Assembly: GCA_025055455.1 (NCBI GenBank) | Contig: JANWXD010000006.1 | Coordinates: forward strand, 1 to 64,000 | DNA length: 64,000 bases | Direction: 5' to 3' | Origin: Bryobacteraceae bacterium | GTDB taxonomy: Bacteria; Acidobacteriota; Terriglobia; Bryobacterales; Bryobacteraceae | Shown: in pieces, positions 1 through 64,000 of the stretch | How the letters are laid out: each line of letters starts with the position of its first letter | Numbering within the stretch: position 1 is the first letter of the stretch | Translations under genes and position numbers: made by a program | Notes under the pieces: model-generated | Databases searched by the model: none | What the model saw: only the letters and a program-made list of their open reading frames with translations | What the model was told of the DNA's origin: nothing

Positions 1-3000
1 CCGGTTTGGAACGTCGTGACGCCGTTGATGCCCCAACCGGAAATCAACTTGTCGGCTGCGCCGGTGACGCCGCTGGCGAAGCGCTGCCCTTTGCCAAACG
101 GCAGATCCAGCACATAGCTGATCACGAGGCGGTGCCGCACGTCGTAGTTGGCCAGCGACCGCTCGAGCCGGAGATTGTTGTTGTTCTGCGCCGCGAACCC
201 CCCGCCGGGTTCCAACCACCCCGTGAGCGTGTCCGTGTCGCTGATCAACTTCGCCCAGGTGTAGGCGAGCAGAACGCTACCTCCTTGGCTGAAGCGCTTT
301 TCGCTTTTCACCTGCAATGAGTGGTAAATCGAGTTGCGGTTGGCCGGAGCGCCGATCGCCACGCTGGTGTGGTGCGGAAAAGGCCGCAGCAACTGGCCGA
401 GCGCCACCGTGCGCGCCGCCAACGCCCCCGTCGTGATCTGCCCGAAGAACGGATTGTCCACCTGGCGCTGCAAGTCGGCGCCGAGGCTGAGGAACTGATC
501 CGGCAGTTGGTTGATCTGTTGCGTGTAGGCGGGCAGGTGCGTCCCTTTCGAGCCCGCATAGGCCGCCTCGACGACTGCACCGGAGGGGATCTCGCGCTGA
601 ATGCTGAAGTTCCACTGCTGCACGGTCGGATATGGATCGCCCGGAAGTGGCCCCTGGATGCCTACCCCCGCAAAGAACCGGCCCACGTCCTGACTGCGCC
701 CCGGCGCAGGGAGCAAGCCGTTCGGAAACGGGTTGCTCAACACGTTGGCGGGCGTCAGCGAGCCGTCCAGCGTGCCGACAAACGGGTTGTTAAAGCCGTT
801 CACCAAATCGTTGTTCGGACTGATGGCGAAGACCACGTCGTTGCCGACGAAGAACAGGCCATAGCCGGCGCGGATCACCGTCTTGCTGAACGCGCGCCAC
901 GCCAGACCCGCGCGCGGGGCAAACAGGTGATACATGTTCGTGTTGTTGCGGCTGGGATGGTCCGGCGAGTTGACCAGCGCCAACCGTCCCAGGAGCTGTC
1001 TGCCGTCCGGCCCGACGATCGGGCTCGGGGCCCGCGGCAACAGCACGGTCATCCGGTCGAAGCGCTCCGACCACGGCCCCGGCCCCTCGTACCGCAATCC
1101 GAGGTTCAGCGTAAGCCGGCTGGTCAACTGGATCGTGTCGCTCGCGTAGATGGAGCGGTAGATCTGCTGCCCGGCGACGAGGGCCGCCTGGCGCAAGCCG
1201 CCGCCGGTGCCGTAGCCCAACAAGAATGAGGCGAAACCGTTGCCGCCCGATGCCGTGAACGGATTCTGGGCGGTGAACAACGCGTCGAAATCGAAAGCTC
1301 CGCTGGGATTGTTCTCCTGGTAATAGTTGTGCGTCAGCCGGCGAACCTCCGCGCCGAATTTCCACGTGTGCCGCCCGGCTATCTTGGTCAGCGACGGAAC
1401 GATCGAATAGCTGTCGTTGCGGGCGATGATGCGGCTGCCCGTGCCGTTGGTGGCGAACACGTCGTTGTAGCCCTGCACGCGCGGAATGGGTTGGACGCGG
1501 AAGACCACTTGACGGTTCAACTCCGAGGGCCAGCCCAGTTGCGTGAGGTCATAGCCCAGCGTTTCCGGCGTCCGGTCGTAGGAGAAGCGCAGAAAAGCCA
1601 GGCGGACGTCCAGCACCGTCGTGGGGCTCACGGTGTAGGTATCCGCCAGGACCACTTGATCGGTCACGAAGGTCTCCGTGCACCGGTCGACGCAGGTCTT
1701 TGTCCTGTAAGGGTCGATCGGCAGGTTCAGGTTGGTCCAGCGAGTGAAGCGGCCGAAGATGCGCTGCTTGTCGCTCGCCGTGTAATCAATCCGGCCCGTG
1801 CCCTGGTCGTTGTTGCCGCCCACGCTGGCATTGGTCGTAAAGTTGTTCACCGCCGTAAACGGCAAGCCGGGACCGTTCGGCAAGGCCCACAACGGGATCA
1901 TGGCCCGGGCGGCTCGATCGATCCGGCTGTTTGGAATCGTGTTGTTCGGGAAGGGCTGCCGCGTGATGATTTCGCGGCCGCTTGCGTCAAAGCCGCACGG
2001 GGCATTACCCAGGCGGCCGCAAGTGGTCAGGGGGTCGTAGATCGGCACCAGGGCGCCCGTTGCCGTGCGCACATTGGAAAAATCGCCGCGGCGCATCGCT
2101 TCGGTGGGAACGGTGTAGGTAAACGATTGGCCCTGCCGCAAGCGGAATCCCTCATAGGATCCGAAGAAGAAAAGGCGGTCCCTCAGGATGGGCCCACCTA
2201 AGTTGGCGCCGAACTGGTTCTGGGTGAACGCCGGCCGTTCGATGCCGCTGCGATTGTTGAAGAACGTGTTCGCGTTGAGCACCTTGTTGCGAAGGAATTC
2301 GTAAACGGTTCCGTGGAAGTTGTTGGTGCCGGACTTGGTGGTGAGGTTGATTACGCCGCCGGCGAAACGCCCGAATTCGGCCCCCAGGCTATTCGTCTGA
2401 ACGCGAAATTCCTGGATGGAGTCCTGGGTCGGCACCAGCGCGGTCAAGTTGATATAGCTGACATTGACCGGGCCCCCGTCCAGATAGGCAGCGCTCTGAT
2501 TCGCCTGCCCCCCGCCAATCTGGTAGTTGCCCCAAGCAAACGGGTTGGTGCCGGTGGGATTTTGCATGGACTGGCCCTGGGGCACGACGCCAGGCACCAG
2601 AGTCACCAGATTCAGCACGTTCCGGCCGTTCAGCGGCATCTCGAGCACCTTGCGCGCCTCGACCACTTGCCCGAGGGACGCATTCTCGGTCTGCATCAGC
2701 GGGGTCTCCGCAGAAACTTCTACCGTCTGGGTCACCTCTCCGACCTCGAGGGTGACATCGATGCGCACAGCCGACTGGACCTCGACCAAGACCGGCTCCC
2801 GGGTCAGGCGCTTGAAGCCGTCTTTCTGGAGGTCCAGGCGATAGCGGCCCGGCACCAGATTGACAAACAAGTAGTTGCCCTGCGCGTCCGTTCGCATGGC
2901 GCGACGCTCCGCCGTACCGATGTTGGTCAGCACGACGTTGACCTCAGGCACCACCGCGCCCGTGGGATCCGTGACGGTGCCCACGACCGAGCCATAGAAC

Positions 3001-3062
3001 GTCTGCGCCGCGACCGGCGCGGCCAGCAGCAAAACCACAGTCGCTACGAACACAAGGCGCAT
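1..3062 (-). CDS. TonB-dependent receptor, Oar-like (C-terminus beyond window)
   Basis: Outer-membrane beta-barrel of the Oar/carboxypeptidase-regulatory-like TonB receptor type; substrate unknown. The gene reads leftward and stays open to the window edge, so about 1,020 codons are visible and the C-terminal barrel end is missing. It begins with a signal peptide (MRLVFVATVVLLLAAPVAAQ), then a beta-sandwich repeat (GTVTDPTGAVVPEVNV..., about residues 25-105), a plug with LNGRNVLNLVTLVPGV and a TKSGTNNFHGTVYEFLRN motif, then a long barrel. The start at 3062 has GGAGGGG just upstream. In-frame ATGs at 3080 and 3089 are possible but lie almost at the predicted transcription start. Divergent from the CRTAC1 gene. 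Family confident, ligand not inferable. Confidence 0.93.
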   Translation of the reverse strand, partial: MRLVFVATVVLLLAAPVAAQTFYGSVVGTVTDPTGAVVPEVNVVLTNIGTAERRAMRTDAQGNYLFVNLVPGRYRLDLQKDGFKRLTREPVLVEVQSAVRIDVTLEVGEVTQTVEVSAETPLMQTENASLGQVVEARKVLEMPLNGRNVLNLVTLVPGVVPQGQSMQNPTGTNPFAWGNYQIGGGQANQSAAYLDGGPVNVSYINLTALVPTQDSIQEFRVQTNSLGAEFGRFAGGVINLTTKSGTNNFHGTVYEFLRNKVLNANTFFNNRSGIERPAFTQNQFGANLGGPILRDRLFFFGSYEGFRLRQGQSFTYTVPTEAMRRGDFSNVRTATGALVPIYDPLTTCGRLGNAPCGFDASGREIITRQPFPNNTIPNSRIDRAARAMIPLWALPNGPGLPFTAVNNFTTNASVGGNNDQGTGRIDYTASDKQRIFGRFTRWTNLNLPIDPYRTKTCVDRCTETFVTDQVVLADTYTVSPTTVLDVRLAFLRFSYDRTPETLGYDLTQLGWPSELNRQVVFRVQPIPRVQGYNDVFATNGTGSRIIARNDSYSIVPSLTKIAGRHTWKFGAEVRRLTHNYYQENNPSGAFDFDALFTAQNPFTASGGNGFASFLLGYGTGGGLRQAALVAGQQIYRSIYASDTIQLTSRLTLNLGLRYEGPGPWSERFDRMTVLLPRAPSPIVGPDGRQLLGRLALVNSPDHPSRNNTNMYHLFAPRAGLAWRAFSKTVIRAGYGLFFVGNDVVFAISPNNDLVNGFNNPFVGTLDGSLTPANVLSNPFPNGLLPAPGRSQDVGRFFAGVGIQGPLPGDPYPTVQQWNFSIQREIPSGAVVEAAYAGSKGTHLPAYTQQINQLPDQFLSLGADLQRQVDNPFFGQITTGALAARTVALGQLLRPFPHHTSVAIGAPANRNSIYHSLQVKSEKRFSQGGSVLLAYTWAKLISDTDTLTGWLEPGGGFAAQNNNNLRLERSLANYDVRHRLVISYVLDLPFGKGQRFASGVTGAADKLISGWGINGVTTFQT

Positions 3063-3097
3063 AGCCCCTCCGCGAAGCATGGATTTCATGGCGACGG

Positions 3098-3126
3098 ATG
3101 CTATCATAGGTGGCGTCCGAAGTCAA
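3098..3126 (-). promoter_or_regulatory. Putative promoter of the Oar-like receptor
   Basis: On the minus strand TTGACT (3126-3121) and TAGCAT (3103-3098) are separated by exactly 17 bases. The predicted transcript would start near 3091, leaving a leader of about 28 bases that contains the GGAGGGG ribosome site before the ATG at 3062. This supports that start over the upstream in-frame ATGs. Recognised by consensus only. Confidence 0.5.
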
Positions 3127-3148
3127 GGGAACGGGCGAAAAATTTTTC

Positions 3149-4741
3149 ATGCACGCGCCTTGCGTCGGTATCCTGTTGGGAGCCATGCAGTTAGTCTGCA
3201 CGGAGGGGCTGAACTTTGTGCTCCGGCACTCCCCGACCGCGCAAAAGTATCTCGTCGAGACGATGACCGGCGGTGTCGCGCTGCTGGACTACGACCGCGA
3301 TGGCAGGCTGGATCTTTTCCTGGTCAACGGCGGCAAGCTGGACGACGCGGTGCGGCCGCCCCTGCGGTTGGCGCGCCACCATCCGAACTACTGGAACCGC
3401 CTGTACCGCCAGCAGCCGGACGGGCAGTTCATTGACGTCACCGTCAAGGCTGGACTGGCGCGCGCCGGCGAGTCGAACTACGGCATGGGAACGGCGGTCG
3501 GAGATTACAACAATGACGGATATCCGGACCTTTATGTCACTAACTTCGGCCACAATCAACTCTATCGCAACAATGGCGACGGCACCTTCACCGACGTAAC
3601 GGCGGAGGCGGGAGTTCACGGCGGGGGCTGGTCCGTTTCCGCCGGTTTTTTCGATTATGACCGCGACGGCTGGCTCGACCTGTTCGTCAGCCGTTATCTG
3701 GACTGGGATTTCACCCGGAATCTCCACTGCGGAACTCCCTTTCGAGCCTACTGCCGGCCCGACCGCTACCACGGCACGACGAACCTGCTGTATCGCAACT
3801 TAGGCAACGGGCGCTTCCAGGACGTCAGCCAGCAAGCCGGCATCGCCACACCTGTCGGAAAAGGGATGGGGGTCGCCTTCCTGGATTACGACCGCGACGG
3901 CTTTCCGGACATCTTTGTCTCGAACGACGGCATGGAGCAGTTTCTCTATCGAAACCTGGGCGACGGCCGCTTTCAGGAAGTGGCGTTGGAAGCGGGCGCG
4001 GCTTTGAGCGACGATGGAAGGCCGTACGCGGGCATGGGCGTCGCCGCCGGCGATTACGACAACGATGGGTGGCCGGACGTCCTGGTGACGAATCTGGCCC
4101 TCGAGCACTGGGCCCTGTATCGCAACGAGGGGCAGGGCCGGTTCCGCTACGTCAGCCGGGAGACCGGTCTTGCCGCCATCAGCGCCTCCAGCTCCGGCTG
4201 GGGCGCCGGGCTGTACGATTTCGACAACGACGGATGGAAGGACCTATTCGTGGCTCGCAGCCACGTGCTCGACAACGTCGAGAGGATTCACTCCGGGCTG
4301 CGGTACAAAGAACCGGCCGGACTGCTGTGGAACCGCGGCGGGCGGTTCGTGCTGGAAGACCTCAAGGGCGCGCCCGCCGTGGCCGGGCGCGGCGCAGCGT
4401 TTGGCGACCTGAACAACGATGGGGCGATGGATGTCGTGATGACCGCTCTCGGCGAGCGGCCTCAGATCTTCCTGAACCGGCGCCGCGGCAACCACTGGCT
4501 CACGGTGCGGTTGGTCGGCACGCGGAGCAATCGCGACGGCTTGGGCGCCAAGGTCCGCGTCGCCGGCCAGTGGGCCGAGGCGACCACCGCCGGTAGTTAC
4601 CTTTCCGCCAGTGACGCGCGGGTGCACTTCGGTTTGGGCGAACGCGCGCGGGTCGACGTCGAGATCGAGTGGCCCAGCGGCCGGCGTCAGCTTCTGGCGG
4701 GCGTCGCCGCAAACCAGATCCTGGAGGTGCGTGAACCGTGA
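3149..4741 (+). CDS. CRTAC1 family protein with FG-GAP/VCBS repeats and ASPIC/UnbV domain
   Basis: Probable beta-propeller protein of about 530 residues. Repeated Asp-rich calcium-type blades (DYDRDGRLDLF, DYNNDGYPDLY, DYDRDGWLDLF, DYDRDGFPDIF, DYDNDGWPDVL, DFDNDGWKDLF, DLNNDGAMDVV) run through residues 35-430. The C-terminus (about 450-530: NHWLTVRLVG..., SYLSASDARVHFGLG, WPSGRR) is an ASPIC/UnbV module. These are known from secreted eukaryotic CRTAC1 and abundant bacterial relatives; the biochemical role is not established. The start is uncertain: the ATG at 3149 gives only a short hydrophobic stretch, a poor signal peptide; a GTG at 3110 is also in frame. Its stop overlaps the start of the next TPR gene, so the two are probably translated together. 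Confidence 0.88.
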   Translation: MHAPCVGILLGAMQLVCTEGLNFVLRHSPTAQKYLVETMTGGVALLDYDRDGRLDLFLVNGGKLDDAVRPPLRLARHHPNYWNRLYRQQPDGQFIDVTVKAGLARAGESNYGMGTAVGDYNNDGYPDLYVTNFGHNQLYRNNGDGTFTDVTAEAGVHGGGWSVSAGFFDYDRDGWLDLFVSRYLDWDFTRNLHCGTPFRAYCRPDRYHGTTNLLYRNLGNGRFQDVSQQAGIATPVGKGMGVAFLDYDRDGFPDIFVSNDGMEQFLYRNLGDGRFQEVALEAGAALSDDGRPYAGMGVAAGDYDNDGWPDVLVTNLALEHWALYRNEGQGRFRYVSRETGLAAISASSSGWGAGLYDFDNDGWKDLFVARSHVLDNVERIHSGLRYKEPAGLLWNRGGRFVLEDLKGAPAVAGRGAAFGDLNNDGAMDVVMTALGERPQIFLNRRRGNHWLTVRLVGTRSNRDGLGAKVRVAGQWAEATTAGSYLSASDARVHFGLGERARVDVEIEWPSGRRQLLAGVAANQILEVREP

Positions 4742-5811
4742 CAACTTGCCTGCTGGCGCTTGCCGTTGCGCTCGGCGCGCAAGCGCCCCAATCCAGCCTG
4801 CGCGAGCTGGCGGAAGCGGGAATGAAAGCCAAACAGGCAGGCGACCTGGCGGCGGCGATTCGCGCCTTCGAACAAGTGGCGGCCCTGGCGCCGGAGCTGG
4901 CGGCGGCGCACGTGAACCTTGGCGCTGCCCTCTTGGAGGCCCAGCAGTACGACAAGGCGGTCCTCTCTTTGCGCCGGGCCCTGGCGCTAGATTCCGGCCT
5001 TCCGGGAGCGCATGCCATGCTCGGCACGGCTCTGCTCATTCAGGGTTACGCTGCCGAGGCGATTCCCCATCTAGAACGGGCGCAAAGCTGGGACCTGCTC
5101 GGCGTGGCCTTGCTCGAGTCCGGCCGCACGGCGGAGGCGATCCCAGCCCTCGAGAAGGCCGCCACCCAACGCCCGGACGACCCCGACCTGCTGTATTACC
5201 TGGGGCGCGCCCACAGCCAGCTGTCCCGGCAGTTGTTCGACCGCTTGCTCGAGGCGCATCCGGATTCCGCCCGGGCCCACCAGCTCCTCGGCGAGGCGCA
5301 CCAGGCGGCGGGCAACCGTGAGCTTGCCGAAAGGCAACTTCGCGCGGCCCTCGAGCGCCGCCGCAATCTGCCCGGAGCGCACTTGGCTTTGGGCGAGCTC
5401 TATGAAAGCGCAGGCGATTACCGGCGGGCCGAACGTGAGTACCGCACCGAAGCGGAAATGCGTCCCGGCGACGCCCGGGCGGCGATGAAACTCGGCAGCG
5501 TGCTGCTGAACCAAGGCCGAGTCGAGGAGGCGCTTCAGTGGCTGCAACGGGCCGATCGCCTCCGCCCCGGCGTGCCCGAAACGCAGCTCCCATTAGCCCG
5601 CGCATGGGTCTCCGCGGGGCGGTTAGAGGAAGCCGAGAAGACCCTCAAAAAAGTGCTCGAGCAAGAGACGGACGCCCGACTGGCCGAATCCGCCTCGTTT
5701 CAGCTTTATCAGGTCCTCCAGCGACAGGGTCGGACGCAAGAGGCCCAGCGGGAACTCGAACGCTACCGCCGCATCCGCGCCGGACGGCCTCCCGCCGCGG
5801 CAGCGAAATAA
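4738..5811 (+). CDS. Exported TPR-repeat protein
   Basis: A 357-residue protein with a GTG start overlapping the stop of the CRTAC1 gene by 4 bases. A short N-terminal hydrophobic segment (CLLALAVALGAQA) looks like a signal peptide. The rest is about eight tetratricopeptide repeats (for example AHVNLGAALLEAQQYDKAV, LAGALDSG-like helices, AHLALGELYESAGDYRRAE, AAMKLGSVLLNQGRVEEAL). TPR arrays are protein-protein interaction scaffolds; the coupling to a CRTAC1 protein, common in acidobacteria, suggests that they work together in the periplasm or at the surface. No catalytic motif. The gene ends 7 bases before the convergent hpnD stop. Confidence 0.85.
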   Translation: MTTCLLALAVALGAQAPQSSLRELAEAGMKAKQAGDLAAAIRAFEQVAALAPELAAAHVNLGAALLEAQQYDKAVLSLRRALALDSGLPGAHAMLGTALLIQGYAAEAIPHLERAQSWDLLGVALLESGRTAEAIPALEKAATQRPDDPDLLYYLGRAHSQLSRQLFDRLLEAHPDSARAHQLLGEAHQAAGNRELAERQLRAALERRRNLPGAHLALGELYESAGDYRRAEREYRTEAEMRPGDARAAMKLGSVLLNQGRVEEALQWLQRADRLRPGVPETQLPLARAWVSAGRLEEAEKTLKKVLEQETDARLAESASFQLYQVLQRQGRTQEAQRELERYRRIRAGRPPAAAAK

Positions 5812-5818
5812 ACAGACG

Positions 5819-6721
5819 CTAGGGGGCGCCCGCGCCGCGACCCGTGTTTGCCCATGACCCCCCACTCCGCTGCCATTGCCTTCCCCACATCGCTTGCGCC
5901 ACGATCCACGACTTCTCCCAGGCCGGCAACCGGATTCGGCGGGCCATCACGTCGAAATCCGACCGCTCGATCCGCTCGAGAAGCTTGCGGTAGATCGCGA
6001 TCAGGGCCCAGAGGGCAGCACGACCCTCGGGGGCGACCGCCCCGATGAGCGGGGCGGACTCGCGATAATACCACGCGGCTCGCACCGCCTGGCGCCGCAA
6101 TACCTCCACCACCGCGGGCGTGCGCCGTCCGGCCAGCACATCCTCGGCCCGGGCGCCTGCATGGGCCAGGTCCTCTTCCGGAAGGTAAATCCGGCCTCGT
6201 AAAGCGTCCTCCCGCACGTCCCGCAATATATTGGTAAGCTGGAACGCCACGCCGCACTTCTCCGCTAGCGCCAGCGCCTGAGCCGATTCGAATCCCAGCA
6301 CGTGCACAAGCGACAGGCCGGGGACCGAAGCGACTTGGTAGCAATAGCGGTACAATTCCTCGAACGTCGCCATTCTTCGGGGCCGCAAATCGCCCGCCAC
6401 GCCCTCCAACACTTCGTAGAAATAGTGGCGCGGAATTCGATAGCGCCGCACCGTGTCGGCGAACGCCGGCCACAGCGGTCCCGGCGGCGAGCGGCCTTCG
6501 AGAGCCTGCTCCATGTCCCGCCGCCAGGCCGCCAGCGCCGCAGCCGCATCCGCCCCCGGTTCGTCCGTCAGATCGTCGCACCGCCGCATGAAGGCGTAAA
6601 GGGCGCAGACGGCGTCGCGCTGGGGCGACGGAAGGAGCCAGAAGGAGTAATAAAAGTTCCGCGCCCGGCGTCTCGCCAGGCGCCGGCACCACGCGTACGA
6701 CTGCGCCACCGAGTCCTTCAT
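5819..6721 (-). CDS. hpnD: Presqualene diphosphate synthase HpnD
   Basis: Head-to-head condensing enzyme that joins two farnesyl diphosphates into presqualene diphosphate, the first step of the HpnCDE route to squalene. 300 residues, the usual family length. Both Asp-rich magnesium/diphosphate motifs are present: DDLTD at 49-53 and the second Asp pair in NILRDVRED (D168, D172), followed by RGRIYLP. The ATG at 6721 overlaps the hpnC stop by 4 bases, so translation is probably coupled. The open frame continues upstream to 7396 but that part is antisense-like sequence over hpnC. Last gene of the hopanoid operon. HpnD rather than HpnC is chosen from the NFYYSFWLLP and LTNILRDV signatures and the gene order. 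Confidence 0.9.
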   Translation of the reverse strand: MKDSVAQSYAWCRRLARRRARNFYYSFWLLPSPQRDAVCALYAFMRRCDDLTDEPGADAAAALAAWRRDMEQALEGRSPPGPLWPAFADTVRRYRIPRHYFYEVLEGVAGDLRPRRMATFEELYRYCYQVASVPGLSLVHVLGFESAQALALAEKCGVAFQLTNILRDVREDALRGRIYLPEEDLAHAGARAEDVLAGRRTPAVVEVLRRQAVRAAWYYRESAPLIGAVAPEGRAALWALIAIYRKLLERIERSDFDVMARRIRLPAWEKSWIVAQAMWGRQWQRSGGSWANTGRGAGAP

Positions 6722-7632
6722 GCGGCCTGCCACAGCGCCGTCCGCGCCACCGTGCGCACCAACAACCACGCCCGCTCGGGGCGGGAGATCCGGGGACGCC
6801 GCACGAAGACGTCGTAACCTTGCGCGGCGATCTTGTCGAGAATCCTGAGCCCGCCCTGGGTGAACAGTTCGATGTCCACGGCAAGCCTTCGGTCCACCCG
6901 GCGCGCCAGCGGCAGTCCCTCGAGGAACAACCGCCGCGCAACTTCGGTCAGCTCCCGCAGGGCGGAGCGAAACTCCGCCGTGGCCCTCCGCGCCCAGACG
7001 TCCTCCAAGCGGCATCCATGGCGTTCCAAGACGCGCAGCGGCAAGTACAGCCTCCCCCGATCGAGATCCGCCCCGACATCCTGACAGAAGTTCGCTAACT
7101 GCAAGGCGGTGCAGGTCGAATCGGAAAGCTTCTGGCGCTCCGGATCGCAATACCCGCACAGGTGGAGCACCAGCCGTCCGACCGGATTGGCCGAACAGCG
7201 GCAGTAGTCGAACAGGTCGGGATAGTCCAGATAACACGTCACCGTCTGGTCTTGGATGAACGCCCGGATCAAATCCAGAAACGGCGGCTTGGGCAGGACG
7301 TGCCGTTCCAGCGTGGACCGCAGTGCGACGAACACCGGATGCGTCGCCCGGCCTGCGAACAGATCGTCCGTCTGCTGGCGCCACCACGCGAGCCACTTCA
7401 GGCTCTCGGCGGGATCGCCGAGTTCGTCGGCCAGGTCATCCGCCCAGCGGCAGAAGGCGTACACATTGAAAAAATCCTGGTGCAGTCGTCGCGGCAGCAG
7501 CAGGCTGGCGACGTGGAAGTTTTCATAGTGACGGCGCGCCAGCCAGCGGGTGTACGCCTCAGCCTCCCCCAGCGCCCACTCGCGACCGAGCGCTTCCGGC
7601 GATCGAAGGAACTCTCTGGGAACGAGAAACAC
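6718..7632 (-). CDS. hpnC: Hydroxysqualene synthase HpnC
   Basis: Squalene/phytoene synthase family member of 304 residues that in characterised systems converts presqualene diphosphate to hydroxysqualene. Motifs: ENFHVASLLLP near 38-47, first Asp motif DDLAD (65-69), second motif NFCQDVGAD (D185, D189) followed by RGRLYLP. The paired hpnC-hpnD arrangement is typical of hopanoid producers lacking a single-enzyme squalene synthase. The third member, hpnE (a flavin amine-oxidase-type hydroxysqualene dehydroxylase), is not found here; it must lie elsewhere or be replaced. A 34-base gap separates hpnC from the upstream dehydrogenase. Confidence 0.9.
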   Translation of the reverse strand: MFLVPREFLRSPEALGREWALGEAEAYTRWLARRHYENFHVASLLLPRRLHQDFFNVYAFCRWADDLADELGDPAESLKWLAWWRQQTDDLFAGRATHPVFVALRSTLERHVLPKPPFLDLIRAFIQDQTVTCYLDYPDLFDYCRCSANPVGRLVLHLCGYCDPERQKLSDSTCTALQLANFCQDVGADLDRGRLYLPLRVLERHGCRLEDVWARRATAEFRSALRELTEVARRLFLEGLPLARRVDRRLAVDIELFTQGGLRILDKIAAQGYDVFVRRPRISRPERAWLLVRTVARTALWQAA

Positions 7633-7666
7633 CGTGTGCGCCGCTCCCGAACTGTCTTCCCGAACT

Positions 7667-8707
7667 TCAGGGAATAATCGCCGTCTTCAAGTGCCCGTTG
7701 TGACTGGTGAGATACTGCATCACTTCCAGGAGATTGGCCAGGGGCTCCTCGCCCTTGACGAAATCCCGAGCCGTGATATAGCCCGCGTAGATCACCTCCA
7801 GCGCTCGCCGTACGTGAGCCGGGGTGTGGTGGAAGCTAGCCAGACAGCGGATCTCCGAGTAGTGCAGCAGTGCGGTGTCGAGCTGGATGCGTGTGTCGCT
7901 CGGGCAGCCACCGAAAAAGTTGACCCTGCCGCCACGCCGCACCAACTGCACCGCCAGTTCCCAGGTGGCGGGCGTTCCCACAGCTTCGATGGCGATGTCG
8001 GCGCCGCGTCCCGCCGTCAGGGCGCGCACCGCGCGCGGCACATCGAAGCCGCCTCCTGTCAGCAGCACCTCGTCCGCCCCTAACCGCTGCGCCCGCTCCA
8101 GTTGCTGGGACCGGCGTCCCACGGCGATGACTCGCGCTCCGTGAACCTTCGCCAGCCGCACGAACATGAGCCCGATGGGTCCCAGGCCGATCACCGCCAC
8201 CGTGTCGCCGCTTTGCACGCCGGTCTCTTCCAAGCCGCGCAGCACGCAGGCCAACGGCTCGGCCAGCGCCGCGTCTGTGTAGCCGATATGATCCGGAATC
8301 GGGTAAGTATTCTTGCAGACAATCCGGGCCGGGATGCGGATATATTCGGCGTAGGCGCCGTTGTTGAACAACAGGTCCTCGCAGAGATTCTCGTTGCCGC
8401 GCAGGCAGTAATAGCAGTTTTGGCAGGGGGCCGAGTTGGCGGCCACCACCCGCTGGCCCACGCGGAACTCACGCACTCCTTCGCCGACCGCCACCACGTC
8501 GCCCGCCAGCTCGTGGCCGAACACCGCCGGGGGCACAATCATCCGCGCATGATAGCCGCGCAGGAACACCTTGACGTCCGTCCCGCACGTTAGCGCCGCC
8601 TTGACCCGCACCAACAGCTCCCCCCGGCCGATCGAGGGAACCTCCACCGCCTCGACGCGCAAGTCCTCCTTGCCGTAGAGGACGGCGGCCATCATGTGTG
8701 TTTTCAC
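7667..8707 (-). CDS. Zinc-dependent medium-chain alcohol dehydrogenase in the hopanoid operon (A)
   Basis: A 346-residue MDR dehydrogenase of the sorbitol/threonine dehydrogenase type. Catalytic zinc ligands C41 and H65-E66 (GHE) and the four structural zinc cysteines C95, C98, C101, C109 are intact. The Rossmann motif is VIGLGPIGL, and strand beta-2 ends in VGRRS without an acidic residue, which usually favours NADP(H). The GTG at 8707 overlaps the stop of the preceding dehydrogenase as GTGA and has GGCGG before it; ATGs at 8695/8692 are alternatives. Its place between hpnG and hpnC suggests a role in hopanoid side-chain redox chemistry (inference). It could instead act on an unrelated polyol. 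Confidence 0.87.
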   Translation of the reverse strand: MKTHMMAAVLYGKEDLRVEAVEVPSIGRGELLVRVKAALTCGTDVKVFLRGYHARMIVPPAVFGHELAGDVVAVGEGVREFRVGQRVVAANSAPCQNCYYCLRGNENLCEDLLFNNGAYAEYIRIPARIVCKNTYPIPDHIGYTDAALAEPLACVLRGLEETGVQSGDTVAVIGLGPIGLMFVRLAKVHGARVIAVGRRSQQLERAQRLGADEVLLTGGGFDVPRAVRALTAGRGADIAIEAVGTPATWELAVQLVRRGGRVNFFGGCPSDTRIQLDTALLHYSEIRCLASFHHTPAHVRRALEVIYAGYITARDFVKGEEPLANLLEVMQYLTSHNGHLKTAIIP

Positions 8708-9762
8708 GCGAACCGCCTTTGTGGCTGAACCACAATTTTCAACGATTCTTCTGTGGGATGCAACGCGAGCTCGATTCCCTTGTGAATCTCGTCCAAGCCG
8801 ATGCGGTGCGAAATTAGCTCCTCTACGGGCAGCTCGCCGCTGAACACCAGCTCGGCCGACTCCTTCTGAAGGTCCGCCGAGGCACTGTAGCAGCCGAGCA
8901 GCGTGCGCTCGCCCACGCAGATGTCGGCGCCGCACAGCTCCACGGTTTCCTGGCGCGAGGTCTGCGCGAACAGCAGAATCCGGGCCCCGGGACGCGAGCA
9001 CCGCATCGCCTCCAGGACGATGCCCGGCGCGGAAACCGCCACGATCACGGCGTCCGCCCCCCGCCCTCCCGTGAGGTCCCTGACACGCTCGGCCACGGCC
9101 ACGGTCCGCGGGTCCCATGCCTCGACTGCGCCGAACCGCAGGGCCAACGCCCGCCGTCGCGCGATCGTGTCGGTGGCCACCACGGTTGCTCCTTCGCGTC
9201 GCGCGAGCATCGTGAACAGCAAACCGATCGGCCCCTGCCCGAGCACCGCCACCAGCTCGTCGGGCTGCAACGCCAGCAACCGCACCGCTTTCAGACACGT
9301 GTTCACGGGTTCCACAAAGCAGGCCCGTTCGAACGGGACCCCCTCGGGGATCCGCTCCAAGCCCCGCGGCACAATCCAGTCCAGGACCCGCACGTACTGC
9401 GCGAAGCCGCCTCCGGCCGGCTCGTAACCCGCCGTCACGCCGACCTTCTGATAGGTCGCGCATTGGGCGTACAGCTTGCGCCGGCAATAAAAGCAATCCA
9501 GGCACGGCACGTGATGGAAGACCACGACGCGGTCTCCGGGCGCGAACTGGCGCACCCCGGCGCCCGTTTGCACGACCACACCCGCCGTCTCGTGGCCGAA
9601 AATCCGCGGGGCCGGGAGGAGATCCTGCGCGATCTTTTTCAAATCCGTATGGCAGATGCCGCAGGCTTCGACCCGCACCAGCACCTCGCCGGGGCTCGGT
9701 TCCGGCGTGGGCACCTCCTGGACCCTTACGGCGCCGCGGCCGACGTAGACGGCCGCGCGCAT
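8704..9762 (-). CDS. Zinc-dependent medium-chain alcohol dehydrogenase in the hopanoid operon (B)
   Basis: A 352-residue MDR dehydrogenase, second of a tandem pair but clearly diverged from its neighbour. Catalytic zinc ligands C37 (CGICHTD) and H57-E58, structural zinc cysteines C87, C90, C93, C101, coenzyme motif VLGQGPIGL, and an Asp at the end of beta-2 (VATDTIARRR) that usually favours NAD(H). The start at 9762 lies 19 bases after the hpnG stop; the longer open frame to 9975 overlaps hpnG and is not used. The two dehydrogenases differ in predicted coenzyme preference, so they may catalyse opposite or successive steps. Substrate unknown; a hopanoid link rests on operon position only. Confidence 0.87.
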   Translation of the reverse strand: MRAAVYVGRGAVRVQEVPTPEPSPGEVLVRVEACGICHTDLKKIAQDLLPAPRIFGHETAGVVVQTGAGVRQFAPGDRVVVFHHVPCLDCFYCRRKLYAQCATYQKVGVTAGYEPAGGGFAQYVRVLDWIVPRGLERIPEGVPFERACFVEPVNTCLKAVRLLALQPDELVAVLGQGPIGLLFTMLARREGATVVATDTIARRRALALRFGAVEAWDPRTVAVAERVRDLTGGRGADAVIVAVSAPGIVLEAMRCSRPGARILLFAQTSRQETVELCGADICVGERTLLGCYSASADLQKESAELVFSGELPVEELISHRIGLDEIHKGIELALHPTEESLKIVVQPQRRFA

Positions 9763-9781
9763 CCGCGAAGGAATCGAGCGA

Positions 9782-10492
9782 TCAGAAACGGCAGGCGCCA
9801 AGAAATTCCCCCAGACGTTCCGCCGCAGGACGGCAACGGCGGTAGAACCGCCACAATTCCGGCAGTTCTGTACCGGGCCGGCGAAGGGCCCCGGCCAGCA
9901 CGCGCCACGGCACGATACGGCCGTCGCCGTTGCGGGCCGCGTTGAAGTCCACCCGCAACGGCTCCCATGCCGCATCCACCACCACTTTCACCGCCGCAAA
10001 GGGCAGGCCCGCCGCCGCGGCGGCGGCGGCCACCGCAGCCGCTTCCATTTCGACGACCGCCCACCCCGCCGCCCAAAAGCGGCTCTTCTCCTCGACCTCG
10101 CGGACCACCGCGTCGCACGACAGAACGACGCCGACCGCATGAGGCAGCTTTGCTTGCAGAGGACTCGCCTCGTACGCCGTGCCGTCTTCCGCGCGAACCA
10201 CTCGCGTCGCCACCAGCACGTCCCCCGGATGCAGAGTCGGATCCAGGGCCCCGCAGAATCCCGCGCTGATCAGCGTCGCCGGAGAGATATGTCGCAAAGC
10301 CCAGTCCACCGCCCGCTGGGCCAAGCGCTGCCCATGCCCTCCGGCGACCAGCCACAGGCGGGTGCCCCCCAGTTCGACTTCCCATGCTCCGTCGAGGGGC
10401 CAGTCCAAGCGCCGGCGATTCTGGCACCGGCGCAAAATCCCGGCGAGCTCTCGGGCCTCTGCCGCCACGACCAGCACTCCGTCGTGCGTCAT
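9782..10492 (-). CDS. hpnG: Hopanoid nucleosidase/phosphorylase HpnG
   Basis: A 236-residue member of the purine nucleoside phosphorylase/MTA-SAH nucleosidase superfamily. HpnG homologues remove adenine from adenosylhopane to give (phospho)ribosylhopane. Visible signatures: SAGFCGALDPTLHPGDVLVA (family loop), and VVEMEAAAVA with the conserved Glu of the nucleoside site. Unusual is a run of alanines in that helix. It is placed between hpnA (12 bases upstream) and dehydrogenase B (19 bases downstream), which fits the order of steps after HpnH. Assignment as HpnG, rather than a general nucleosidase, relies on the operon. Confidence 0.88.
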   Translation of the reverse strand: MTHDGVLVVAAEARELAGILRRCQNRRRLDWPLDGAWEVELGGTRLWLVAGGHGQRLAQRAVDWALRHISPATLISAGFCGALDPTLHPGDVLVATRVVRAEDGTAYEASPLQAKLPHAVGVVLSCDAVVREVEEKSRFWAAGWAVVEMEAAAVAAAAAAAGLPFAAVKVVVDAAWEPLRVDFNAARNGDGRIVPWRVLAGALRRPGTELPELWRFYRRCRPAAERLGEFLGACRF

Positions 10493-10504
10493 TTCCGCCT
10501 CGTC

Positions 10505-11479
10505 TCAGCAGTACCCGTTGCGACGGAACCATTCCACGGCCCGCCGCAACGCCTCATCCACCGGCCCAGGCTCGTAACCCAGTTCCCGGGCCGCCTTCTC
10601 GTGCGAGACCCACATTTTTTTGCGCGCCATGCGCACCCCATCCAGCGGTACTCGCGGCGGATGGCCGGTCAGCCTCGCCCAGCCCGTGCTCACCGCGCCG
10701 GCGATCCACGCCGCGGCGAAGGGGAGCCGCAGGCGGGGAACGCTGCCCCCGGTGATGGCGGCGAGCTTTTCCAGAATCTGCCGCAGAGTCAAGTTCTCCG
10801 CCCCAAGAATGTACCGCTCGCCCGTCCGGCCGCGTTCCAGCGCCAGCCAGTGCCCTCTGGCCACGTCTCGCACGTCCACCAGGTTCAACCCCGTGTCGAT
10901 GTACGCCGGCATGGCCCCACGCAGGTAATCGAGGATGATTTTTCCCGTTGGCGTCGGCTTGACATCGTGCTCGCCGACCGGCGCCGTCGGGTTCACGATT
11001 ACGACGGGAAAACCCGTTCGGGCAAACTCCAGCGCCACTTGCTCGGCGAGGAATTTCGAACGCTTGTAAGCACCCAGCATATCCTCGAGGCTTACCGGCG
11101 TGGCTTCCGTTCCCTGCCCGCCCTCGGGAACCCCGATGCAGCCGACCGTGCTGGTATAGACGACGCGCTCGAGCTGGGCCCAGCGCGCTGCCTCGAGCAG
11201 GTTCCGCGTGCCTTGCACGTTGGAGGCGTAGAGTTCCCCCGGGTTCGCCGCCCACAGCCGGTAGTCGGCCGCGACATGAAACACCGCCGCGCAGCCCCGA
11301 ACGGCACGCTGCACTGCCTCAGGGTCCCGCAAGTCGCCCAGGGTTTCCTCCACCTCCAGTTCCCGCACCGAACCGAGGCGCCGCACCAGCGCGCGAACCC
11401 GCCAGCCCCGTTCCAGCGCCACGCGCGCCACATGCCAGCCCACAAACCCGCTTGCACCCGTGATCAAAACCGGCGGCAA
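10505..11479 (-). CDS. hpnA: Hopanoid-associated NAD-dependent epimerase HpnA
   Basis: Short-chain dehydrogenase/epimerase of 324 residues. It has the N-terminal nucleotide motif TGASGFVG (about 7-14), an extended-SDR catalytic motif YKRSK (Y and K in GAYKRSKFLAEQ) and VNPTAPVGEHDVKPTPTG, a stretch characteristic of the hopanoid-associated sugar epimerase family HpnA. The exact reaction is not settled in the literature as far as I know. It starts 3 bases after the hpnH stop and is followed 12 bases later by hpnG, so it is certainly part of the operon. Confidence 0.9.
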   Translation of the reverse strand: MPPVLITGASGFVGWHVARVALERGWRVRALVRRLGSVRELEVEETLGDLRDPEAVQRAVRGCAAVFHVAADYRLWAANPGELYASNVQGTRNLLEAARWAQLERVVYTSTVGCIGVPEGGQGTEATPVSLEDMLGAYKRSKFLAEQVALEFARTGFPVVIVNPTAPVGEHDVKPTPTGKIILDYLRGAMPAYIDTGLNLVDVRDVARGHWLALERGRTGERYILGAENLTLRQILEKLAAITGGSVPRLRLPFAAAWIAGAVSTGWARLTGHPPRVPLDGVRMARKKMWVSHEKAARELGYEPGPVDEALRRAVEWFRRNGYC

Positions 11480-11482
11480 TTC

Positions 11483-12595
11483 TTACCGCAAGGCCCACCG
11501 CAGGAGGCGCCAGATGTCGCCTGGCCTGGCGTTGATCCCCAGGGCAGCCGACGGTTCGTAGCCGCAATGCACCATGCAGTGCTCGCAGCGTGGGTCGTTG
11601 CCATGCCCGTACTGCTCCCAGGGCGTTCGAGTCATCAACTCCTCGAAAGTGCGGTAGTGCGCGTCGGTGATGAGGTAGCACGGCCCTTTCCAGCCGCGCA
11701 CGTTGTACGTTGGATTTCCCCAGGCCGTGCAAGGCAGCTCCCGCTTGCCCTGGAGAAACTCCAAGTATACGGGCGAGGCGTTCAGCCGAAACCGCCTCGC
11801 CAGCCGATCCACGTGCCGGAACTTTTCCTGGATGTCATCGCGCGTCATGAAGATTTCCCGGTTGTTGACCGACGAGTAGCCGTAGGCCGGCGAAATCATG
11901 TGTCCGTCGAGCTGGAGAGGCTCCAGATACTCGAACAGCGCCTCGATCTCGGCCATGTCGGTCTCGCGGTAGACCGTGGTGTTCGTGCTGACCTTGAACC
12001 CGGCCGCTTTGGCGGCACGCATGCCCTCGATCGCTTCCCGGAAGACTCCGTCCCGCTCCACGCACCGGTCGTGCGTCTTTTCCAAGCCATCCAGGTGCAC
12101 GTTGAAGAAAAAGCGCGAATCCGGACGGAACTCGTGGAGGCGCTTCCGGATGAACATCCCGTTCGTACAGAGATAAATGTGGCGGCCCCGCTCGAGAATC
12201 CGTCGCACCAATTCTCCGATCTCCGGGTACAGCAGCGGCTCGCCTCCACAAATGGAAACGATCGGCGCCCCGCATTCGTCCACTGCCGCCAGGCACTCGT
12301 CCACGGTCAGCTTCTGGGTGATGGTGGATTCGTACTCCCGGATGCGCCCACAGCCCGTGCAGGTGAGGTTGCAGGCATGCAGCGGTTCGAGCATCAACAC
12401 CAGCGGAAAACGCTTCTGGATCATCGGATGCGGCCGCCGGCCGTTCCCGCTTGCCGGCCCTTGGCGCCAAATCTGGAAGGGATTGCCTGCGTCGGTGGCT
12501 GCAGGCGCCCGCCGTTGCCATTCCGGCTTCGGGCGGCGCTTGTTCCTGAGAATATAGCCCGCTAACCGAAGCGTCAGGGAGAGAGGAAACCTCAT
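11483..12595 (-). CDS. hpnH: Radical SAM adenosyl-hopene transferase HpnH
   Basis: Radical SAM enzyme that attaches the 5'-deoxyadenosyl group to diploptene, the first committed step to C35 hopanoids. 370 residues. The iron-sulfur motif is C75, C79, C82 (CNLTCTGC); SICGGEPLLYPE and a C-terminal cysteine-rich region (CEHCMVHCGYE) follow. The start at 12595 overlaps the shc stop by 4 bases; the longer frame to 13132 is only a shadow of shc. Compared with the HpnH sequences I recall, an extra proline- and arginine-rich linker (about residues 22-58) lies between the N-terminal helix and the barrel. Assignment secure. Confidence 0.93.
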   Translation of the reverse strand: MRFPLSLTLRLAGYILRNKRRPKPEWQRRAPAATDAGNPFQIWRQGPASGNGRRPHPMIQKRFPLVLMLEPLHACNLTCTGCGRIREYESTITQKLTVDECLAAVDECGAPIVSICGGEPLLYPEIGELVRRILERGRHIYLCTNGMFIRKRLHEFRPDSRFFFNVHLDGLEKTHDRCVERDGVFREAIEGMRAAKAAGFKVSTNTTVYRETDMAEIEALFEYLEPLQLDGHMISPAYGYSSVNNREIFMTRDDIQEKFRHVDRLARRFRLNASPVYLEFLQGKRELPCTAWGNPTYNVRGWKGPCYLITDAHYRTFEELMTRTPWEQYGHGNDPRCEHCMVHCGYEPSAALGINARPGDIWRLLRWALR

Positions 12596-14523
12596 CGCGA
12601 GCCGCTGTTCTCCGATTGGTGAGCGCGCAGAAACTCCGCGAGCGCCATCAGCGGGAAGGAGATCCGATAGAGCTGATAGGTCAGATAGAACACTCGCGGG
12701 AAACCTGTCCCCGTAGCCAGCTCTTCCTCCCATCCGCCGTTTGCCTGCTGGGTTTCGAGCAGGTACTCCACCCCGCGCCGCACGCTCAAGCTGCTCGCGT
12801 CGCCGCTGGCCAGCAGGCCGAGGATGGCCCACGCCGTCTGAGACGCCGTGCTCTCGGCGGGCACGAAGGCGGCGTGGTCGTAGCTGGCGCAACTTTCGCC
12901 CCACCCTCCGTCGGCGTTCTGGATCGAGCGAATCCACTCCCCGGCGCGCAGGATGTGCGCCTCGCGCTCGTCTTCGCCCGCCGCCCGCAGGCCCCGCAAG
13001 GCCAGGAACGTCCCATAGAGGTAGTTCACGCCCCAGCGCCCGTACCAGCTGCCGTCCGGCTGCTGCGTGCGCCGCAGATAGGCTACGCCCCGGCGGACGG
13101 CGCGATGCGCGCGGTCCAAGCCGCACCGGCACAGCGCTTCCAGTACCCGCCCGGTGATGTCCGGGCAGGTGGGATCGAGCATGGCGTTGTGATCCGCGAA
13201 CGGCACCTCGCTCAGGGACGTCCAGTTGTTGTCCGCATCGAAGGCCGCCCAGCCGCCGTCCGACGACTGCATGGCCACCAGCCAGCGCAGCGCCCGCCGC
13301 ATGGCCGCCTCCCGGGCCTCGCTCGGCGGACAGCGGGAGAGGGCCAGCAGCACCATGGCGGTGTCGTCCATGTCCGGGTAAAACTCATTGGCGAACTCGA
13401 AGTACCAACCGGACGGCTCGACCCCGGGGCGCTTCACTGCCCAGTCTCCGCGCCGGCGTACCTCCCGGCCGAGCAGCCACTCGGCCGCGCGTCGCAGCGA
13501 CTCCTGGCGCGCACATCCGGATTCCGCTAGCACGAACGCGGCGATGGCCGTGTCCCAAACCGGGGAAAAGCACGGCTGGAAAAAGAACCGCTCGCCGTCA
13601 TCCGTCAGTAGGCTCATGAACTTCTGTTCGGCCTCCGCGCGGTCCGGGTGATCGCGGGAGTAGCCGAGCACGTCCAGCGCCATGATCGCGTACAGCATCG
13701 GCGGGTAGATGGCCGCCAACCCGTCGGAATACCGCAGGCGTTCCAACATCCACTGCTCGGCGGCCCGAACAGCGCGTCGCCGAACGGCTTGCCAGCCATA
13801 GCGCTCCCACAGCTTCCAGCCTCGGTCCAAGGCCAGAAAAACGTTGCGCCACGTCAGAAGCTTCTCCGAACGCCGAAACCCCAGGCTCGCCCCCGGCAAA
13901 AACAGCTCCTGGAGCGTGAACCCCTCCGGCACCGGACGTCGCGGATCGGCCGCCTGCACAATCGACAGCGGGATTACGATCGCCCGCGTCCAGGACGACA
14001 TCTGATAGATGAACTGCCCCGGCAACAGCATCATCTCCGGGGGCACGGAAGGGCAGAACTCGCGCGGGTACAGCCCGAACAGGCTCAGGTTGATCTTCAC
14101 GTAGCTGTTGGCCGCCTGGATTCCGCCCAGCGAGAGGATCCGTTCCCGAGCGCGCCGCAACTCGGGCCCGTCGGCGGGCAGACCTGCCAGTTTCAAGGCG
14201 AAGTATGCCTTCACCGTGGCGCTGACGTCGGCCGGGCCTTTCGGGTAAATGTTGAACCCGCCGTCGGGCAACTGCCGGGCCACAATCGAGCGCACGGCTT
14301 TGTCTACCAGATCCCGCGTCGGGGGATTCCACGTCTTTCCCGAGGGCGGATAGAGCCACAGTTGCAGGAGGATGAAATCCGATTCGAGCGTGGTGTCGGC
14401 GGTCAGCTCACCCCACCAGTAACCCTCCGGGCGCTGTAAGCTGCTCAGGTGCTCGCCGGCGCGACGCAACGCCTCCGCCGCCCCGGCGACCAGGTGATCG
14501 CCGACCTGAACACCTGTGGTCAT
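12592..14523 (-). CDS. shc: Squalene-hopene cyclase
   Basis: Class II triterpene cyclase of 643 residues, normal for the family, which folds squalene into hopene/hopanol at the membrane surface. The protonating motif DMDDT is at 384-388, and several QW repeats are visible (QLPDGGFNIYP, QSSDGGWAAFD, QQPDGSWYGRWG, QNADGGWGES, QQANGGWEE). The ATG at 14523 overlaps the ispH stop by 4 bases. The open frame continues upstream to 14718 within ispH; that extension is not homologous to cyclases. Core enzyme of the operon. Confidence 0.96.
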   Translation of the reverse strand: MTTGVQVGDHLVAGAAEALRRAGEHLSSLQRPEGYWWGELTADTTLESDFILLQLWLYPPSGKTWNPPTRDLVDKAVRSIVARQLPDGGFNIYPKGPADVSATVKAYFALKLAGLPADGPELRRARERILSLGGIQAANSYVKINLSLFGLYPREFCPSVPPEMMLLPGQFIYQMSSWTRAIVIPLSIVQAADPRRPVPEGFTLQELFLPGASLGFRRSEKLLTWRNVFLALDRGWKLWERYGWQAVRRRAVRAAEQWMLERLRYSDGLAAIYPPMLYAIMALDVLGYSRDHPDRAEAEQKFMSLLTDDGERFFFQPCFSPVWDTAIAAFVLAESGCARQESLRRAAEWLLGREVRRRGDWAVKRPGVEPSGWYFEFANEFYPDMDDTAMVLLALSRCPPSEAREAAMRRALRWLVAMQSSDGGWAAFDADNNWTSLSEVPFADHNAMLDPTCPDITGRVLEALCRCGLDRAHRAVRRGVAYLRRTQQPDGSWYGRWGVNYLYGTFLALRGLRAAGEDEREAHILRAGEWIRSIQNADGGWGESCASYDHAAFVPAESTASQTAWAILGLLASGDASSLSVRRGVEYLLETQQANGGWEEELATGTGFPRVFYLTYQLYRISFPLMALAEFLRAHQSENSGSR

Positions 14524-15509
14524 ACGCTCCGGACCAGCTGGCCGGAAACCTGGACCAGTTCCGCAGGAAGCTGAAAACGCACGTCCTCTTCCGTCACCTC
14601 GAGTTCTTCGACGCGCGCGTAACCGCGGCGCTTCAGCGCTTCGATCAGTTCGTAGACTAAGTGCTCGGGCGCCGAAGCGCCGGCAGTGACCCCCACCGTC
14701 TGCACTCCACGAAGCCACTCTTCCCGGATCTCGCCGGCGTCGTCAATGAGATACGCGGGAGTCCCCAGCCGCCGGGAAACCTCCGCCAGCCGCTGCGAAT
14801 TCGAACTATTCTGGGAGCCGATCACCAGCAGCAACTGGCAGAGCGGCGCGGCCGCCTTCACGGCCAGTTGGCGGTTTTCCGTCGCGTAGCAAATATCCTG
14901 CGCCGGCGGGCCTTGGATCTTCGGGAATTTGCGCCGGAGCCGCGCCACGATGTCACGCGTTTCATCCACGCTCAGGGTGGTCTGTGTCAGGTAGCAGACC
15001 CGGTCGGGATCCGGCACTTCCAGCCGGTCGACATCCTCCTCGGTCTCGACGAGGACACTCGAGTCGGGAACCTCGCCCAGCGTGCCGATCACCTCGTCGT
15101 GGTCCCGATGCCCAATGAGCACGACAGTATAGCCCTGGCGCGCAAACCGCAGCGCTTCCAAATGCACTTTGGTCACGAGCGGACAAGTCGCGTCGATCAC
15201 CTTCAAATTGCGGGACGCAGCCATCCGGCGCACCACCGGCGCGACGCCGTGGGCGCTAAATATAACCCGCGCCCCTTCGGGAACTTCGTCCACTTCGTTG
15301 ACGAAGATCGCCCCGGCAGCGCGGAGCTCTTCCACCACATGCCGGTTGTGGACGATCTCCTTACGCACGTAAATGGGCGGGCCGAACGCCTCCAACGCCA
15401 AGCGCACAACGTCGATGGCGCGCACCACACCGGCGCAAAAGCCCCGGGGAGTGAGCAGCAAAATCCGCCGGCCATCCACGCAGGCACGATCCCCGTCAAC
15501 CTGGCTCAT
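14520..15509 (-). CDS. ispH: 4-hydroxy-3-methylbut-2-enyl diphosphate reductase
   Basis: Last enzyme of the MEP pathway, an iron-sulfur protein making IPP and DMAPP. 329 residues with the three cluster cysteines C25 (PRGFCAGV), C109 (DATCPLV) and C207 (DICYATENRQ) and the SAHGV and SQNSSNS motifs. It is the first gene of the hopanoid operon and overlaps shc by 4 bases, so isoprenoid precursor supply and triterpene cyclisation share one transcript. A TATAAT box lies 11 bases before the ATG. Confidence 0.96.
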   Translation of the reverse strand: MSQVDGDRACVDGRRILLLTPRGFCAGVVRAIDVVRLALEAFGPPIYVRKEIVHNRHVVEELRAAGAIFVNEVDEVPEGARVIFSAHGVAPVVRRMAASRNLKVIDATCPLVTKVHLEALRFARQGYTVVLIGHRDHDEVIGTLGEVPDSSVLVETEEDVDRLEVPDPDRVCYLTQTTLSVDETRDIVARLRRKFPKIQGPPAQDICYATENRQLAVKAAAPLCQLLLVIGSQNSSNSQRLAEVSRRLGTPAYLIDDAGEIREEWLRGVQTVGVTAGASAPEHLVYELIEALKRRGYARVEELEVTEEDVRFQLPAELVQVSGQLVRSV

Positions 15510-15520
15510 GGAACTCTTCC

Positions 15521-15526
15521 ATTATA
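15521..15526 (-). promoter_or_regulatory. TATAAT -10 element of the ispH-hopanoid operon
   Basis: A perfect TATAAT on the minus strand ends 11 bases before the ispH ATG. No good -35 is visible at 16-19 bases upstream. The transcript would have a leader of roughly 4 bases, too short for a Shine-Dalgarno site. This is probably the only promoter of the nine-gene operon. Confidence 0.5.
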
Positions 15527-15550
15527 CAGGCCTCGCGACGATCGCTTTTC

Positions 15551-15559
15551 TGCTAGGCT
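15551..15559 (+). promoter_or_regulatory. Extended -10 (TGCTAGGCT) of the histidine kinase gene
   Basis: TGCTAGGCT fits the TGnTAnnnT extended -10 form, about 28 bases before the kinase ATG. The same TGnTAGGCT string precedes the SRP RNA, the CHRD gene and the gene starting at 55640. No TTGACA-like -35 is present. Confidence 0.4.
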
Positions 15560-15587
15560 TGAGCCAGGAGAAAAGTTGCGGTGAATC

Positions 15588-17645
15588 ATGCAACAGGCCC
15601 CGGCGCTCGGTCCCTGCCGGCCCCTGCGGCTTCCCGCACCGGAGGCTCAGCGCACTCGCCGCACGCCGCCCCCTATGGATCCACCTGTCACGCCCGATGA
15701 AGAACGCCGCCTGGAATCACTGTGGCGTTACGCCGTCCTCGACACGCCGCCCGAGGAAGCCTTTGACCTCATCACCCGTCTTGCCGCCCGGTTGTTCCGG
15801 GCTCCGATCTCCACGGTTTCCCTGCTGGACCAGGCCCGGCAGTGGTTCAAGTCACGCTACGGTCTGGCGATCAACCACACGAGGCGCGACGTGGCCTTCT
15901 CGGCGTTTGCCATCCAATCCGACGAGGTCCTGGTGGTGCCCGACACCCATGCCGATCCCCGCTTTGCGACCAATCCTCTCGTTGTCGGCGCGCCGCACAT
16001 TCGCTTTTATGCGGGCGCTCCTCTGATTACACCTGACGGCTACCGTGTGGGCACGCTCGAGGTGTTGGATACCCAACCGCGCAGCGAGTTCACGGCGGAA
16101 CAAGCGGCTTTTCTGGAGGCGCTGGCGCGCTTGGTGGTCATCGAGCTCGAGTGGCGCCTCGCCCTCATCCAAGCCCGCCAGTCCGAGCAAAGGCTTCGCG
16201 TCTCCGAGGAGGCCTTCCGGCGTCTGTTCGACAACGTACCCGCCGGGATTTATCGCACCACCCCGGAGGGGAAGGCGCTTCTTGCCAACCAAGCCCTCGT
16301 GGAGATGCTAGGGTTTGCTTCGCGGGAGGAATTTCTGGCGGCCGACATCCGCAGCCTTTACGCCGACCCCTCCCAGCGAACCGAATATACCGCGCAACTG
16401 GAACAGGAAGGCGAACTGCGCAACGTGGAGCTGCTGCTCCGCCGGCGGGACGGCCGCTTGATCCGCGTACTGGAAAATGCTCGTGTCGTCCGGGATCCGC
16501 AGGGCGGCGTGCTGTACTACGAAGGCATCCTCACCGACGTCACGGAAACTCGCAACCTGGAGGAGCAACTTCGCCAATCGCAAAAGATGGAGGCGATCGG
16601 CCAGCTCGCCGGCGCTGTGGCCCACGACTTTCGCAACCTATTGACCGTGATCAACGGCCACTGTGGTCTGCTGCTGGAGCGGTTAAGTCCGCGCGATCCG
16701 TTGCGCCCGGAGATCGAAGGCATCCGCGCGGCGGCCGAGCGCGGCGCCGCTCTCACGCGGCAATTGCTGGCTTTCAGCCGGCGCCAGGTGTTGCGCCCTT
16801 CGGTGCTCGACCTGAATGTCGTCCTCGAGCAGATGGGGGACATTCTCCGGCGGCTCCTCGGCGAGAATGTCCGGCTCGTGCTGGAAACCGAACCGGCCCT
16901 TCCCCCGGTCCTGGCGGACCGGAGCCAAATCGAGCAGGTGATCCTGAATCTCGCTACGAACGCCCGCGATGCTATGCCGCGCGGCGGTCAGCTCACCTTC
17001 CGAACGCGGAAAGCGGACTCCGGCAGCGGCGTGGTGCTCGAGGCCTCCGATACGGGCCGCGGCATCGATCCCGCCATCTTGCCCCGGATTTTCGAACCGT
17101 TCTTCACGACCAAGCCCAACGGCACGGGTCTGGGATTGTCCACGGTCTATGGAATCATCAAGCAAAGCGGGGGAGATATCGCCGTGGAAAGCTCCCCCGG
17201 GCTGGGGACCACGTTTCGGATCTGGCTGCCGGCTGCCGACCTTACCCCGGAGCTCGGCGTGGGAGCGGCCCCCGAGCAAACGTTGGACCAGCCCCGAGCC
17301 ACCATCCTCGTTGCGGAAGATGACGATGGGGTTCGCACCTTGATCGTGCGCATCCTGAGGCGCCACGGTTACTTAGTGCTGGAGGCCAAGAACGGGGGAG
17401 AAGCTCTCGCTCTCGCCCGTCAGCATTCCGGCCCGATCGACCTGCTGTTGACCGACGTCCTGATGCCGGACCTGAGCGCGTCCGAGCTGGCCCAGCAGTT
17501 CTCAGCGCTGCAGCCCACCACGAAACGGCTTTATATTTCCGGCTATCCCGGAGCGGTTCCCTTGCAACCGGAGGTGCCTTACCTGGACAAACCCTTCGAC
17601 CCGGCCACCCTGATCCGAAAAGTCCGGGAGGTGCTGGAGTCGTGA
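15588..17645 (+). CDS. Hybrid sensor histidine kinase (GAF-PAS-HisKA-HATPase-REC)
   Basis: Cytoplasmic two-component protein of 685 residues without membrane segments. Order: GAF domain (about 40-195, [21 protein letters not shown] start), PAS domain (about 203-325), HisKA with phosphoryl-accepting H346 (AHDFRN), HATPase (N box [10 protein letters not shown] about 454-463, G boxes DTGRGI and GTGLGLSTV), and a C-terminal receiver with phospho-acceptor D623 and K668. This layout belongs to orphan hybrid kinases that pass phosphate within the molecule. No separate response regulator is next door, so the output is unknown. Start uncertain: AGGAG lies 17 bases before this ATG, and M30 (15675) is an alternative. 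Confidence 0.92.
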
Positions 17646-17673
17646 GGGGAGCGGCGAAACTGCGTTCGGCCCA

Positions 17674-18210
17674 ATGGAACAGTGGATCTGCTTCAGCCCC
17701 AGTCCGGGTCTGATCCTCCGGGTCGCCGCCACCTCCCGGGGCGTGTCGCGCATCCTGTTGCTCGACTCGGGGCGGGCCGGACGGCATGCTGCCGCTGCTC
17801 GCCCACAAACGTCGTCGGGCGACGCTTCACCGGAGTTGCTTCGCGCCGTCCGTGGGCAACTCCTCGAGTACTTCCGAGGCAAGCGTCGGGCCTTCGACCT
17901 GCCGCTCGAGCTCCGTGGCACGCCCTTTCAGCGACGGGTCTGGCAAGAGCTGACGCGGATCCCGTACGGTGCCACGCGCAGCTATGGCGAGATTGCCCGC
18001 GCGATCGGAGAACCCGGCGCTGCCCGCGCCGTGGGACAGGCCTGCGGCGCGAACCCCGTCCCGATCGTCGTGCCCTGTCACCGCGTCATTGCGGCGCACG
18101 GAGGTTTGGGCGGTTACGGGGGCGGGCTGCGCCTCAAACGCTTTCTGCTCGAGCTGGAGCAGGCCTCCCTTTCGGGACACCCGCTCGGGCGTCGCGCAAG
18201 AGCCGGTTGA
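17674..18210 (+). CDS. ogt: Methylated-DNA--protein-cysteine methyltransferase
   Basis: DNA repair protein that transfers the methyl group from O6-methylguanine to its own cysteine. 178 residues. The C-terminal domain contains RGTPFQRRVWQEL, SYGEIARAIG, and the suicide-site motif PCHRVI with C135. The N-terminal part is short, as in Ogt/AGT-only proteins; no AraC regulatory domain as in Ada. It begins 28 bases after the kinase stop and its 3' end overlaps the convergent waaA-lpxK gene by 77 bases. Confidence 0.94.
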   Translation: MEQWICFSPSPGLILRVAATSRGVSRILLLDSGRAGRHAAAARPQTSSGDASPELLRAVRGQLLEYFRGKRRAFDLPLELRGTPFQRRVWQELTRIPYGATRSYGEIARAIGEPGAARAVGQACGANPVPIVVPCHRVIAAHGGLGGYGGGLRLKRFLLELEQASLSGHPLGRRARAG

Positions 18211-20563
18211 GCAGCTCCAGCAGCTGATCCTCCTGTTCCACCTCGATACCGATCTTGAGCCAGCACACGCGGACCTCGTGCCGATCCCTGGGGATCGCGA
18301 ACGAGAAATTGCACGCATCTTTCTCGGTGGTCAGGAGCGCCTCCACTCGCTCCTCCAGAGCCTGAGCCCTCAGGCGCCGCCAGTCCGCCTCGTTGTATCG
18401 GTGATGATCCCTGAACTGCGCCCGAAAGACCGGCTCGCGGCCCAGGCGCTTCAACGTGCGCCAGAACGAAGCCGGATTGCCGAGGCCGCAGAAGGCCCCG
18501 ACGCGCGAAAATGGCAGTTCTCGGGGCGGCCACCGGTGCCCCGTTTTCGTGTCTTCCCAGTACAGGGGAACGACTCGCGAATAGAAAACGGGCGCGCTTG
18601 GGTTGTACCTTCGCACCGCCGCTTCGAACCCTTTCCGGGGACAAGCCGCCTCCGCCCGCGTGACCACCACCGCATCTGCCCGCCGCAGCGCCTCTAGCGG
18701 TTCGCGCAAACGTCCCAGCGGGAAAACCTCGCCGTTCGACCCGAAAGGCGCCAGGCCGTCCAGCAGCACGATGTCCAGGTCCCGTTCGAGACGCCAGTGC
18801 TGAAAGCCGTCGTCCAGCAGGAACACATCGGGATGAAACCGCGCCTCGACGACGCGTCCCGCCGCAGCGCGCCGCCCGCTGATCCCTACGGGCGCGCAAA
18901 CCGAACGGATCAGAATCTGCGCTTCGTCTCCGGTCTGCTCCGCAGGAACGGATTCGCCCGCAGCCACGACGAGAGGGTCCTTTCGGATTCGGCGCCCGTA
19001 TCCGCGGGTCAGAATCGCCGGCCGAAAGCCCATCCCGCTCAACTTGTCGGCGAGCCAAGCCACGAACGGGGTCTTACCCGTCCCGCCAAGGCTGAGGTTG
19101 CCGACACTGATGACCGGCGTCGCCAGGCGTTCCCGCCTCGCGATGTTCCAAGCCCTCTTCGTGGCGCTCGCGCCCCGCCACACCCACGAAAGAAGTCCCA
19201 AGATCGGCCACGCCGGCCCGGGCGGAAGATACCGCGGCACGGTTTGCTGGTACAATTGCAGCGCCGCTTCGGCCGCGCGCTCGGCCGCGCCGCGATTGGA
19301 TGCGGCAACCCGTTGCGCGCGCCGACCGAGCTCGGCTCGGAGGTCTGCGTCAGACAGTAACCGCTCCAACGTCTCCGCCAATTGTGCCCCCGAGGCGATC
19401 TCCACACAGGCGCCCGCCGCGCGGAACTCCGCCACAATCTCCGGAAAGTTCTCCATGTGCGGCCCGATCACGATCGGGCGGCCAAAAAATGCGGGCTCCA
19501 GGATGTTGTGCCCGCCCCGGCGCGCCAGCGTGCCTCCCATGAACACCACGTCGGCCACGGCGAACAGACTCAGCAGCTCGCCCACCGAATCGAGCAGCAG
19601 AACGCCGGGCAAGCGAAATTCCGCACCCTCGCGCTCCAGATGCGAGCGCCGCACGAACCGCACGCCCGCCCGCGCCAGCTTCGCCGCAGCCGCGTCGAAA
19701 GAGTCGGGCTTCCGCGGCACGTGGATCCACAACAGAGCTGCATGCCGAGCCGACAATTCCCGGAACGCTGCGATGGCCTCCTCGTCTTCGTCCACGTCGC
19801 CAGGGAATGCCGGCGGCATCGTGCTGGCGGCGATGACCACTTCCGTTGGCCGAACGCGCTCCAGAAACGTTCGGACAGCCCCCGGGAGCTCGACAGCGCC
19901 GGCCTCGAAATCGTACTTGAGGTTTCCTCCGTACTCGACGCGCTCCGGCTGTGTGGTCAGCGCCCGGAAGCGCTCCAGGCTCGTCCGGCTCTGTGCGAGA
20001 ATCCGATCCGCCAGACCCAGCACCGGAGCGAAAAACCACCGCCAGCGGGCATATGTGGGGGCCGTGCGGTCCGAAATCCGAGCGTTGACCAGCAGCAGCC
20101 CGGCCCCAGCGCGCTTGACCTCGCGGTACAGGTTCGGCCAGATTTCGGTCTCGGCCACCACGACCAGGGACGGCCGCAGCGTGCGCAGCACGCGCCGCAC
20201 AGCAAAACAATAATCGAGCGGAGCAAAGAATATTCCGTCGGCCAACGCCCCCAGGCGCTGCTCGGCGACTTCCCGGCCCGCCACCGTGGAAGTGGAAACG
20301 AACAGCGGAACCTCCGGAAGCCGCGATCGCAGCCGGCGCAGCAGACCGACTAGCGACATTACTTCACCGACGGAGACGGCATGTAGCCAGATGGCCCCGG
20401 GCGCATCCTGTTTCCACTTAGAAGAAACAAATCCCAGCCGCTCCGGAAATCCTCTGCGGTAACGGCGATCCCGAAGCACTCGTCGGACGAAGTAGACGAC
20501 AATGACCGGCAACGCCACCCATTGGAGCAAGCGATACAGGAGGTATATGAGCCGGAGACGCAA
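18134..20563 (-). CDS. waaA-lpxK: Fused Kdo transferase WaaA and lipid A 4'-kinase LpxK
   Basis: One open frame of about 809 residues joins two consecutive Raetz-pathway enzymes. Residues about 1-440 are WaaA (membrane-anchoring N-terminal helix, then HAVSVGEV with the catalytic Glu, ETEIWPN, and GGTLARRGGHNILEPA of the GT-B fold). Residues about 445-800 are LpxK (SVGNLSLGGTGKTPF Walker A near 487-500, LLDDGFQHWRLERDLDIVLLD, GLGNPASFWRTL). No stop or internal ribosome site is evident at the junction. Start uncertain: no ATG or GTG fits; TTG at 20563 gives the usual WaaA N-terminus, while TTGs at 20611 and 20617 extend it into the divergent gene. The 3' end overlaps ogt. Confidence 0.9.
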   Translation of the reverse strand: MRLRLIYLLYRLLQWVALPVIVVYFVRRVLRDRRYRRGFPERLGFVSSKWKQDAPGAIWLHAVSVGEVMSLVGLLRRLRSRLPEVPLFVSTSTVAGREVAEQRLGALADGIFFAPLDYCFAVRRVLRTLRPSLVVVAETEIWPNLYREVKRAGAGLLLVNARISDRTAPTYARWRWFFAPVLGLADRILAQSRTSLERFRALTTQPERVEYGGNLKYDFEAGAVELPGAVRTFLERVRPTEVVIAASTMPPAFPGDVDEDEEAIAAFRELSARHAALLWIHVPRKPDSFDAAAAKLARAGVRFVRRSHLEREGAEFRLPGVLLLDSVGELLSLFAVADVVFMGGTLARRGGHNILEPAFFGRPIVIGPHMENFPEIVAEFRAAGACVEIASGAQLAETLERLLSDADLRAELGRRAQRVAASNRGAAERAAEAALQLYQQTVPRYLPPGPAWPILGLLSWVWRGASATKRAWNIARRERLATPVISVGNLSLGGTGKTPFVAWLADKLSGMGFRPAILTRGYGRRIRKDPLVVAAGESVPAEQTGDEAQILIRSVCAPVGISGRRAAAGRVVEARFHPDVFLLDDGFQHWRLERDLDIVLLDGLAPFGSNGEVFPLGRLREPLEALRRADAVVVTRAEAACPRKGFEAAVRRYNPSAPVFYSRVVPLYWEDTKTGHRWPPRELPFSRVGAFCGLGNPASFWRTLKRLGREPVFRAQFRDHHRYNEADWRRLRAQALEERVEALLTTEKDACNFSFAIPRDRHEVRVCWLKIGIEVEQEDQLLELLNRLLRDARAGVPKGRPAPARAESV

Positions 20564-21155
20564 AGGCTGGATTCTTTTCCTGAGTATAGCCGCGGCCCTC
20601 GGCGCCGACAAGGACAAACGCTTTCAGGCAGGCCCAGCCAGCGCCTACCCCACGCGGCAAACCATCCAGGAGCTCACCATCGCCGCCGACCCGTTCGCCA
20701 CGGAAGCCAAGACGCGCCAGGCGTTCGGCAAACTGAATCCCAACCGCTACGGCGTGCTGCCCGTGCTCGTGGTGATGGAGAACGCCGGCCCGGAAGCGCT
20801 CTCCCTGGAGACGGTGCGCGTTTATTACATCACTGCGGAGGGGCAGAAAATCGAGGCCACTCCGGCCTCCGAGGTGCGTTACGCTACCGGCCCGAAACGG
20901 CCGGATCTGGTTCCCGGACCCTTGCCCCGGCTGCCCGGCGCATCCGGCCGGCGCAAGAGCCCTCTGGACGTCTGGGAGATCGAAGGGCGAGCGTTTGTCG
21001 CCAAAATGCTGGCCCCCAGAGAGTCCGCAAGCGGATTCTTTTACTTTCAAGCCCCACACCGGGCCGGCGCCAAACTTTTCGTCTCCGGCATTCGGGTTGC
21101 CGCCACCGGACAGGAGCTATTCTTCTTCGAGATTCCGCTCGACGCCGCTCGCTAG
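20547..21155 (+). CDS. Exported protein of unknown function
   Basis: 202 residues. The ATG at 20547 has a perfect AGGAGG 7 bases upstream and encodes a basic start followed by a hydrophobic stretch (GWILFLSIAAALGA), i.e. a signal peptide. The mature part looks like a beta-rich domain (VLPVLVVMENAGPEALSLETVRVYYITAEGQ, RESASGFFYFQAPHRAGAKLFVSGIRV), compatible with an immunoglobulin-like fold. I do not recognise a named family. The gene is divergent from waaA-lpxK, whose start region it overlaps or touches, and convergent with the cyclophilin gene 10 bases downstream. Confidence 0.75.
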   Translation: MSRRRKGWILFLSIAAALGADKDKRFQAGPASAYPTRQTIQELTIAADPFATEAKTRQAFGKLNPNRYGVLPVLVVMENAGPEALSLETVRVYYITAEGQKIEATPASEVRYATGPKRPDLVPGPLPRLPGASGRRKSPLDVWEIEGRAFVAKMLAPRESASGFFYFQAPHRAGAKLFVSGIRVAATGQELFFFEIPLDAAR

Positions 21156-21165
21156 TCGCTCCGGC

Positions 21166-21840
21166 TTATTTCGTCGCGGAGGCTGCCTTCTTTCGCACCG
21201 CAGGCTTAGGCGGCTCGGGCTCCGGTCCCACGCGCTCGATCACCACGCGTGTGATCCGCACCGGCGTGCGGGGCCGATCGTTGGCGTCCCGCGGCACGCG
21301 TGCGATTTTGTTCACCACTTCCTGTCCTTCGATCACCTGACCGAAGATGGTGTGGGCGCCGTCCAGGTGCGGCGTCGGGACTTCGGTGATGAAGAACTGG
21401 CAGTTGCCCGTCCGCGGACCGGCGTTCGCCATCGCCAAGCGGCCAGGCCGGTCGAACTTGAGCGACGGATGGAACTCGTCCGGGATGGTGAAGCCAGGGT
21501 CCCCCATGCCGGTGCCGGTAGGATCACCCCCCTGAATCATGAATCCCGGAATCACACGATGGAAAATCACGCCGTTGTAGAGGGGGCGCCGGACCATCTG
21601 TCCCGTCTTGGGATCGCGCCAGGCTTTGCGTCCTTGGGCCAGATCCACGAAGTTCTTTACCGTAATCGGAGATTCCTTTTCGTAGAACTTGACCACGATG
21701 GTTCCCATGGTGGTCTCCAGCCGGCCGTACAACCCCGGCTCCCGTTCGGCGGCGGGGGGCGCCGGCTGGGCCGGATCCGTGGCCGTTTGGGCGGCGAGGG
21801 GCCACCACGCCAACAAGACCGACAGAAGTTTGCGTGCCAT
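21166..21840 (-). CDS. Periplasmic cyclophilin-type peptidyl-prolyl isomerase
   Basis: About 224 residues: signal peptide (KLLSVLLAWWPLAAQ), a Pro/Ala-rich linker, then a cyclophilin domain with NGVIFHRVIPGFMIQGGDPTG-type core, FITEVPTPHLDGAHTIFGQVIEG and a C-terminal basic tail. Cyclophilins catalyse proline cis-trans isomerisation and assist folding of exported proteins. The ATG at 21840 follows a TATAAT box by only 7 bases; the frame extends to 21894 but this would include the promoter. An ATG at 21849 (MPG) overlaps the -10 and is unlikely. Confidence 0.93.
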   Translation of the reverse strand: MARKLLSVLLAWWPLAAQTATDPAQPAPPAAEREPGLYGRLETTMGTIVVKFYEKESPITVKNFVDLAQGRKAWRDPKTGQMVRRPLYNGVIFHRVIPGFMIQGGDPTGTGMGDPGFTIPDEFHPSLKFDRPGRLAMANAGPRTGNCQFFITEVPTPHLDGAHTIFGQVIEGQEVVNKIARVPRDANDRPRTPVRITRVVIERVGPEPEPPKPAVRKKAASATK

Positions 21841-21847
21841 ACCGGGC

Positions 21848-21853
21848 ATTATA
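21848..21853 (-). promoter_or_regulatory. TATAAT -10 element, 7 bases before the cyclophilin start
   Basis: Perfect TATAAT on the minus strand. A weak TTGTTA lies 19 bases further upstream. With normal -10 to +1 spacing transcription would begin at or beside the A of the ATG, giving a leaderless mRNA. Confidence 0.5.
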
Positions 21854-21918
21854 CTGGAGCCAAACAAGAATTTAACAACGGAATTTACAGCCAAAGTCTA
21901 GGCTTTCCTTCCCCTGCG

Positions 21919-21927
21919 TGTTAGGCT
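21919..21927 (+). promoter_or_regulatory. Extended -10 (TGTTAGGCT) of the CHRD gene
   Basis: TGTTAGGCT matches the recurring TGnTAGGCT string. It lies 36 bases before the ATG at 21964, leaving a leader of about 30 bases that carries AAGGAGGG. Confidence 0.45.
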
Positions 21928-21963
21928 AAAACGGCATTGTTCACCAGGTAAGGAGGGTTTTTC

Positions 21964-22590
21964 ATGCCGAGGCTAATGCTTGCGGGCCTTTGCGTTTCGA
22001 TTCTGTCCGTTCTGGCACGAGCCCAGACCACGGAGGTCGTCCGGTTCCGCGCGCTGTTGAGTTCATCGAAGGAGATCCCACCGGTGACCGCGGGAACTCT
22101 CGCGATGGGCGAAGCGGTGGTGGAGTTCGTCCTCCAGAGATCGGCCGCCGGAACGATTCAGTCCGGAATGGTGGATTTCCGGATCAGCTACACACTTGGC
22201 CAGGAGGAGACCTTGACCGACATGCACATTCACCGCGGCGGCGAGGGCGTCTCCGGTCCCGTGGTGGTCCGCCCGGCGTTCGGCACGCCGTTCGCCGCCT
22301 CCGGCACCGGTTCGTTCTTCCGCGTGGCCAGTGTCACGGACTCCGCAGGGATCGCCACGTTGGAAGCCATCATGGCCAACCCCGCGGGCTACTACATCAA
22401 TATCCACTCACGGTCCAATCCGCCCGGGCTCATGCGGGGCCAGCTCGAGCCGGACACGACGGCGATCGCGGCGGTCCGAGCCGCAGAGACCAGATTGGAC
22501 GCCAAGCTGGACAGGGTCGACGGGAAGCTGGACACGATCATGACCATGATCCGCAACCTCGCCTTGGTGCACGGCCTGCGCCTGCCGTGA
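21964..22590 (+). CDS. Secreted CHRD-domain protein with C-terminal coiled coil
   Basis: 208 residues. Signal peptide (MLAGLCVSILSVLARAQ), then a CHRD domain (about 25-160: FRALLSSSKEIPPV, LTDMHIHRGGEGVSGPVVV, NPAGYYINIHSRSNPPGLMRGQL). The HIH and NIHS motifs are the usual CHRD signature. Residues about 165-205 form an amphipathic heptad helix (AAETRLDAKLDRVDGKLDTIM), a likely oligomerisation segment. CHRD was named from chordin; its bacterial role is not known. AAGGAGGG precedes the ATG. Confidence 0.9.
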   Translation: MPRLMLAGLCVSILSVLARAQTTEVVRFRALLSSSKEIPPVTAGTLAMGEAVVEFVLQRSAAGTIQSGMVDFRISYTLGQEETLTDMHIHRGGEGVSGPVVVRPAFGTPFAASGTGSFFRVASVTDSAGIATLEAIMANPAGYYINIHSRSNPPGLMRGQLEPDTTAIAAVRAAETRLDAKLDRVDGKLDTIMTMIRNLALVHGLRLP

Positions 22591-22599
22591 TCCGAGCCG

Positions 22600-24087
22600 T
22601 TACCCTACCGTGGCCCGGCAGCGGGCCACGGCCCGCTGCCAGCCGGCGAACAGCTCGTCGCGCCGGGCTGGGCTCATTTGCGGCTCGAAGACCCGCTCGA
22701 CGCGCCAGAAGCTCTCCAGTTCTTGCGTGCTTTTCCAGAATCCGACGGCCAGCCCCGCCAAGTAGGCGGCGCCGAGGGCGGTGGTCTCCACGTCCGCCGG
22801 CCGCACGACGGGGCGTCCCAGAATGTCCGCCTGGAATTGCATCAGCAGATTGTTAGCCGTGGCGCCCCCATCCACCCGAAGTTCCCGGAGGCGCTCGCCG
22901 GAATCGGCCTCCATGGCTTCGACCAGCTCGCGCGTTTGATAGGCGATGCTTTCGAGTGCCGCCCGCACGATATGAGCCCGCCCGGTGGCTCGCGTCAGCC
23001 CGGTGATCAGACCGCGCGCGGCAGGATCCCAGTGCGGCGCGCCCAGCCCTACGAAGGCGGGCACGAAGTAAACGCCTCCGCTGTCCGGCACGGAGCTCGC
23101 CAACGCCTCCGACTCCGCAGCGCTTGCAAGCAGACCGAGCTGGTCACGTAACCACTGGATGGCGGCGCCCGCAATGAAGATGCTGCCTTCGATGGCAAAC
23201 TGCGCCGAAGCGTCCGCCGAGGCGGCCCGTGTGGCGATCAAACGGTTGCGCGACACCGCCGCATGCCCGCCGGTGTGCAGCAAAGCGAAACATCCGGTCC
23301 CGTAGGTGTTTTTCGACATCCCGGCGCGGAAGCAAGCCTGGCCCACCAGCGCCGCCTGCTGATCGCCAGCGATCCCCGCAATGGGAATTTCGGCGCCCAA
23401 ATGCTCTCCCGCCGTCACGCCGGCGGAAAAGCTCGACGGAACGATCTTCGGCAGCATGGCGCGTGGCACTCCGAAGATCTCCAGCAGCTCCGGGTCCCAG
23501 GTCCCGGAAACCAAGTTCATGAGCATCGTGCGGGAGGCGTTGGAGGGATCGGTGACGTGCAGCGCGCCGCGGCTCAATTTCCAGGCCAGCCACGTGTCCA
23601 CGGTTCCGAACAGCAGCTCGCCATCGCGCGCCCTGCGCTCCGCTTCCGGAACATGGTCCAGGATCCAGCGGATCTTGCTGGCGGAAAAGTAGGCGTCCAC
23701 CACCAGCCCCGTCAGCGCGGTGATGCGCGCCCCAGCCGGTCCGGCCCCCAGGCGCTCGCAATAGTCCGCGGTGCGCCGGCACTGCCAGACGATCGCCGGG
23801 GCGACGGGCTTGCCGCTGGCCCGCTCCCAGACGATCGTGGTCTCGCGCTGATTGGTGATGCCCACTGCAGCCACGGCCGTCGCCCGAATGCCCGTTCGGG
23901 TCAGCACGCGGCGTGCCGCCTCGAGCTGGGCCTCCCAGATCCCCTCCGGATCCTGCTCCACCCAACCGAGCTGAGGATAGACGCACTGAATGGGCACGGA
24001 TTCCATTGCCACCCGCCGTCCGCCCTCATCGTAGAGAGCCGCTCGGGCGCTCGTGGTGCCTTCGTCAAGAGCCAGGATGTAGCGCAA
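22600..24087 (-). CDS. glpK: Glycerol kinase
   Basis: FGGY-family carbohydrate kinase of about 495 residues, phosphorylating glycerol with ATP. Motifs: ALDEGTTSARAAL at the start, GITNQRETTIVWER, LVSGTWDPELLEIFGVP, AGIAGDQQAALVGQ, KNTYGTGCF, DGGATANNLLMQFQADIL. These favour glycerol over xylulose. The start is a TTG at 24087, six bases downstream of a TATAAT box; no ATG or GTG fits, and the frame upstream (to 24282) is not kinase-like. No glycerol facilitator or glpD is adjacent. Confidence 0.93.
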   Translation of the reverse strand: MRYILALDEGTTSARAALYDEGGRRVAMESVPIQCVYPQLGWVEQDPEGIWEAQLEAARRVLTRTGIRATAVAAVGITNQRETTIVWERASGKPVAPAIVWQCRRTADYCERLGAGPAGARITALTGLVVDAYFSASKIRWILDHVPEAERRARDGELLFGTVDTWLAWKLSRGALHVTDPSNASRTMLMNLVSGTWDPELLEIFGVPRAMLPKIVPSSFSAGVTAGEHLGAEIPIAGIAGDQQAALVGQACFRAGMSKNTYGTGCFALLHTGGHAAVSRNRLIATRAASADASAQFAIEGSIFIAGAAIQWLRDQLGLLASAAESEALASSVPDSGGVYFVPAFVGLGAPHWDPAARGLITGLTRATGRAHIVRAALESIAYQTRELVEAMEADSGERLRELRVDGGATANNLLMQFQADILGRPVVRPADVETTALGAAYLAGLAVGFWKSTQELESFWRVERVFEPQMSPARRDELFAGWQRAVARCRATVG

Positions 24088-24093
24088 CCCGGC

Positions 24094-24101
24094 ATTATAA
24101 T
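24094..24101. promoter_or_regulatory. Bidirectional -10 (ATTATAAT) between glpK and a small gene
   Basis: The palindrome ATTATAAT contains TATAAT on both strands. On the minus strand it ends 6 bases before the glpK TTG (leaderless). On the plus strand TATAAT at 24096-24101 ends 14 bases before the ATG at 24116. The two divergent genes would compete for one polymerase site. Confidence 0.5.
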
Positions 24102-24115
24102 GGAACCTCGCAGGG

Positions 24116-24529
24116 ATGTTCTTCCGCAGGCAAACTCCCAAGCCTCCCACATTCGCAGAGCGTGTGGAGGCCGCCCGGGCCGCCGGTTTCCACATCGAGC
24201 CACTGGGAACCGGACGCGTCCGGGCCCGCCGCGACCAGTGCGCGGCGATCGTCGAGGACGCAGCCGGCTCGAGCCCGCGCATCGAACGGGCCGGCCTCGT
24301 GCTCGGCGACGAGATTGCGTTGCTCGTCGACGGCGGCTATCAGAAGTTCTTCGTGACGCCGCAAGGCCGCCGCAAACCGGCCCTCGCAGCCGAGTTGAAA
24401 GCCCTGCACGATTTCGAAGAGGACTTGAGAGAAGCGCTCGGACTGCCGAGTCTGTACAACGAATCCCTCGGCACGCGTTTCGACTTGCATGTGTACGACC
24501 GCCTCAAAGGGCGGGACGGCCATCAGTAG
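24116..24529 (+). CDS. Conserved hypothetical protein
   Basis: 137 residues, soluble, no signal peptide or membrane segment. Composition and sequence (FAERVEAARAAGFHIEP, AIVEDAAGSSPRIERAGLVLGDEIALLVDGGYQKFFVTPQGRRKPALAAELKALHDFEEDLREALGLPSLYNESLGTRFDLHVYDRLKGR split over the length) suggest an alpha/beta cytosolic protein. I do not recognise the family. Divergent from glpK through a shared -10; its 3' end overlaps the convergent TPR lipoprotein gene by 7 bases. Confidence 0.75.
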   Translation: MFFRRQTPKPPTFAERVEAARAAGFHIEPLGTGRVRARRDQCAAIVEDAAGSSPRIERAGLVLGDEIALLVDGGYQKFFVTPQGRRKPALAAELKALHDFEEDLREALGLPSLYNESLGTRFDLHVYDRLKGRDGHQ

Positions 24530-26331
24530 CCCGGCGCTTGCAGGCGCTCGAACAGCTGGCGACGCCCACGCGCTTCTGTTTCGCGACCGGCGCGGGCCAG
24601 GCAGGCGCTCTCCAGTAGAAAGACGCGCGGGAAGCCCAGAAACGCGAAGGGATGCTCCGGACCGGCGGGCGGGAAGCCGTAGACGCCGAGCAGCGAACAA
24701 GCCTGCTCCGCTTGACCGGCTTCGAGCAAGGCCCAAGCCTGAAGGACCGCGAGGGGCTCGGGCGCGAACGGATCGGTACGCCGACGCAGCTCGGTGAGCG
24801 CCACCGCAGCTTTCGAGAACTGGCGCGAAAGCAACGCGCCATACGCGACTGCCGCCAGCCGCTCCCGGGCATCGGTGGGAAACTCCTGGGCCGCCCGAGC
24901 CTCGAGCTCGCCGCTCGCGCTCATGGGCTGCGCCAGAAAGACGCACAGACGAGCCAAAGCCCTCGTCGCTGCACTCTGCGCTTGCGCCGCGGCCTGTCCG
25001 GCATAGCGGGCCGCGGAGGCAACATCGGAAGCGGCAAGCCGCCACGCCGCCATCTGCGTGGCGGCAAACGCCGCCGCTTCGGCCGAGTCCAGCCGCGGCA
25101 ACCGTTGCGCCAGCCTGGCCTCCGCCGCCTTACGGTCTGCCGTCCAATACTCCCACTGGGCTTGGCGCAGCTCCGCCAGCGGGTCGCCGGCTTTGCGACG
25201 CGTGGCGACGTATTCTTCGAACGTCTTGTCGGCCCCGGTGCGATCCCCGAGCGCGAGCCGCGCCCGGGCCGCTTTGTATAGCGTCGCTCCGGCCAGGAAT
25301 GCGGGATTGCGCTGATAGGCCTCGCGGTAAAACCGTTCGGCATCAGCAAAACGTCCGAGGTAGTAATGTACGTCGCCCAGCGAGTCCAGTGGATTCGGAT
25401 CCTGCGGAGCAAGCCGCCGATATTGCTCGAGCGCGTTGCGGGCTGCCTCCAAATTCCGTGCTGCGGCTTCCGCGTAGCCGAGCTCGTTCCAGGCCAGAGG
25501 ATTGTTCGGCTCCAGCTCGGCCGCCCGCCGATAACGGGACGCTCCTTCCTCGAGAGCGCCTTGGGCGAGCTCTAACCGGCCCAGAGCGCGTTGTGCGCCG
25601 GCATCGCTCGGCATCATGCGCACCAGTTCCCGCAGAGCTCGGACCCCGCTTTCCGGATCGTCCCGCGCCATCGCCACCAATACCGACAAGCGCGCTCGGT
25701 CCAGCGGACGAAAGCGCGCGGCGTGCGGGGCCGCCTGCTCCAGCACGCGGGCCGCACCGACGCGATCGCCCTGGCCCAACAGCCTCTCGGCCCAACGGAG
25801 GTACGCCGGCCCAAACGCTGGATCGGCCTCGAGCGCGCGGCGGTAGGCCTCATCGACTTGCGGCCCGGCGCCGAACAGCGCCTCCGCATAATTTCGCAGA
25901 GCCGCCAGGCTCCGGGTGACGGGGGGATCCGCCTGTGGGTCCGCACCTCGGGCCAGCGACTCGAGCACGGCCCGCCAGTCGCTCAGCCGTCCCTCGACCG
26001 AGATCGCCTGCCGGCGGCCGGAGGCGAGATCCTCGATGCCCGCGCGGATTCGCAGCCGGTCCCCATGAGTCGTAAAGTAACCTCCGAAAACCGCCGCGGC
26101 GCCCGCAGCCACCGCGTCACTGCGGCTCACCGCCACCTGCGGCGTCCAGCGCGCAGAGGAGGCCAATTGGTCGGCCAGCGAAGCCGCGATGCCGGCGCCG
26201 AGCCATCCCCCGGCACCCCCACTGAGATCTTCCAGCGGCGTGAGCGCCAACGGAGTACGATGCACCGCCTCGCGCCTTCCACAGGCGCTCAGGGTCAGCA
26301 CACCGATGGCGGCAAGCCAGCGCTTCCTCAC
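24523..26331 (-). CDS. TPR-repeat lipoprotein
   Basis: 602 residues. The N-terminus MRKRWLAAIGVLTLSACG is a lipoprotein signal with lipobox LSAC (Cys at 17). Residues about 30-140 may form an alpha/beta domain (LTPLEDLSGGAGGWLGAGIAASLADQL), resembling the FlgO/TolB-like region that precedes TPRs in many acidobacterial proteins. TPR helices then run through most of the remainder. The start overlaps the stop of the next TPR gene by 4 bases. Probably anchored in a membrane and acting as a scaffold; no enzymatic motif. Confidence 0.85.
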   Translation of the reverse strand: MRKRWLAAIGVLTLSACGRREAVHRTPLALTPLEDLSGGAGGWLGAGIAASLADQLASSARWTPQVAVSRSDAVAAGAAAVFGGYFTTHGDRLRIRAGIEDLASGRRQAISVEGRLSDWRAVLESLARGADPQADPPVTRSLAALRNYAEALFGAGPQVDEAYRRALEADPAFGPAYLRWAERLLGQGDRVGAARVLEQAAPHAARFRPLDRARLSVLVAMARDDPESGVRALRELVRMMPSDAGAQRALGRLELAQGALEEGASRYRRAAELEPNNPLAWNELGYAEAAARNLEAARNALEQYRRLAPQDPNPLDSLGDVHYYLGRFADAERFYREAYQRNPAFLAGATLYKAARARLALGDRTGADKTFEEYVATRRKAGDPLAELRQAQWEYWTADRKAAEARLAQRLPRLDSAEAAAFAATQMAAWRLAASDVASAARYAGQAAAQAQSAATRALARLCVFLAQPMSASGELEARAAQEFPTDARERLAAVAYGALLSRQFSKAAVALTELRRRTDPFAPEPLAVLQAWALLEAGQAEQACSLLGVYGFPPAGPEHPFAFLGFPRVFLLESACLARAGRETEARGRRQLFERLQAPGY

Positions 26332-27137
26332 AACGCGCGCGGCGGTGACGCCATCAGCTGTTGAAACTCGGGGAGTTGTTGCAGGCTGGCGAACTCAGGC
26401 TCCTCGAGGAACTTCTTGCGGTCCCGGAAGCCTTCCTCCAACGCCTTGCGCACGTACTGGACGGCCCGATCCGTCATCCCGGAGTTCGCATAGGTTTTCG
26501 CTAGAAAGTAATAGAACCGTGCGCGTTCCTCGACGCTGCGCTCTTGCAACATCACGCCGTAGGTACTACGATGCTCGAACACTTCCGGATCGAGCGCCAG
26601 CGCCTTCTGATATGCTTCTAGGGCTTCCTTGTACTTTTTCCTCGCGAAATATGCAGTACCCAGGTTGCTGTAAATCGATGCGGAATTCGGGTTGATTTTT
26701 AGCGCCTTTCGGTATTCTTTGATGGCGCGCCGATAGTTCTTCTTGGCATAGTACAACGCGCCCAGATTATTGATTGCCTCGGCATAATTTCGATTCAACT
26801 TAATGGCCGCTTCATAGTGGCGCTTGGCGGTGTCCAGCTCCATCAGTTGGTGGTAGGCAATTCCCATCTTGTTCCAGATGCCGGCGCTGGGCGCGGTGCG
26901 GAGCGCCTCTCGATAGGCGTCAATGGCTTCGCGGTACATCCTGCGGGCCATGTAGACGTCCCCCCGCTTTTCCGGCGTCAGAGGGTTCGGCGCCGGCGAA
27001 GGCGTTGCGACAGCCGGCTGCGGGATGACGGTGGAAACTTGCTGGGCCGCAGGGGTTTCCTGAGCGGGGACAAGCAGAGCGGAGACGGCGGCACTCACGA
27101 GAATGCGCGCCAGTGGGGCCGAGCGGGTGGATGTCAT
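26328..27137 (-). CDS. Exported TPR-repeat protein
   Basis: 269 residues: N-terminal hydrophobic stretch (ARILVSAAVSALLVPAQ), a Pro-rich spacer (about 30-55), then four or five canonical TPRs (IWNKMGIAYHQLMELDTAK, AINNLGALYYAKKNYRRAI, IYSNLGTAYFARKKYKEAL). It lies 15 bases after the PBP stop and overlaps the TPR lipoprotein by 4 bases, so the three form one transcription unit. The neighbourhood suggests a role with peptidoglycan synthesis (inference). Confidence 0.87.
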   Translation of the reverse strand: MTSTRSAPLARILVSAAVSALLVPAQETPAAQQVSTVIPQPAVATPSPAPNPLTPEKRGDVYMARRMYREAIDAYREALRTAPSAGIWNKMGIAYHQLMELDTAKRHYEAAIKLNRNYAEAINNLGALYYAKKNYRRAIKEYRKALKINPNSASIYSNLGTAYFARKKYKEALEAYQKALALDPEVFEHRSTYGVMLQERSVEERARFYYFLAKTYANSGMTDRAVQYVRKALEEGFRDRKKFLEEPEFASLQQLPEFQQLMASPPRAL

Positions 27138-27152
27138 ACTCCACCTCCTCCC

Positions 27153-29654
27153 CTATTTAAACACATCCAGAAGCTTGCGGATCCAATTTCTGCTCTCTTG
27201 GCGCGGTTTGGCTGCAGGCGAATCGTCGGCCAACACGGGCACTCGCGGAGGCACCGTCTCTCTGGCCGGCGCGGCCGCCTGAGCGGCTCGCTGGGCCGCC
27301 GTCCCCCGGGGCTTGCCACCCTCGGCCCTCTCGGCCAGCGCCGACTCCCAGCCCGCGATCTGAGTGGTCAGAGCCTGTGCAGCGCCATGCACACGGCACG
27401 GTTCCACAGGCTGCGTGCCCGCCACGAACACCTCGGGCTGGACCGCCGGGCAGGCGGGCGTCGCCAACGCGCCCGAGACCGGATCCACGTCCACGGTCAC
27501 CACCCCGTCCGGCGCTTCGAACGGCGCCACCGAGCGGTACTCCCGAAATTCGTGCGCCCGTTTCATGAATTCGGTCCAGATCGGGAGGGCCGAACGCGCC
27601 CCCTCCAGGCCGAGTTCACGGTTGTCGTCGAAGCCGACCCAAACGGCGCAAAGCAGCTTCGACGTGAAGCCGACAAACCACCCGTCGTGCGAGGTTCCCG
27701 TCTTGCCTGCAGCTGGCAGCCAGAAACCCCGGGCCCGGACGCCAGCCCCCGTGCCGCGCCGCAACACGTCTTCCATTAGATGCACCATCATGTACGCTAC
27801 GCGGGGATCCAGGGCGGCGCGCTCGACCGGCTTATGCTGATAGAGAATCCGTCCCCCGTCGTCGCGCACCATTTTGATCCAATTCGGCGCGACGTACACA
27901 CCTTGATTCGCGAAGACTGTGTAAGCGCCGGCCACCTCTAGCGGCGTGACCTCATAGGCCCCCAGCGCCACGGACGGGGTAGGCTTGATCCGCATGTTCA
28001 GGCCGCACCGCACCGCCAGATCTACGACCGCGTCGTAACCTACGGTTTCGGCAAGCTTGACGGTCGGCACGTTCAGTGACTTGATCAGCGCCTGCCGCAA
28101 GGTCACCGTGCCGTGATACTCGTTTTTGTAATTGGCCGGCTCATACGGTTTGTCATCGAACCAAAACGTGGTGGGGACGTCGGGGATCGTGCTGACGGGA
28201 GTCAGGTACTCGGAGCGCCCTTCCAAGGCCGTGTTCAGGGCAGCCGCATACACGAAGGGCTTGAATGCCGATCCGGGTTGCCGGCGCGCCAGAGCCCGGT
28301 TCAACTGGCTCTGGCCGTAATCCCGGCCTCCCACCAGCGCCTTCACTTCGCCCGTGCGGGGATCGAGAGCCACCAAGGCGACCTGCGCCTGTGGGTGCGG
28401 GCCTGTGCGGCCCCGCCAGCGCCGCTCGAGCTGTCGGTCGACCTCCTCGAGCCCCACGCGCACGGCCTCGGCCGCGGCGCGCTGTACGTTCAGGTCAAGG
28501 GTCGTGTAAATGCGGTAGGAACGGCCTTGAAAGTCATGGTCCTGGAAGCGCTCCTGAAGCTCGTCGTTGACAAGATCCACGAAGTACGGAGCGTCCGCCG
28601 ACTCGCCGCCGCCCTTGACGACCGTCAGGGGCGCCGTCACCGCCGCGGCATACTGCTGTTCGGTGATAAAGCCGTTTTCGCGCATCAGCGCCAGCACCAC
28701 ATTGCGACGAGCCCGGGCCCGTTCCGGCCAGCGCACCGGATTGGTGTAGCTCGGCCGCTGGATCAATCCGGCGAGCGTCGCCGCTTCCGGCAGGGTCAGC
28801 TCGTGCAGGTCCTTGCCGAAGTAGGCCCGGGCGGCTTCGCCGAAACCGCGGATGGCGAAACTGCCCCGGCGTCCCAAGTCCACGTGGTTGGCGTAATACT
28901 CGAAAATCTGTTCCTTTGTAAGTTTCTGCTCCAGGTGCAGCGTAATGAGAACCTCGGCCGCTTTCCGGCGCCAGGTCTTGCGCGTGTCGAGCCACAGGCT
29001 CCGCGCCAGCTGCATGCTGAGGGTGGAGGCGCCTTGCTCCATGCGCCGCTCTTTCAGATCGACGTAGGCCGCCTTCAAGATCCGCAGGGGATCGAAACCC
29101 GCATGCTGGAAGAAGCGTTTGTCCTCCGCCGCAATGACGGCGTCCACCAGCACCTTGGGGATGTCCTGAAACCGGACCGGACGGCGCTTTTCCCGGTTGC
29201 GGTTGAACAGATTCGTGATCAGCTCGGGCTCGAGCAGATACTGGGTCCGCGCCGTGCTATCTCGCATCGAAATGATCTCGACCACCCGCCCGTCGGCAAA
29301 CTTGATCACACCCGGTTCCTGGTCGAAATAGGAATCGCGTCCCGGAAAAATTTCGATGGCGTCGGGACGCAGATGGTACCAGCCCAGCGGATTCGTGCTC
29401 GATTCGGTATAGCCACTGCGGCGAAGCTGGCGGACAATCTCTTCGCGGCTGATCTCCTCGCCGAGCCAAACGACTTTCGGGGCGGCGAAGATCATCGAGG
29501 TGGTCTCGTAGGGTCCCCGGGCCAGCCGCTCGTCGATAAGACGAGCGTATTTGACGTAATAGTAAGTAAATACTCCGAGCCCGGCGGCCCCGCAGAGCAC
29601 CCCGAGCACCACCAGAATCTTCCCCAGAGGATGCGTCAGGACGCGCACGAGCAT
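27153..29654 (-). CDS. Class A penicillin-binding protein, PBP1B type
   Basis: Bifunctional peptidoglycan synthase of 833 residues. An N-terminal membrane helix (GKILVVLGVLCGAAGLGVFTYYY, about 11-33) precedes a UB2H-like domain (about 50-140). The GT51 transglycosylase has catalytic E177 (AAEDKRFFQHAGFDP). The transpeptidase has S462-K465 (GSAFKP), S526-N528 (SLN) and KTGTS at 651-655. A Pro/Ala-rich C-terminal tail extends beyond the catalytic core. The ATG at 29654 is chosen; a GTG at 29669 would add five residues. UB2H is the regulatory docking site in E. coli PBP1B; no LpoB homologue is evident, but a TPR lipoprotein is in the same unit. Confidence 0.95.
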   Translation of the reverse strand: MLVRVLTHPLGKILVVLGVLCGAAGLGVFTYYYVKYARLIDERLARGPYETTSMIFAAPKVVWLGEEISREEIVRQLRRSGYTESSTNPLGWYHLRPDAIEIFPGRDSYFDQEPGVIKFADGRVVEIISMRDSTARTQYLLEPELITNLFNRNREKRRPVRFQDIPKVLVDAVIAAEDKRFFQHAGFDPLRILKAAYVDLKERRMEQGASTLSMQLARSLWLDTRKTWRRKAAEVLITLHLEQKLTKEQIFEYYANHVDLGRRGSFAIRGFGEAARAYFGKDLHELTLPEAATLAGLIQRPSYTNPVRWPERARARRNVVLALMRENGFITEQQYAAAVTAPLTVVKGGGESADAPYFVDLVNDELQERFQDHDFQGRSYRIYTTLDLNVQRAAAEAVRVGLEEVDRQLERRWRGRTGPHPQAQVALVALDPRTGEVKALVGGRDYGQSQLNRALARRQPGSAFKPFVYAAALNTALEGRSEYLTPVSTIPDVPTTFWFDDKPYEPANYKNEYHGTVTLRQALIKSLNVPTVKLAETVGYDAVVDLAVRCGLNMRIKPTPSVALGAYEVTPLEVAGAYTVFANQGVYVAPNWIKMVRDDGGRILYQHKPVERAALDPRVAYMMVHLMEDVLRRGTGAGVRARGFWLPAAGKTGTSHDGWFVGFTSKLLCAVWVGFDDNRELGLEGARSALPIWTEFMKRAHEFREYRSVAPFEAPDGVVTVDVDPVSGALATPACPAVQPEVFVAGTQPVEPCRVHGAAQALTTQIAGWESALAERAEGGKPRGTAAQRAAQAAAPARETVPPRVPVLADDSPAAKPRQESRNWIRKLLDVFK

Positions 29655-29736
29655 AGCGTCTCGGCTCACGCGGAATCGAATCGCCAATCCTTCGCCCTCA
29701 GTTGCATTTTCGCAGATCTGCGACCCGGGCCCACCG

Positions 29737-30081
29737 CTACCGGGCGCCGGCTGCCGCCCGGAAGTGAAGATCCACGGTGTACACGCCCAGATCCACGGGC
29801 ACGGCATAGCGGACCGCGACCCGCAGGCCGGAAGCGCCGCGGGTCACGCGCACGTCTCCGCTTCGCACCGGCAGTCCCATGCGAGCCGCACGGTCCGCCA
29901 CCGCTACCGCGGCGGCGGCCGGAGAAAGCTGCCCCATCGCCGGATCTTGCAAGAGCCCTTCGAGGTCTCGCTGGAACTCGACGTTCCGCCAGTACAGCGG
30001 TACCATCCGCACTCCGAGGTAGGTCAGGGTGCTGAGCAACAGCACCGCGGCAGCCGAGCGAAGGATCCGCACCGGGCGCAC
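29737..30081 (-). CDS. Small single-pass membrane protein
   Basis: 114 residues: basic N-terminus, one membrane helix (AAAVLLLSTLTYLGVRMVPLYW), then an extracytoplasmic alpha/beta domain (EFQRDLEGLLQDPAMG..., VRVTRGASGLRVAVRYAVPVDLGVYTVDLHF). The layout resembles small DUF4845-type proteins, but I cannot assign it. The GTG at 30081 has GGAGG 8 bases upstream. A GTG at 30090 overlaps the proline dehydrogenase stop (GTGA) and would add three residues. Located between the PBP and proline dehydrogenase genes on the same strand. Confidence 0.75.
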   Translation of the reverse strand: MRPVRILRSAAAVLLLSTLTYLGVRMVPLYWRNVEFQRDLEGLLQDPAMGQLSPAAAAVAVADRAARMGLPVRSGDVRVTRGASGLRVAVRYAVPVDLGVYTVDLHFRAAAGAR

Positions 30082-30086
30082 TCCCT

Positions 30087-30998
30087 TCACCTCCGCAACA
30101 GATTGCGCAGCACGAGCAGGAGGTTGGCAGGACGCTCCGCCAGGCGGCGCATGAGGTAGGGATACCAGGCCTCGCCGTAAGGCACGTAGAGACGGAGCCG
30201 GTAGCCGCCGCGCGCCAGTCGCCGCTGCAAGTCGCGGCGGATGCCGTACAGCATCTGGAACTCGAAGCGGTCTTTGGAGATGCCGTGTTGGTGCGCGAAG
30301 CGGCACGCATGAGCGATCATTCTGGGATCGTGGGTGGCCAGCCCGGGGTAAGCGCCTTGCAGCAGCAGCACCTCCGCCAGGCGGCAGAAGCTCGCGTTAA
30401 TTTCACGCCGCTTGGTAAAGGCGATGGAGGGCGGCTCCCGATAGGCGCCCTTGCACAGGCGCACGGGCACGCCGCGGGCGCACAGCGCCGCCACGTCCGC
30501 CGCGCTGCGCCGCAGGTAGGCTTGGATGACGGCCCGAACGTGGCCGCGGCGTTCGTGCATCTCCGTCACCAACGCCAGGGTTCGCTCGACGTAGCCGCTC
30601 GACTCCATGTCCACTTCCACCGACGTGTGGGCTTCGGCGGCGCGGGCCACCACTCGCTCCAGATTCGACCGGCACGCGTCCAGGGATACGTCCAGGCCGA
30701 ACTGCGTCAGTTTAACGGAAACCGTGGCGGCCAGGCCTTCCTGGGCGATCCGATCGAGCGCCTCCAGATAAGCGTCCGCGGCGGCTCGTGCCTCCTCGAG
30801 CGAAACCACGTTCTCGCCGAGGTGATCGAGGGTAACCAGGATGCCCTGGCGGTTGAGACGGCGGCACACCGCCAGCGCCTGCTCGAGCGTGCGACCGGCA
30901 ACGAAACGGCGCGTCACCAAGCCGGCGGCGGGTGAGGTTTCGGCCCAGCGGCGCAGCCCTCGATGGCGCGAAAGATACAGCAGCAGGCCCCGGAGCAT
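30087..30998 (-). CDS. Proline dehydrogenase (monofunctional)
   Basis: FAD enzyme oxidising proline to pyrroline-5-carboxylate. 303 residues, the usual length of the single-domain form. Barrel motifs are present: VTLDHLGENV, VSVKLTQFGLDVS, EVDMESSGYVERTL, IQAYLRRS, RLCKGAYREP, ATHDPRMIAHA, FEFQMLYGIR and LYVPYGEAWYPYLMRRLAERPANL spread over the barrel. The partner P5C dehydrogenase is not nearby. It starts 9 bases after rmuC and is followed by the small membrane protein. Confidence 0.94.
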   Translation of the reverse strand: MLRGLLLYLSRHRGLRRWAETSPAAGLVTRRFVAGRTLEQALAVCRRLNRQGILVTLDHLGENVVSLEEARAAADAYLEALDRIAQEGLAATVSVKLTQFGLDVSLDACRSNLERVVARAAEAHTSVEVDMESSGYVERTLALVTEMHERRGHVRAVIQAYLRRSAADVAALCARGVPVRLCKGAYREPPSIAFTKRREINASFCRLAEVLLLQGAYPGLATHDPRMIAHACRFAHQHGISKDRFEFQMLYGIRRDLQRRLARGGYRLRLYVPYGEAWYPYLMRRLAERPANLLLVLRNLLRR

Positions 30999-31007
30999 CG
31001 GGCGGGC

Positions 31008-32228
31008 TCACGGAGATTCGATGCGGCGCGGTTCCCGGGGGCGGGTGTCGACCTCATGCAGCTCTTGCAGTTCCTCCCTTGCCGCGACGCCCAATTCCCG
31101 AATGCGGTGGAGCGCGGGAAGGAGCCGCGCCTCCCAGGAGGCGACAGACTCGTTGTAGGCGCGAACCGCGCGGTCCAGGTGGCGCGCTACTTCGGCGTAG
31201 TAGGCGTCCCATTTCACGATCCGGTCGTAAAACTCGGCTGCCACGCGGCGGATCGTTTCCGCATTTTCCGCCAACTGGTGCTGGCGCCAGCCGAAAGCCG
31301 CGGCTTTCAGGGCGGCAATGAGCGTGGTAGGCGTCGCGAGCAACACCTTTTTCTCGATGGCATCCTCGAGCAGGGTCGGATTCTTTTCCAAAGCCGCGCT
31401 CAGGAAGTGATCCCCGGGCAAGAAGAGCACCACCATCTCCGGGGCGGGCTGAAACTGGCTCCAGTACTGCTTGCTGGCGAGCTGCTCGACGTGCTTGCCC
31501 AACTGCTGGCTGTGGCGGAGCAGAGCCTCGTTGCGCCGGGCCTCATCCGGAGCCTCGATCGCCTCCAGGTACGCGGCCAGGGGCACTTTGGCGTCCACGA
31601 CGAGCGTGCGCCCGCCCGGCAAGTGAACAATCATATCCGGACGGATCCGGCCGTCCCCCGCGCCGTAAGTCGCCTGCTCGACGAAATCACATCGCTCGAC
31701 CATGCCCGCCAGCTCCGCGGCCCGCCGGAGGGTCAGTTCGCCCCAGCGGCCGCGCACCTGGGGCGTTCGCAACGCCGAAGCCAACGCAGCGGTTTCCCGG
31801 CCCAGGGTCTGCAACTGCTCCCGGAGAGTGCCGAACATCTGCTCGCGGGCCCGCTCGAGATCGCGCACCTCAGACGCCATGCGGTCCAGCGTTTCGGCCA
31901 GCGGCCGGAGCATGCCCTCCATCGCCGTGTGCTTCTCCGTCAGGTCGCCTGCGATTTGCGCCCGCACCGTCTCGAGCGCGCTGCGCGCCACGTCCAGAAA
32001 CGCGCCTTGGTTGGAGCGAAGGGCGGCGTCGGCGAGAGCCTGGAACTTCTCGCCCATCTGGGTAGCCGCGGCTTCCTGTGCGGCAAGCCGGGACTCGGCA
32101 ACCTCTTTGGCCGCCTGCAGCCGGGCCATCCGCGCATGCAAATACAGCCAAACGAACAGACCACCGACGAGCGCCCCCACGGCAGCCCCGGCAAGCGCCC
32201 AAGCTAAAGCATGGTCCCCCGGTGACAT
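31008..32228 (-). CDS. rmuC: DNA recombination protein RmuC
   Basis: 406 residues. An N-terminal membrane helix (LAWALAGAAVGALVGGLFVWLYL), a long coiled coil (about 40-155), then the conserved restriction-endonuclease-like core (VRGRWGELTLRRAAELAGM, RPDMIVHLPGGRTLVVDAKVPL with D and K of the nuclease motif, LFLPGDHFLSAAL, ATPTTLIAALKA). RmuC limits inversions at short repeats in E. coli. The ATG at 32228 has AAGGAGA before it; the ATG five codons upstream lies before that site and is not preferred. Confidence 0.95.
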   Translation of the reverse strand: MSPGDHALAWALAGAAVGALVGGLFVWLYLHARMARLQAAKEVAESRLAAQEAAATQMGEKFQALADAALRSNQGAFLDVARSALETVRAQIAGDLTEKHTAMEGMLRPLAETLDRMASEVRDLERAREQMFGTLREQLQTLGRETAALASALRTPQVRGRWGELTLRRAAELAGMVERCDFVEQATYGAGDGRIRPDMIVHLPGGRTLVVDAKVPLAAYLEAIEAPDEARRNEALLRHSQQLGKHVEQLASKQYWSQFQPAPEMVVLFLPGDHFLSAALEKNPTLLEDAIEKKVLLATPTTLIAALKAAAFGWRQHQLAENAETIRRVAAEFYDRIVKWDAYYAEVARHLDRAVRAYNESVASWEARLLPALHRIRELGVAAREELQELHEVDTRPREPRRIESP

Positions 32229-32429
32229 CGTATCTCCTTCCACGGTACAGGATCGGCGGGTTCGCGGGGAGAGCCAATGGCGTCAGCTCCACTGTGCACG
32301 GACACTTTTTCTGGCCCCTTCCCGCTCCCCGACTTCTGCGCCGAGGAAACCAGGCCCTGTACCGGGGGAAAAGCGCCGGGGCCGGCGGACGCACGCTCCG
32401 CGGAGCTTTGCGGTAAGCTGAGGGGAGCC

Positions 32430-33524
32430 ATGAACCGCCGCGATGTGCTCAAAACCGCTGCGTTCGCCTTGCCCGCCGTTTCGTATTCGCAAGCACGCCC
32501 GACCAGCAAGCTCGGCATCCCGGGGCCCTTCCCCGGCCGCGTGATCGCCGTCCATCACCCGGCAAGCATCGTCGCGGGCGCCTACCAGCGCGACGCCGTG
32601 CGCGTCATGCTGCACAAAGGCCTGATGGAGCTCACGGGCGCCGAAACCCCGGCGGAGGCGTGGCGCTACTTTTTCGAGCCGGGCGACGTCGTCGGCCTCA
32701 AGCTCAATCCCGTCGGCCGACCGTTTGTGATCTCCGCCCCGGAGGTAGTTCAAGAGATCATCGAAGGGCTCAAAATGGCGGGCGTCAAGCCGCGCGACAT
32801 CGTCGCCTACGACCGCTACCGGCGCGAGTTTCTCAAAGCCGGCTTCGACACGTGGCTCCCGGAAGGCGTGCGCTGGATGTGGGCCACAGATGCGCCGCAT
32901 CCGCTACAGCTCGACATGGACGGCTACGACCCGGACCACTACATGGAAACGGCGGTCGTCTTGCCCGAAGCCAATCCTTCCGATCCCCATCACCGCCGCT
33001 CCTATGTCGCCAAGTTTCTGACGCGCGAGGTCAACAAGATGATCAACCTCTGCGTGTTGAAACACCACCAGTCGGCGGGCATCACGCTCGCTCTCAAGAA
33101 CCTGTCTCACGGGCTGGTGAACAACGTCAGCCGGAGTCATTCCAGCCCCACGCTCAATACGTGCGGAACGTTCATCCCTGCCGTGGTGGACCTGCCCGTG
33201 ATCCGCCAAAAGGTGGTGCTTCACATCCTGGATGCGGTCAAAGGCGCTTACCACGGCGGGCCGGGACGGCGGGTGGAAAAATACGTCTGGGAACATAAGA
33301 CGATGTACTTCGCCACCGACCCGGTGGCGCTCGACAAGATAGGCTGGAAGGTCATCGACGCCAAGCGGTTGGAAATGGGGATGAAACCTGTAGGAGAGGC
33401 CCCGCCCGATGCAGACAGCCGCTTCTACCGCATGCAGCCCGAGCACGTCGAGATCGCGGCGGTGCTGGGTCTGGGCGTGTTCGACGACCGGAAAATCGAC
33501 CTGCGGAAATTCGACCTCGGTTGA
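32430..33524 (+). CDS. DUF362 domain protein with Tat signal
   Basis: 364 residues. The N-terminus MNRRDVLKTAAFALPAV is a twin-arginine signal, implying export in a folded, possibly cofactor-bound state. The body matches DUF362 (VGLKLNPVGRPFVISAPEVVQEIIEGLKMAGV, DRYRREF, INLCVLKHHQSAGITLALKNLSHGLVNNVSRSH pieces, YFATDPVALDKIGWKVID). Some DUF362 proteins have ferredoxin-like clusters; this one has few cysteines and no CxxCxxC motif. Function unknown. The ATG follows AGGGGAG; the upstream frame to 32277 has no homology. Confidence 0.88.
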   Translation: MNRRDVLKTAAFALPAVSYSQARPTSKLGIPGPFPGRVIAVHHPASIVAGAYQRDAVRVMLHKGLMELTGAETPAEAWRYFFEPGDVVGLKLNPVGRPFVISAPEVVQEIIEGLKMAGVKPRDIVAYDRYRREFLKAGFDTWLPEGVRWMWATDAPHPLQLDMDGYDPDHYMETAVVLPEANPSDPHHRRSYVAKFLTREVNKMINLCVLKHHQSAGITLALKNLSHGLVNNVSRSHSSPTLNTCGTFIPAVVDLPVIRQKVVLHILDAVKGAYHGGPGRRVEKYVWEHKTMYFATDPVALDKIGWKVIDAKRLEMGMKPVGEAPPDADSRFYRMQPEHVEIAAVLGLGVFDDRKIDLRKFDLG

Positions 33525-33542
33525 GCCACAACGCAACGGCGC

Positions 33543-34145
33543 TCAAGCCAGCCCGCGCCGCTCCAGCTCCCGTTTCAACTGTTCGGCCGACTCGAAGCGC
33601 ACCGCGTCGATCCCCTCGCGTCGCGCCGCTTCCACGTTGGCTTCCAGGTCGTCGGTGAAGAAAATTTCCTCTGGCGCACAGCCGGCCCGCGCGATGGCCG
33701 CGCGGTAGATTTCCGGCGCCGGTTTCAAATAGCCCATCTCGTAGGAGAGCACGTGGTCGTCGAAGTGGCGCAAGATCGGATAGCGCTGCTGGATCATGGC
33801 AAAGTGGATGGCGTTGGTGTTGGAGAGCACCAGCAAGCGGCTGCGCCTTTTCAACCCTTCCACCAAACTCTCTGGGACGAGCGTTTCCGGCAGGAAAATG
33901 CTGCTCCAGAGCTCGCAGAACCGCTCGTAGCTCACCTCGAGGTGCAAGGCGGCCGAAAGCCGGCGCACGAATTCCTCCGGCGACACCTCCCCCCGCTCGA
34001 ACGGCGGTACGAGTCCTGTGGCCGCGATGCGCCGTTTGACTTCTTCGGGCGGCAACCCGTTGACCGCCGCCAGCGCCTCGTAGCCGCGCCGGGTGTCAAA
34101 GGGGACAAGCACGTTGCCGAGATCGAAGATGACGGCCCGAATCAC
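33543..34145 (-). CDS. HAD-superfamily phosphatase, YihX-like
   Basis: 200 residues with the HAD core: nucleophile Asp in IFDLGNVLV (about residue 8), motif II LVLSNT, motif III Lys in YLKPAPEIY and motif IV FTDDLEANVEAARREGI. The DLGNV form of motif I is that of YihX/AphA-like small-sugar phosphatases (glucose-1-phosphate phosphatase in E. coli), with a helical cap. Substrate not inferable. The start is a GTG at 34145, eight bases downstream of TACACT on the minus strand, so the message may be leaderless. Confidence 0.88.
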   Translation of the reverse strand: MIRAVIFDLGNVLVPFDTRRGYEALAAVNGLPPEEVKRRIAATGLVPPFERGEVSPEEFVRRLSAALHLEVSYERFCELWSSIFLPETLVPESLVEGLKRRSRLLVLSNTNAIHFAMIQQRYPILRHFDDHVLSYEMGYLKPAPEIYRAAIARAGCAPEEIFFTDDLEANVEAARREGIDAVRFESAEQLKRELERRGLA

Positions 34146-34153
34146 CGTCTTTC

Positions 34154-34159
34154 AGTGTA
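34154..34159 (-). promoter_or_regulatory. TACACT -10 element, 8 bases before the YihX-like start
   Basis: TACACT (four of six to TATAAT) on the minus strand ends 8 bases before the GTG. No Shine-Dalgarno is possible in the remaining leader. Confidence 0.35.
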
Positions 34160-34186
34160 ACCTCACCCCGGGCGGATTCCGAGGCA

Positions 34187-34195
34187 TGATAGGCT
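34187..34195 (+). promoter_or_regulatory. Extended -10 (TGATAGGCT) of the SRP RNA gene
   Basis: TGATAGGCT ends six bases before the predicted 5' end of the SRP RNA at 34201, the spacing expected for a -10 box. It shares TGnTAGGCT with three other intergenic sites in this window. Confidence 0.5.
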
Positions 34196-34200
34196 GAAGT

Positions 34201-34307
34201 GTCAGGTCCCGGGCTCCGTGCGACGGGAGGCCGCAAACCCCGCCAGGTCCGGAAGGAAGCAACGGTAGCGGCTGGCCCCGTGTGCTGCGGCTCACCCGGG
34301 TCCTGAC
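34201..34307 (+). ncRNA. ffs: Bacterial signal recognition particle RNA (small type)
   Basis: About 107 bases. The 5' GTCAGG and 3' CCTGAC ends pair to close the hairpin. The conserved domain IV core AGGTCCGGAAGGAAGCA lies at 34245-34261 with the GGAA tetraloop, followed by the asymmetric-loop partner sequence. This RNA binds Ffh and targets membrane proteins co-translationally. Location directly before dnaX-ybaB-recR is a classical bacterial arrangement. Ends are estimated from pairing. Confidence 0.95.
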
Positions 34308-34330
34308 GCTTGCCAGGCCGCGCGCACGCC

Positions 34331-35917
34331 ATGTATCAGGTGCTTGCCCGGAAATACCGGCCGCAGACGTTCGCCGAGCTCGTCAGCCAGGAGCATGTCC
34401 GCACCACTCTGGAAAACGCCATCCGCCGCAATCGTATCGCCCATGGCTACATCTTTTCCGGTCAGCGCGGCACGGGTAAGACCAGCGTGGCCCGCATCCT
34501 GGCCCGGTGCCTGAACTGCGTCCAGGGACCGACGGCTTCCCCCTGCGGCCAGTGCGCCTCCTGCATCGAAATCGCCAGCGGAAGCTCGGTGGACGTCATC
34601 GAGATCGACGCCGCCTCGAACCGCGGCATCAACGAGATGCGCGAGCTGCGCGAAAGCGTGCGGTACCGCCCGGCCCGCGACCGGTACAAAGTTTTCATCG
34701 TCGACGAAGCACACCAGATTACCCACGAGGCCTTCAACGCCCTTCTGAAGACGCTCGAAGAGCCGCCCGAGTGGGTGGTGTTCATCTTGTGCACGACGGA
34801 GGCCCACAAGATTCCTGCCACGATCGCGTCCCGGTGCCAGCAGTTCAGTTTCCGCTCGCTGGAGTTCGACGACATCGTCGGACGTCTCGAATGGGTGTGC
34901 CGCAAAGAGTCCATCGACGCGGACGCGGAGGTGCTAGGGGTGCTGGCGCAAGCCGGCGACGGCAGCCTTCGGGACGCGCTGTCGGCTCTGGATCAGGCGA
35001 TCGCTTGCTGCGGAACGAAGCTGGACGCGGCGGAAGTGCGGGCCTTGCTCGGCATGTTCTCGCTCGAGTCGCTGCGCCAGGTCACGGAAGCTTTGCTGGC
35101 TTTCGACGCTTCGAAAATGCTCGAAGTCGTGCACCAACTCGAGCGCGACGGCCACAACTTGCAACATTTTTGCCGGGAACTGACGCGCTACTTCCGCAAT
35201 CTTACGGTGGCCAAGATTGCGGGCCCGGAGACGCGCCTGATCGCGGCTTCTCCCGAGGAGCGGCGCCGGCTGGCCGAGATCGCCGAATCGTTCAGCCGGG
35301 AGGATTTGACGCGCTTCCTCCAGATCACTCTGGAGCTGTACGGCGAACTCCAACGCACGCTCGAGCCGCGCCTGCACATGGAGCTCGGGCTTCTCCGCTT
35401 GCTTTACGCGGGCCGTCTCCAGCCCATCGAAGAGGCTCTTTCCGCATTGGCGGGCGCGCCCCAACCTGCGCCCCCGGGCAAAGCGTCGGCGCCACGGCCG
35501 ACGGGCACGCCCACCGCCGAATCCGCTTCGACCGCCGCTGTGCCGGCATCGTCCGGCTGGCCGGCGCGCCTGGCTTCGGCCCTGCGCGAACTCGGCCTGG
35601 CCTACACCGCAGACGCCGTCGAGCATTCCACCGTGACCGAAAACCCAGGCCGGTTGTCCTTCGTCACGCCGCGCGAGTACCGGCTCTCGATGAGAGAAGC
35701 GGAAATTCGCAAGGCACTCGCCAAACTGGGCCGACCGGAGCTTCAGGTGCACATCCAGTTCTCCGCCAATGCCGAGACCTCCGGGACGGACGCGCCCGCC
35801 GAGACGCCCTCGGCGGACGAGGAACTGACGCGCCGCGCCCTCGAAGATCCCGAAGTGAAGCGCTTCCGTGAGACCTTCGGAGGGCAAGTGCGGGCCGTGC
35901 GAAATCTGAAACAATAA
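34331..35917 (+). CDS. dnaX: DNA polymerase III subunit gamma/tau
   Basis: Clamp-loader ATPase of 528 residues. Walker A is GQRGTGKT (44-51); zinc ligands C63, C72, C75, C78 follow; the DEAH-type Walker B is VDEAHQ; the SRC sensor region is TIASRCQQFSF. The C-terminal third (about 365-490) is Ala/Pro-rich followed by a tau-like domain. The ATG at 34331 is taken (MYQVLARKYRPQTF is the usual N-terminus). I saw no A-rich slippery site, so production of a short gamma form by frameshifting is not indicated. It starts 23 bases after the SRP RNA. Confidence 0.96.
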   Translation: MYQVLARKYRPQTFAELVSQEHVRTTLENAIRRNRIAHGYIFSGQRGTGKTSVARILARCLNCVQGPTASPCGQCASCIEIASGSSVDVIEIDAASNRGINEMRELRESVRYRPARDRYKVFIVDEAHQITHEAFNALLKTLEEPPEWVVFILCTTEAHKIPATIASRCQQFSFRSLEFDDIVGRLEWVCRKESIDADAEVLGVLAQAGDGSLRDALSALDQAIACCGTKLDAAEVRALLGMFSLESLRQVTEALLAFDASKMLEVVHQLERDGHNLQHFCRELTRYFRNLTVAKIAGPETRLIAASPEERRRLAEIAESFSREDLTRFLQITLELYGELQRTLEPRLHMELGLLRLLYAGRLQPIEEALSALAGAPQPAPPGKASAPRPTGTPTAESASTAAVPASSGWPARLASALRELGLAYTADAVEHSTVTENPGRLSFVTPREYRLSMREAEIRKALAKLGRPELQVHIQFSANAETSGTDAPAETPSADEELTRRALEDPEVKRFRETFGGQVRAVRNLKQ

Positions 35918-35959
35918 CAGCTGGCAGCTCCCGCCAGGGGGCGCTGCCGAGAGGCCGAA

Positions 35960-36268
35960 ATGAGACTACCCGGAAACATGCAGGCTGTGATGAAACAGGC
36001 CCAGCAGATGCAGGAGCGGCTCCAGGAGGAGATCGCCCGCATCCGCGTGGAGGCCTCCGCGGGAGGAGGCATGGTCACCGTCCAGATGAGCGGTCAGAAA
36101 AACATCCTCGGCGTCAAGATCGATCCCGAAGCCGCCTCCGACATCGAGATGCTTCAGGACATGGTGATGGCGGCCTGCAACGAAGCGGCCAAGAAAGTGG
36201 ACGAGGAGATTCAAGCCAAGACCGCCGCGCTGCTGGGCGGACTCGGTCTTCCGCTGGGCCTGTTCTAG
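35960..36268 (+). CDS. ybaB: YbaB/EbfC nucleoid-associated protein
   Basis: 102 residues, the full family length. A helical N-terminus (MQAVMKQAQQMQERLQEEIARIRVE), a central beta strand (GGMVTVQMSGQKNILGVKIDPEA) and a C-terminal helix (MLQDMVMAACNEAAKKVDEEIQ) match the DNA-binding dimer. It follows dnaX by 42 bases and precedes recR by 6 bases, the conserved gene order. GAGG lies 5 bases before the ATG. Confidence 0.96.
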   Translation: MRLPGNMQAVMKQAQQMQERLQEEIARIRVEASAGGGMVTVQMSGQKNILGVKIDPEAASDIEMLQDMVMAACNEAAKKVDEEIQAKTAALLGGLGLPLGLF

Positions 36269-36274
36269 CGCCGC

Positions 36275-36874
36275 ATGCCGGACTTCGCCGAACCGCTGGC
36301 TCGCCTCATCCAGGAGTTCAAGCGCTTGCCCGGCATCGGCCAGAAATCGGCCCAGCGGCTGGCCTTCCACGTGCTTCGGGCCTCGCGGGAGGACGCCGAA
36401 CGCCTGGCTCAGGCCATCCTCGATGTCAAGGACCGCCTGGGCCTGTGCGCGCTCTGCAACAACATCAGCGACAGCGAACTCTGCCCCTTTTGCCGCAATC
36501 CGGCGCGGGATCCCTCCGTCATCTGCGTGGTGGAGGAGCCGCATAACATCCTTCCCATCGAAACCACGCGGCAGTACGAAGGTCTCTATCACGTCTTGCA
36601 CGGCGCCATTTCCCCGCTGCGCGGCGTCGGTCCGGAGCAGTTGAAGATCAAGGGTCTGCTGGAACGGCTCCAATCGAGGAACGTGAGAGAAATCATCCTG
36701 GCCACCAACCCGACCGTCGAGGGCGAAGCCACAGCGGCGTATCTGGCCCGCCTCCTCAAACCTTTAGGAGTGCGCGTCACGCGCATCGCCATGGGCATTC
36801 CAGTGGGCAGCGACCTGGAATTCGCCGACGAGGTGACGATGTCGAAGTCGCTGGAGAATCGGAGGGAGTTGTGA
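36275..36874 (+). CDS. recR: Recombination mediator protein RecR
   Basis: 199 residues. The N-terminal helix-hairpin-helix ([20 protein letters not shown]), zinc finger ([16 protein letters not shown]), and Toprim domain ([38 protein letters not shown] split) are complete, and the C-terminal [16 protein letters not shown] walker-like segment is present. It loads RecA on gaps together with RecFO. Follows ybaB by 6 bases. Confidence 0.97.
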
Positions 36875-36889
36875 GCCGGCGATCGGCAA

Positions 36890-36917
36890 TCAGCGGTCAG
36901 CGATAAGCGGTCAGCAG
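36890..36917 (+). repeat. Heptamer tandem repeat between recR and mtaB
   Basis: Four head-to-tail 7-base units (TCAGCGG, TCAGCGA, TAAGCGG, TCAGCAG) directly after the recR stop. The last unit supplies the mtaB stop codon (TGA on the minus strand, 36911-36913). No terminator hairpin is seen in this convergent gap. Confidence 0.6.
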
Positions 36918-38239
36918 GAACAGGCAAGGGAGGCGGGAAGCACAGGCAATGGCCCGTCGGGATCCCTCTCCCGCAGCCCGATTTCGCTGAGCCCTCCGAT
37001 GTCCACCTCGACCAGTTGATTGGCCGGACGCGGGCGCGCCAGCTCCACCCGAAGATAGTTGTCGCTCAGCGCCACGCCCTCCTGCTCCAGGGTCAGGACC
37101 GAAAGACGCCGCCCGACCATGCTCTTGCGGAACTCCAGGTTCTTGACCGCCGCCAGTTCGCGCAAGATGCGGTTGCGCTCCTTTCGCACGGGCATCGGCA
37201 CGCTTCCCCCCATGGCGGCAGCCGGCGTGCCTGGCCGCTCCGAATAGGTAAACACGTGCAAATAGGTGAAGGGAAGGCTCTCGATGAAGCGGCGGCTCTC
37301 TTCGAACTCCGCCTCCGTTTCGCCGGGAAAACCCACCATCACATCCGCCCCGATGGCGGCGGTGGGCATCCACGCCCGCGCCTTGCGGATGCGGTCCTCG
37401 TAATGCCGGGCGCGATAGCGCCGCTTCATCCGCCGCAGGACGCTATCCGACCCCGTCTGCAAGGGAGCATGGACGTGCTTGGCGATCCGCGGTGACGAGG
37501 CCACCAGCTCCAGCAGTTCGTCGCTCCAGTCCATCGGCTCGATCGAACTGAGCCGCAGACGCTCCACCTCGGTTTCCGCCAAGAGACGGCGCAACAGATC
37601 CACGAGCCGCAGTCCGATGCCCGGCTCTCTGCCCCACCGGCCGAGGTTGATGCCGCTCAGCACAATTTCCCGGTAGCGGCGACTCAAGTCACGGACCTGC
37701 CGGATCACCTCCTCTGGAGCCGCGCTCCGGCTCCGCCCGCGGACGAACGGGATGATGCAAAACGAACAGCGGTGGTTGCACCCGTCCTGAATTTTCAAAT
37801 TCGGCCGCGTGCGGTCTCCTCCGGCCTCGATCACCGGCGCCGTGACGAGCTCTCGCTGCGCGAAGATATCGCCCACGCAGATCTGGCCGTGATACGGGGC
37901 ATGCGGCTCCCGCAGAAGAATTTCAGGGATCTGCGGCTTGTGGGAGTTGCCGATCACCCAGGCGACGCCGGGTAGCCGGGACAACTCCTCGGGGGCCCGT
38001 TGGGCATAACAGCCGGTGACGAGAATCCGTGCCGCGGGGTTTTCCCGATGAGCCCGCCGCACGGCCTGGCGCACGTCTTGGTCCGCCTCGGCCGTCACCG
38101 TACAGGAATTGATAATGATTACGTCGGCTTCGGCCGCCGGTGCGACCTCCCAGCCGAGGCGCACGAGGGAGGCCTCGAGCGCCGCTCCGTCCGCCTGCGT
38201 CGCGCGGCAACCGAAATTCTGGATGAAAAAGCGTTGCAC
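36911..38239 (-). CDS. mtaB: tRNA methylthiotransferase, MtaB type
   Basis: Radical SAM methylthiotransferase of about 442 residues that adds a methylthio group to t6A37 in tRNA. The N-terminal UPF0004 domain has three cluster cysteines (FGCR, NSCTVT, GCYAQ). The radical SAM core has CNHRCSFC (CX3CX2C), GINLGRWG, SSIEPMDW, HAPLQTGSDSVLRRMKRRY and VGFPGETEAEF spread in order. A C-terminal TRAM domain follows. The gene-type call MtaB over MiaB/RimO rests on the FGCR and ADQDVRQAVRRAHREN features. Start GTG 38239; TTG 38242 is one codon upstream. Confidence 0.9.
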   Translation of the reverse strand: MQRFFIQNFGCRATQADGAALEASLVRLGWEVAPAAEADVIIINSCTVTAEADQDVRQAVRRAHRENPAARILVTGCYAQRAPEELSRLPGVAWVIGNSHKPQIPEILLREPHAPYHGQICVGDIFAQRELVTAPVIEAGGDRTRPNLKIQDGCNHRCSFCIIPFVRGRSRSAAPEEVIRQVRDLSRRYREIVLSGINLGRWGREPGIGLRLVDLLRRLLAETEVERLRLSSIEPMDWSDELLELVASSPRIAKHVHAPLQTGSDSVLRRMKRRYRARHYEDRIRKARAWMPTAAIGADVMVGFPGETEAEFEESRRFIESLPFTYLHVFTYSERPGTPAAAMGGSVPMPVRKERNRILRELAAVKNLEFRKSMVGRRLSVLTLEQEGVALSDNYLRVELARPRPANQLVEVDIGGLSEIGLRERDPDGPLPVLPASLACSC

Positions 38240-38297
38240 CAATGCCCGCCTCGGGCCGGCTTCGAGATCCCCAGGCCGCCGTGCATGGGCCGGGGCG

Positions 38298-39608
38298 TCA
38301 CTGCTTCGATTGTACCCGCTGCATCTGGCTGACCGCAGCTGGCGGTTCGGTGATGAGCCGGGCGCCCCGGTTGAACGTGAAATAATGAAATGCCCACTGG
38401 ATGAGCACTAACAGGCGGTTCTGAAATCCCACCAGATAGAGTAAGTGCACAAACAACCAAGTTACCCACGCGGGAAAGCCGTCGAACCGAAGCCATTGGA
38501 AGTCGGCCACGGCGTGGTGACGTCCGATGGTAGCCAGCGTGCCCTTGTCTCGGTACCGGAACGGGGCGATGGCCCGGCCGCGCAGCCGTGCCTGGATGGC
38601 CCGGGCGACGTAACGCCCCTGCTGCATCGCCACGGGCGCCACCGCCGACAGCGGCACCCCGTTCTGGACGGCGCACGCCAGGTCGCCGATGACGAAGATC
38701 TCCGGCCGGCCGGGCAGGCTGAGGTCCGGCCCGACGAGGACGCGCCCCGCTTTGTCCAGCTCCGCCCCGGCCCGCTCGGCCAGCACCTGACCCAGCGCCG
38801 AGCCCCGAACCCCGGCTGCCCACAGCACGGTTTTCGCCGCGATCCGTTCGCGTGCGCCGCCGCGACGCTCGAGCACGACGCCCTCGGCATCCAGATCTAC
38901 GACTTTCACCCCCGTCAGCGGCCGGACGTGGTGGCGAATGAGGGCACGTTCGGCCTTGGCTGACAGCGCCGCCGGATAGCTTGGCAACACCCGGTCGGCG
39001 TGCTCGACCAACAGGATGCGTGCCTCCTGCGGCCGGATGGCGCGAAAGTCCTCTCGCAGCGTGTGGTTGGCAATTTCGCCGAGCGCCCCGGCCAGTTCCA
39101 CGCCCGTCGGTCCGGCGCCCACCACCACGAACGTCAGCCAGGCTCGGCGTTTGTCCGCGTCCGGTTCGCGTTCGGCGGCCTCGAAAGCCAGCAAGATGCG
39201 CCGGCGCATCTCGGTGGCGTCCTCGACGGTCTTCAAACCCGGCGCGAACCGTTCCCAATCCTCGCGGCCGAAATAATGGTGCCGCGCCCCGGTGGCGACG
39301 ATGAGAAAATCGTACGGGATTTCCCCGTCGGCAAGCTTCACCCGCCGGTTGGCGACATCCAGGTCGCGCACTTCCGCGAGCCAGACGCGCGTGTTTTTCT
39401 GATGGCGCAGGACGCCGCGCAGAGGAGCACAGATATCGCCCGGCGACAACCCCCCAGTGGCCACCTGATACAGCAGCGGTTGGAACAGGTGGAAGTTGCG
39501 CCGGTCCACCAGCGTCACTTCCACCGGGGCCCGGCCAAGCCCTCGTGCCGCCTGGAGCCCGCCGAAGCCGCCTCCGACGATGACGACCTTCGCTCGCAAT
39601 CCCCTCAA
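38298..39608 (-). CDS. ndh: Type II NADH dehydrogenase
   Basis: Single-subunit, non-proton-pumping NADH:quinone oxidoreductase of 436 residues. The FAD motif is VVIVGGGFGGLQAA near the N-terminus, the NADH motif VVVGAGPTGVELAG is mid-protein, and GDLACAVQNGVPLSAVAPVAMQQG contains the second FAD contact. The C-terminal hydrophobic amphipathic segment (FPAWVTWLFVHLLYLVGFQNRLLVLIQW pieces) anchors it to the membrane. The TTG at 39608 overlaps the protease stop as TTGA; a TTG at 39599 is an alternative. Confidence 0.93.
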   Translation of the reverse strand: MRGLRAKVVIVGGGFGGLQAARGLGRAPVEVTLVDRRNFHLFQPLLYQVATGGLSPGDICAPLRGVLRHQKNTRVWLAEVRDLDVANRRVKLADGEIPYDFLIVATGARHHYFGREDWERFAPGLKTVEDATEMRRRILLAFEAAEREPDADKRRAWLTFVVVGAGPTGVELAGALGEIANHTLREDFRAIRPQEARILLVEHADRVLPSYPAALSAKAERALIRHHVRPLTGVKVVDLDAEGVVLERRGGARERIAAKTVLWAAGVRGSALGQVLAERAGAELDKAGRVLVGPDLSLPGRPEIFVIGDLACAVQNGVPLSAVAPVAMQQGRYVARAIQARLRGRAIAPFRYRDKGTLATIGRHHAVADFQWLRFDGFPAWVTWLFVHLLYLVGFQNRLLVLIQWAFHYFTFNRGARLITEPPAAVSQMQRVQSKQ

Positions 39609-40720
39609 GCCACGGGCATGCCGACGCGGCGGAGCACCACGAACTCCGCCACGTTCTCCGACGTCAGCAGCCCCAGCAAGCGCCCCTCCTCCATCACCAG
39701 TGCGCAGGAACCGGCTTGGGCCAACAGCGGGAGCGCCTCGGCCAGATCCATATCGGGGGGCACCTGAACAAAATCACGATTCATGACCCCGGCCACGTAG
39801 GCACTCGGGCCCTCCGAGGCCATGGCCCGGAGCAGGGCCGCGCGCCCCAGAAGTCCGAGAACCTGCTCGCCGTGCACGACCGGGAAGTCTTGTTGACTGG
39901 TGGCGAGCAACAGTCGCGCCGCGTCGCCGATGGTGTCTCCATGAGAGAGTGTGCGAAAGTCCGTGACCATGGCGGCGCGCACCGGCAGGCCGTGCGTCAA
40001 GGAGCGCCCCATCGCGGCGGCCCCCTCCTGCGCGGCGCCCAAGTAGACGAAAAACGCGATGAAGAGCAGCAGGAAATTCATCGAAAGCAGACCGTACAGC
40101 CCCATCAAGACCGCCAGGGCGCGGCCGGCGCCTGCGGCAATGCGCGTGGCTTCGTCCTCTGGTTTGTAAAGACCGACCAGGGAGCGCAGAATGCGTCCGC
40201 CGTCCATCGGAAACGCCGGCAGCAGATTGAACAAGGCCAGAACGAGGTTGCCGGCCCCGATGCGGGTCCAGATGCGCGCGTCAGCGGGTTCGCCCAGACT
40301 GCGAAGCGCCGGCCCCAAACCGGCACGCTCCACCAGGCCGAGAATCAAGGCCGCGATCGCCAGATTCACCGCCGGGCCGGCGATCGCGATCCACAGCTCT
40401 TCCCGAGGCCGCGGGCTGCGCTCCAGACGCGCTACGCCGCCGATGGGAAACATCACGATCTCGAGGGTCCGTATGCCGTACTGCCGCGAAACGACGGCGT
40501 GCCCGAGCTCGTGCAATAGGACCGAGGCGAATAACCCCAGCACATAGAGCACATATTGGATCCCCGGCTGTTTCCCTCCCAGACTGACGAACAAAAGAAA
40601 GACCAGCAATAGCAGGAAGGTGAAGTGGAAGCGCACCGGCACGCCGAAAATTCGCAGGACGCCGACGCTGCCCGGAATGCTCGATTCCGCCTGCGCCGAG
40701 CGACGCTCCCGAGCCCCCAT
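39605..40720 (-). CDS. Site-2 protease family (M50) membrane metalloprotease with two CBS domains
   Basis: 371 residues. Six or so membrane helices carry the zinc motif HELGH (70-74) and the third ligand in LLPAFPMDGGR (D173). Two CBS domains follow (about 235-365), probably binding an adenine nucleotide to regulate activity. This is the SpoIVFB/Rip3-like class. Substrates are unknown; such proteases release membrane-bound regulators. The ATG at 40720 follows GGAGAGAAG; the longer frame to 40855 is not conserved-looking. Lies 55 bases after smc and overlaps ndh by 4 bases. Confidence 0.93.
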   Translation of the reverse strand: MGARERRSAQAESSIPGSVGVLRIFGVPVRFHFTFLLLLVFLLFVSLGGKQPGIQYVLYVLGLFASVLLHELGHAVVSRQYGIRTLEIVMFPIGGVARLERSPRPREELWIAIAGPAVNLAIAALILGLVERAGLGPALRSLGEPADARIWTRIGAGNLVLALFNLLPAFPMDGGRILRSLVGLYKPEDEATRIAAGAGRALAVLMGLYGLLSMNFLLLFIAFFVYLGAAQEGAAAMGRSLTHGLPVRAAMVTDFRTLSHGDTIGDAARLLLATSQQDFPVVHGEQVLGLLGRAALLRAMASEGPSAYVAGVMNRDFVQVPPDMDLAEALPLLAQAGSCALVMEEGRLLGLLTSENVAEFVVLRRVGMPVA

Positions 40721-40775
40721 GGACTTCTCTCCAGCACCACCATAGCACCGCCGGGGAAATGAGGTGACCGCGTCG

Positions 40776-43700
40776 CTACGCTTGCGCTTCGGCCCAGGCC
40801 GGTTGCTCCACCCGGCCTGGGGTTCCAAAGCGCACCGAGACGATCTTGGAAACACCCGGCTCTTCCATCGTGACGCCGTACAAGGTCTCGGCGGCTTCCA
40901 TGGTGCGTTTGGCGTGGGTGATGAGCACGAACTGCGTCTGGTGAGACATCTCCCGCAGCAGCCTCATCAACCGCCCGATATTGGGCTCGTCGAGCGGCGC
41001 ATCCACTTCGTCCAGGATGCAGAACGGACTGGGCTGGTATTTGAAAATGGCCAGCAACAGCGCCAGAGCGGTGAGAGCTTTTTCGCCACCGGACAGCAGC
41101 AGCACGTTTTGGAGGCGCTTGCCCGGCGGCGACGCCACGATGTCGATCCCGGATTCGGCGGCATTGGTTTCGTCGGTGAGCCGCATCTCGCCGACGCCCC
41201 CGCCGAAGAGAGCCCGGAACGTTTCCCGGAAGTGCGCATTGATGGCGTCGAAGGCCTCCGTGAACCGCCGCCGCGTTTCGGCATCGATCTCGCGAATGGC
41301 TTTCTCGGTATCGCGAATCGAATCGAGCAGGTCCTGCCGCTGTGCGTTGAGGAAGTCGTAGCGCTGCCGTGTCTCCTCGTACTCCTCCAAAGCCTGCGGA
41401 TTGACCGGCTCCAGGGCCTCCATGCGCTCGCGGAGCTCCTGATGCTTGGCCTCGATCTCGGCCAGCTCCTCGAGGGAGGGCAGCGACTCTTGCCCCGCCA
41501 CGATGTCCTGGATGGCGGCCCCCAAGTCTCTGCGGCAAGTTTCTTCCAGGAAGCGCAGTTCCGTCTGGAGCCGCACCAGTTCGGTCTCGCTCGCGGCGCG
41601 TTTTTCCTGGACCGCCTGCGCCTCCAGTCGCAGGCGCCGGAGCTGCTCGTCGAGGGCCGCCAGCTGGGAGCGGATTTCGGCGGAACGAGCCGCCCACTGT
41701 TCCGCTTCGCCTCGGGCCTTTCCGATTTCGTCTTCGAGTTGGGCGAGGCGCTGGTCCAGCGCCACGTTGGCGTCGAGCAACCGCGCGCGCTCCGCAGCGA
41801 GCCGCTCCATTTCCGCCTCGAGATCCTGGCGACGCCGGTCGTTCTCCGCCCGTTGCGCCTCCAGCCGCCGCAGGGCCGATTCGTTCGCCCGCGCCCGCTC
41901 TTCCAGACCCGCCAGTTCGGCACGTAAGGCAGCGTGTTCTTCGCCCGCGCGCGCCGCCCGGGCTTCACAGTCGGCGAGTTGGCGCCGCATCTCGGACAAC
42001 GCTTCCTCCTGCTGCTGGCGGGCGCGCTCTTTCGCTGCAATTTCCTCCCGCCACTGGCCGCCCTGCCGGCTCGCTTGGTCGGCGGACTTGCGAACGCGGT
42101 CCAGCTCCAAACGGGCCACCGACAACCGGGATCCACAACGGCTGAGCTCCTCGGCCAATTTCCGGAGCTCGTGCTCCAGGCCGAGCGACTCCTTCTCCTG
42201 GCCCTGCTGTGCGTTTCGAACCTGTTCCAAGTCCCGCTCGAGTCCGGCGATTTCCTCTTCCAGCTTGGCCAAGTCCGCTTCGCCGCGGTCCAAGTCCTGC
42301 GCGCGCGCCGCCGCCAGGGCCTGGAGCTCCCGCAGCTGGCGCTTGAGAGAAAGGGGACCGCTCGAGAGTTTCCTGCCTCCGCTCACGGCGCGGCCGTGAT
42401 AGCACGCCCCGTCCGGCAGCAGGAAGTACAGTTCCGGGTACTGCCCCGCCAGCCGCTGTGCGCTGGCGGCATCTTCGGCCAGAAAGCATCTCGCCAACCG
42501 CGGCAGTAGCTCGGCCGGATGGCGGCCCAGACCGTTGACGAGCCGCACGACGTCCTGCAAACGGCCGGCAATGCCGGTTTCCGGTCCGATCGGGGGTTCA
42601 CCTCCGAGGGGTTCCCTTCGCGAGTGAGTCAGGCGCGAGTCGTCCTCGCCGTACACGACGAAGGTGGCCCGTCCCTCCAACTGGGTGGACAGCAGCTGCA
42701 CGCCCAGACGGGCCTGAGGCCAATCCGAGACCACGACGTATTCCAGTTCCTCGCGCAGAAATGCTTCCGCCGCCTGTTCGTAAGCCGGTTCGACCTCGAG
42801 GAAATCGGCGAGCACCCCCAAGGGCTGGAACTGGCCGGCGCGTCCGTCGGCGACGGCTTGAAACAAGCCTTTGACCGCCTCGGTCGTGTAGGCCCGGTGA
42901 CCGAGAATCTCAGCGAGAGAGTCCCGGCGCGCCCGGAGGCGGGATACCTCGCTGCGCAGCGCTTCCAGCCGCGAGCGCAGCTGCGCGGCGGCGGCCTTCC
43001 GCGCTGCCAGTTGCTCCTCGGTCCGCACCCGTTCTTCCACCAGAGCCCGAAGCGTCATCTGACGGGCTGCGAGTTTCTCGGAGACCTCCGCCTGGGCGCG
43101 CTGCAATCGCTCCCATTCCAACAGCGCGCTTTCCTCCTCCTTGCGAAGTCGTGCTTCGTCGCGCTCGAGTCCCGCCAGGTACTCCTCCAGCTGCGCCAGT
43201 TGATTGCGCAACGCAGAACTCTCCCCCAGCAGAGCCAGCACGCGTTGGCGCGCCGTTTCGATGGCTTGCTGTAAATCCGCCACGGCCCGTTGGAGGTGCG
43301 CGCGCTCGCTGGCTTTCGCCTCCAGCCGAGAGCGTAATCCGGCGGCCAGCTGCTCGACCTCCGCCACACGGCGGCGGCACTCTTCAAGCTCCTGCGCCAA
43401 AGCGACATTCCGCTCGCCCAGCTCCCCACTCTCCCGCTGCGCTTGCGCCAGCCGCTCTTCGAGGGAGGCGGCCTGCTGCGCCTGACTCTCCCTGCGGCCC
43501 CGCGTGCGTTCCGCTTCCAGCTCCCAGTCCGCCAGCCGCTGGCGGGACGCCGTCGAAGCGTCTTCCGCCTGGTACCCCCTGCTTTGAAGCTGAGCGTACT
43601 CGGCTTCTTGCTCGGCCAGTTGACCCGATACACGCTGCAGCTGCGCGTTCGCCAGGTTCAGATCGAGGGCGATCCTTGCGGCCTCCCGTTCCAACAGGCT

Positions 43701-44483
43701 GTAGCGCGTGGCGAGCAGACGCCGCAGTTGTCCCATCCACTCGGCCTTGAGCTCTTCGTAGCGGCGCGCCTTGGCCGCCTGCCGCTTGAGCGAGTTCATC
43801 TGGCGGGAAACTTCCTCGAGGATGTCGAAAACGCGAGTCAAATTCTGGCGCGCAGCTTCCAGTTTCGCCTCCGCCAGCCGACGCTTGGTCTTGAATTTCG
43901 TGATCCCCGCCGCTTCCTCGATCACGGCGCGGCGGTCTTGGGGCCGCGAGCTGAGAATCTGGCCGATCCGGCCCTGCTCGATGATGGCGTAGCACTCCGG
44001 TCCCAAGCCCGTGCCCATGAACAACTCTTGGATGTCGCGGAGGCGCGCTGGCCGGCCGTTGATCAAGTACTCGCTGTCCCCGGAACGGAACAACCGCCGG
44101 GTGATGGTGATCTCCGCCGGACGCTCGGGGGCCTGCCCGTCGCCGTCGGAGTCCCCGTTGGCGCCCGACCGGAGACGGGACGCTTCCGCGGCGGAGGGGT
44201 CCACCAGCGTGAGGGTGACGGTGGCCATTCCCACGGGCTTGCGGTCGCGCGTGCCCGCAAAGATCACGTCCTCCATGCGCGTACCACGCAACGACTTGGC
44301 GGACTGCTCCCCGAGGACCCAGCTGACGGCGTCGCTCAGATTCGACTTGCCGCAACCGTTCGGACCCACGATCGCGGCGATCCCCGTGCCGTGGAACCGC
44401 AGCTCGGTGCGATCACAGAAGGACTTGAATCCTTGCAGCTCCAAGCGCTTCAGTCGGAGTAAACCGTTGGTGTTTTGCGGCAT
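40776..44483 (-). CDS. smc: Chromosome segregation ATPase SMC
   Basis: Condensin core subunit of 1,235 residues. Walker A is GPNGCGKSN (40-48). A long coiled coil, interrupted by a hinge (about 500-680, AEILGHRAYTTEAVKGLF...), is followed by a second coiled coil and the C-terminal head with LLSGGEKALTALALLLA and Walker B ILDEVDAPLDEPN. It forms a ring with ScpA/ScpB and organises the chromosome. The ATG at 44483 gives the correct N-terminus; the open frame to 45011 lies over the RDD gene. A promoter is proposed at 44529-44557. Confidence 0.97.
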   Translation of the reverse strand: MPQNTNGLLRLKRLELQGFKSFCDRTELRFHGTGIAAIVGPNGCGKSNLSDAVSWVLGEQSAKSLRGTRMEDVIFAGTRDRKPVGMATVTLTLVDPSAAEASRLRSGANGDSDGDGQAPERPAEITITRRLFRSGDSEYLINGRPARLRDIQELFMGTGLGPECYAIIEQGRIGQILSSRPQDRRAVIEEAAGITKFKTKRRLAEAKLEAARQNLTRVFDILEEVSRQMNSLKRQAAKARRYEELKAEWMGQLRRLLATRYSLLEREAARIALDLNLANAQLQRVSGQLAEQEAEYAQLQSRGYQAEDASTASRQRLADWELEAERTRGRRESQAQQAASLEERLAQAQRESGELGERNVALAQELEECRRRVAEVEQLAAGLRSRLEAKASERAHLQRAVADLQQAIETARQRVLALLGESSALRNQLAQLEEYLAGLERDEARLRKEEESALLEWERLQRAQAEVSEKLAARQMTLRALVEERVRTEEQLAARKAAAAQLRSRLEALRSEVSRLRARRDSLAEILGHRAYTTEAVKGLFQAVADGRAGQFQPLGVLADFLEVEPAYEQAAEAFLREELEYVVVSDWPQARLGVQLLSTQLEGRATFVVYGEDDSRLTHSRREPLGGEPPIGPETGIAGRLQDVVRLVNGLGRHPAELLPRLARCFLAEDAASAQRLAGQYPELYFLLPDGACYHGRAVSGGRKLSSGPLSLKRQLRELQALAAARAQDLDRGEADLAKLEEEIAGLERDLEQVRNAQQGQEKESLGLEHELRKLAEELSRCGSRLSVARLELDRVRKSADQASRQGGQWREEIAAKERARQQQEEALSEMRRQLADCEARAARAGEEHAALRAELAGLEERARANESALRRLEAQRAENDRRRQDLEAEMERLAAERARLLDANVALDQRLAQLEDEIGKARGEAEQWAARSAEIRSQLAALDEQLRRLRLEAQAVQEKRAASETELVRLQTELRFLEETCRRDLGAAIQDIVAGQESLPSLEELAEIEAKHQELRERMEALEPVNPQALEEYEETRQRYDFLNAQRQDLLDSIRDTEKAIREIDAETRRRFTEAFDAINAHFRETFRALFGGGVGEMRLTDETNAAESGIDIVASPPGKRLQNVLLLSGGEKALTALALLLAIFKYQPSPFCILDEVDAPLDEPNIGRLMRLLREMSHQTQFVLITHAKRTMEAAETLYGVTMEEPGVSKIVSVRFGTPGRVEQPAWAEAQA

Positions 44484-44528
44484 ATTTGCGATGGGGCGCA
44501 CTGGTGGCGCCACTCGGGGGATGCCTTT

Positions 44529-44557
44529 ATGGTAAACCGAAAGCCGCGACGTGTAAA
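44529..44557 (-). promoter_or_regulatory. Putative smc promoter
   Basis: On the minus strand TTTACA (44557-44552, five of six to TTGACA) and TACCAT (44534-44529, four of six to TATAAT) are 17 bases apart. The -35 lies inside the short inverted repeat at 44556-44577. Confidence 0.5.
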
Positions 44558-44608
44558 GATGTGGAGGGCTACATCTTGGGACGAATGTCCGTTCGCCCCA
44601 ACATGTAG
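44556..44608 (-). repeat. Two overlapping inverted repeats upstream of smc
   Basis: Repeat 1: 44569-44608, a 40-base hairpin with stem segments of 6, 5 and 4 pairs separated by two mismatches and a 6-base loop. Repeat 2: AAGATGT/ACATCTT at 44556-44562 and 44571-44577 with an 8-base loop. They share bases 44569-44577, so only one can form at a time. No T-run follows either on the minus strand. They sit just after the RDD stop and at the smc -35. Confidence 0.65.
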
Positions 44609-44614
44609 GCCCTG

Positions 44615-45517
44615 TCAACCGCCCGGCTCTGGCTCGCGGCGTCGGGCGACAAACGTACGGGAAATGTAGTCGCAGAAACTCAACCGCTCCTCGTCGAAGA
44701 GCACCCACAGGAAGCCGAACCCGGCCGGCAGCAGGCTCAGCGTCCCTGCGGCGACTCGGCCCAACCGCTGCCGCAGCCCTGCGGGCTGGCCGTCGAAGTC
44801 CAGCCACCTCAGCCGGCTCCAACGCATTCCTGGGGAGGCTCCGGACAAGGCGGCCAAGAGCCGGTAGAAGAGCCAGATCAGGGCAAACGTACCAGCCCCG
44901 ACCGCGGCGGCGCTCACGGTGAGGGGAACAGCGCCCGCTCCCAGGCGAAAGATCGCCACGAACAGAGCCCAAGCGGCAAGGATCAACGCCAGATCGAGGA
45001 CCGCCGCCCAAACCCGGATGCTCAAGGGTGCCACTGGCACCTCACAGTTCACGGAAGGCTGCACGCCAGCTGTCCGGAGCGGCGATGGGGTGGGGAGTTC
45101 GAGCAAAAAGTCGAGCTGCTGCTGGACCGGTGCTTGGTAGCGCCGCGCGTCCCTTGCCGCGCCGGCGCCGCGGATCGTTGCGCGGCTTCCACGGCGCGTC
45201 GCACTCGCGGGGAACGGGATCACTCGAGGCGCCGATGAGGCCTCCCAGCGCAGCTCCTCGAACAGCCACTGCTGTTCCGGCGGCGGCACGCGCCCTCGGG
45301 GCGGCGCCGCCGGCCGCGTTGTGACGGAAGCAGTGAGTGCGAAGGCGGTTTCGCCGCGGGGGCCGCCTGGGACCAGCGGTACGCTGCGCGGAGGACGCTG
45401 AAAGGGACGGCCGCACCGGGCGCATCGGTGAGCGCCTTCGGGATTGGAGTACCGGCAATACCGGCAGTCCATCAGGCCGGGCCTCTTGCGCTGCCTTGCG
45501 AGTTCGATTTCCTGCAT
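44615..45517 (-). CDS. RDD-family membrane protein with N-terminal zinc ribbon
   Basis: About 300 residues. Near the N-terminus is a zinc ribbon (CRYC...CARC with CxxC pairs). A long Pro/Arg-rich disordered linker (about 45-165) follows, then an RDD domain with membrane helices (VWAAVLDLALILAAWALFVAIF, AAVGAGTFALIWLFYRLLAALSGASPGMR). The zinc ribbon plus RDD layout recurs in bacteria; transport or sensing is suspected for RDD, but the function is unknown. Start uncertain: ATG 45517 is chosen because the GTG at 45547 overlaps lptD; the ATG at the CRYC motif (45472) is another choice. Confidence 0.82.
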   Translation of the reverse strand: MQEIELARQRKRPGLMDCRYCRYSNPEGAHRCARCGRPFQRPPRSVPLVPGGPRGETAFALTASVTTRPAAPPRGRVPPPEQQWLFEELRWEASSAPRVIPFPASATRRGSRATIRGAGAARDARRYQAPVQQQLDFLLELPTPSPLRTAGVQPSVNCEVPVAPLSIRVWAAVLDLALILAAWALFVAIFRLGAGAVPLTVSAAAVGAGTFALIWLFYRLLAALSGASPGMRWSRLRWLDFDGQPAGLRQRLGRVAAGTLSLLPAGFGFLWVLFDEERLSFCDYISRTFVARRREPEPGG

Positions 45518-45531
45518 GCTAGCGTCGGAAT

Positions 45532-47844
45532 TTGAAACCTCTTCCACGAGCGCCGCGCGACGCTTCTCTTTCCCTAACTAACATAATCTTCGGAATTTGT
45601 CACGGCGAACTTTGCGTCCTGCTCGCCGTGCTGGCGCTGCTTGTGCCGCACAGCACCGCCCAGCCGCGCGCGCCGGAGCAGCCCGGACCCGGGGAGGTGC
45701 TGCTCCGGGCCCTCACCCAGCGGGCGGAGGGCCCATGGTTCCGGCTCCAAGGCGCCGTGGAGATCGAAACCAACGAGATGCGGCTCACGGCGGACGAAGT
45801 GGAATACAACCAGGAAACCAAGGAGGCACGGGCGTCCGGCCACGTTCACTTCCGTCACTTTGCCCGCGGCGAAGAACTTTGGGCCGATCGGGCGGAGCTG
45901 AATCTGGCGGAGGAGACCGGGCGGTTCTATCGAGTGCGCGGTGTCACGCCGCCGCGGGTCGAGCCCCGGCCGGGCTTGCTCGTGACGAGCAATCCCTTCT
46001 ACTTCGAAGGTGCCTGGGCGGAGAAGAAAAAAAATCGCTACATTCTCCACGACGGCTTCGTAACCAACTGCGAGCTGCCCCGGCCTTGGTGGAAGCTGAG
46101 TGCTCCCGTGTTCGACATTATTCCCAACGAGCGGGCCATCGTGCGGCGCTCCACGTTCCGGCTCAAAGGCGTCCCGTTGTTTTACTCGCCATTTTTTTAC
46201 AAATCTCTAGCATCGCAGCCGCGCAAGAGCGGTTTCCTCACGCCGAACCTCGGAAATTCTTCGCGCCGGGGCAAGATGGTCGGCATCGGGTACTACTGGG
46301 CGATGCACCGCAGCCTGGATGCCGCTTACCGCGCGCAACTGTTCACCCAGCGCGGCTTCGCCCACCATGTGGACGTTCGCGGCAAGCCCACGCGCACGAG
46401 CGACTTCAACGTTTACCTTTACGGGGTCAACGACCGCGGCCCGATCTTGCCGGGGGGACGCCGTGGGGACAAGGAAGGCGGCCTGATCCTGAGCGTGGAG
46501 GGGCGCTCCGAGCTGGGCGGCGGCTGGCAGGCCCGCGGCGAGGGCAACTACCTGAGCTCGCTCCGATTCCGCCAGGCCTTCACGGAATCCTTCAATGAAG
46601 CGATCTTCTCCGAGGTACACTCCGTGGGCTTCGTGGACAAGCACGGGAGCAGCTGGGGGCTGAACTTTCTATTCGAGCGCAACGAGAACATCCAGAGCAT
46701 CCGGCCGGGCGATACGATCGTGATCCGCAAGCTGCCGGAGGTGCAGTTCACAAGCCGGGAGCGCCAAATCTGGAGCCGCGGCCTGCCCGTGTGGGTGTCG
46801 CTCGATTCCCGCGCTGGCCTGGTGCGTCGGAATCAGCCGCTGTTTCAGACGCGGCAGTTTCTCGAGCGGGTGCACTTGGCGCCGCGCGTCATGACGGCCC
46901 TGGAGTGGAAAGGTTTCCGGCTGCTGCCGTCGTTTTCCCTGAGCGAGACGCACTATGGGGAGCGTTTCGAAAGCGGGAAAGTGACGGGCCGCAACCTGTT
47001 GCGGAGCGCCCGGGAACTCGCCATCGAGCTTGTGCCGCCATCGCTGGCGCGCGTCTTCGAGGGTCCCGGGTGGCTGGGCGATCAGGTCAAGCACGTCATC
47101 GAGCCGCGCCTGTCGTTCCGCCATGCCTCCGGAATTGCGAACTTCGACGACCTGATCCGGTTCGACGAAACCGAGCTGCTCTCCAACACCACGGAAGCCG
47201 AGATTTCGCTCATTCATCGGCTGTATGCCAAGCGCCGCGGCGAGGTCCAGGAAATTCTCAGCTGGCAACTGTGGCAACGCCGATATTTCGATCCGGAATT
47301 CGGGGGCGCGGTCGTCGCCGGGCGCCGCAATGTCGTGCTGAGCTCGGCGACCCTGACGCCCTTCGCCTTTCTGGACCAGCCACGCCATTACTCTCCGGTG
47401 GTCTCCGTGTTGCGCCTCAGCCCCTCGCCCCGTTTCGGCATGGAATGGCGCAGCGATTACGACCCGCTGCGGGGCAAGCTGGTGAACGGAGGCTTGACGG
47501 CGGACGTCCGCTTCTCGGAGTATTTCCTTTCCTTGGGCCACAATTTCGTCCGCAGCTCGCCATTGTTGACGCCCGGGGCCCACCAGTTCCGGGGCCTGCT
47601 CGGGATCGGCAACGAGAACCGGCGCGGCTGGAACGCGGCCTTCAGCGCCATCTACGACGTCCGCACCGGCGTAATGCAGTTCGCCACCACCCAAGTCACT
47701 TACAACACGGAATGTTGCGGCTTCAGCGTCCAGTACCGGCGCTTCGGCTTCGGCACGCGGAACGAGAACCAGTTTCGCGTGGCGTTTTCAGTAGCGAACA
47801 TCGGCTCCTTTGGCACGCTCAAGCGCCAAGAGCGATTGTTCTGA
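45532..47844 (+). CDS. lptD: LPS-assembly protein LptD
   Basis: Outer-membrane beta-barrel of 770 residues that inserts LPS into the outer leaflet with LptE. A signal peptide (LCVLLAVLALLVPHSTAQ, about 29-46) precedes an OstA/LptA-like jellyroll (RLTADEVEYNQETKEARASGHV) and the barrel. The cysteines for the interdomain disulfide seem present: one in FVTNCELPRPWW and the adjacent pair in YNTECCGF. The start is a TTG at 45532, giving an unusually long 28-residue basic region; no ATG or GTG fits better. Divergent from the RDD gene with almost no spacer. Confidence 0.92.
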   Translation: MKPLPRAPRDASLSLTNIIFGICHGELCVLLAVLALLVPHSTAQPRAPEQPGPGEVLLRALTQRAEGPWFRLQGAVEIETNEMRLTADEVEYNQETKEARASGHVHFRHFARGEELWADRAELNLAEETGRFYRVRGVTPPRVEPRPGLLVTSNPFYFEGAWAEKKKNRYILHDGFVTNCELPRPWWKLSAPVFDIIPNERAIVRRSTFRLKGVPLFYSPFFYKSLASQPRKSGFLTPNLGNSSRRGKMVGIGYYWAMHRSLDAAYRAQLFTQRGFAHHVDVRGKPTRTSDFNVYLYGVNDRGPILPGGRRGDKEGGLILSVEGRSELGGGWQARGEGNYLSSLRFRQAFTESFNEAIFSEVHSVGFVDKHGSSWGLNFLFERNENIQSIRPGDTIVIRKLPEVQFTSRERQIWSRGLPVWVSLDSRAGLVRRNQPLFQTRQFLERVHLAPRVMTALEWKGFRLLPSFSLSETHYGERFESGKVTGRNLLRSARELAIELVPPSLARVFEGPGWLGDQVKHVIEPRLSFRHASGIANFDDLIRFDETELLSNTTEAEISLIHRLYAKRRGEVQEILSWQLWQRRYFDPEFGGAVVAGRRNVVLSSATLTPFAFLDQPRHYSPVVSVLRLSPSPRFGMEWRSDYDPLRGKLVNGGLTADVRFSEYFLSLGHNFVRSSPLLTPGAHQFRGLLGIGNENRRGWNAAFSAIYDVRTGVMQFATTQVTYNTECCGFSVQYRRFGFGTRNENQFRVAFSVANIGSFGTLKRQERLF

Positions 47845-47859
47845 ATCCGCGGAGTCTCG

Positions 47860-50139
47860 ATGGCCCGAGTACGCCTGGCGGGCACGATCCTGACCGGCCT
47901 CCTGGGCGGGGGCTTTGCCACGTGTTGGGGCACCGAGTGGTTCGGCGCCAATCTGCCGTGGGTGCACTACGGGGACATCGGTTGCAATGCGTGGGGTTGC
48001 CGCGGGTTTTCGACCCTGGGGTTCGTCGCGGAAACCTATCCCGGAGCGAGGTGCCTGACCGACGTCCGGCACGTCGCCTCCAACCCCTTTTCAGGCCAGC
48101 CCGCTCTGGCGTTCCGCGCAACCTGCGACGGCCGGGATCCGGCAGCGGCGGCCGGCGAGCTGTACACGGATCCCTCCGCAACGGCGCCCGTGCCCTGCCC
48201 CAAGCGCCTCCCTGGCACCCTGTTGGACCTTGAAGGCGTCACCCTTCGAACGCGCATCTGTTTCCCGCCAGGCAGCGCCGGGTCTCCGCAAGCGCCAAAC
48301 ACGGTCCAGTTTCTCTTCAAATCACGCGTGGGCGAGGAATTTCCCTCGCTGTACAGCGAGCCCGTTCCGATTGCACCCTCTTGGGAGCAGCAGTGCGCCG
48401 ACCTGGAGTTTCGCGTCAGCAACGCTGGGCCGGGACACCGGTTCGGGGCCTTTGACGCCCGGCGCGTGGCCCTCGTCGGACTCCGGATCGCGGCCGGTGC
48501 GGCGCGACTCGACGGGGAGTTCTACCTGGAACGGTTGGTTCTCGAGACCCAGCCGCCGATCGTGTACGACTTCCGCACGACAGCTCTCGAGGAAGATCTC
48601 GTCCTCATCCGGCGGCTGGCCGAGGCGCTGGGCGCTCGACCCGTGGCGCGGGTCTTCACGCTGGTGGACGGGCGCTCCGGAATCGAATTCGCCTCCGACG
48701 GCACGGTGCGCGGGCTCCAGCAACAGGCGCTGCGCGATTTCGAAGCCCTGGTGGAGGCCGCGCGGAAAGCCAGAGTATGGTTGATGCCTGTCCTGTTCGA
48801 CTTCGGTTGGTTCAGCCGCCCGCGGCAGGTCAGCGGGGTCCAGCTGGGCGGCCGGAGCTATTTCGCTCGCGATCCCGTAGCGCGGCAAACTCTGCTGGAT
48901 CGCGTCCTCGCGCCGCTGCTGGAGCGGCACGGCAACGAGCCGTGGATCTACGCCTGGGAGGTCATCAACGAGCCGGAGTGGGTTACCACCGGAATTGCCG
49001 GTTTCCGGCCGGATGAGCGGGAACACGACCCGGTCACTTTGGCCGAGATGCGCGAGTTCGTGCGCGCCTGCGCCGATTTGGTCCGCAAATTCACCCGCCA
49101 CCAGGTCACCACCGGCAGCGCGCGCCGGTCCTGGACACCGCTTTGGGACGGCTTGGGGCTGTCGCTTCACAGCTTCCATTTCTATGACTGGGATCGAGCG
49201 GAGTCATTTCCGTGGCGCCCGTGGACTCAGCTCGGGCTGGACGGACCGGTGCTCATCGGAGAAGTCCCCACTTCGGGGAGTTCTTTCCGGCCGGGCGATT
49301 ATCTGCGCGCCGCCCGCGCCGGCGGCTATGCGGGCGTGTGCCTGTGGAGCTGCCGCGCCGCCGACGCCGCCTCCGACTTCCCGGCGGCGGCCGCGGATCT
49401 TTGGGCGCGCGTGCCCCAGGTTTCGCTTCCCGGCCTCGTCAACGCGGCCAGCTTCGCGCCCGGTCCCTTGGTGCCGGACGCTTGGTTCTCGCTGTTCGGA
49501 GAAAATCTCGCCTCAGGCCTTTCGACCGACCACTCGTTGCCCCTTTCGCTCGGCGACACGGCGGTGAGCATAGCCGCCGACGATCGCGCCGCTTACCCGG
49601 CGCGCTTGTTATTCGTGGCGCCGGGCCAGATCAACTTACTGGCACCCGGTTCTGTGCGGCCCGGGCGCGCCGTGGTCACCGTGCGGCGGCTGGATGGCGG
49701 GGTGGCGGCGGTCGAGGTTCCGACGGCTCGCGTTTCCCCGGGCTTGTTCACCGCTGACGGCTCCGGGCGCGGCATCGCTGCCGCCCTGATCGCGCGGGTG
49801 CGCGGCGGCCAAGTCACGCGCGTGGAGCCGGTTTTTGATTGCGAGCCTGCCGGCGGCGCCTGTCGCGAGCGCACGTTCGTCTTCGGGCCGCCGGACGAAG
49901 AGGCCGTGCTGATGCTGTTCGGCACTGGCATCCGCCACCGCGCCGATTCCACCCAGATTTTCGTGCGCGCCGGCGGCGACGAACTGCCCTTGCTGTATGC
50001 GGGAGCGCAAGGCCAGTACGCAGGTCTCGATCAGATCAATGTGCTGCTGCCGCGCGCGCTCGCCGGCAAAGGAACAGTCGAGGTAGTGCTGGTCGTCGAG
50101 GGCCAATCCTCCAACGCCGTCACGCTGCGCTTCGACTGA
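47860..50139 (+). CDS. Secreted GH5-like glycosidase with TIGR03437 C-terminal domain
   Basis: 759 residues. N-terminal signal peptide (about 1-20), then a cysteine-rich module with a predicted ligand-binding jellyroll (about 25-235), then a TIM-barrel with the GH5/clan A hallmarks: acid/base E371 in WEVINEPEW and nucleophile E468 in LIGEVPTS, with HSFHFYDW between. From about 523 to the end lies a TIGR03437 domain (LVNAASFAPGPLVPDAWFSLFGENLA, APGQINLLAP, GQYAGLDQINVLLP), a Solibacter-type module of unknown role found at C-termini of secreted proteins. Substrate probably a beta-linked mannan or glucan (inference). 15 bases after lptD. Confidence 0.87.
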   Translation: MARVRLAGTILTGLLGGGFATCWGTEWFGANLPWVHYGDIGCNAWGCRGFSTLGFVAETYPGARCLTDVRHVASNPFSGQPALAFRATCDGRDPAAAAGELYTDPSATAPVPCPKRLPGTLLDLEGVTLRTRICFPPGSAGSPQAPNTVQFLFKSRVGEEFPSLYSEPVPIAPSWEQQCADLEFRVSNAGPGHRFGAFDARRVALVGLRIAAGAARLDGEFYLERLVLETQPPIVYDFRTTALEEDLVLIRRLAEALGARPVARVFTLVDGRSGIEFASDGTVRGLQQQALRDFEALVEAARKARVWLMPVLFDFGWFSRPRQVSGVQLGGRSYFARDPVARQTLLDRVLAPLLERHGNEPWIYAWEVINEPEWVTTGIAGFRPDEREHDPVTLAEMREFVRACADLVRKFTRHQVTTGSARRSWTPLWDGLGLSLHSFHFYDWDRAESFPWRPWTQLGLDGPVLIGEVPTSGSSFRPGDYLRAARAGGYAGVCLWSCRAADAASDFPAAAADLWARVPQVSLPGLVNAASFAPGPLVPDAWFSLFGENLASGLSTDHSLPLSLGDTAVSIAADDRAAYPARLLFVAPGQINLLAPGSVRPGRAVVTVRRLDGGVAAVEVPTARVSPGLFTADGSGRGIAAALIARVRGGQVTRVEPVFDCEPAGGACRERTFVFGPPDEEAVLMLFGTGIRHRADSTQIFVRAGGDELPLLYAGAQGQYAGLDQINVLLPRALAGKGTVEVVLVVEGQSSNAVTLRFD

Positions 50140-50213
50140 GGCGCCATGTCGCCCGCCGGGGAACGGTTGCATGAAGGCGGAAGCGCTTCGGCCGTCCTCG
50201 CCCACGCGGCGAG

Positions 50214-51005
50214 TCAAAGCGGCCTCTTGAGGATCTTGATGTTCGGCGGCAGTTGAAATAGGCTGTCGCTCAAGTTTTGGTTGATCGCCACGCTCTCCGA
50301 GAAAATCTCGTAGACTTTTTCCCCATCCCGGCGGCGGACCATCGTGAACGGCCACTGGATGCCGCCGACGTCGCGATATTTGCCGAACTCCATGTCTTCT
50401 TCGATCCGGCGTCGCGTTTTCGGATCGCGCCGATAGAAGACCTGCCGCAGGGGAAGCTTCGTCGAGCGGTGGAAGTACACGCTCACAACGCGGTTCTCGG
50501 AATCCACCACGTCGACGATTTCCACGGGCTGGTTCATCCAAACCTCGCTGCCCCGGGACTCGAACAGGAGACCGGGCTCGTCGAGCCGCTGGCGGAGGAT
50601 GTAGAAAATGTTGTGCAGCGTGCTGGCGCGGTAGCGCTCGAGCGCTTCCTCGGGGAGGGGCCGCGCGCCTCGAAAGGTAATCTCCCAGCCGGCATCCCCC
50701 GTGAACAGCACGGAGCTGTATTCGTCCTTGCCGAAGGCCTGCCGCTCCCGCACCCCTAAGAAGTCGGCTGGCGCGGTCTGGGGGCGCGGCACGTATTTCG
50801 TATAAATCTTGGCGATTGACAGTCCGGAAAGCTCTTCCCGGTAAAAGGAGTAGGCGCGCCCGGTCTCCACGCGGTCCTGCATGGCGAGGAAACGCCGGCC
50901 GCCGAGCGCTTCGAGGGCCTCATGAACCACGCGGCGGCCATGCTCCTGCTTGGTTTCAGCCAAGCCCGCCGCAGCGACCAGCAAAACGACGAGCCCCTGC
51001 CTCAT
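50214..51005 (-). CDS. Exported protein, LolA/LolB-like fold suspected
   Basis: 263 residues. Signal peptide (MRQGLVVLLVAAAGLAE). The mature part (EALGGRRFLAMQDRVETGRAYSFYREELSGLS, YRDVGGIQWPFTMVRRRDGEKVYEIFSESVAINQNLSDSLFQLP, spread over the length) fits the outer-membrane lipoprotein-sorting-like beta fold common in acidobacteria. It overlaps the macrodomain gene by 4 bases. Function unknown; a role in lipid or lipoprotein handling is only suggested by the fold. Confidence 0.8.
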   Translation of the reverse strand: MRQGLVVLLVAAAGLAETKQEHGRRVVHEALEALGGRRFLAMQDRVETGRAYSFYREELSGLSIAKIYTKYVPRPQTAPADFLGVRERQAFGKDEYSSVLFTGDAGWEITFRGARPLPEEALERYRASTLHNIFYILRQRLDEPGLLFESRGSEVWMNQPVEIVDVVDSENRVVSVYFHRSTKLPLRQVFYRRDPKTRRRIEEDMEFGKYRDVGGIQWPFTMVRRRDGEKVYEIFSESVAINQNLSDSLFQLPPNIKILKRPL

Positions 51006-51595
51006 CCGGTTCGACTCCCAACGCCGGCCGGGCGATCTAAGCCGCCGCCGAATTCCTTCTCCGCCGCCTCCGCATAGGCGCGATACGTGGCCTCGTCGAA
51101 GAGAACGAACACGGCCTCGCGCACCTTGTTCTCTGGGCGCGCAAGCCAATCCCGCACGATCCGCAGGGCCACAGCCGCGGCCTCTCGCACGGGATAGCCG
51201 TACGCTCCGGTGCTAATCGAAGGAAAGGTGATCACTTGGACCCCGCGTTCTTCCGCCATCTGGAGGCAGGTGCGGTAGCAGGAGGCGAGCAGTTCCGCCT
51301 CGTTGTGCGTGCCTCCGCGCCAGATGGGGCCGACGGCGTGGAAGACGTACCGGGCGGGTAACCTCCCCGCGGTCGTAGCCACGGCGCTTCCCGTTGGGCA
51401 GCCGCCCGTACGTTCCCGGATCACATCCAGTTCCTTCATGATCTCGGGCCCGCCGGCGCGGTGGATCGCGCCATCCACACCACCTCCACCTCGCAGAGCG
51501 GAGTTGGCCGCGTTGACGATGGCATCCGCCGGCACCTTGGTGATGTCCCCGATCATCAGCCTGAGCACACTGCCGTTAGGAAAGCGCCTCTCCAT
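51002..51595 (-). CDS. Macrodomain protein, O-acetyl-ADP-ribose deacetylase type
   Basis: 197 residues. MacroD-type motifs: IGDITKVPADAIVNAANSALRGGGGVDGAIH (ligand loop 1, in two parts), GSAVATTAGRLPARYVFHAVGP, and FPSISTGAYGYP (loop 2). The enzyme hydrolyses O-acetyl-ADP-ribose and mono-ADP-ribosylated residues. It also resembles YmdB. A TACAAT box lies 8 bases before the ATG. Coupled by a 4-base overlap to the exported protein gene, an odd pairing. Confidence 0.94.
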   Translation of the reverse strand: MERRFPNGSVLRLMIGDITKVPADAIVNAANSALRGGGGVDGAIHRAGGPEIMKELDVIRERTGGCPTGSAVATTAGRLPARYVFHAVGPIWRGGTHNEAELLASCYRTCLQMAEERGVQVITFPSISTGAYGYPVREAAAVALRIVRDWLARPENKVREAVFVLFDEATYRAYAEAAEKEFGGGLDRPAGVGSRTG

Positions 51596-51603
51596 GCATC
51601 GCT

Positions 51604-51609
51604 ATTGTA
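51604..51609 (-). promoter_or_regulatory. TACAAT -10 element, 8 bases before the macrodomain start
   Basis: TACAAT (five of six to TATAAT) on the minus strand ends 8 bases before the ATG at 51595. No Shine-Dalgarno fits in between, so a leaderless transcript is likely. Confidence 0.45.
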
Positions 51610-51611
51610 GC

Positions 51612-51711
51612 CCCTCTCTCCCCGGGTTAACGGCAGTGACGCGGTTCCCGATCCTCGGCGCCACGCCCGCTGTGCGGCTCAAACAAGCAGCGGGCCTCGA
51701 CGGAGAGAGGG
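51612..51711. repeat. Long-spaced 10-base inverted repeat between divergent genes
   Basis: CCCTCTCTCC at 51612-51621 and GGAGAGAGGG at 51702-51711 are perfect complements, 80 bases apart, flanking the space between the macrodomain -10 and the HAD -10. Could be an operator pair or chance. Confidence 0.5.
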
Positions 51712-51721
51712 CGCCTTCCCC

Positions 51722-51727
51722 TATGCT
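51722..51727 (+). promoter_or_regulatory. TATGCT -10 element, 9 bases before the HAD phosphatase start
   Basis: TATGCT (four of six to TATAAT) ends 9 bases before the ATG at 51737; another candidate leaderless start. Confidence 0.35.
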
Positions 51728-51736
51728 GGACTTAGA

Positions 51737-52444
51737 ATGGCTCCCAAAGCCGCCGGTCACCAGCTTCTGGTTCTTTTCGACATCGACGGAACTTTGCTAC
51801 GGAGAGCGGGGCCTCAGCACCGGGAGGCGCTGGTGGAGGCTGTGCGCCGACGGACCGGTTTGGAAACCACGACCGACGGCATTCCCGTCCACGGCATGCT
51901 GGACCCGGACATCCTGCGCCTGATGATGCGTCAGGCCGGCGCTTCCCACAGCCTCATTCGCCGCAGCCTGCCTGGAATCGTGGCCTCGGCCCAAGCCATT
52001 TACGTGCGCCGCTGCCCGGATCTGCGCCGTAAGGTCTGTCCGGGAGTCCGCCGGCTGCTGGCGCGCTTGGCGCACATGGGCGTGCCCATGGGTTTGGTGA
52101 CGGGGAATCTCACTCGCATCGGATGGAAAAAGATGGAGCGCGCCGGTCTCAGGCAATACTTTCGATTCGGGGCCTTCGGCGAAACGGGGCGTACCCGCGC
52201 CGAGCTCGTGCGGCACGCCGTGCGATTGGCCCGGAGCCGCGGCTGGATCCGACCGGGCGCCCGAGTCTGGTTGATCGGAGACTCGCCCGCCGACGTGCGC
52301 GCCGCGCGGACAGCGGGCGTGCATGTCGTCGCCTGCCTTACTGGCGTGTGCTCGCGGGAAGAACTCGCCGCCCAATCCCCGGACTTGCTGGTCGACGACC
52401 TTCGCGACCTGCGCCCGGAACAACTTCTGTCGCGATCCGGATAG
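51737..52444 (+). CDS. HAD-superfamily hydrolase, phosphoglycolate phosphatase-like
   Basis: 235 residues. Motif I is FDIDGTLL (nucleophile Asp at 15 and acid Asp at 17), motif II LVTGN, a Lys in GWKKMERAG, and motif IV WLIGDSPADVRAARTAGV. The cap is helical (C1), as in Gph. Substrate specificity is not readable. It begins a short plus-strand unit with the amidohydrolase-like lipoprotein (2 bases later) and the methyltransferase. Confidence 0.9.
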   Translation: MAPKAAGHQLLVLFDIDGTLLRRAGPQHREALVEAVRRRTGLETTTDGIPVHGMLDPDILRLMMRQAGASHSLIRRSLPGIVASAQAIYVRRCPDLRRKVCPGVRRLLARLAHMGVPMGLVTGNLTRIGWKKMERAGLRQYFRFGAFGETGRTRAELVRHAVRLARSRGWIRPGARVWLIGDSPADVRAARTAGVHVVACLTGVCSREELAAQSPDLLVDDLRDLRPEQLLSRSG

Positions 52445-52446
52445 CC

Positions 52447-53310
52447 ATGCGGCGCTTCGCAACTTGCGTTGGGCGACGTCTGTGCGTGTTCTGGCTGGCC
52501 TCGCTCGGGCTGGCGGGACTGGGCTGCAAGCCCTCGCCGGAAACGCGGCTCAAAGCGGTCGTCGGCGCCGTTTTCATCGACGGGACCGGAGGCGCCCCGG
52601 TGTCGCAGTCCGTGATCGTCATCGCCGGCGCGCGCATTCGCGCCGTGGGTCCACGAACGGCGGTGCCCGTGCCAGCCTCTGCCGAGCTGACCGACGGCAG
52701 CGGGCGGTTCGTCGTGCCCGCGCTCATCGACCTGGACGCTCGTGAAGACCATACCGCCACATCCTTAAGGGGCTTGCTTCCTCTGTCGAAGAGCGCCGAG
52801 GTGGCTGCTAGGGACGTCACGACGTTGGCCGAGGTCGAAGCGGCGGTACGCGCCGGCGCAAAGTTCCTGCGGGGAATGATCGAGGACACCGAAGACTGGG
52901 ATGTGGCCTTTGCGCACCGGCTGCGCGATCTGCGGGTGGTGTTCGCCCCGCGGCTGGCCTTGCGCTCCGGCCGATCGCTCGAAGTGGCGCTGCGCAACAC
53001 CCGCCGGCTGCACCAGGCCGGCGTTGCCATCGCGGTCGCCTCCGGCTCGACCTCCGGAGCGAACACGCTGCGCGAACTGGAGTTGCTGGCCGAGGCTGGC
53101 TTGACGCCGATGGAGATTCTGGTGGCGGCGACGCGACACGGCGCCCAAGCAGCGGGATTGAGCGCTATGTGCGGCACCCTCGAAGTCGGCAAACAAGCCA
53201 ACCTATTGGTGCTCAAGGCCAACCCATTGGAAAACATTCGGCATCTGCGGGCGATCGAGCGGGTCATGCGGAACGGCGAGTGGGTTGCAGCCGACAATCG
53301 CCCCGGCTAG
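52447..53310 (+). CDS. Degenerate amidohydrolase-like lipoprotein
   Basis: 287 residues, against about 400 or more for typical amidohydrolases. The N-terminus (FWLASLGLAGLGC, Cys about 27) looks like a lipoprotein signal with a non-standard lipobox. The small beta-sandwich (VGAVFIDGTGGAPVSQSVIVIAGARIRAVG) and C-terminal end (LEVGKQANLLVLKANPLENI) are clearly amidohydrolase/imidazolonepropionase-like. The metal-binding HxH after the first strand is absent (VVPALIDLDAREDH), the central metal His region is deleted, and the usual catalytic Asp segment reads GSTSGAN. It is therefore probably not catalytic. Starts 2 bases after the HAD gene. Confidence 0.8.
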   Translation: MRRFATCVGRRLCVFWLASLGLAGLGCKPSPETRLKAVVGAVFIDGTGGAPVSQSVIVIAGARIRAVGPRTAVPVPASAELTDGSGRFVVPALIDLDAREDHTATSLRGLLPLSKSAEVAARDVTTLAEVEAAVRAGAKFLRGMIEDTEDWDVAFAHRLRDLRVVFAPRLALRSGRSLEVALRNTRRLHQAGVAIAVASGSTSGANTLRELELLAEAGLTPMEILVAATRHGAQAAGLSAMCGTLEVGKQANLLVLKANPLENIRHLRAIERVMRNGEWVAADNRPG

Positions 53311-53311
53311 A

Positions 53312-54754
53312 ATGGCGCGCGGCGCCATGCCGACGCCGCCGCAACCGCTCGAGGTCAAACGCGCTGAAGTCGAGTTCCACCGTTTCGCTGCGCTGGGCGA
53401 GTCCGAGAAAACCCGCGCGGTGTATGCCGAACGAAACCGCAGCCGCAGCGGGTTGATCCGCAAACACCTCGATTGGCTCGCTCCCATCACGCCGTTTCTG
53501 GAGATCGGCGCGGGCCCCGGCCATACCAGCTATCTGCTGGTCAATGAATTCGGCGCCGAGGGATTCGCGCTGGACCTCTCGGCGGACGCCCTGCGGCAAG
53601 GAGCGGAATTGGCACGGCATTTCGATTGGCCACGGTCGCCCATGAAGGTCGCCGGCGACGCCCTGCGCCTGCCGTTCCACGACGGTTCGCTGCGCACCGT
53701 TTTTACGTTCCAGACCCTCAGCCAATTCCTGGACATCGAACCGGTCATCGTCGAGGTCAAGCGGGTGCTGGCGCCGGGCGGGGTCTTCTTTTTCGCCGAG
53801 GAACCGATTCGGCGCCTGCTGTCGCTGCAACTCTACCGCTGTCCCTACCCCGAGTGGATGATGCCATGGGAACGGAAGTTATACGCGTGGGGACTGCTAC
53901 CGTACCTGGTGCGAGACGTGATCGGCGCCGCTCAGGAGGAGAGCTTCGGCATCCGGCAAAACCATTCGATGACCCTCAAGCGCTGGCACCGGCTCCTCGA
54001 GAAGCATTTCCCCTCGCGGCGCTATGAGATCTTTCTGAACGAGCAAGGCGCGTTCGATGGACTGGTTCGACACTTAGCCGTGCGGCTGGACCGTCATCAC
54101 TCGATCTGGCTGGCGGCGCGACTGCTCGGCGGCACGCTGGCGGCCGTGTGCCGCAAGGAGGGACAGCCTCCGCCTAGCTGGGCGGACCCGCGAGAGAATC
54201 TCGCGCGTTACCTGCGCTGCCCGGATTGCACCGGCTCGCTCTCCCTCAACGGCGACGGTTCGCTGTGCTGCGCCTGCGGCTATACAGCCCCTTGCCAGGA
54301 GGGGGTGTATGACTTGCTTCCCTCGGCCGACAGGACCGAGCTCTACCCCGGTGCACGGGAGGACATTCTGGATTTCAGCCGACCGGGCCACGAGAACGCG
54401 CTGCTCGAAGGCTGGGGACCTGTCGAAGGGATCGGCGCCAACTGTTACCGCTGGATCGGCGCCCGAGCCACGGCCCGGTTGATCGCCGCTCGGCCGGGGC
54501 CCTGCAAGCTGCGCCTTCGCGGTTTCGTAGCGCCTCGGGCCATCGAGTTGCACCGACGGATGCGAGTGGAAATCCGCGCCAACGGCCACCGCGCTGGCCG
54601 CTGGACCCTACGGCGGCCCGGCCTGTTTGTTCTCGAAGCACGCCTCCCCGCCGCGCCGGAGTACATCGTCGAGATCCTGGCTGAACCCGTTTGGACAGCG
54701 CCACCGGACCTGCGCCCACTGACGGTGAATATCGGTCTGCTGCGGCTGCTGTGA
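53312..54754 (+). CDS. Class I SAM methyltransferase with Trm112-like zinc ribbon and C-terminal domain
   Basis: About 480 residues. The Rossmann methyltransferase has motif I FLEIGAGPGHTSYLL (about 60-75), acidic ALDLSADAL, and DALRLPFHDGSLRTVFTF with a motif-IV-like turn. At about 300-335 is a Trm112-like ribbon (CPDCTGSLSL...CCACGY). The last 130 residues (LRLRGFVAPRAIELHRRMRVEIRANGHRAGRW) form a beta-rich domain like those attached to glycan-modifying enzymes. Small-molecule or glycan methylation is plausible. Start at 53312 is 1 base after the preceding stop; 53327 is an alternative. Confidence 0.85.
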   Translation: MARGAMPTPPQPLEVKRAEVEFHRFAALGESEKTRAVYAERNRSRSGLIRKHLDWLAPITPFLEIGAGPGHTSYLLVNEFGAEGFALDLSADALRQGAELARHFDWPRSPMKVAGDALRLPFHDGSLRTVFTFQTLSQFLDIEPVIVEVKRVLAPGGVFFFAEEPIRRLLSLQLYRCPYPEWMMPWERKLYAWGLLPYLVRDVIGAAQEESFGIRQNHSMTLKRWHRLLEKHFPSRRYEIFLNEQGAFDGLVRHLAVRLDRHHSIWLAARLLGGTLAAVCRKEGQPPPSWADPRENLARYLRCPDCTGSLSLNGDGSLCCACGYTAPCQEGVYDLLPSADRTELYPGAREDILDFSRPGHENALLEGWGPVEGIGANCYRWIGARATARLIAARPGPCKLRLRGFVAPRAIELHRRMRVEIRANGHRAGRWTLRRPGLFVLEARLPAAPEYIVEILAEPVWTAPPDLRPLTVNIGLLRLL

Positions 54755-54860
54755 GCTGCGCTGAGGGACTGACATGGCCAGACGAATTTCCCGCCGGCGC
54801 TGTCAAGAGAACGCACTGCAACGACACTTCCCACTCCCCAACGGCGAGCCGAGCGAACCA

Positions 54861-55640
54861 CTACGGCAGTGCCGGCCAACCGACCGGGGCGCCGATCTCC
54901 TCGTTGAGCTGAATGGTGAGGTCGCGATCCACCTCTGTCAAGGAGGCCTTCTCCTCGCGGCCGTCCAAGGTGCGATAGCGGACGGTGGCGCCGTCAAAGT
55001 CGAGCATCGTCACGCGCTTCACCGCGCTGGTGCGAAAGGCTAGATACCGGTAGCCCGGGGCCACGCCATCGGGATTCCCTGTTTCCGGCTTCGGTTGTGG
55101 TTCCTGCCGTTTCGGCTCAGGCTCCGGCTCGGGCGTGCGGCGGAACTGCTGGTTGATGACAATGGGCGCACGAACCTCGCCCTCCGACGGCGTCCCCTGG
55201 ACGATCACAACGACGGGCGGCGAGGGGGCGTAGCCGAACGCGCCTACCGGGTACGGGATCGGATACACGACCGGTCCCCACCATAATGGGAAAATTGGCG
55301 CGAAAGGCTGGAAGCTGGCAAAGCCGGTGAACGGCGCTAACGGAGGGGCGTGCCCCACACCCGGGAACAGGACGTTACCGAACCCGTGGGACGAACCAAA
55401 GGTCCGGAATCCGAAGAAAAAGCCCCGCGAAAACGAAACGGGGTGGAAGACGCGCCGGTGAAACGGCAACGGATGGAAAAAGCCCCGCCGAAAGCCGAAC
55501 GGGTGGGCGAAATGAAAACGTGCCGGAAAGCCCCCCGAGATGCGAACGCCGCTTGGAAAGCCACCGCGAACACGCATCTGCGAAGTCGCTGTCGCAGCGG
55601 CAGCCAGCACGAGGGCGGCGACGGCCAACGCACGCCGCAT
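54861..55640 (-). CDS. Exported protein with Phe/Gly/His-rich low-complexity region
   Basis: 259 residues. Signal peptide (MRRALAVAALVLAAAATATSQ), then about 75 residues rich in Phe, Gly, His and Arg (FHFAHPFGFRRGFFHPLPFH...), a Pro-rich hydrophobic stretch (WWGPVVYPIPYPVGAFGY), a Pro/Glu/Lys linker (PEPEPEPKRQEPQPKPE) and a C-terminal SH3-like domain (YRYLAFRTSAVKRVTMLDFDGATVRYRTLDG). I know no function; cell-surface location likely. GGAGGGG precedes the ATG, and an extended -10 at 55660-55668 lies upstream. Confidence 0.8.
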   Translation of the reverse strand: MRRALAVAALVLAAAATATSQMRVRGGFPSGVRISGGFPARFHFAHPFGFRRGFFHPLPFHRRVFHPVSFSRGFFFGFRTFGSSHGFGNVLFPGVGHAPPLAPFTGFASFQPFAPIFPLWWGPVVYPIPYPVGAFGYAPSPPVVVIVQGTPSEGEVRAPIVINQQFRRTPEPEPEPKRQEPQPKPETGNPDGVAPGYRYLAFRTSAVKRVTMLDFDGATVRYRTLDGREEKASLTEVDRDLTIQLNEEIGAPVGWPALP

Positions 55641-55659
55641 GAACCCCTCCTCTGGCCCC

Positions 55660-55668
55660 AGCCTACCA
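55660..55668 (-). promoter_or_regulatory. Extended -10 (TGGTAGGCT) upstream of the Phe/Gly/His-rich protein
   Basis: TGGTAGGCT on the minus strand, 19 bases before the ATG at 55640, leaves a leader of about 13 bases with GGAGGGG. Fourth occurrence of TGnTAGGCT in this window. Confidence 0.45.
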
Positions 55669-55693
55669 CGGGACGCAAGGCGTCGCCAGTGGT

Positions 55694-56425
55694 TCAGAAC
55701 ACCACGCCGATAACGACCTCGAGCTGATTGGGAGTCGAGCGAATCGGGAATTGGTCGAAATTGCGGTCGCGCCAGTGCGTGAAACGGACCTCGGGGATGA
55801 TCTTGATCCCTAAATCGTCGCGGAAACGGACGCCCACGGAAGTGACCAAGCCGAAAGCGTTGCGGCGGGCCGGACGAATGGGTGTCTCGTCGCAGCAGTT
55901 CTCGTCGCCGAGTCCTTGCCGCTCGATGGTGGTGCGAATCTCCGAGAGCGAGCGCACCGCGAGACCCAAGCCGCCGAAGTAACGGAACCCGCCCCAACGC
56001 TGGTAGCCGATCCCGAAGCGGGCAATGGCCGAGCCCTCCCAAGCCGTGGCACCCGTCTTTTCCGTGATGCGAACGTCTTGGGCGCCCGTGCGCTTGATCG
56101 TGGCCTCCTGCTTGTACGTCGTGCGCCGACGCAGCATGTCCAGTCCGACCGAGACCCGGTCGACGAGCCGGATCTCGAGAGCGGGTCCTGCCCCGAAGCG
56201 CCCGGAAATCCATTTCACATCGCTTTCGAGCGAGCCAGCGGGCTGGGCGGATGTGCCGGTAAACTTACCGGTCAAAACCAGAGCATTTCCGGCAATGGTA
56301 ATTCGTCCCCCGAGCCACAGTCGCCGGTCCATATAGCGGCCTTCCTCTTCGTCCTGTGCCAAGGCCGGAACGACGGTGCCGAATATGGACACCAAAGTTA
56401 GTAATTTCCAAAAATGCAGCGGCAT
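55694..56425 (-). CDS. Outer-membrane beta-barrel protein
   Basis: 243 residues. Signal peptide (WKLLTLVSIFGTVVPALA, cleaved before QDEEEG) and a small barrel of alternating strands (WLGGRITIAGNALVLTG, ALEIRLVDRVSVGLDML, RFGIGYQRWGGFRYFGGLGLAVRS, AFGLVTSVGVRFRDDLGIKIIPEVRFTHW pieces), ending in the aromatic C-terminal residue F (VIGVVF) typical of BAM substrates. Resembles opacity/OmpW-size porins. It follows the TonB receptor by 13 bases, so the two are likely co-transcribed. Confidence 0.85.
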   Translation of the reverse strand: MPLHFWKLLTLVSIFGTVVPALAQDEEEGRYMDRRLWLGGRITIAGNALVLTGKFTGTSAQPAGSLESDVKWISGRFGAGPALEIRLVDRVSVGLDMLRRRTTYKQEATIKRTGAQDVRITEKTGATAWEGSAIARFGIGYQRWGGFRYFGGLGLAVRSLSEIRTTIERQGLGDENCCDETPIRPARRNAFGLVTSVGVRFRDDLGIKIIPEVRFTHWRDRNFDQFPIRSTPNQLEVVIGVVF

Positions 56426-56438
56426 ATGACTTACCCGA

Positions 56439-59400
56439 TCAAAACAGCAACCGCGCGCCGAACTGGAGGCTCCGTGCCGCGCCAGCGATGCCCGTGGGCT
56501 GAAGCCGCGTGGCGGTGCCGAAGCCCAAGGCGCCCAGATAAGCCTCACGGGACGAAAGCGGATCCGCGAAGCTTGTATGATTGAACACATTCAGCGCCTG
56601 AACGGCGAGGTGGAGCCGTGCCCGCTCGCCCAAGCCCATCTCGCGCCGCACGGCTGCGTTGACGGCCGCCAAGCGAAAGCCGCGCAGCGCATTGCGCCGG
56701 AGCGTCCCCTGGTCGAACTTGTCGGCCAACACGAAGGCTGTCGCATTGATGCGCCGCCCACCCGGCGCCTGAGGATCTGTCACCCAAAGCGGCCGGCCGG
56801 TGTAATCGGGGCGGACCCAAGCGTACAAGCCCCGGCGGGTTTCCCCGGTTTGCCTCGTCTCACTGGACAGCTTCGAAATCGCTAAGACGTCAAAGGGCAG
56901 CCCGCTGCGCGCCACGGCGGCAAAATCCACCCACCAGCCTCCGAGGATGGCGCCAGAGAGACCACCCCGTGGGCCCGGCAGGCCGAAGGAGCCGGACGCG
57001 TTCAACAGGTGGCGCACGTCCAAGTCCGAGTCGGCCCATTCGTTGACGAAGACGGTTTGGAAGGCGGGACCCGGCGCCACGCCGGCAGGCGCGCGGTCGC
57101 TGGCGCGCCCGAGCGTGTAGGTCACCTGCGCCAGGAAGTGCTCCCCCGCGCGACGACGAAAACCGATCTGCAGCCCGTTGTACGTCGAGGTGCCCTCGTT
57201 CGTCGTGCGGCGAATTACCTCGTAGGCTTTGCTCGTAAAGGACCGTTCGCTCTCCAAGCGGATCAGGCGGCGTCCCTTGTTGCCAAGGTAAGTCACCGAG
57301 AGGGACTGGTTTCTGCCGAGCATGCGCTCCAAGCCCGCGGTCCAGTGAATGACCGCGGGAAAGCGCAGATCGAAGTCGGTGGTGCTGACGAAGCCGTAAG
57401 GGCGCTTCGGCGGGAAAGCGGGCGGTTGGGCGTCCGCGGCCGTCAGGGGAAAGCCCGGATCGGTGAGCACACGGACGCTGGCGTAGGGCGCGCCGGCAAA
57501 CACCGTGGCCGTGGAGGCGAAGCCGATGTCATAAAAAGCTCCAGCGCCCAGGCGCAAGATCAGCTCCCGGCCCGGCTTAGCATCCATCTGGTAGGCCAAG
57601 CCGAGCCGAGGAGCGATCTGGTAAAACTTCGTGGGGTACAGTGGCTCGTTCTGGCTCAACTCGATGATCGAGCCCCCAACGCCAAAAGGGCGGGGCCCGC
57701 GCCGCATCCCGGGAGGCGGAGTGACGTCCCAACGAAAACCGTAAAGCAACGTCGTACGGCTGGTGGCCTGAAAGCTGTCCTGCAAGTAAAACGACAGGTT
57801 GGTGAACACCGGGTACACCGCCTTGTCGCGCGTGGCGATGGCGGCAGACGTCGCGGTTCCGGAAACGAGCGATCCCGCACTTTCGGTCAAGCCACGGAAG
57901 ACCACGTCAGCGCTGTACGGCGGACTCAGGTAGGTCGCAGCCAGGCGGCGGTAGTCCACGCCAACACGGTACTGGTGGCGACCCACGAGTTTGGAGAAGC
58001 TCTCGACGACATGAATCTGCTGCTGGCGGTTGGTGGCGAAATCGCCCACCGCCCAAGCGCCCATGCCGGCTACGGTGAGGCGGAAGGCCCCGTTGGATCG
58101 GGTGATGCCGCGCGGGAAAACCTGCGAGTCCGCCGGGGGAACCGCGCCGCCCCAGGTATCCATGGCCGTGGCCCAACCGGCTTGCGCCTGGGAGTAATTC
58201 ACCCGCATTTCGTTGAGGGAGCTTGCGCTGAGCTCCGAGCGCAAGACCACAGTCGCGGAGTGCGTCCGAGAATCGCGAAGCTGGACCATATTGGGCGCCA
58301 ACACGGGGCCGCCTCGCTCCTCGGCGCGCCAACGGCCGTGACTATAGCGCAGGAACGAGAAGGTGCGCTCGCTCCAGCGCTGATCCAAGCGCAGGCTAGC
58401 CGAATCGCCTCGAAACGGGTTGGAAAACAGCGTCGGCCGTGCCGTGGCGGCGCCCGGCGCAGGCAACGGAAACGCGGCAAGGTAGGGCCGGACGGCGGCG
58501 GGCGCTGCGGATCGCGTGGCAAGGCTGGGGACCGTCGCGAGGCTGCTCACCGGGTCGCGGCCCCGCAGCCCGTCGTAGCCCGCAAAAAAGGACCAACCTT
58601 CGCCCACCAGGGGCCCGCCCAAAGCACCCCCGAAATTGTGGTAGCGCATCTTGCCACGGCCAAGGCCATAGGAGTTGGCGAACCAGTCGGCCGCGTTGAG
58701 CTGGTCGTTACGCGTGAACTCATAGGCGGCTCCGTGAAACTGGCGTCCTCCCGAGCGGCTGGTGAGGGCGTATTGCACGCCGGGGCTGTGGCTGAATTCC
58801 GGAGCGAAAGCGGCGGTCTGCACCGTGACCGCCTCGACAGTTTCCAGCGGCGCAGCCTGCGCCAGGGCCTGGAAGGAGCCGGGACTGCGCGGCGCATAGC
58901 GCTCCGGCAAAGTCAGCAACCGGGCTGCGGGTTCCGGATGGGGCGCAGGAATCACGCTCACCCCGTCCACGGTTGCGTAATTCATCGCCGAGTGGACGGC
59001 CAAGGCGAAGGGCTCCGGTCCGCGGCCGGTGTAGCGTTCGAAAGCTACCGGCGCCAAAAGCGCCAACGATGGCAGATCCCGGGAGCTCAACGGGAGGTGA
59101 CCCGCGCCAGCGATGGGGAACCACACGCCGACCGAAAGATCCACAGAAGGGCTCGCGCCCGACAATTCCGCCGCCTTGGCGGGAGCGCCGTCGGCGCCAA
59201 GCTGGACTCGCAAGAACCGCCGCTCCCGCATGCCGAGGTTGAGTTGAAACCGAACGGGTGCAAAGCCGGGCTTCGAAGCTTCCAACGTGTAGGAGCCGAC
59301 TGGCAGATTGTCGAAAATGAACATGCCGGAAGCATCGGTTTGGGCTTCGCGCGCTGCGCCTGGGCCCGCAACCTTCACCGCCACTTGCGGCACTCCGTCT

Positions 59401-59507
59401 TTTTTGGCGTCCACGATCTGGCCGGCGAGCGAGGCTCGATCCTGTCCGGAGGCGACCGCGGCCGCCAGGCACAACGTCAGCGCACTCCACCACCGAAGCG
59501 ACGGCAA
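56439..59507 (-). CDS. TonB-dependent receptor, Oar-like
   Basis: About 1,022 residues. Signal peptide (RWWSALTLCLAAAVASGQ), carboxypeptidase-regulatory-like domain (SLAGQIVDAKKDGVPQVAVKVAG...GSYTLEASKPGFAPV, about 25-105), a short plug (VDGVSVIP, YALTSRSGGRQFHGAAYEFTRND), then a barrel ending in aromatic F (LQFGARLLF). Similar in type to the receptor at the left edge, but not closely. The TTG at 59507 is chosen because GGAGG lies 7 bases upstream; the frame opens at 59543 with another TTG that lacks such a site. Transported ligand unknown. About 250 bases upstream hold no gene I can support. Confidence 0.9.
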   Translation of the reverse strand: MPSLRWWSALTLCLAAAVASGQDRASLAGQIVDAKKDGVPQVAVKVAGPGAAREAQTDASGMFIFDNLPVGSYTLEASKPGFAPVRFQLNLGMRERRFLRVQLGADGAPAKAAELSGASPSVDLSVGVWFPIAGAGHLPLSSRDLPSLALLAPVAFERYTGRGPEPFALAVHSAMNYATVDGVSVIPAPHPEPAARLLTLPERYAPRSPGSFQALAQAAPLETVEAVTVQTAAFAPEFSHSPGVQYALTSRSGGRQFHGAAYEFTRNDQLNAADWFANSYGLGRGKMRYHNFGGALGGPLVGEGWSFFAGYDGLRGRDPVSSLATVPSLATRSAAPAAVRPYLAAFPLPAPGAATARPTLFSNPFRGDSASLRLDQRWSERTFSFLRYSHGRWRAEERGGPVLAPNMVQLRDSRTHSATVVLRSELSASSLNEMRVNYSQAQAGWATAMDTWGGAVPPADSQVFPRGITRSNGAFRLTVAGMGAWAVGDFATNRQQQIHVVESFSKLVGRHQYRVGVDYRRLAATYLSPPYSADVVFRGLTESAGSLVSGTATSAAIATRDKAVYPVFTNLSFYLQDSFQATSRTTLLYGFRWDVTPPPGMRRGPRPFGVGGSIIELSQNEPLYPTKFYQIAPRLGLAYQMDAKPGRELILRLGAGAFYDIGFASTATVFAGAPYASVRVLTDPGFPLTAADAQPPAFPPKRPYGFVSTTDFDLRFPAVIHWTAGLERMLGRNQSLSVTYLGNKGRRLIRLESERSFTSKAYEVIRRTTNEGTSTYNGLQIGFRRRAGEHFLAQVTYTLGRASDRAPAGVAPGPAFQTVFVNEWADSDLDVRHLLNASGSFGLPGPRGGLSGAILGGWWVDFAAVARSGLPFDVLAISKLSSETRQTGETRRGLYAWVRPDYTGRPLWVTDPQAPGGRRINATAFVLADKFDQGTLRRNALRGFRLAAVNAAVRREMGLGERARLHLAVQALNVFNHTSFADPLSSREAYLGALGFGTATRLQPTGIAGAARSLQFGARLLF

Positions 59508-59756
59508 GCCATAACCTCCACAGTGTGCGGTGTCGAGGGTCAAAGTGGGCGATACGACCGGCCCACATCCTCCATGCCCACTTTAGTCGACACGGACGAG
59601 GACCTGCAAGGTTTCAGGATGCCTAGAGCGTCGTTTCCATCCGCTACGGACGCACCAGGTCAATGACGCTCGTGGCCTGTAGCTCGTGGGGCTCGATCCT
59701 AGCGGGTTCATGGTGACTCCGGCGACGCGCAGCCGAGCCGACGCTAGGCGGCCGGC

Positions 59757-60771
59757 CTACGAGCCTTCGGCGGCTGAGGCCAGCCTAGGGTTGAGCCAGG
59801 TCTGTACTCCGTCTTCGAATCGGATCGGACCATACGGGGTGTCGCGGACCCCGAGGCAGCCATAATCCGCCAGAAGCTGCCAACCGCGTTTTGCGAGGAG
59901 TTTACGAAGGCCCCTTTCGATCTGGCGGCTATGGGTGCCGATGTGCAGCCGTTTGACCGTCGCGTCCAGTAAGTCGGCGCTCGAGGCCACGGCGCGAAGC
60001 TCTTCCCCCTGAATGTCCATGTCGAGCAAATCTACGACGGAACGGCCGTCCAGAACTTGTTCAAGGGTTAGGCATGGAACCTGGATCGAGCTGTAACCGT
60101 CGACGTGCCTGCGCAGTGGAAGTCCCCAATACTCGCGCGCCGTGGTATCGGCTTCGCAGTAGGGTGAGTGAGCAATCGCTTGTCCAAACCAGGGTTCACC
60201 GTCGCGTACTTGGGCCGGTCTTTCCACATACAACGGAATCGTGCCACAGCGGTCTGTCACGGCGGCCCAAACCAGGCGATGCTGACTGGGATCGATATCG
60301 TTGTCGCGCAAGCGCTGACGCAACCAGTGGAAGTACGTGGGCTCCGGCTCGACAGCGATCAAGTAAAACGGCAGGTTGTTGTAGCGTCGAACCGCCCAGG
60401 CGGCGCGCGCCGTCCAACGCCCCGTAGCCGGCGCCGATTTCCGCCATCGTATAACTGCTCCGGGCGCTGACCACCGATTCCACCAGCGCAATCCATTCGA
60501 AATACTCTTCGTCGATGGGAGGGTAATCGGTGTGGACGGCGTGAGCGGCGCTCGGGCCGGGGCGACGTAAAAACTCCAGGCGGGTTCGTGTGCCGAGGAA
60601 CGAGTCGATTTCGAACCCCTCCTCCACACTACCGCAGTATCGCGCGAAGCAGGCGAAGACAGGGTGATAAGTCAGCGGCTCCGGCGCTGACCAGGACGCA
60701 TCACTTGCGAGTGCCCGGCCAAGTCGATCGCGCGCCGTGCGGCGCCGTCCGAACATATCGAAAAGTTTCAC
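59757..60771 (-). pseudogene. FkbM-type methyltransferase interrupted by a one-base frameshift
   Basis: Two overlapping frames give one protein if one base is removed from the run of four C (plus strand 60420-60423). The upstream frame encodes VKLFDMFGRRR..., then EIGAGYG (SAM-binding turn); the other continues RWTARAAWAVRRYN, YLIAVEPEPTYFHWLRQRLRDN, AVTDRCGTIPLYV, LDMDIQGEELRAV and IGTHSRQIERG. This is a typical FkbM fold, about 337 residues after repair. The frameshift is either a recent inactivation or a sequencing error in a homopolymer. Start (GTG 60771; ATG 60756) is uncertain. Same strand as the kinase-like methyltransferase. Confidence 0.78.
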
Positions 60772-60856
60772 CTTGAAACGCGCCCAGTCTAGCACACCGG
60801 TGAGTTCCGAGACATGCCTAGCCGAATGAGCCACGAGACAACGAGGGCGCTTACCG

Positions 60857-62287
60857 TCAGCCCGATCGCCGCAGTAGATACAAAGTCCGGAACGAGCCCG
60901 GCAAGGTCTCCGAACGAAGGATCGCAAAGCGTGCGCGGCAGGCCGACTCGAACTCTTGTGGAATTAAGTCCCGGTGCAGGTGTTCCCGGCCCCGGGCGAT
61001 GCGCTGGAACATGGGGTCTTGCGGTGCAACAAATTCGATAACGGCCAGATCCGTGGTGAATTCGGCGGCTAGACTGACGATCTCCTCCAGAGGAATTCGC
61101 TCCGTGACCACCAGGTGGTGGACCAACGCCAGCATCAGCACGAGGTCAAATCGGCCGCGGGCGCGGTCGAGAAAACTCAGGCACTCGGCGTTGCGCCAAC
61201 CGACGGCGGGCGTAGGGCGCGCCAGGTTCACGACCAAGGGCAGGATGTCCAGCCGATCCCTGCAGGCCATGCGCCAGGTCTGGCCGACCACTGCCGCGTC
61301 GCAATCTATGGCCACCACCGAGGCTCCCCTCCGCGCCGCCATGGCGCTGAAGCGGCCCACGTTGGCGCCGATGTCGAGCACGCGACGGGGGCGAAACTCT
61401 TCCAGGGCCGAGCTGACGAATCGGTCCTTGGCCTGGGCTTGCTCCTCGGAGTAATGAGTCCGAGTCTCGGCGTAGGCTGTCCATGCCGAGCGTCTCGGCG
61501 GCGGCGCGAGCTTGCGCAGCGTGCGCTTCAGGCTCCGGAACAGCGCTCCCAGCACGAAGCGCGCCTGCTCGGGCTCGCGCAGGCGGCGCGGGCGGTAGAT
61601 GGATAGGTCGTCACGCCGGCGCGCGCCGAGCACGACGGGCATCGTCACCAGCGACAACCACGGCGGCAACAGACGACGCCAGCCGAGCCAGCCATAGAGA
61701 TCCTCGGGCTCCAAGCCGTCGCGGCGGGCGAGCAGGACCTCCCCGGGAGCGAGCCCAAAACGCTTCCACACGGCCAACGGCAACAAGAAGGTCCGGACAA
61801 ACTGCGCGTACGCCCGCCACAGCGGGTCGCGCGGGTCGCGCTGCTCGACGGAGAGCACGTCGACGAAGACTGGATCGGGGCCACGAAACAGGACATTGTA
61901 GGGCGTGGCGTCTTTCAATCCGAGCCCGCTCGCGAGCAGCGCCATGGCCAGCTCCAGGGTCAGCTCGGCCGCAGCGTGGAGCATCTCCGCCGGCCATTCG
62001 TAGGGGTAGCTGGGGAAATCGAGCGGCGTGTGTTCGAGAATCAACTCCGGCCGGATCCGCTCCAACAGAGGCTGGATCCTCTCGTCCCGCCACAGCGCTT
62101 GCGCAGCATCCGCGGCAAGCGTCCGCGTGATAACGACCCGCCCGGAGGCCATCCACTCGGACGCCACAGAAGAAGCCAGGAACGCACGAAGATCGGGGAC
62201 CCCGTGGGAACTTACGAGTCGAAGGAGCCGACCATCCAGCGGGACCAGCACTCCGGCCGGATCCCGGAAGGAGAAAAGGGCCGGCAC
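60857..62287 (-). CDS. Kinase-like domain fused to a class I SAM methyltransferase
   Basis: 476 residues. The N-terminal half (about 60-250) contains GLKDATPYNVLFRG and VFVDVLSVE, resembling the catalytic loop (D...N) and metal Asp of a protein-kinase-like fold. The C-terminal half (about 275-470) has methyltransferase motif I VLDIGANVGRFSAMAA, acidic AIDCDA, LVLMLALVHHLVV and EFVAPQDPMFQRI. NoeA-like methyltransferases come to mind; not certain. The GTG at 62287 directly follows the TAA of the small membrane protein gene, so they are coupled. Confidence 0.8.
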   Translation of the reverse strand: MPALFSFRDPAGVLVPLDGRLLRLVSSHGVPDLRAFLASSVASEWMASGRVVITRTLAADAAQALWRDERIQPLLERIRPELILEHTPLDFPSYPYEWPAEMLHAAAELTLELAMALLASGLGLKDATPYNVLFRGPDPVFVDVLSVEQRDPRDPLWRAYAQFVRTFLLPLAVWKRFGLAPGEVLLARRDGLEPEDLYGWLGWRRLLPPWLSLVTMPVVLGARRRDDLSIYRPRRLREPEQARFVLGALFRSLKRTLRKLAPPPRRSAWTAYAETRTHYSEEQAQAKDRFVSSALEEFRPRRVLDIGANVGRFSAMAARRGASVVAIDCDAAVVGQTWRMACRDRLDILPLVVNLARPTPAVGWRNAECLSFLDRARGRFDLVLMLALVHHLVVTERIPLEEIVSLAAEFTTDLAVIEFVAPQDPMFQRIARGREHLHRDLIPQEFESACRARFAILRSETLPGSFRTLYLLRRSG

Positions 62288-62428
62288 TTACTGATTCGAA
62301 TCCTTCTTCTCGTTTTTGCCCCGGAACCACGACGTGAACTTGCGCACGTAGAAAAGCAATCCCACCACTCCAGCCATGAGGGCCTGCCAGAGCAGCGCGC
62401 CGCTTCCAGGGTCGGTGTACAAGAGCAT
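62288..62428 (-). CDS. 46-residue single-pass membrane protein
   Basis: Encodes MLLYTDPGSGALLWQ, a membrane helix (ALMAGVVGLLFYVRKF) and a basic tail (RGKNEKKDSNQ). The YTDPGSG motif before the helix recurs, as I recall, in tiny proteins beside glycan/methyltransferase genes. Its stop abuts the next gene's start. A TAAAAT-like -10 lies 14 bases before the ATG. Too short to be found by simple ORF cut-offs. The 143-base space upstream to the radical SAM gene holds nothing else I can support. Confidence 0.75.
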   Translation of the reverse strand: MLLYTDPGSGALLWQALMAGVVGLLFYVRKFTSWFRGKNEKKDSNQ

Positions 62429-62571
62429 ACCGAAACGTCCACATTTTACTACGTCGCTGGCGGGGCACCTGCGACAACTCGGGCACGCTGGCACGGCGGG
62501 CAACGGCACGGCCCAAGCGCTAGCTCCGGCGGCCGCTCGCGGGGTATCCTGAAGGGAAACATCGGTCGCGC

Positions 62572-63615
62572 ATGAGCCACCTGCCTTCTTATCGGAGATT
62601 GCTCGCCGACGGTGAGCTGGCCCGGCGCGCGGCGGCACTCGAAGCGATGCTGGCCTCGTGCACGATCTGCCCGTGGGACTGCCGGGTCAACCGGCTGGCC
62701 AACCAGACGAAGGTGTGCGTCGCGGGCTACCTCCCGATCGTGTCTTCTTGGGCGCCACATTTTGGCGAGGAGCCGGCTTTGAGCGGGACCCACCTGCCCA
62801 AAGGGCAGGCCCGGGGCACGGGCAATATCTTCTTTGGCCACTGCAACCTGCGCTGCGTGTATTGCCAGAACTGGCAAATCAGCCAAAACTTTCGCGAGAC
62901 CCGGCCGGGAGGCGAAGTCAGCTTCGAACGTTTAGCGGAGATCATGCTGGAGCTCCAGGCTCGCGGCTGCCACAACATCGGGCTCGTCTCGCCCACGCAC
63001 TTCGTTCCCCAGATCGTTCGGGCCGTAGAGATCGCCGCCAGGCGGGGATTGCGGCTGCCGTTGGTCTACAACACCAACGCTTACGACAGCGTAGACGTGC
63101 TGCGGCTCCTGGACGGCATCGTGGACATTTATTTGCCGGATTTGAAGTACTCCGACGACGAAGTCGGACGCGAGCTTTCCCGCATCCCGGACTACGTCGA
63201 GCGGGCGCGTGCCGCCATCGCGGAAATGTACCGCCAGACCGGCGAAGAGCTGATCCTGGACGAGCGCGGCTTGCTCCAGCGGGGCTTGGTCATCCGCCTG
63301 CTGATTCTGCCCAACGATCTGGCCGGAGTGCGGGATTCGCTGCGATGGATCCGCACGGAGCTGTCGCCTCGCGTGACGCTCAGTGTCATGACGCAGTACT
63401 TTCCGACCAACAAGGTGAGTGACGAACGATTCCCCCTGCTCAACCGGAAGATCCGGGAGCGGGAGTACGAGAAGGTGCTCGAGTGGCTGGAGGAGTTTGG
63501 CTTTGAAAACGGCTGGATCCAGCCGCTCGAGGCCGAGGCTGCCAGTTACTACCGCCCGGACTTCCGTGACCGCGAGCTACCGTTCAAAGACGCCTTGGAT
63601 TTTGTCGCCGGCTAA
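62572..63615 (+). CDS. Radical SAM protein, PFL-activating-enzyme-like
   Basis: 347 residues. An N-terminal cysteine pair (CTICPWDCRVNR) precedes the radical SAM motif CNLRCVYCQNW (CX3CX2C, about 98-108), then barrel elements GLVSPTHFVPQI, VYNTNAYDSVD, DIYLPDLKYSDDEV, IRLLILPNDLAG and LSVMTQYFPT. This is the PflA-related family that is widespread but mostly uncharacterised; some members partner with AmmeMemoRadiSam proteins. No substrate protein is adjacent. Confidence 0.9.
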   Translation: MSHLPSYRRLLADGELARRAAALEAMLASCTICPWDCRVNRLANQTKVCVAGYLPIVSSWAPHFGEEPALSGTHLPKGQARGTGNIFFGHCNLRCVYCQNWQISQNFRETRPGGEVSFERLAEIMLELQARGCHNIGLVSPTHFVPQIVRAVEIAARRGLRLPLVYNTNAYDSVDVLRLLDGIVDIYLPDLKYSDDEVGRELSRIPDYVERARAAIAEMYRQTGEELILDERGLLQRGLVIRLLILPNDLAGVRDSLRWIRTELSPRVTLSVMTQYFPTNKVSDERFPLLNRKIREREYEKVLEWLEEFGFENGWIQPLEAEAASYYRPDFRDRELPFKDALDFVAG

Positions 63616-63650
63616 CCCCGAGGTTGGCGACCTTCGCCGTGGCAGGGAGA

Positions 63651-64000
63651 TCAATCCGCGAACATCCCATCGAACAGCGCGGTGCTGAGGTAGCGTTCGC
63701 CGGAGTCCGGGAAGATGGCGACGATGGTCTTGCCCTCGAAGGCGGGGTCGAAGGCCAGGCGGGTGGCGACGGCGGCGGCGGCCCCACAGGAGATCCCTGA
63801 GAGAATTCCTTCCTCGCGCGCCAGACGGCGGGCGAACTCGAAGGCCTCGTCGTTGGTCACCGTCTCGACGCGATCCACCATGGACAGGTCCAAGGTGTCC
63901 GGGATGAAGCCCGCTCCGATGCCTTGGATCATGTGGGGCCCGGGCCGCAGGGGCTGGCCGCGCAGCGTCTGAGTGATCACCGGGCTGGAGGCCGGCTCCA
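63651..64000 (-). CDS. cysK: Cysteine synthase, C-terminal part (N-terminus beyond window)
   Basis: PLP-dependent O-acetylserine sulfhydrylase. The visible 116 residues include [19 protein letters not shown], a conserved CysK segment, [32 protein letters not shown] (PLP pocket) and [18 protein letters not shown] at the end. The catalytic lysine lies outside the window. CysK versus CysM cannot be settled fully, but the [10 protein letters not shown] motif favours CysK. Confidence 0.92.

Follow-up and report, generated by a model that had tools for sequence, protein, structure and literature searches.

Many C35 hopanoids, and the hopane fossils used in geology, derive from bacteriohopanetetrol (BHT). 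Cell-free reduction of ribosylhopane to this compound is said to need NADPH, as Bodlenner reportedly found in 2015. An enzyme for the conversion was not established as of 2025 in the passages of PMC12583986 that deal with it, which agrees with the preliminary description of this locus on the lack of a well-established ribosylhopane reductase; according to the same passages, the surroundings of alphaproteobacterial hpn clusters offered its authors no obvious extra candidates.

The closest described genes are found in a 2017 paper (PMC5462960), whose relevant excerpts contain the following: (I) ug2, which codes for a zinc-binding alcohol dehydrogenase of some 350 aa, often lies before hpnC and is tied to the squalene genes hpnC-hpnD-hpnE, with no further function assigned there; (II) ug1 is an unknown gene after hpnA-hpnG; (III) hpnA is suggested as the gene for the reduction. 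In these excerpts ug2 is placed in all SD1 and SD3 acidobacteria, yet is also given as absent from cluster A of SD3.

The two dehydrogenases described here, A and B, occupy the positions of ug1 and ug2, respectively, as matched by position alone. Hence, the location of the hpnC-side dehydrogenase in the hpn cluster was already noted in print (PMC5462960). Those excerpts treat ug1 and ug2 as separate genes, and the pair, its coenzyme split and a wider module are not noted in them. In the literature searched (few subscription journals, no preprints, some sources in part), genes at the A and B positions are not named as side-chain enzymes. New here are the pairwise inheritance of A and B, their membership of an apparently older module, their opposite coenzyme types, and the finding that this genome's pathway is otherwise complete.

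The dehydrogenase pair and its pathway

The window, a stretch of 64,000 nucleotides from a Bryobacteraceae bacterium (GCA_025055455.1, contig JANWXD010000006.1, positions 1 to 64,000), carries the gene order ispH-shc-hpnH-hpnA-hpnG-A-B-hpnC-hpnD, all on the minus strand. A denotes the dehydrogenase adjoining hpnG, and B the one adjoining hpnC. From first gene to last, with NCBIfam scores:

14520 to 15509, minus strand: ispH, which opens the apparent operon (NF002189, 470 bits)
12592 to 14523, minus strand: shc (hpnF), squalene-hopene cyclase, probable start at ATG 14523 (TIGR01507, 660 bits, scored as the span 12592-14538)
11483 to 12424, minus strand: hpnH, adenosylhopane synthase, start at ATG 12424 uncertain (TIGR03470, 428 bits; searches used the span 11483-12499)
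10505 to 11479, minus strand: hpnA, hopanoid-associated SDR (TIGR03466, 467 bits)
9782 to 10492, minus strand: hpnG, putative adenosylhopane phosphorylase/nucleosidase, divergent, between hpnA and A (TIGR03468, 128.8 bits, cut-off 187.1)
8704 to 9762, minus strand: MDR-A, predicted zinc dehydrogenase, 352 aa, intact ORF directly 3' of hpnG
7667 to 8707, minus strand: MDR-B, predicted zinc dehydrogenase, 346 aa counted from GTG 8707, intact ORF directly 5' of hpnC
6718 to 7632, minus strand: hpnC (TIGR03464, 323 bits)
5819 to 6721, minus strand: hpnD, last gene of the apparent operon, probable start at ATG 6721 (TIGR03465, 254.5 bits, cut-off 278.6)

HpnH, HpnA, HpnC, SHC and IspH pass their NCBIfam cut-offs; HpnG and HpnD score below theirs, yet each is the top match and sits in the right position. 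The spacers measure 3 bases (hpnH-hpnA), 12 bases (hpnA-hpnG), 19 bases (hpnG-A) and 34 bases (B-hpnC), the last two exactly as first described. The 4-base overlap of A and B given with them is less certain: it holds for a B start at GTG 8707, but the alignment of B orthologs begins at a methionine matching ATG 8692 or 8695. One of these is probably the real start, which would leave a short gap between the genes and no overlap.

A and B share 34% identity over 318 residues. The residues that we take to be their catalytic zinc ligands are C37, H57, E58 and E151 in A and C36, H60, E61 and E145 in B; these and the four structural-zinc cysteines are invariant among 29 aligned A orthologs and 31 aligned B orthologs. 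The original picture of two diverged MDR dehydrogenases with intact zinc sites between hpnG and hpnC is thus upheld. AlphaFold models of A (pLDDT 92.8) and B (pLDDT 91.7) match solved MDR enzymes, among them a putative zinc dehydrogenase, a ketose reductase and a threonine dehydrogenase, and the 50 top PDB matches of each protein are alcohol, polyol or threonine dehydrogenases or similar, all with E < 1e-27. The top match of A is 4ej6 (E 1.2e-34). The second match of B is 1e3j (E 1.8e-33), an NADP(H)-dependent ketose reductase that resembles B in fold and in the coenzyme its motif suggests, at 29% identity; sorbitol dehydrogenase (1pl6) is also like B in fold, with 26% identity in the fold match. 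Given the zinc ligands, the MDR fold and the Rossmann GxGxxG motif, both proteins classify as zinc-dependent MDR dehydrogenases.

Neither protein could be assigned to a named dehydrogenase family, all 24 NCBIfam matches of A and 25 of B being far under the curated cut-offs. The top matches of both are L-threonine 3-dehydrogenase (TIGR00692 and PRK05396; 137-173 bits versus cut-offs of 380-458) and the scyllo-inosose 3-dehydrogenase IolM (NF041097; 165.3 and 166.1 bits versus 450), and both identities were rejected on these scores.

An acidic residue ending strand beta-2 is a signature of NAD(H) use, and a non-acidic residue followed by basic ones is a signature of NADP(H) use. In A, beta-2 ends in the NAD(H)-type motif VVATD; in B, the motif is VIAVGRR, of the NADP(H) type. 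The position is acidic in all 29 aligned A orthologs (Asp in 28, Glu in 1) and non-acidic in 30 of the 31 aligned B orthologs, the exception (L023) having Asp; the next residue in B is K, R or N in 31/31 and the one after it R or H in 29/31. This is a conserved coenzyme split, A being NAD(H)-like and B NADP(H)-like. The preliminary description had it the other way round (NADP(H) for A, NAD(H) for B), if its A was the hpnG-side gene, as its order of spacers implies, since the hpnG-side gene is the acidic, NAD-type one and the hpnC-side gene the basic, NADP-type one.

Further pathway genes lie elsewhere in this genome. HpnE, a flavoprotein that carries out a reductive dehydroxylation, is encoded on contig C59; HpnI and HpnK are adjacent on C44, and HpnJ is on C90, all three scoring above their NCBIfam cut-offs. 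With HpnE, HpnI, HpnK and HpnJ present, this genome should make BHT, and the known steps leading from farnesyl diphosphate to BHT cyclitol ether are all represented, except the one from ribosylhopane to BHT. This inventory supports the view that the pair would fill the sole step from diploptene to BHT cyclitol ether that has no assigned enzyme in this genome.

Distribution and gene neighbourhood

To place the pair in its phylum, 197 Acidobacteriota genomes with a completeness of at least 90% were profiled, with orthologs defined by at least 49% identity for A and at least 53% for B. Orthologs of A occur in 34/197 genomes and those of B in 35/197, and every genome with A also has B (34/34). HpnH is present in 54/197, and 33 of these 54 carry both A and B. 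Among the 143 HpnH-negative genomes, A is found in one (G100) and B in two (G100 and G117). G100, 93% complete, has SHC, A and B without HpnH; G117 has a lone B ortholog and no SHC, HpnH or A. The association with HpnH, with phylogeny ignored, gives Fisher p values of 4e-22 for A and 7e-21 for B. A genome with SHC that clearly lacks HpnH, which would separate C30 from C35 roles, was not found among the 197, G100 being the sole case. A further 3 matches of A and 16 of B, at 35-46% identity, were set aside as non-orthologous; 14 of these 19 were placed in the tree, and all 14 fall outside the ortholog clades.

The 5 of the 13 HpnH families that hold the orthologs come from at least two classes; of the 23 HpnH genomes in the window's class, 22 carry both genes. 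G007 is not accepted as an in-class counter-example because HpnA, HpnG and HpnE were not found in it either and its hpnH lies on a contig of just 10.7 kb. It had been stated in advance that C35-hopanoid-making relatives lacking both genes would speak against a role for the pair; such cases exist outside the window's class, given that 21/54 HpnH genomes have neither ortholog and that, in the excerpts of PMC5462960, Chloracidobacterium thermophilum produces BHT without an hpnC-side dehydrogenase. We examined 13 hpnH neighbourhoods (L124, L139-L150) from these 21 genomes, using a rough gene calling that missed some genes. No replacement zinc dehydrogenase near hpnG was seen among 10 hand-picked proteins from 6 neighbourhoods, which were three squalene/phytoene synthases, an HMG-CoA reductase, a GHMP kinase, an HpnG-like phosphorylase, a luciferase-like monooxygenase and three FMN-dependent dehydrogenases (probably type 2 IPP isomerase).

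Synteny was compared in 34 genomes, namely 33 fetched ones and the window. A adjoins B in 21/34; the two are apart in 13/34, all in family f2. In these 13, B lies directly before hpnC (13/13), and A follows hpnG in 10 and hpnA, with hpnG-sized room, in 3. In such split genomes B stays with the squalene-synthesis genes and not with hpnG, an observation that runs against a side-chain role. Across the whole set, the gene directly 5' of A is hpnG or hpnA in 33/34: a recognised hpnG in 20, hpnA at 775-855 bases (room for hpnG) in 3, and hpnA at 117-225 bases in 10. The gene directly 3' of B is hpnC (22) or hpnD (10) in 32/34. G059 (family f37), where the pair and the hpn cluster are on different contigs, is the exception on both sides; in G194, neither hpnC nor hpnD was recognised in the 1.4 kb of contig remaining past B. 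Family f27 (10 genomes) has no space for hpnG between hpnA and A; its HpnG matches elsewhere in the genome are weak in nine (E 8e-16 to 1e-19), and there is none in G187. The lone B of G117, the off-contig pair of G059, the lack of a recognised hpnC or hpnD after B in G194 and the missing hpnG room in f27 are further observations against a side-chain role. Families f1, f2, f27 and f48 all retain the orthologs' position next to hpn genes.

A second sample consisted of named acidobacterial loci, the closest relatives of A (best 80 of at least 582 confirmed loci). B lies within 300 bases 3' of A in 74/80; five of the others end too early and one shows no B. At the Edaphobacter modestus locus (L250), no B was found in 10 kb downstream of A. 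This cultured strain and Acidipila sp. EB88, also in culture, both carry A in their hpn cluster, and in EB88 B adjoins it. In the same best 80 of at least 582, hpnC is 3' of B in 68/80, and hpnG is recognised just 5' of A in 63/80. At L210, L211, L212 and L221, hpnA, shc and ispH (and hpnG in three) have the opposite orientation, and A remains with B. The top-listed named relatives of A, among the matches listed, are Bryobacterales/Solibacter-type acidobacteria. All titles in the best 80 are acidobacterial, with identity of at least 53%; weaker non-acidobacterial orthologs would fall below this cut. Thus, by the synteny counts, the two dehydrogenase genes mostly stay linked to each other, A being tied more closely to hpnG and B to hpnC, and the arrangement is conserved far beyond chance. 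The comparison of hpn operons across Acidobacteria that the preliminary description had called for shows both genes in 33/54 HpnH genomes, with their position next to hpn genes largely retained.

Outside the phylum, 192 plasmid records have a B-like match, all at less than 60% identity. For Streptomyces, Roseomonas and Mycetohabitans (3 of 31 HpnH plasmid records), the PLSDB gene tables, which are incomplete, show no zinc dehydrogenase in the hpn cluster. The best-ranked plasmid homolog of B, WP_242323970.1 of Rhodococcus opacus pLPS8 (46.9% identity), has the FHHTP and NSAPC stretches, as B does; unlike B, it carries the NAD-type Asp, and no A-like neighbour is annotated. Its neighbours include a class II aldolase and an FGGY carbohydrate kinase, so that its setting is one of sugar/polyol catabolism. 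Since this homolog in such a setting has the NAD-type Asp, the hpn-linked B looks to have switched to NADP(H).

Tandem pairs outside the hpn cluster

The neighbourhoods of 12 of the 16 distant B-like genes were examined. Eight of them (L126, L253, L254, L255, L256, L257, L258 and L261) have two side-by-side MDR genes with no hpn gene recognised close by; of the remaining four, L251 and L252 each hold one B-like gene on its own, and in L259 and L260 the single gene groups with the A-like ones. Single A-like genes also occur (L262-L264). In the tree, A and B each attract one member of every tandem pair, and both halves branch alike: L126, L253 and L254 cluster together, and L255/L256 and L258/L261 are sisters. 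The A-side group has support of 91/87; some deeper forks are open, and L257 sits on long branches. The pairs of L126, L253 and L254 have the same NAD-type/NADP-type split as A and B, and in L255/L256 and L258/L261 both members look NAD-type. Because the paired members split between A and B and branch alike, the hpn-linked A and B apparently belong to an older tandem two-dehydrogenase module, of which they would be one branch.

The neighbours of the non-hpn pairs vary (dxs, prephenate dehydratase, a solute-binding protein, a helicase, cytochrome c assembly and others), and an attempt to read a function from them gave no shared theme among 20 hand-picked proteins.

Candidate roles of A and B

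Judged by their sequences and setting, A and B qualify as good candidates for completing the side chain in this acidobacterial lineage, a step whose enzyme is still missing. Our leading interpretation, which we hold tentatively and at a little below an even chance, is that they form a lineage-specific pair of zinc polyol dehydrogenases acting on the side chain that C35 hopanoids derive from ribose, with B likely an NADPH reductase. A and B would act after HpnH and HpnG on the five-carbon side chain. B would use NADPH to convert the open-chain aldehyde of ribosylhopane to BHT, and A, with its NAD(H)-type motif, may share this substrate moiety, being either an alternative reductase or a secondary-alcohol dehydrogenase. 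We propose side-chain action, and B as the NADPH reductase, because of the pathway gap, the operon, the phylogenetic profile and the kinship of B with polyol and ketose reductases; from these we infer the substrate, the direction of the reaction and the division of labour.

The earlier proposal of the pair as ribosylhopane reductase keeps its ground insofar as both genes are conserved members of the operon in this lineage, track HpnH and match the sole gap; as a general enzyme it fails. A universal ribosylhopane reductase should occur in every C35 maker, and 21/54 HpnH genomes have neither ortholog. Given these genomes, BHT production by Chloracidobacterium in the PMC5462960 excerpts, the clusters of other phyla and the presence of HpnA in 52/54 HpnH genomes of the phylum, A and B cannot be the enzyme that all producers share; they may be the form used in this lineage, or catalyse a tailoring step.

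The latter possibility forms part of the strongest alternative: BHT would be made by a general reductase encoded elsewhere, such as HpnA or an unlinked AKR/SDR, and A and B would perform lineage-specific tailoring, for instance epimerisation (A with NAD+, B with NADPH) or further oxidation. The wide occurrence of HpnA (52/54 versus 33/54 for A and B), BHT production outside the A/B lineages (PMC5462960, in part) and the adjacency of opposite coenzyme motifs all fit it, as do the 34R and 34S isomers of BHT reported in bacteria in passages of PMC12583986. Against HpnA as the reductase stand excerpts of PMC5462960, in which hpnA is apparently non-essential for BHT in Burkholderia cenocepacia (some evidence being cited) and BHT makers without hpnA exist, for example Rhodopseudomonas. 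Tailoring likewise meets the statement there that nearly all acidobacterial strains have tetrafunctionalised hopanoids only, and side-chain isomer data for acidobacteria were not found in the literature searched, part of it seen in excerpt. We consider this alternative possible, if on the unlikely side.

Less likely again is a role of the pair outside hopanoid chemistry, on soluble sugars, polyols or other alcohols, its place in the operon being regulatory or historical. Similar tandem MDR pairs do occur away from hpn genes, some of them in genomes without HpnH; G117 has its lone B, and the solved-structure relatives include sorbitol, threonine and other soluble-substrate dehydrogenases. Nevertheless, the A/B ortholog clade is nearly restricted to HpnH genomes, and the hpn-adjacent place is kept in the four families named above and in the named loci (best 80 of at least 582).

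We give somewhat less credence still to a recruited tandem pair running in opposite directions, in which A would oxidise a side-chain hydroxyl with NAD+ and B re-reduce it with NADPH, setting stereochemistry (e.g. at C-34) or taking the ribosyl group to the tetrol in two steps, unlike the direct reduction of other phyla. Finally, that B joins HpnC and HpnD in making squalene, for instance in place of HpnE, is very improbable: B is directly 5' of hpnC or hpnD in 32/34 genomes, 9 of the 10 f27 genomes have no HpnE match at E 1e-40, and excerpts of PMC5462960 tie ug2 to the squalene genes, but HpnE is matched in 24/34 A/B genomes, the window's own included, its chemistry does not suit a zinc alcohol dehydrogenase, and B adjoins A in 21/34.

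Taken together, the preferred interpretation, a side-chain-acting dehydrogenase pair, is plausible on the comparative evidence and limited to one lineage. As a conserved and apparently co-transcribed candidate pair in a phylum with cultured producers, A and B make the question testable with two genes. If they are side-chain enzymes, then hopanoid makers would use different, unrelated enzymes for one step, or the pair would make a structural variant; the latter, if true, could serve as a biomarker of soil acidobacteria.

Boundary and gene order of the hpn run

The gene run in the window, in which hpnD comes last, is bounded by a gene convergent with the end of hpnD:

4738-5811, + strand, TPR-repeat protein

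A different gene order, in which hpnA, A and B are followed at once by an hpnD-like gene, was found in family f27 and in one similar locus among the closest acidobacterial relatives of A (best 80 of 582); these loci are L112, L114, L116-L123 and L245. The interval between hpnA and A in f27 and the similar locus is too short for hpnG. In L119, hpnC takes the place of the hpnD-like gene directly after B.

Half of the Bryobacterales-type loci having both shc and hpnA (18/36: L173, L176, L177, L180, L181 and 13 more of L171-L209) carry hpnA directly after shc, with a gap below 200 bases. In these 18, hpnH was not recognised between the two genes or elsewhere in the locus.

Divergence of HpnG

With the window's proteins as reference, HpnG (9782-10492) is 35-44% identical to its counterparts in the Bryobacterales-type loci L171-L209, while HpnH, HpnA, A and B reach 59-77% in the same loci. 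Thus, HpnG is far less conserved than these neighbours. HpnG was scored in 21 genomes, namely that of the window and 20 more, and reached the curated cut-off in none; three of those 20 gave no match at all.

MDR genes apart from hpn genes

A solitary B ortholog (L125, 55%) lies on contig C23 of genome G117, from which SHC, HpnH and an A ortholog are all absent; G117 additionally holds a separate B-like/A-like tandem pair (L126). Another such pair (L257, G160:C46:44000-60000) is one rough gene call from dxs, and genome G160 gave no SHC or HpnH match.

Late side-chain genes

HpnI, HpnK and HpnJ all score above cut-off in the window's genome (contigs C44 and C90). In its possession of HpnK, this genome differs from the SD1 and SD3 acidobacteria, which lack hpnK according to PMC5462960.
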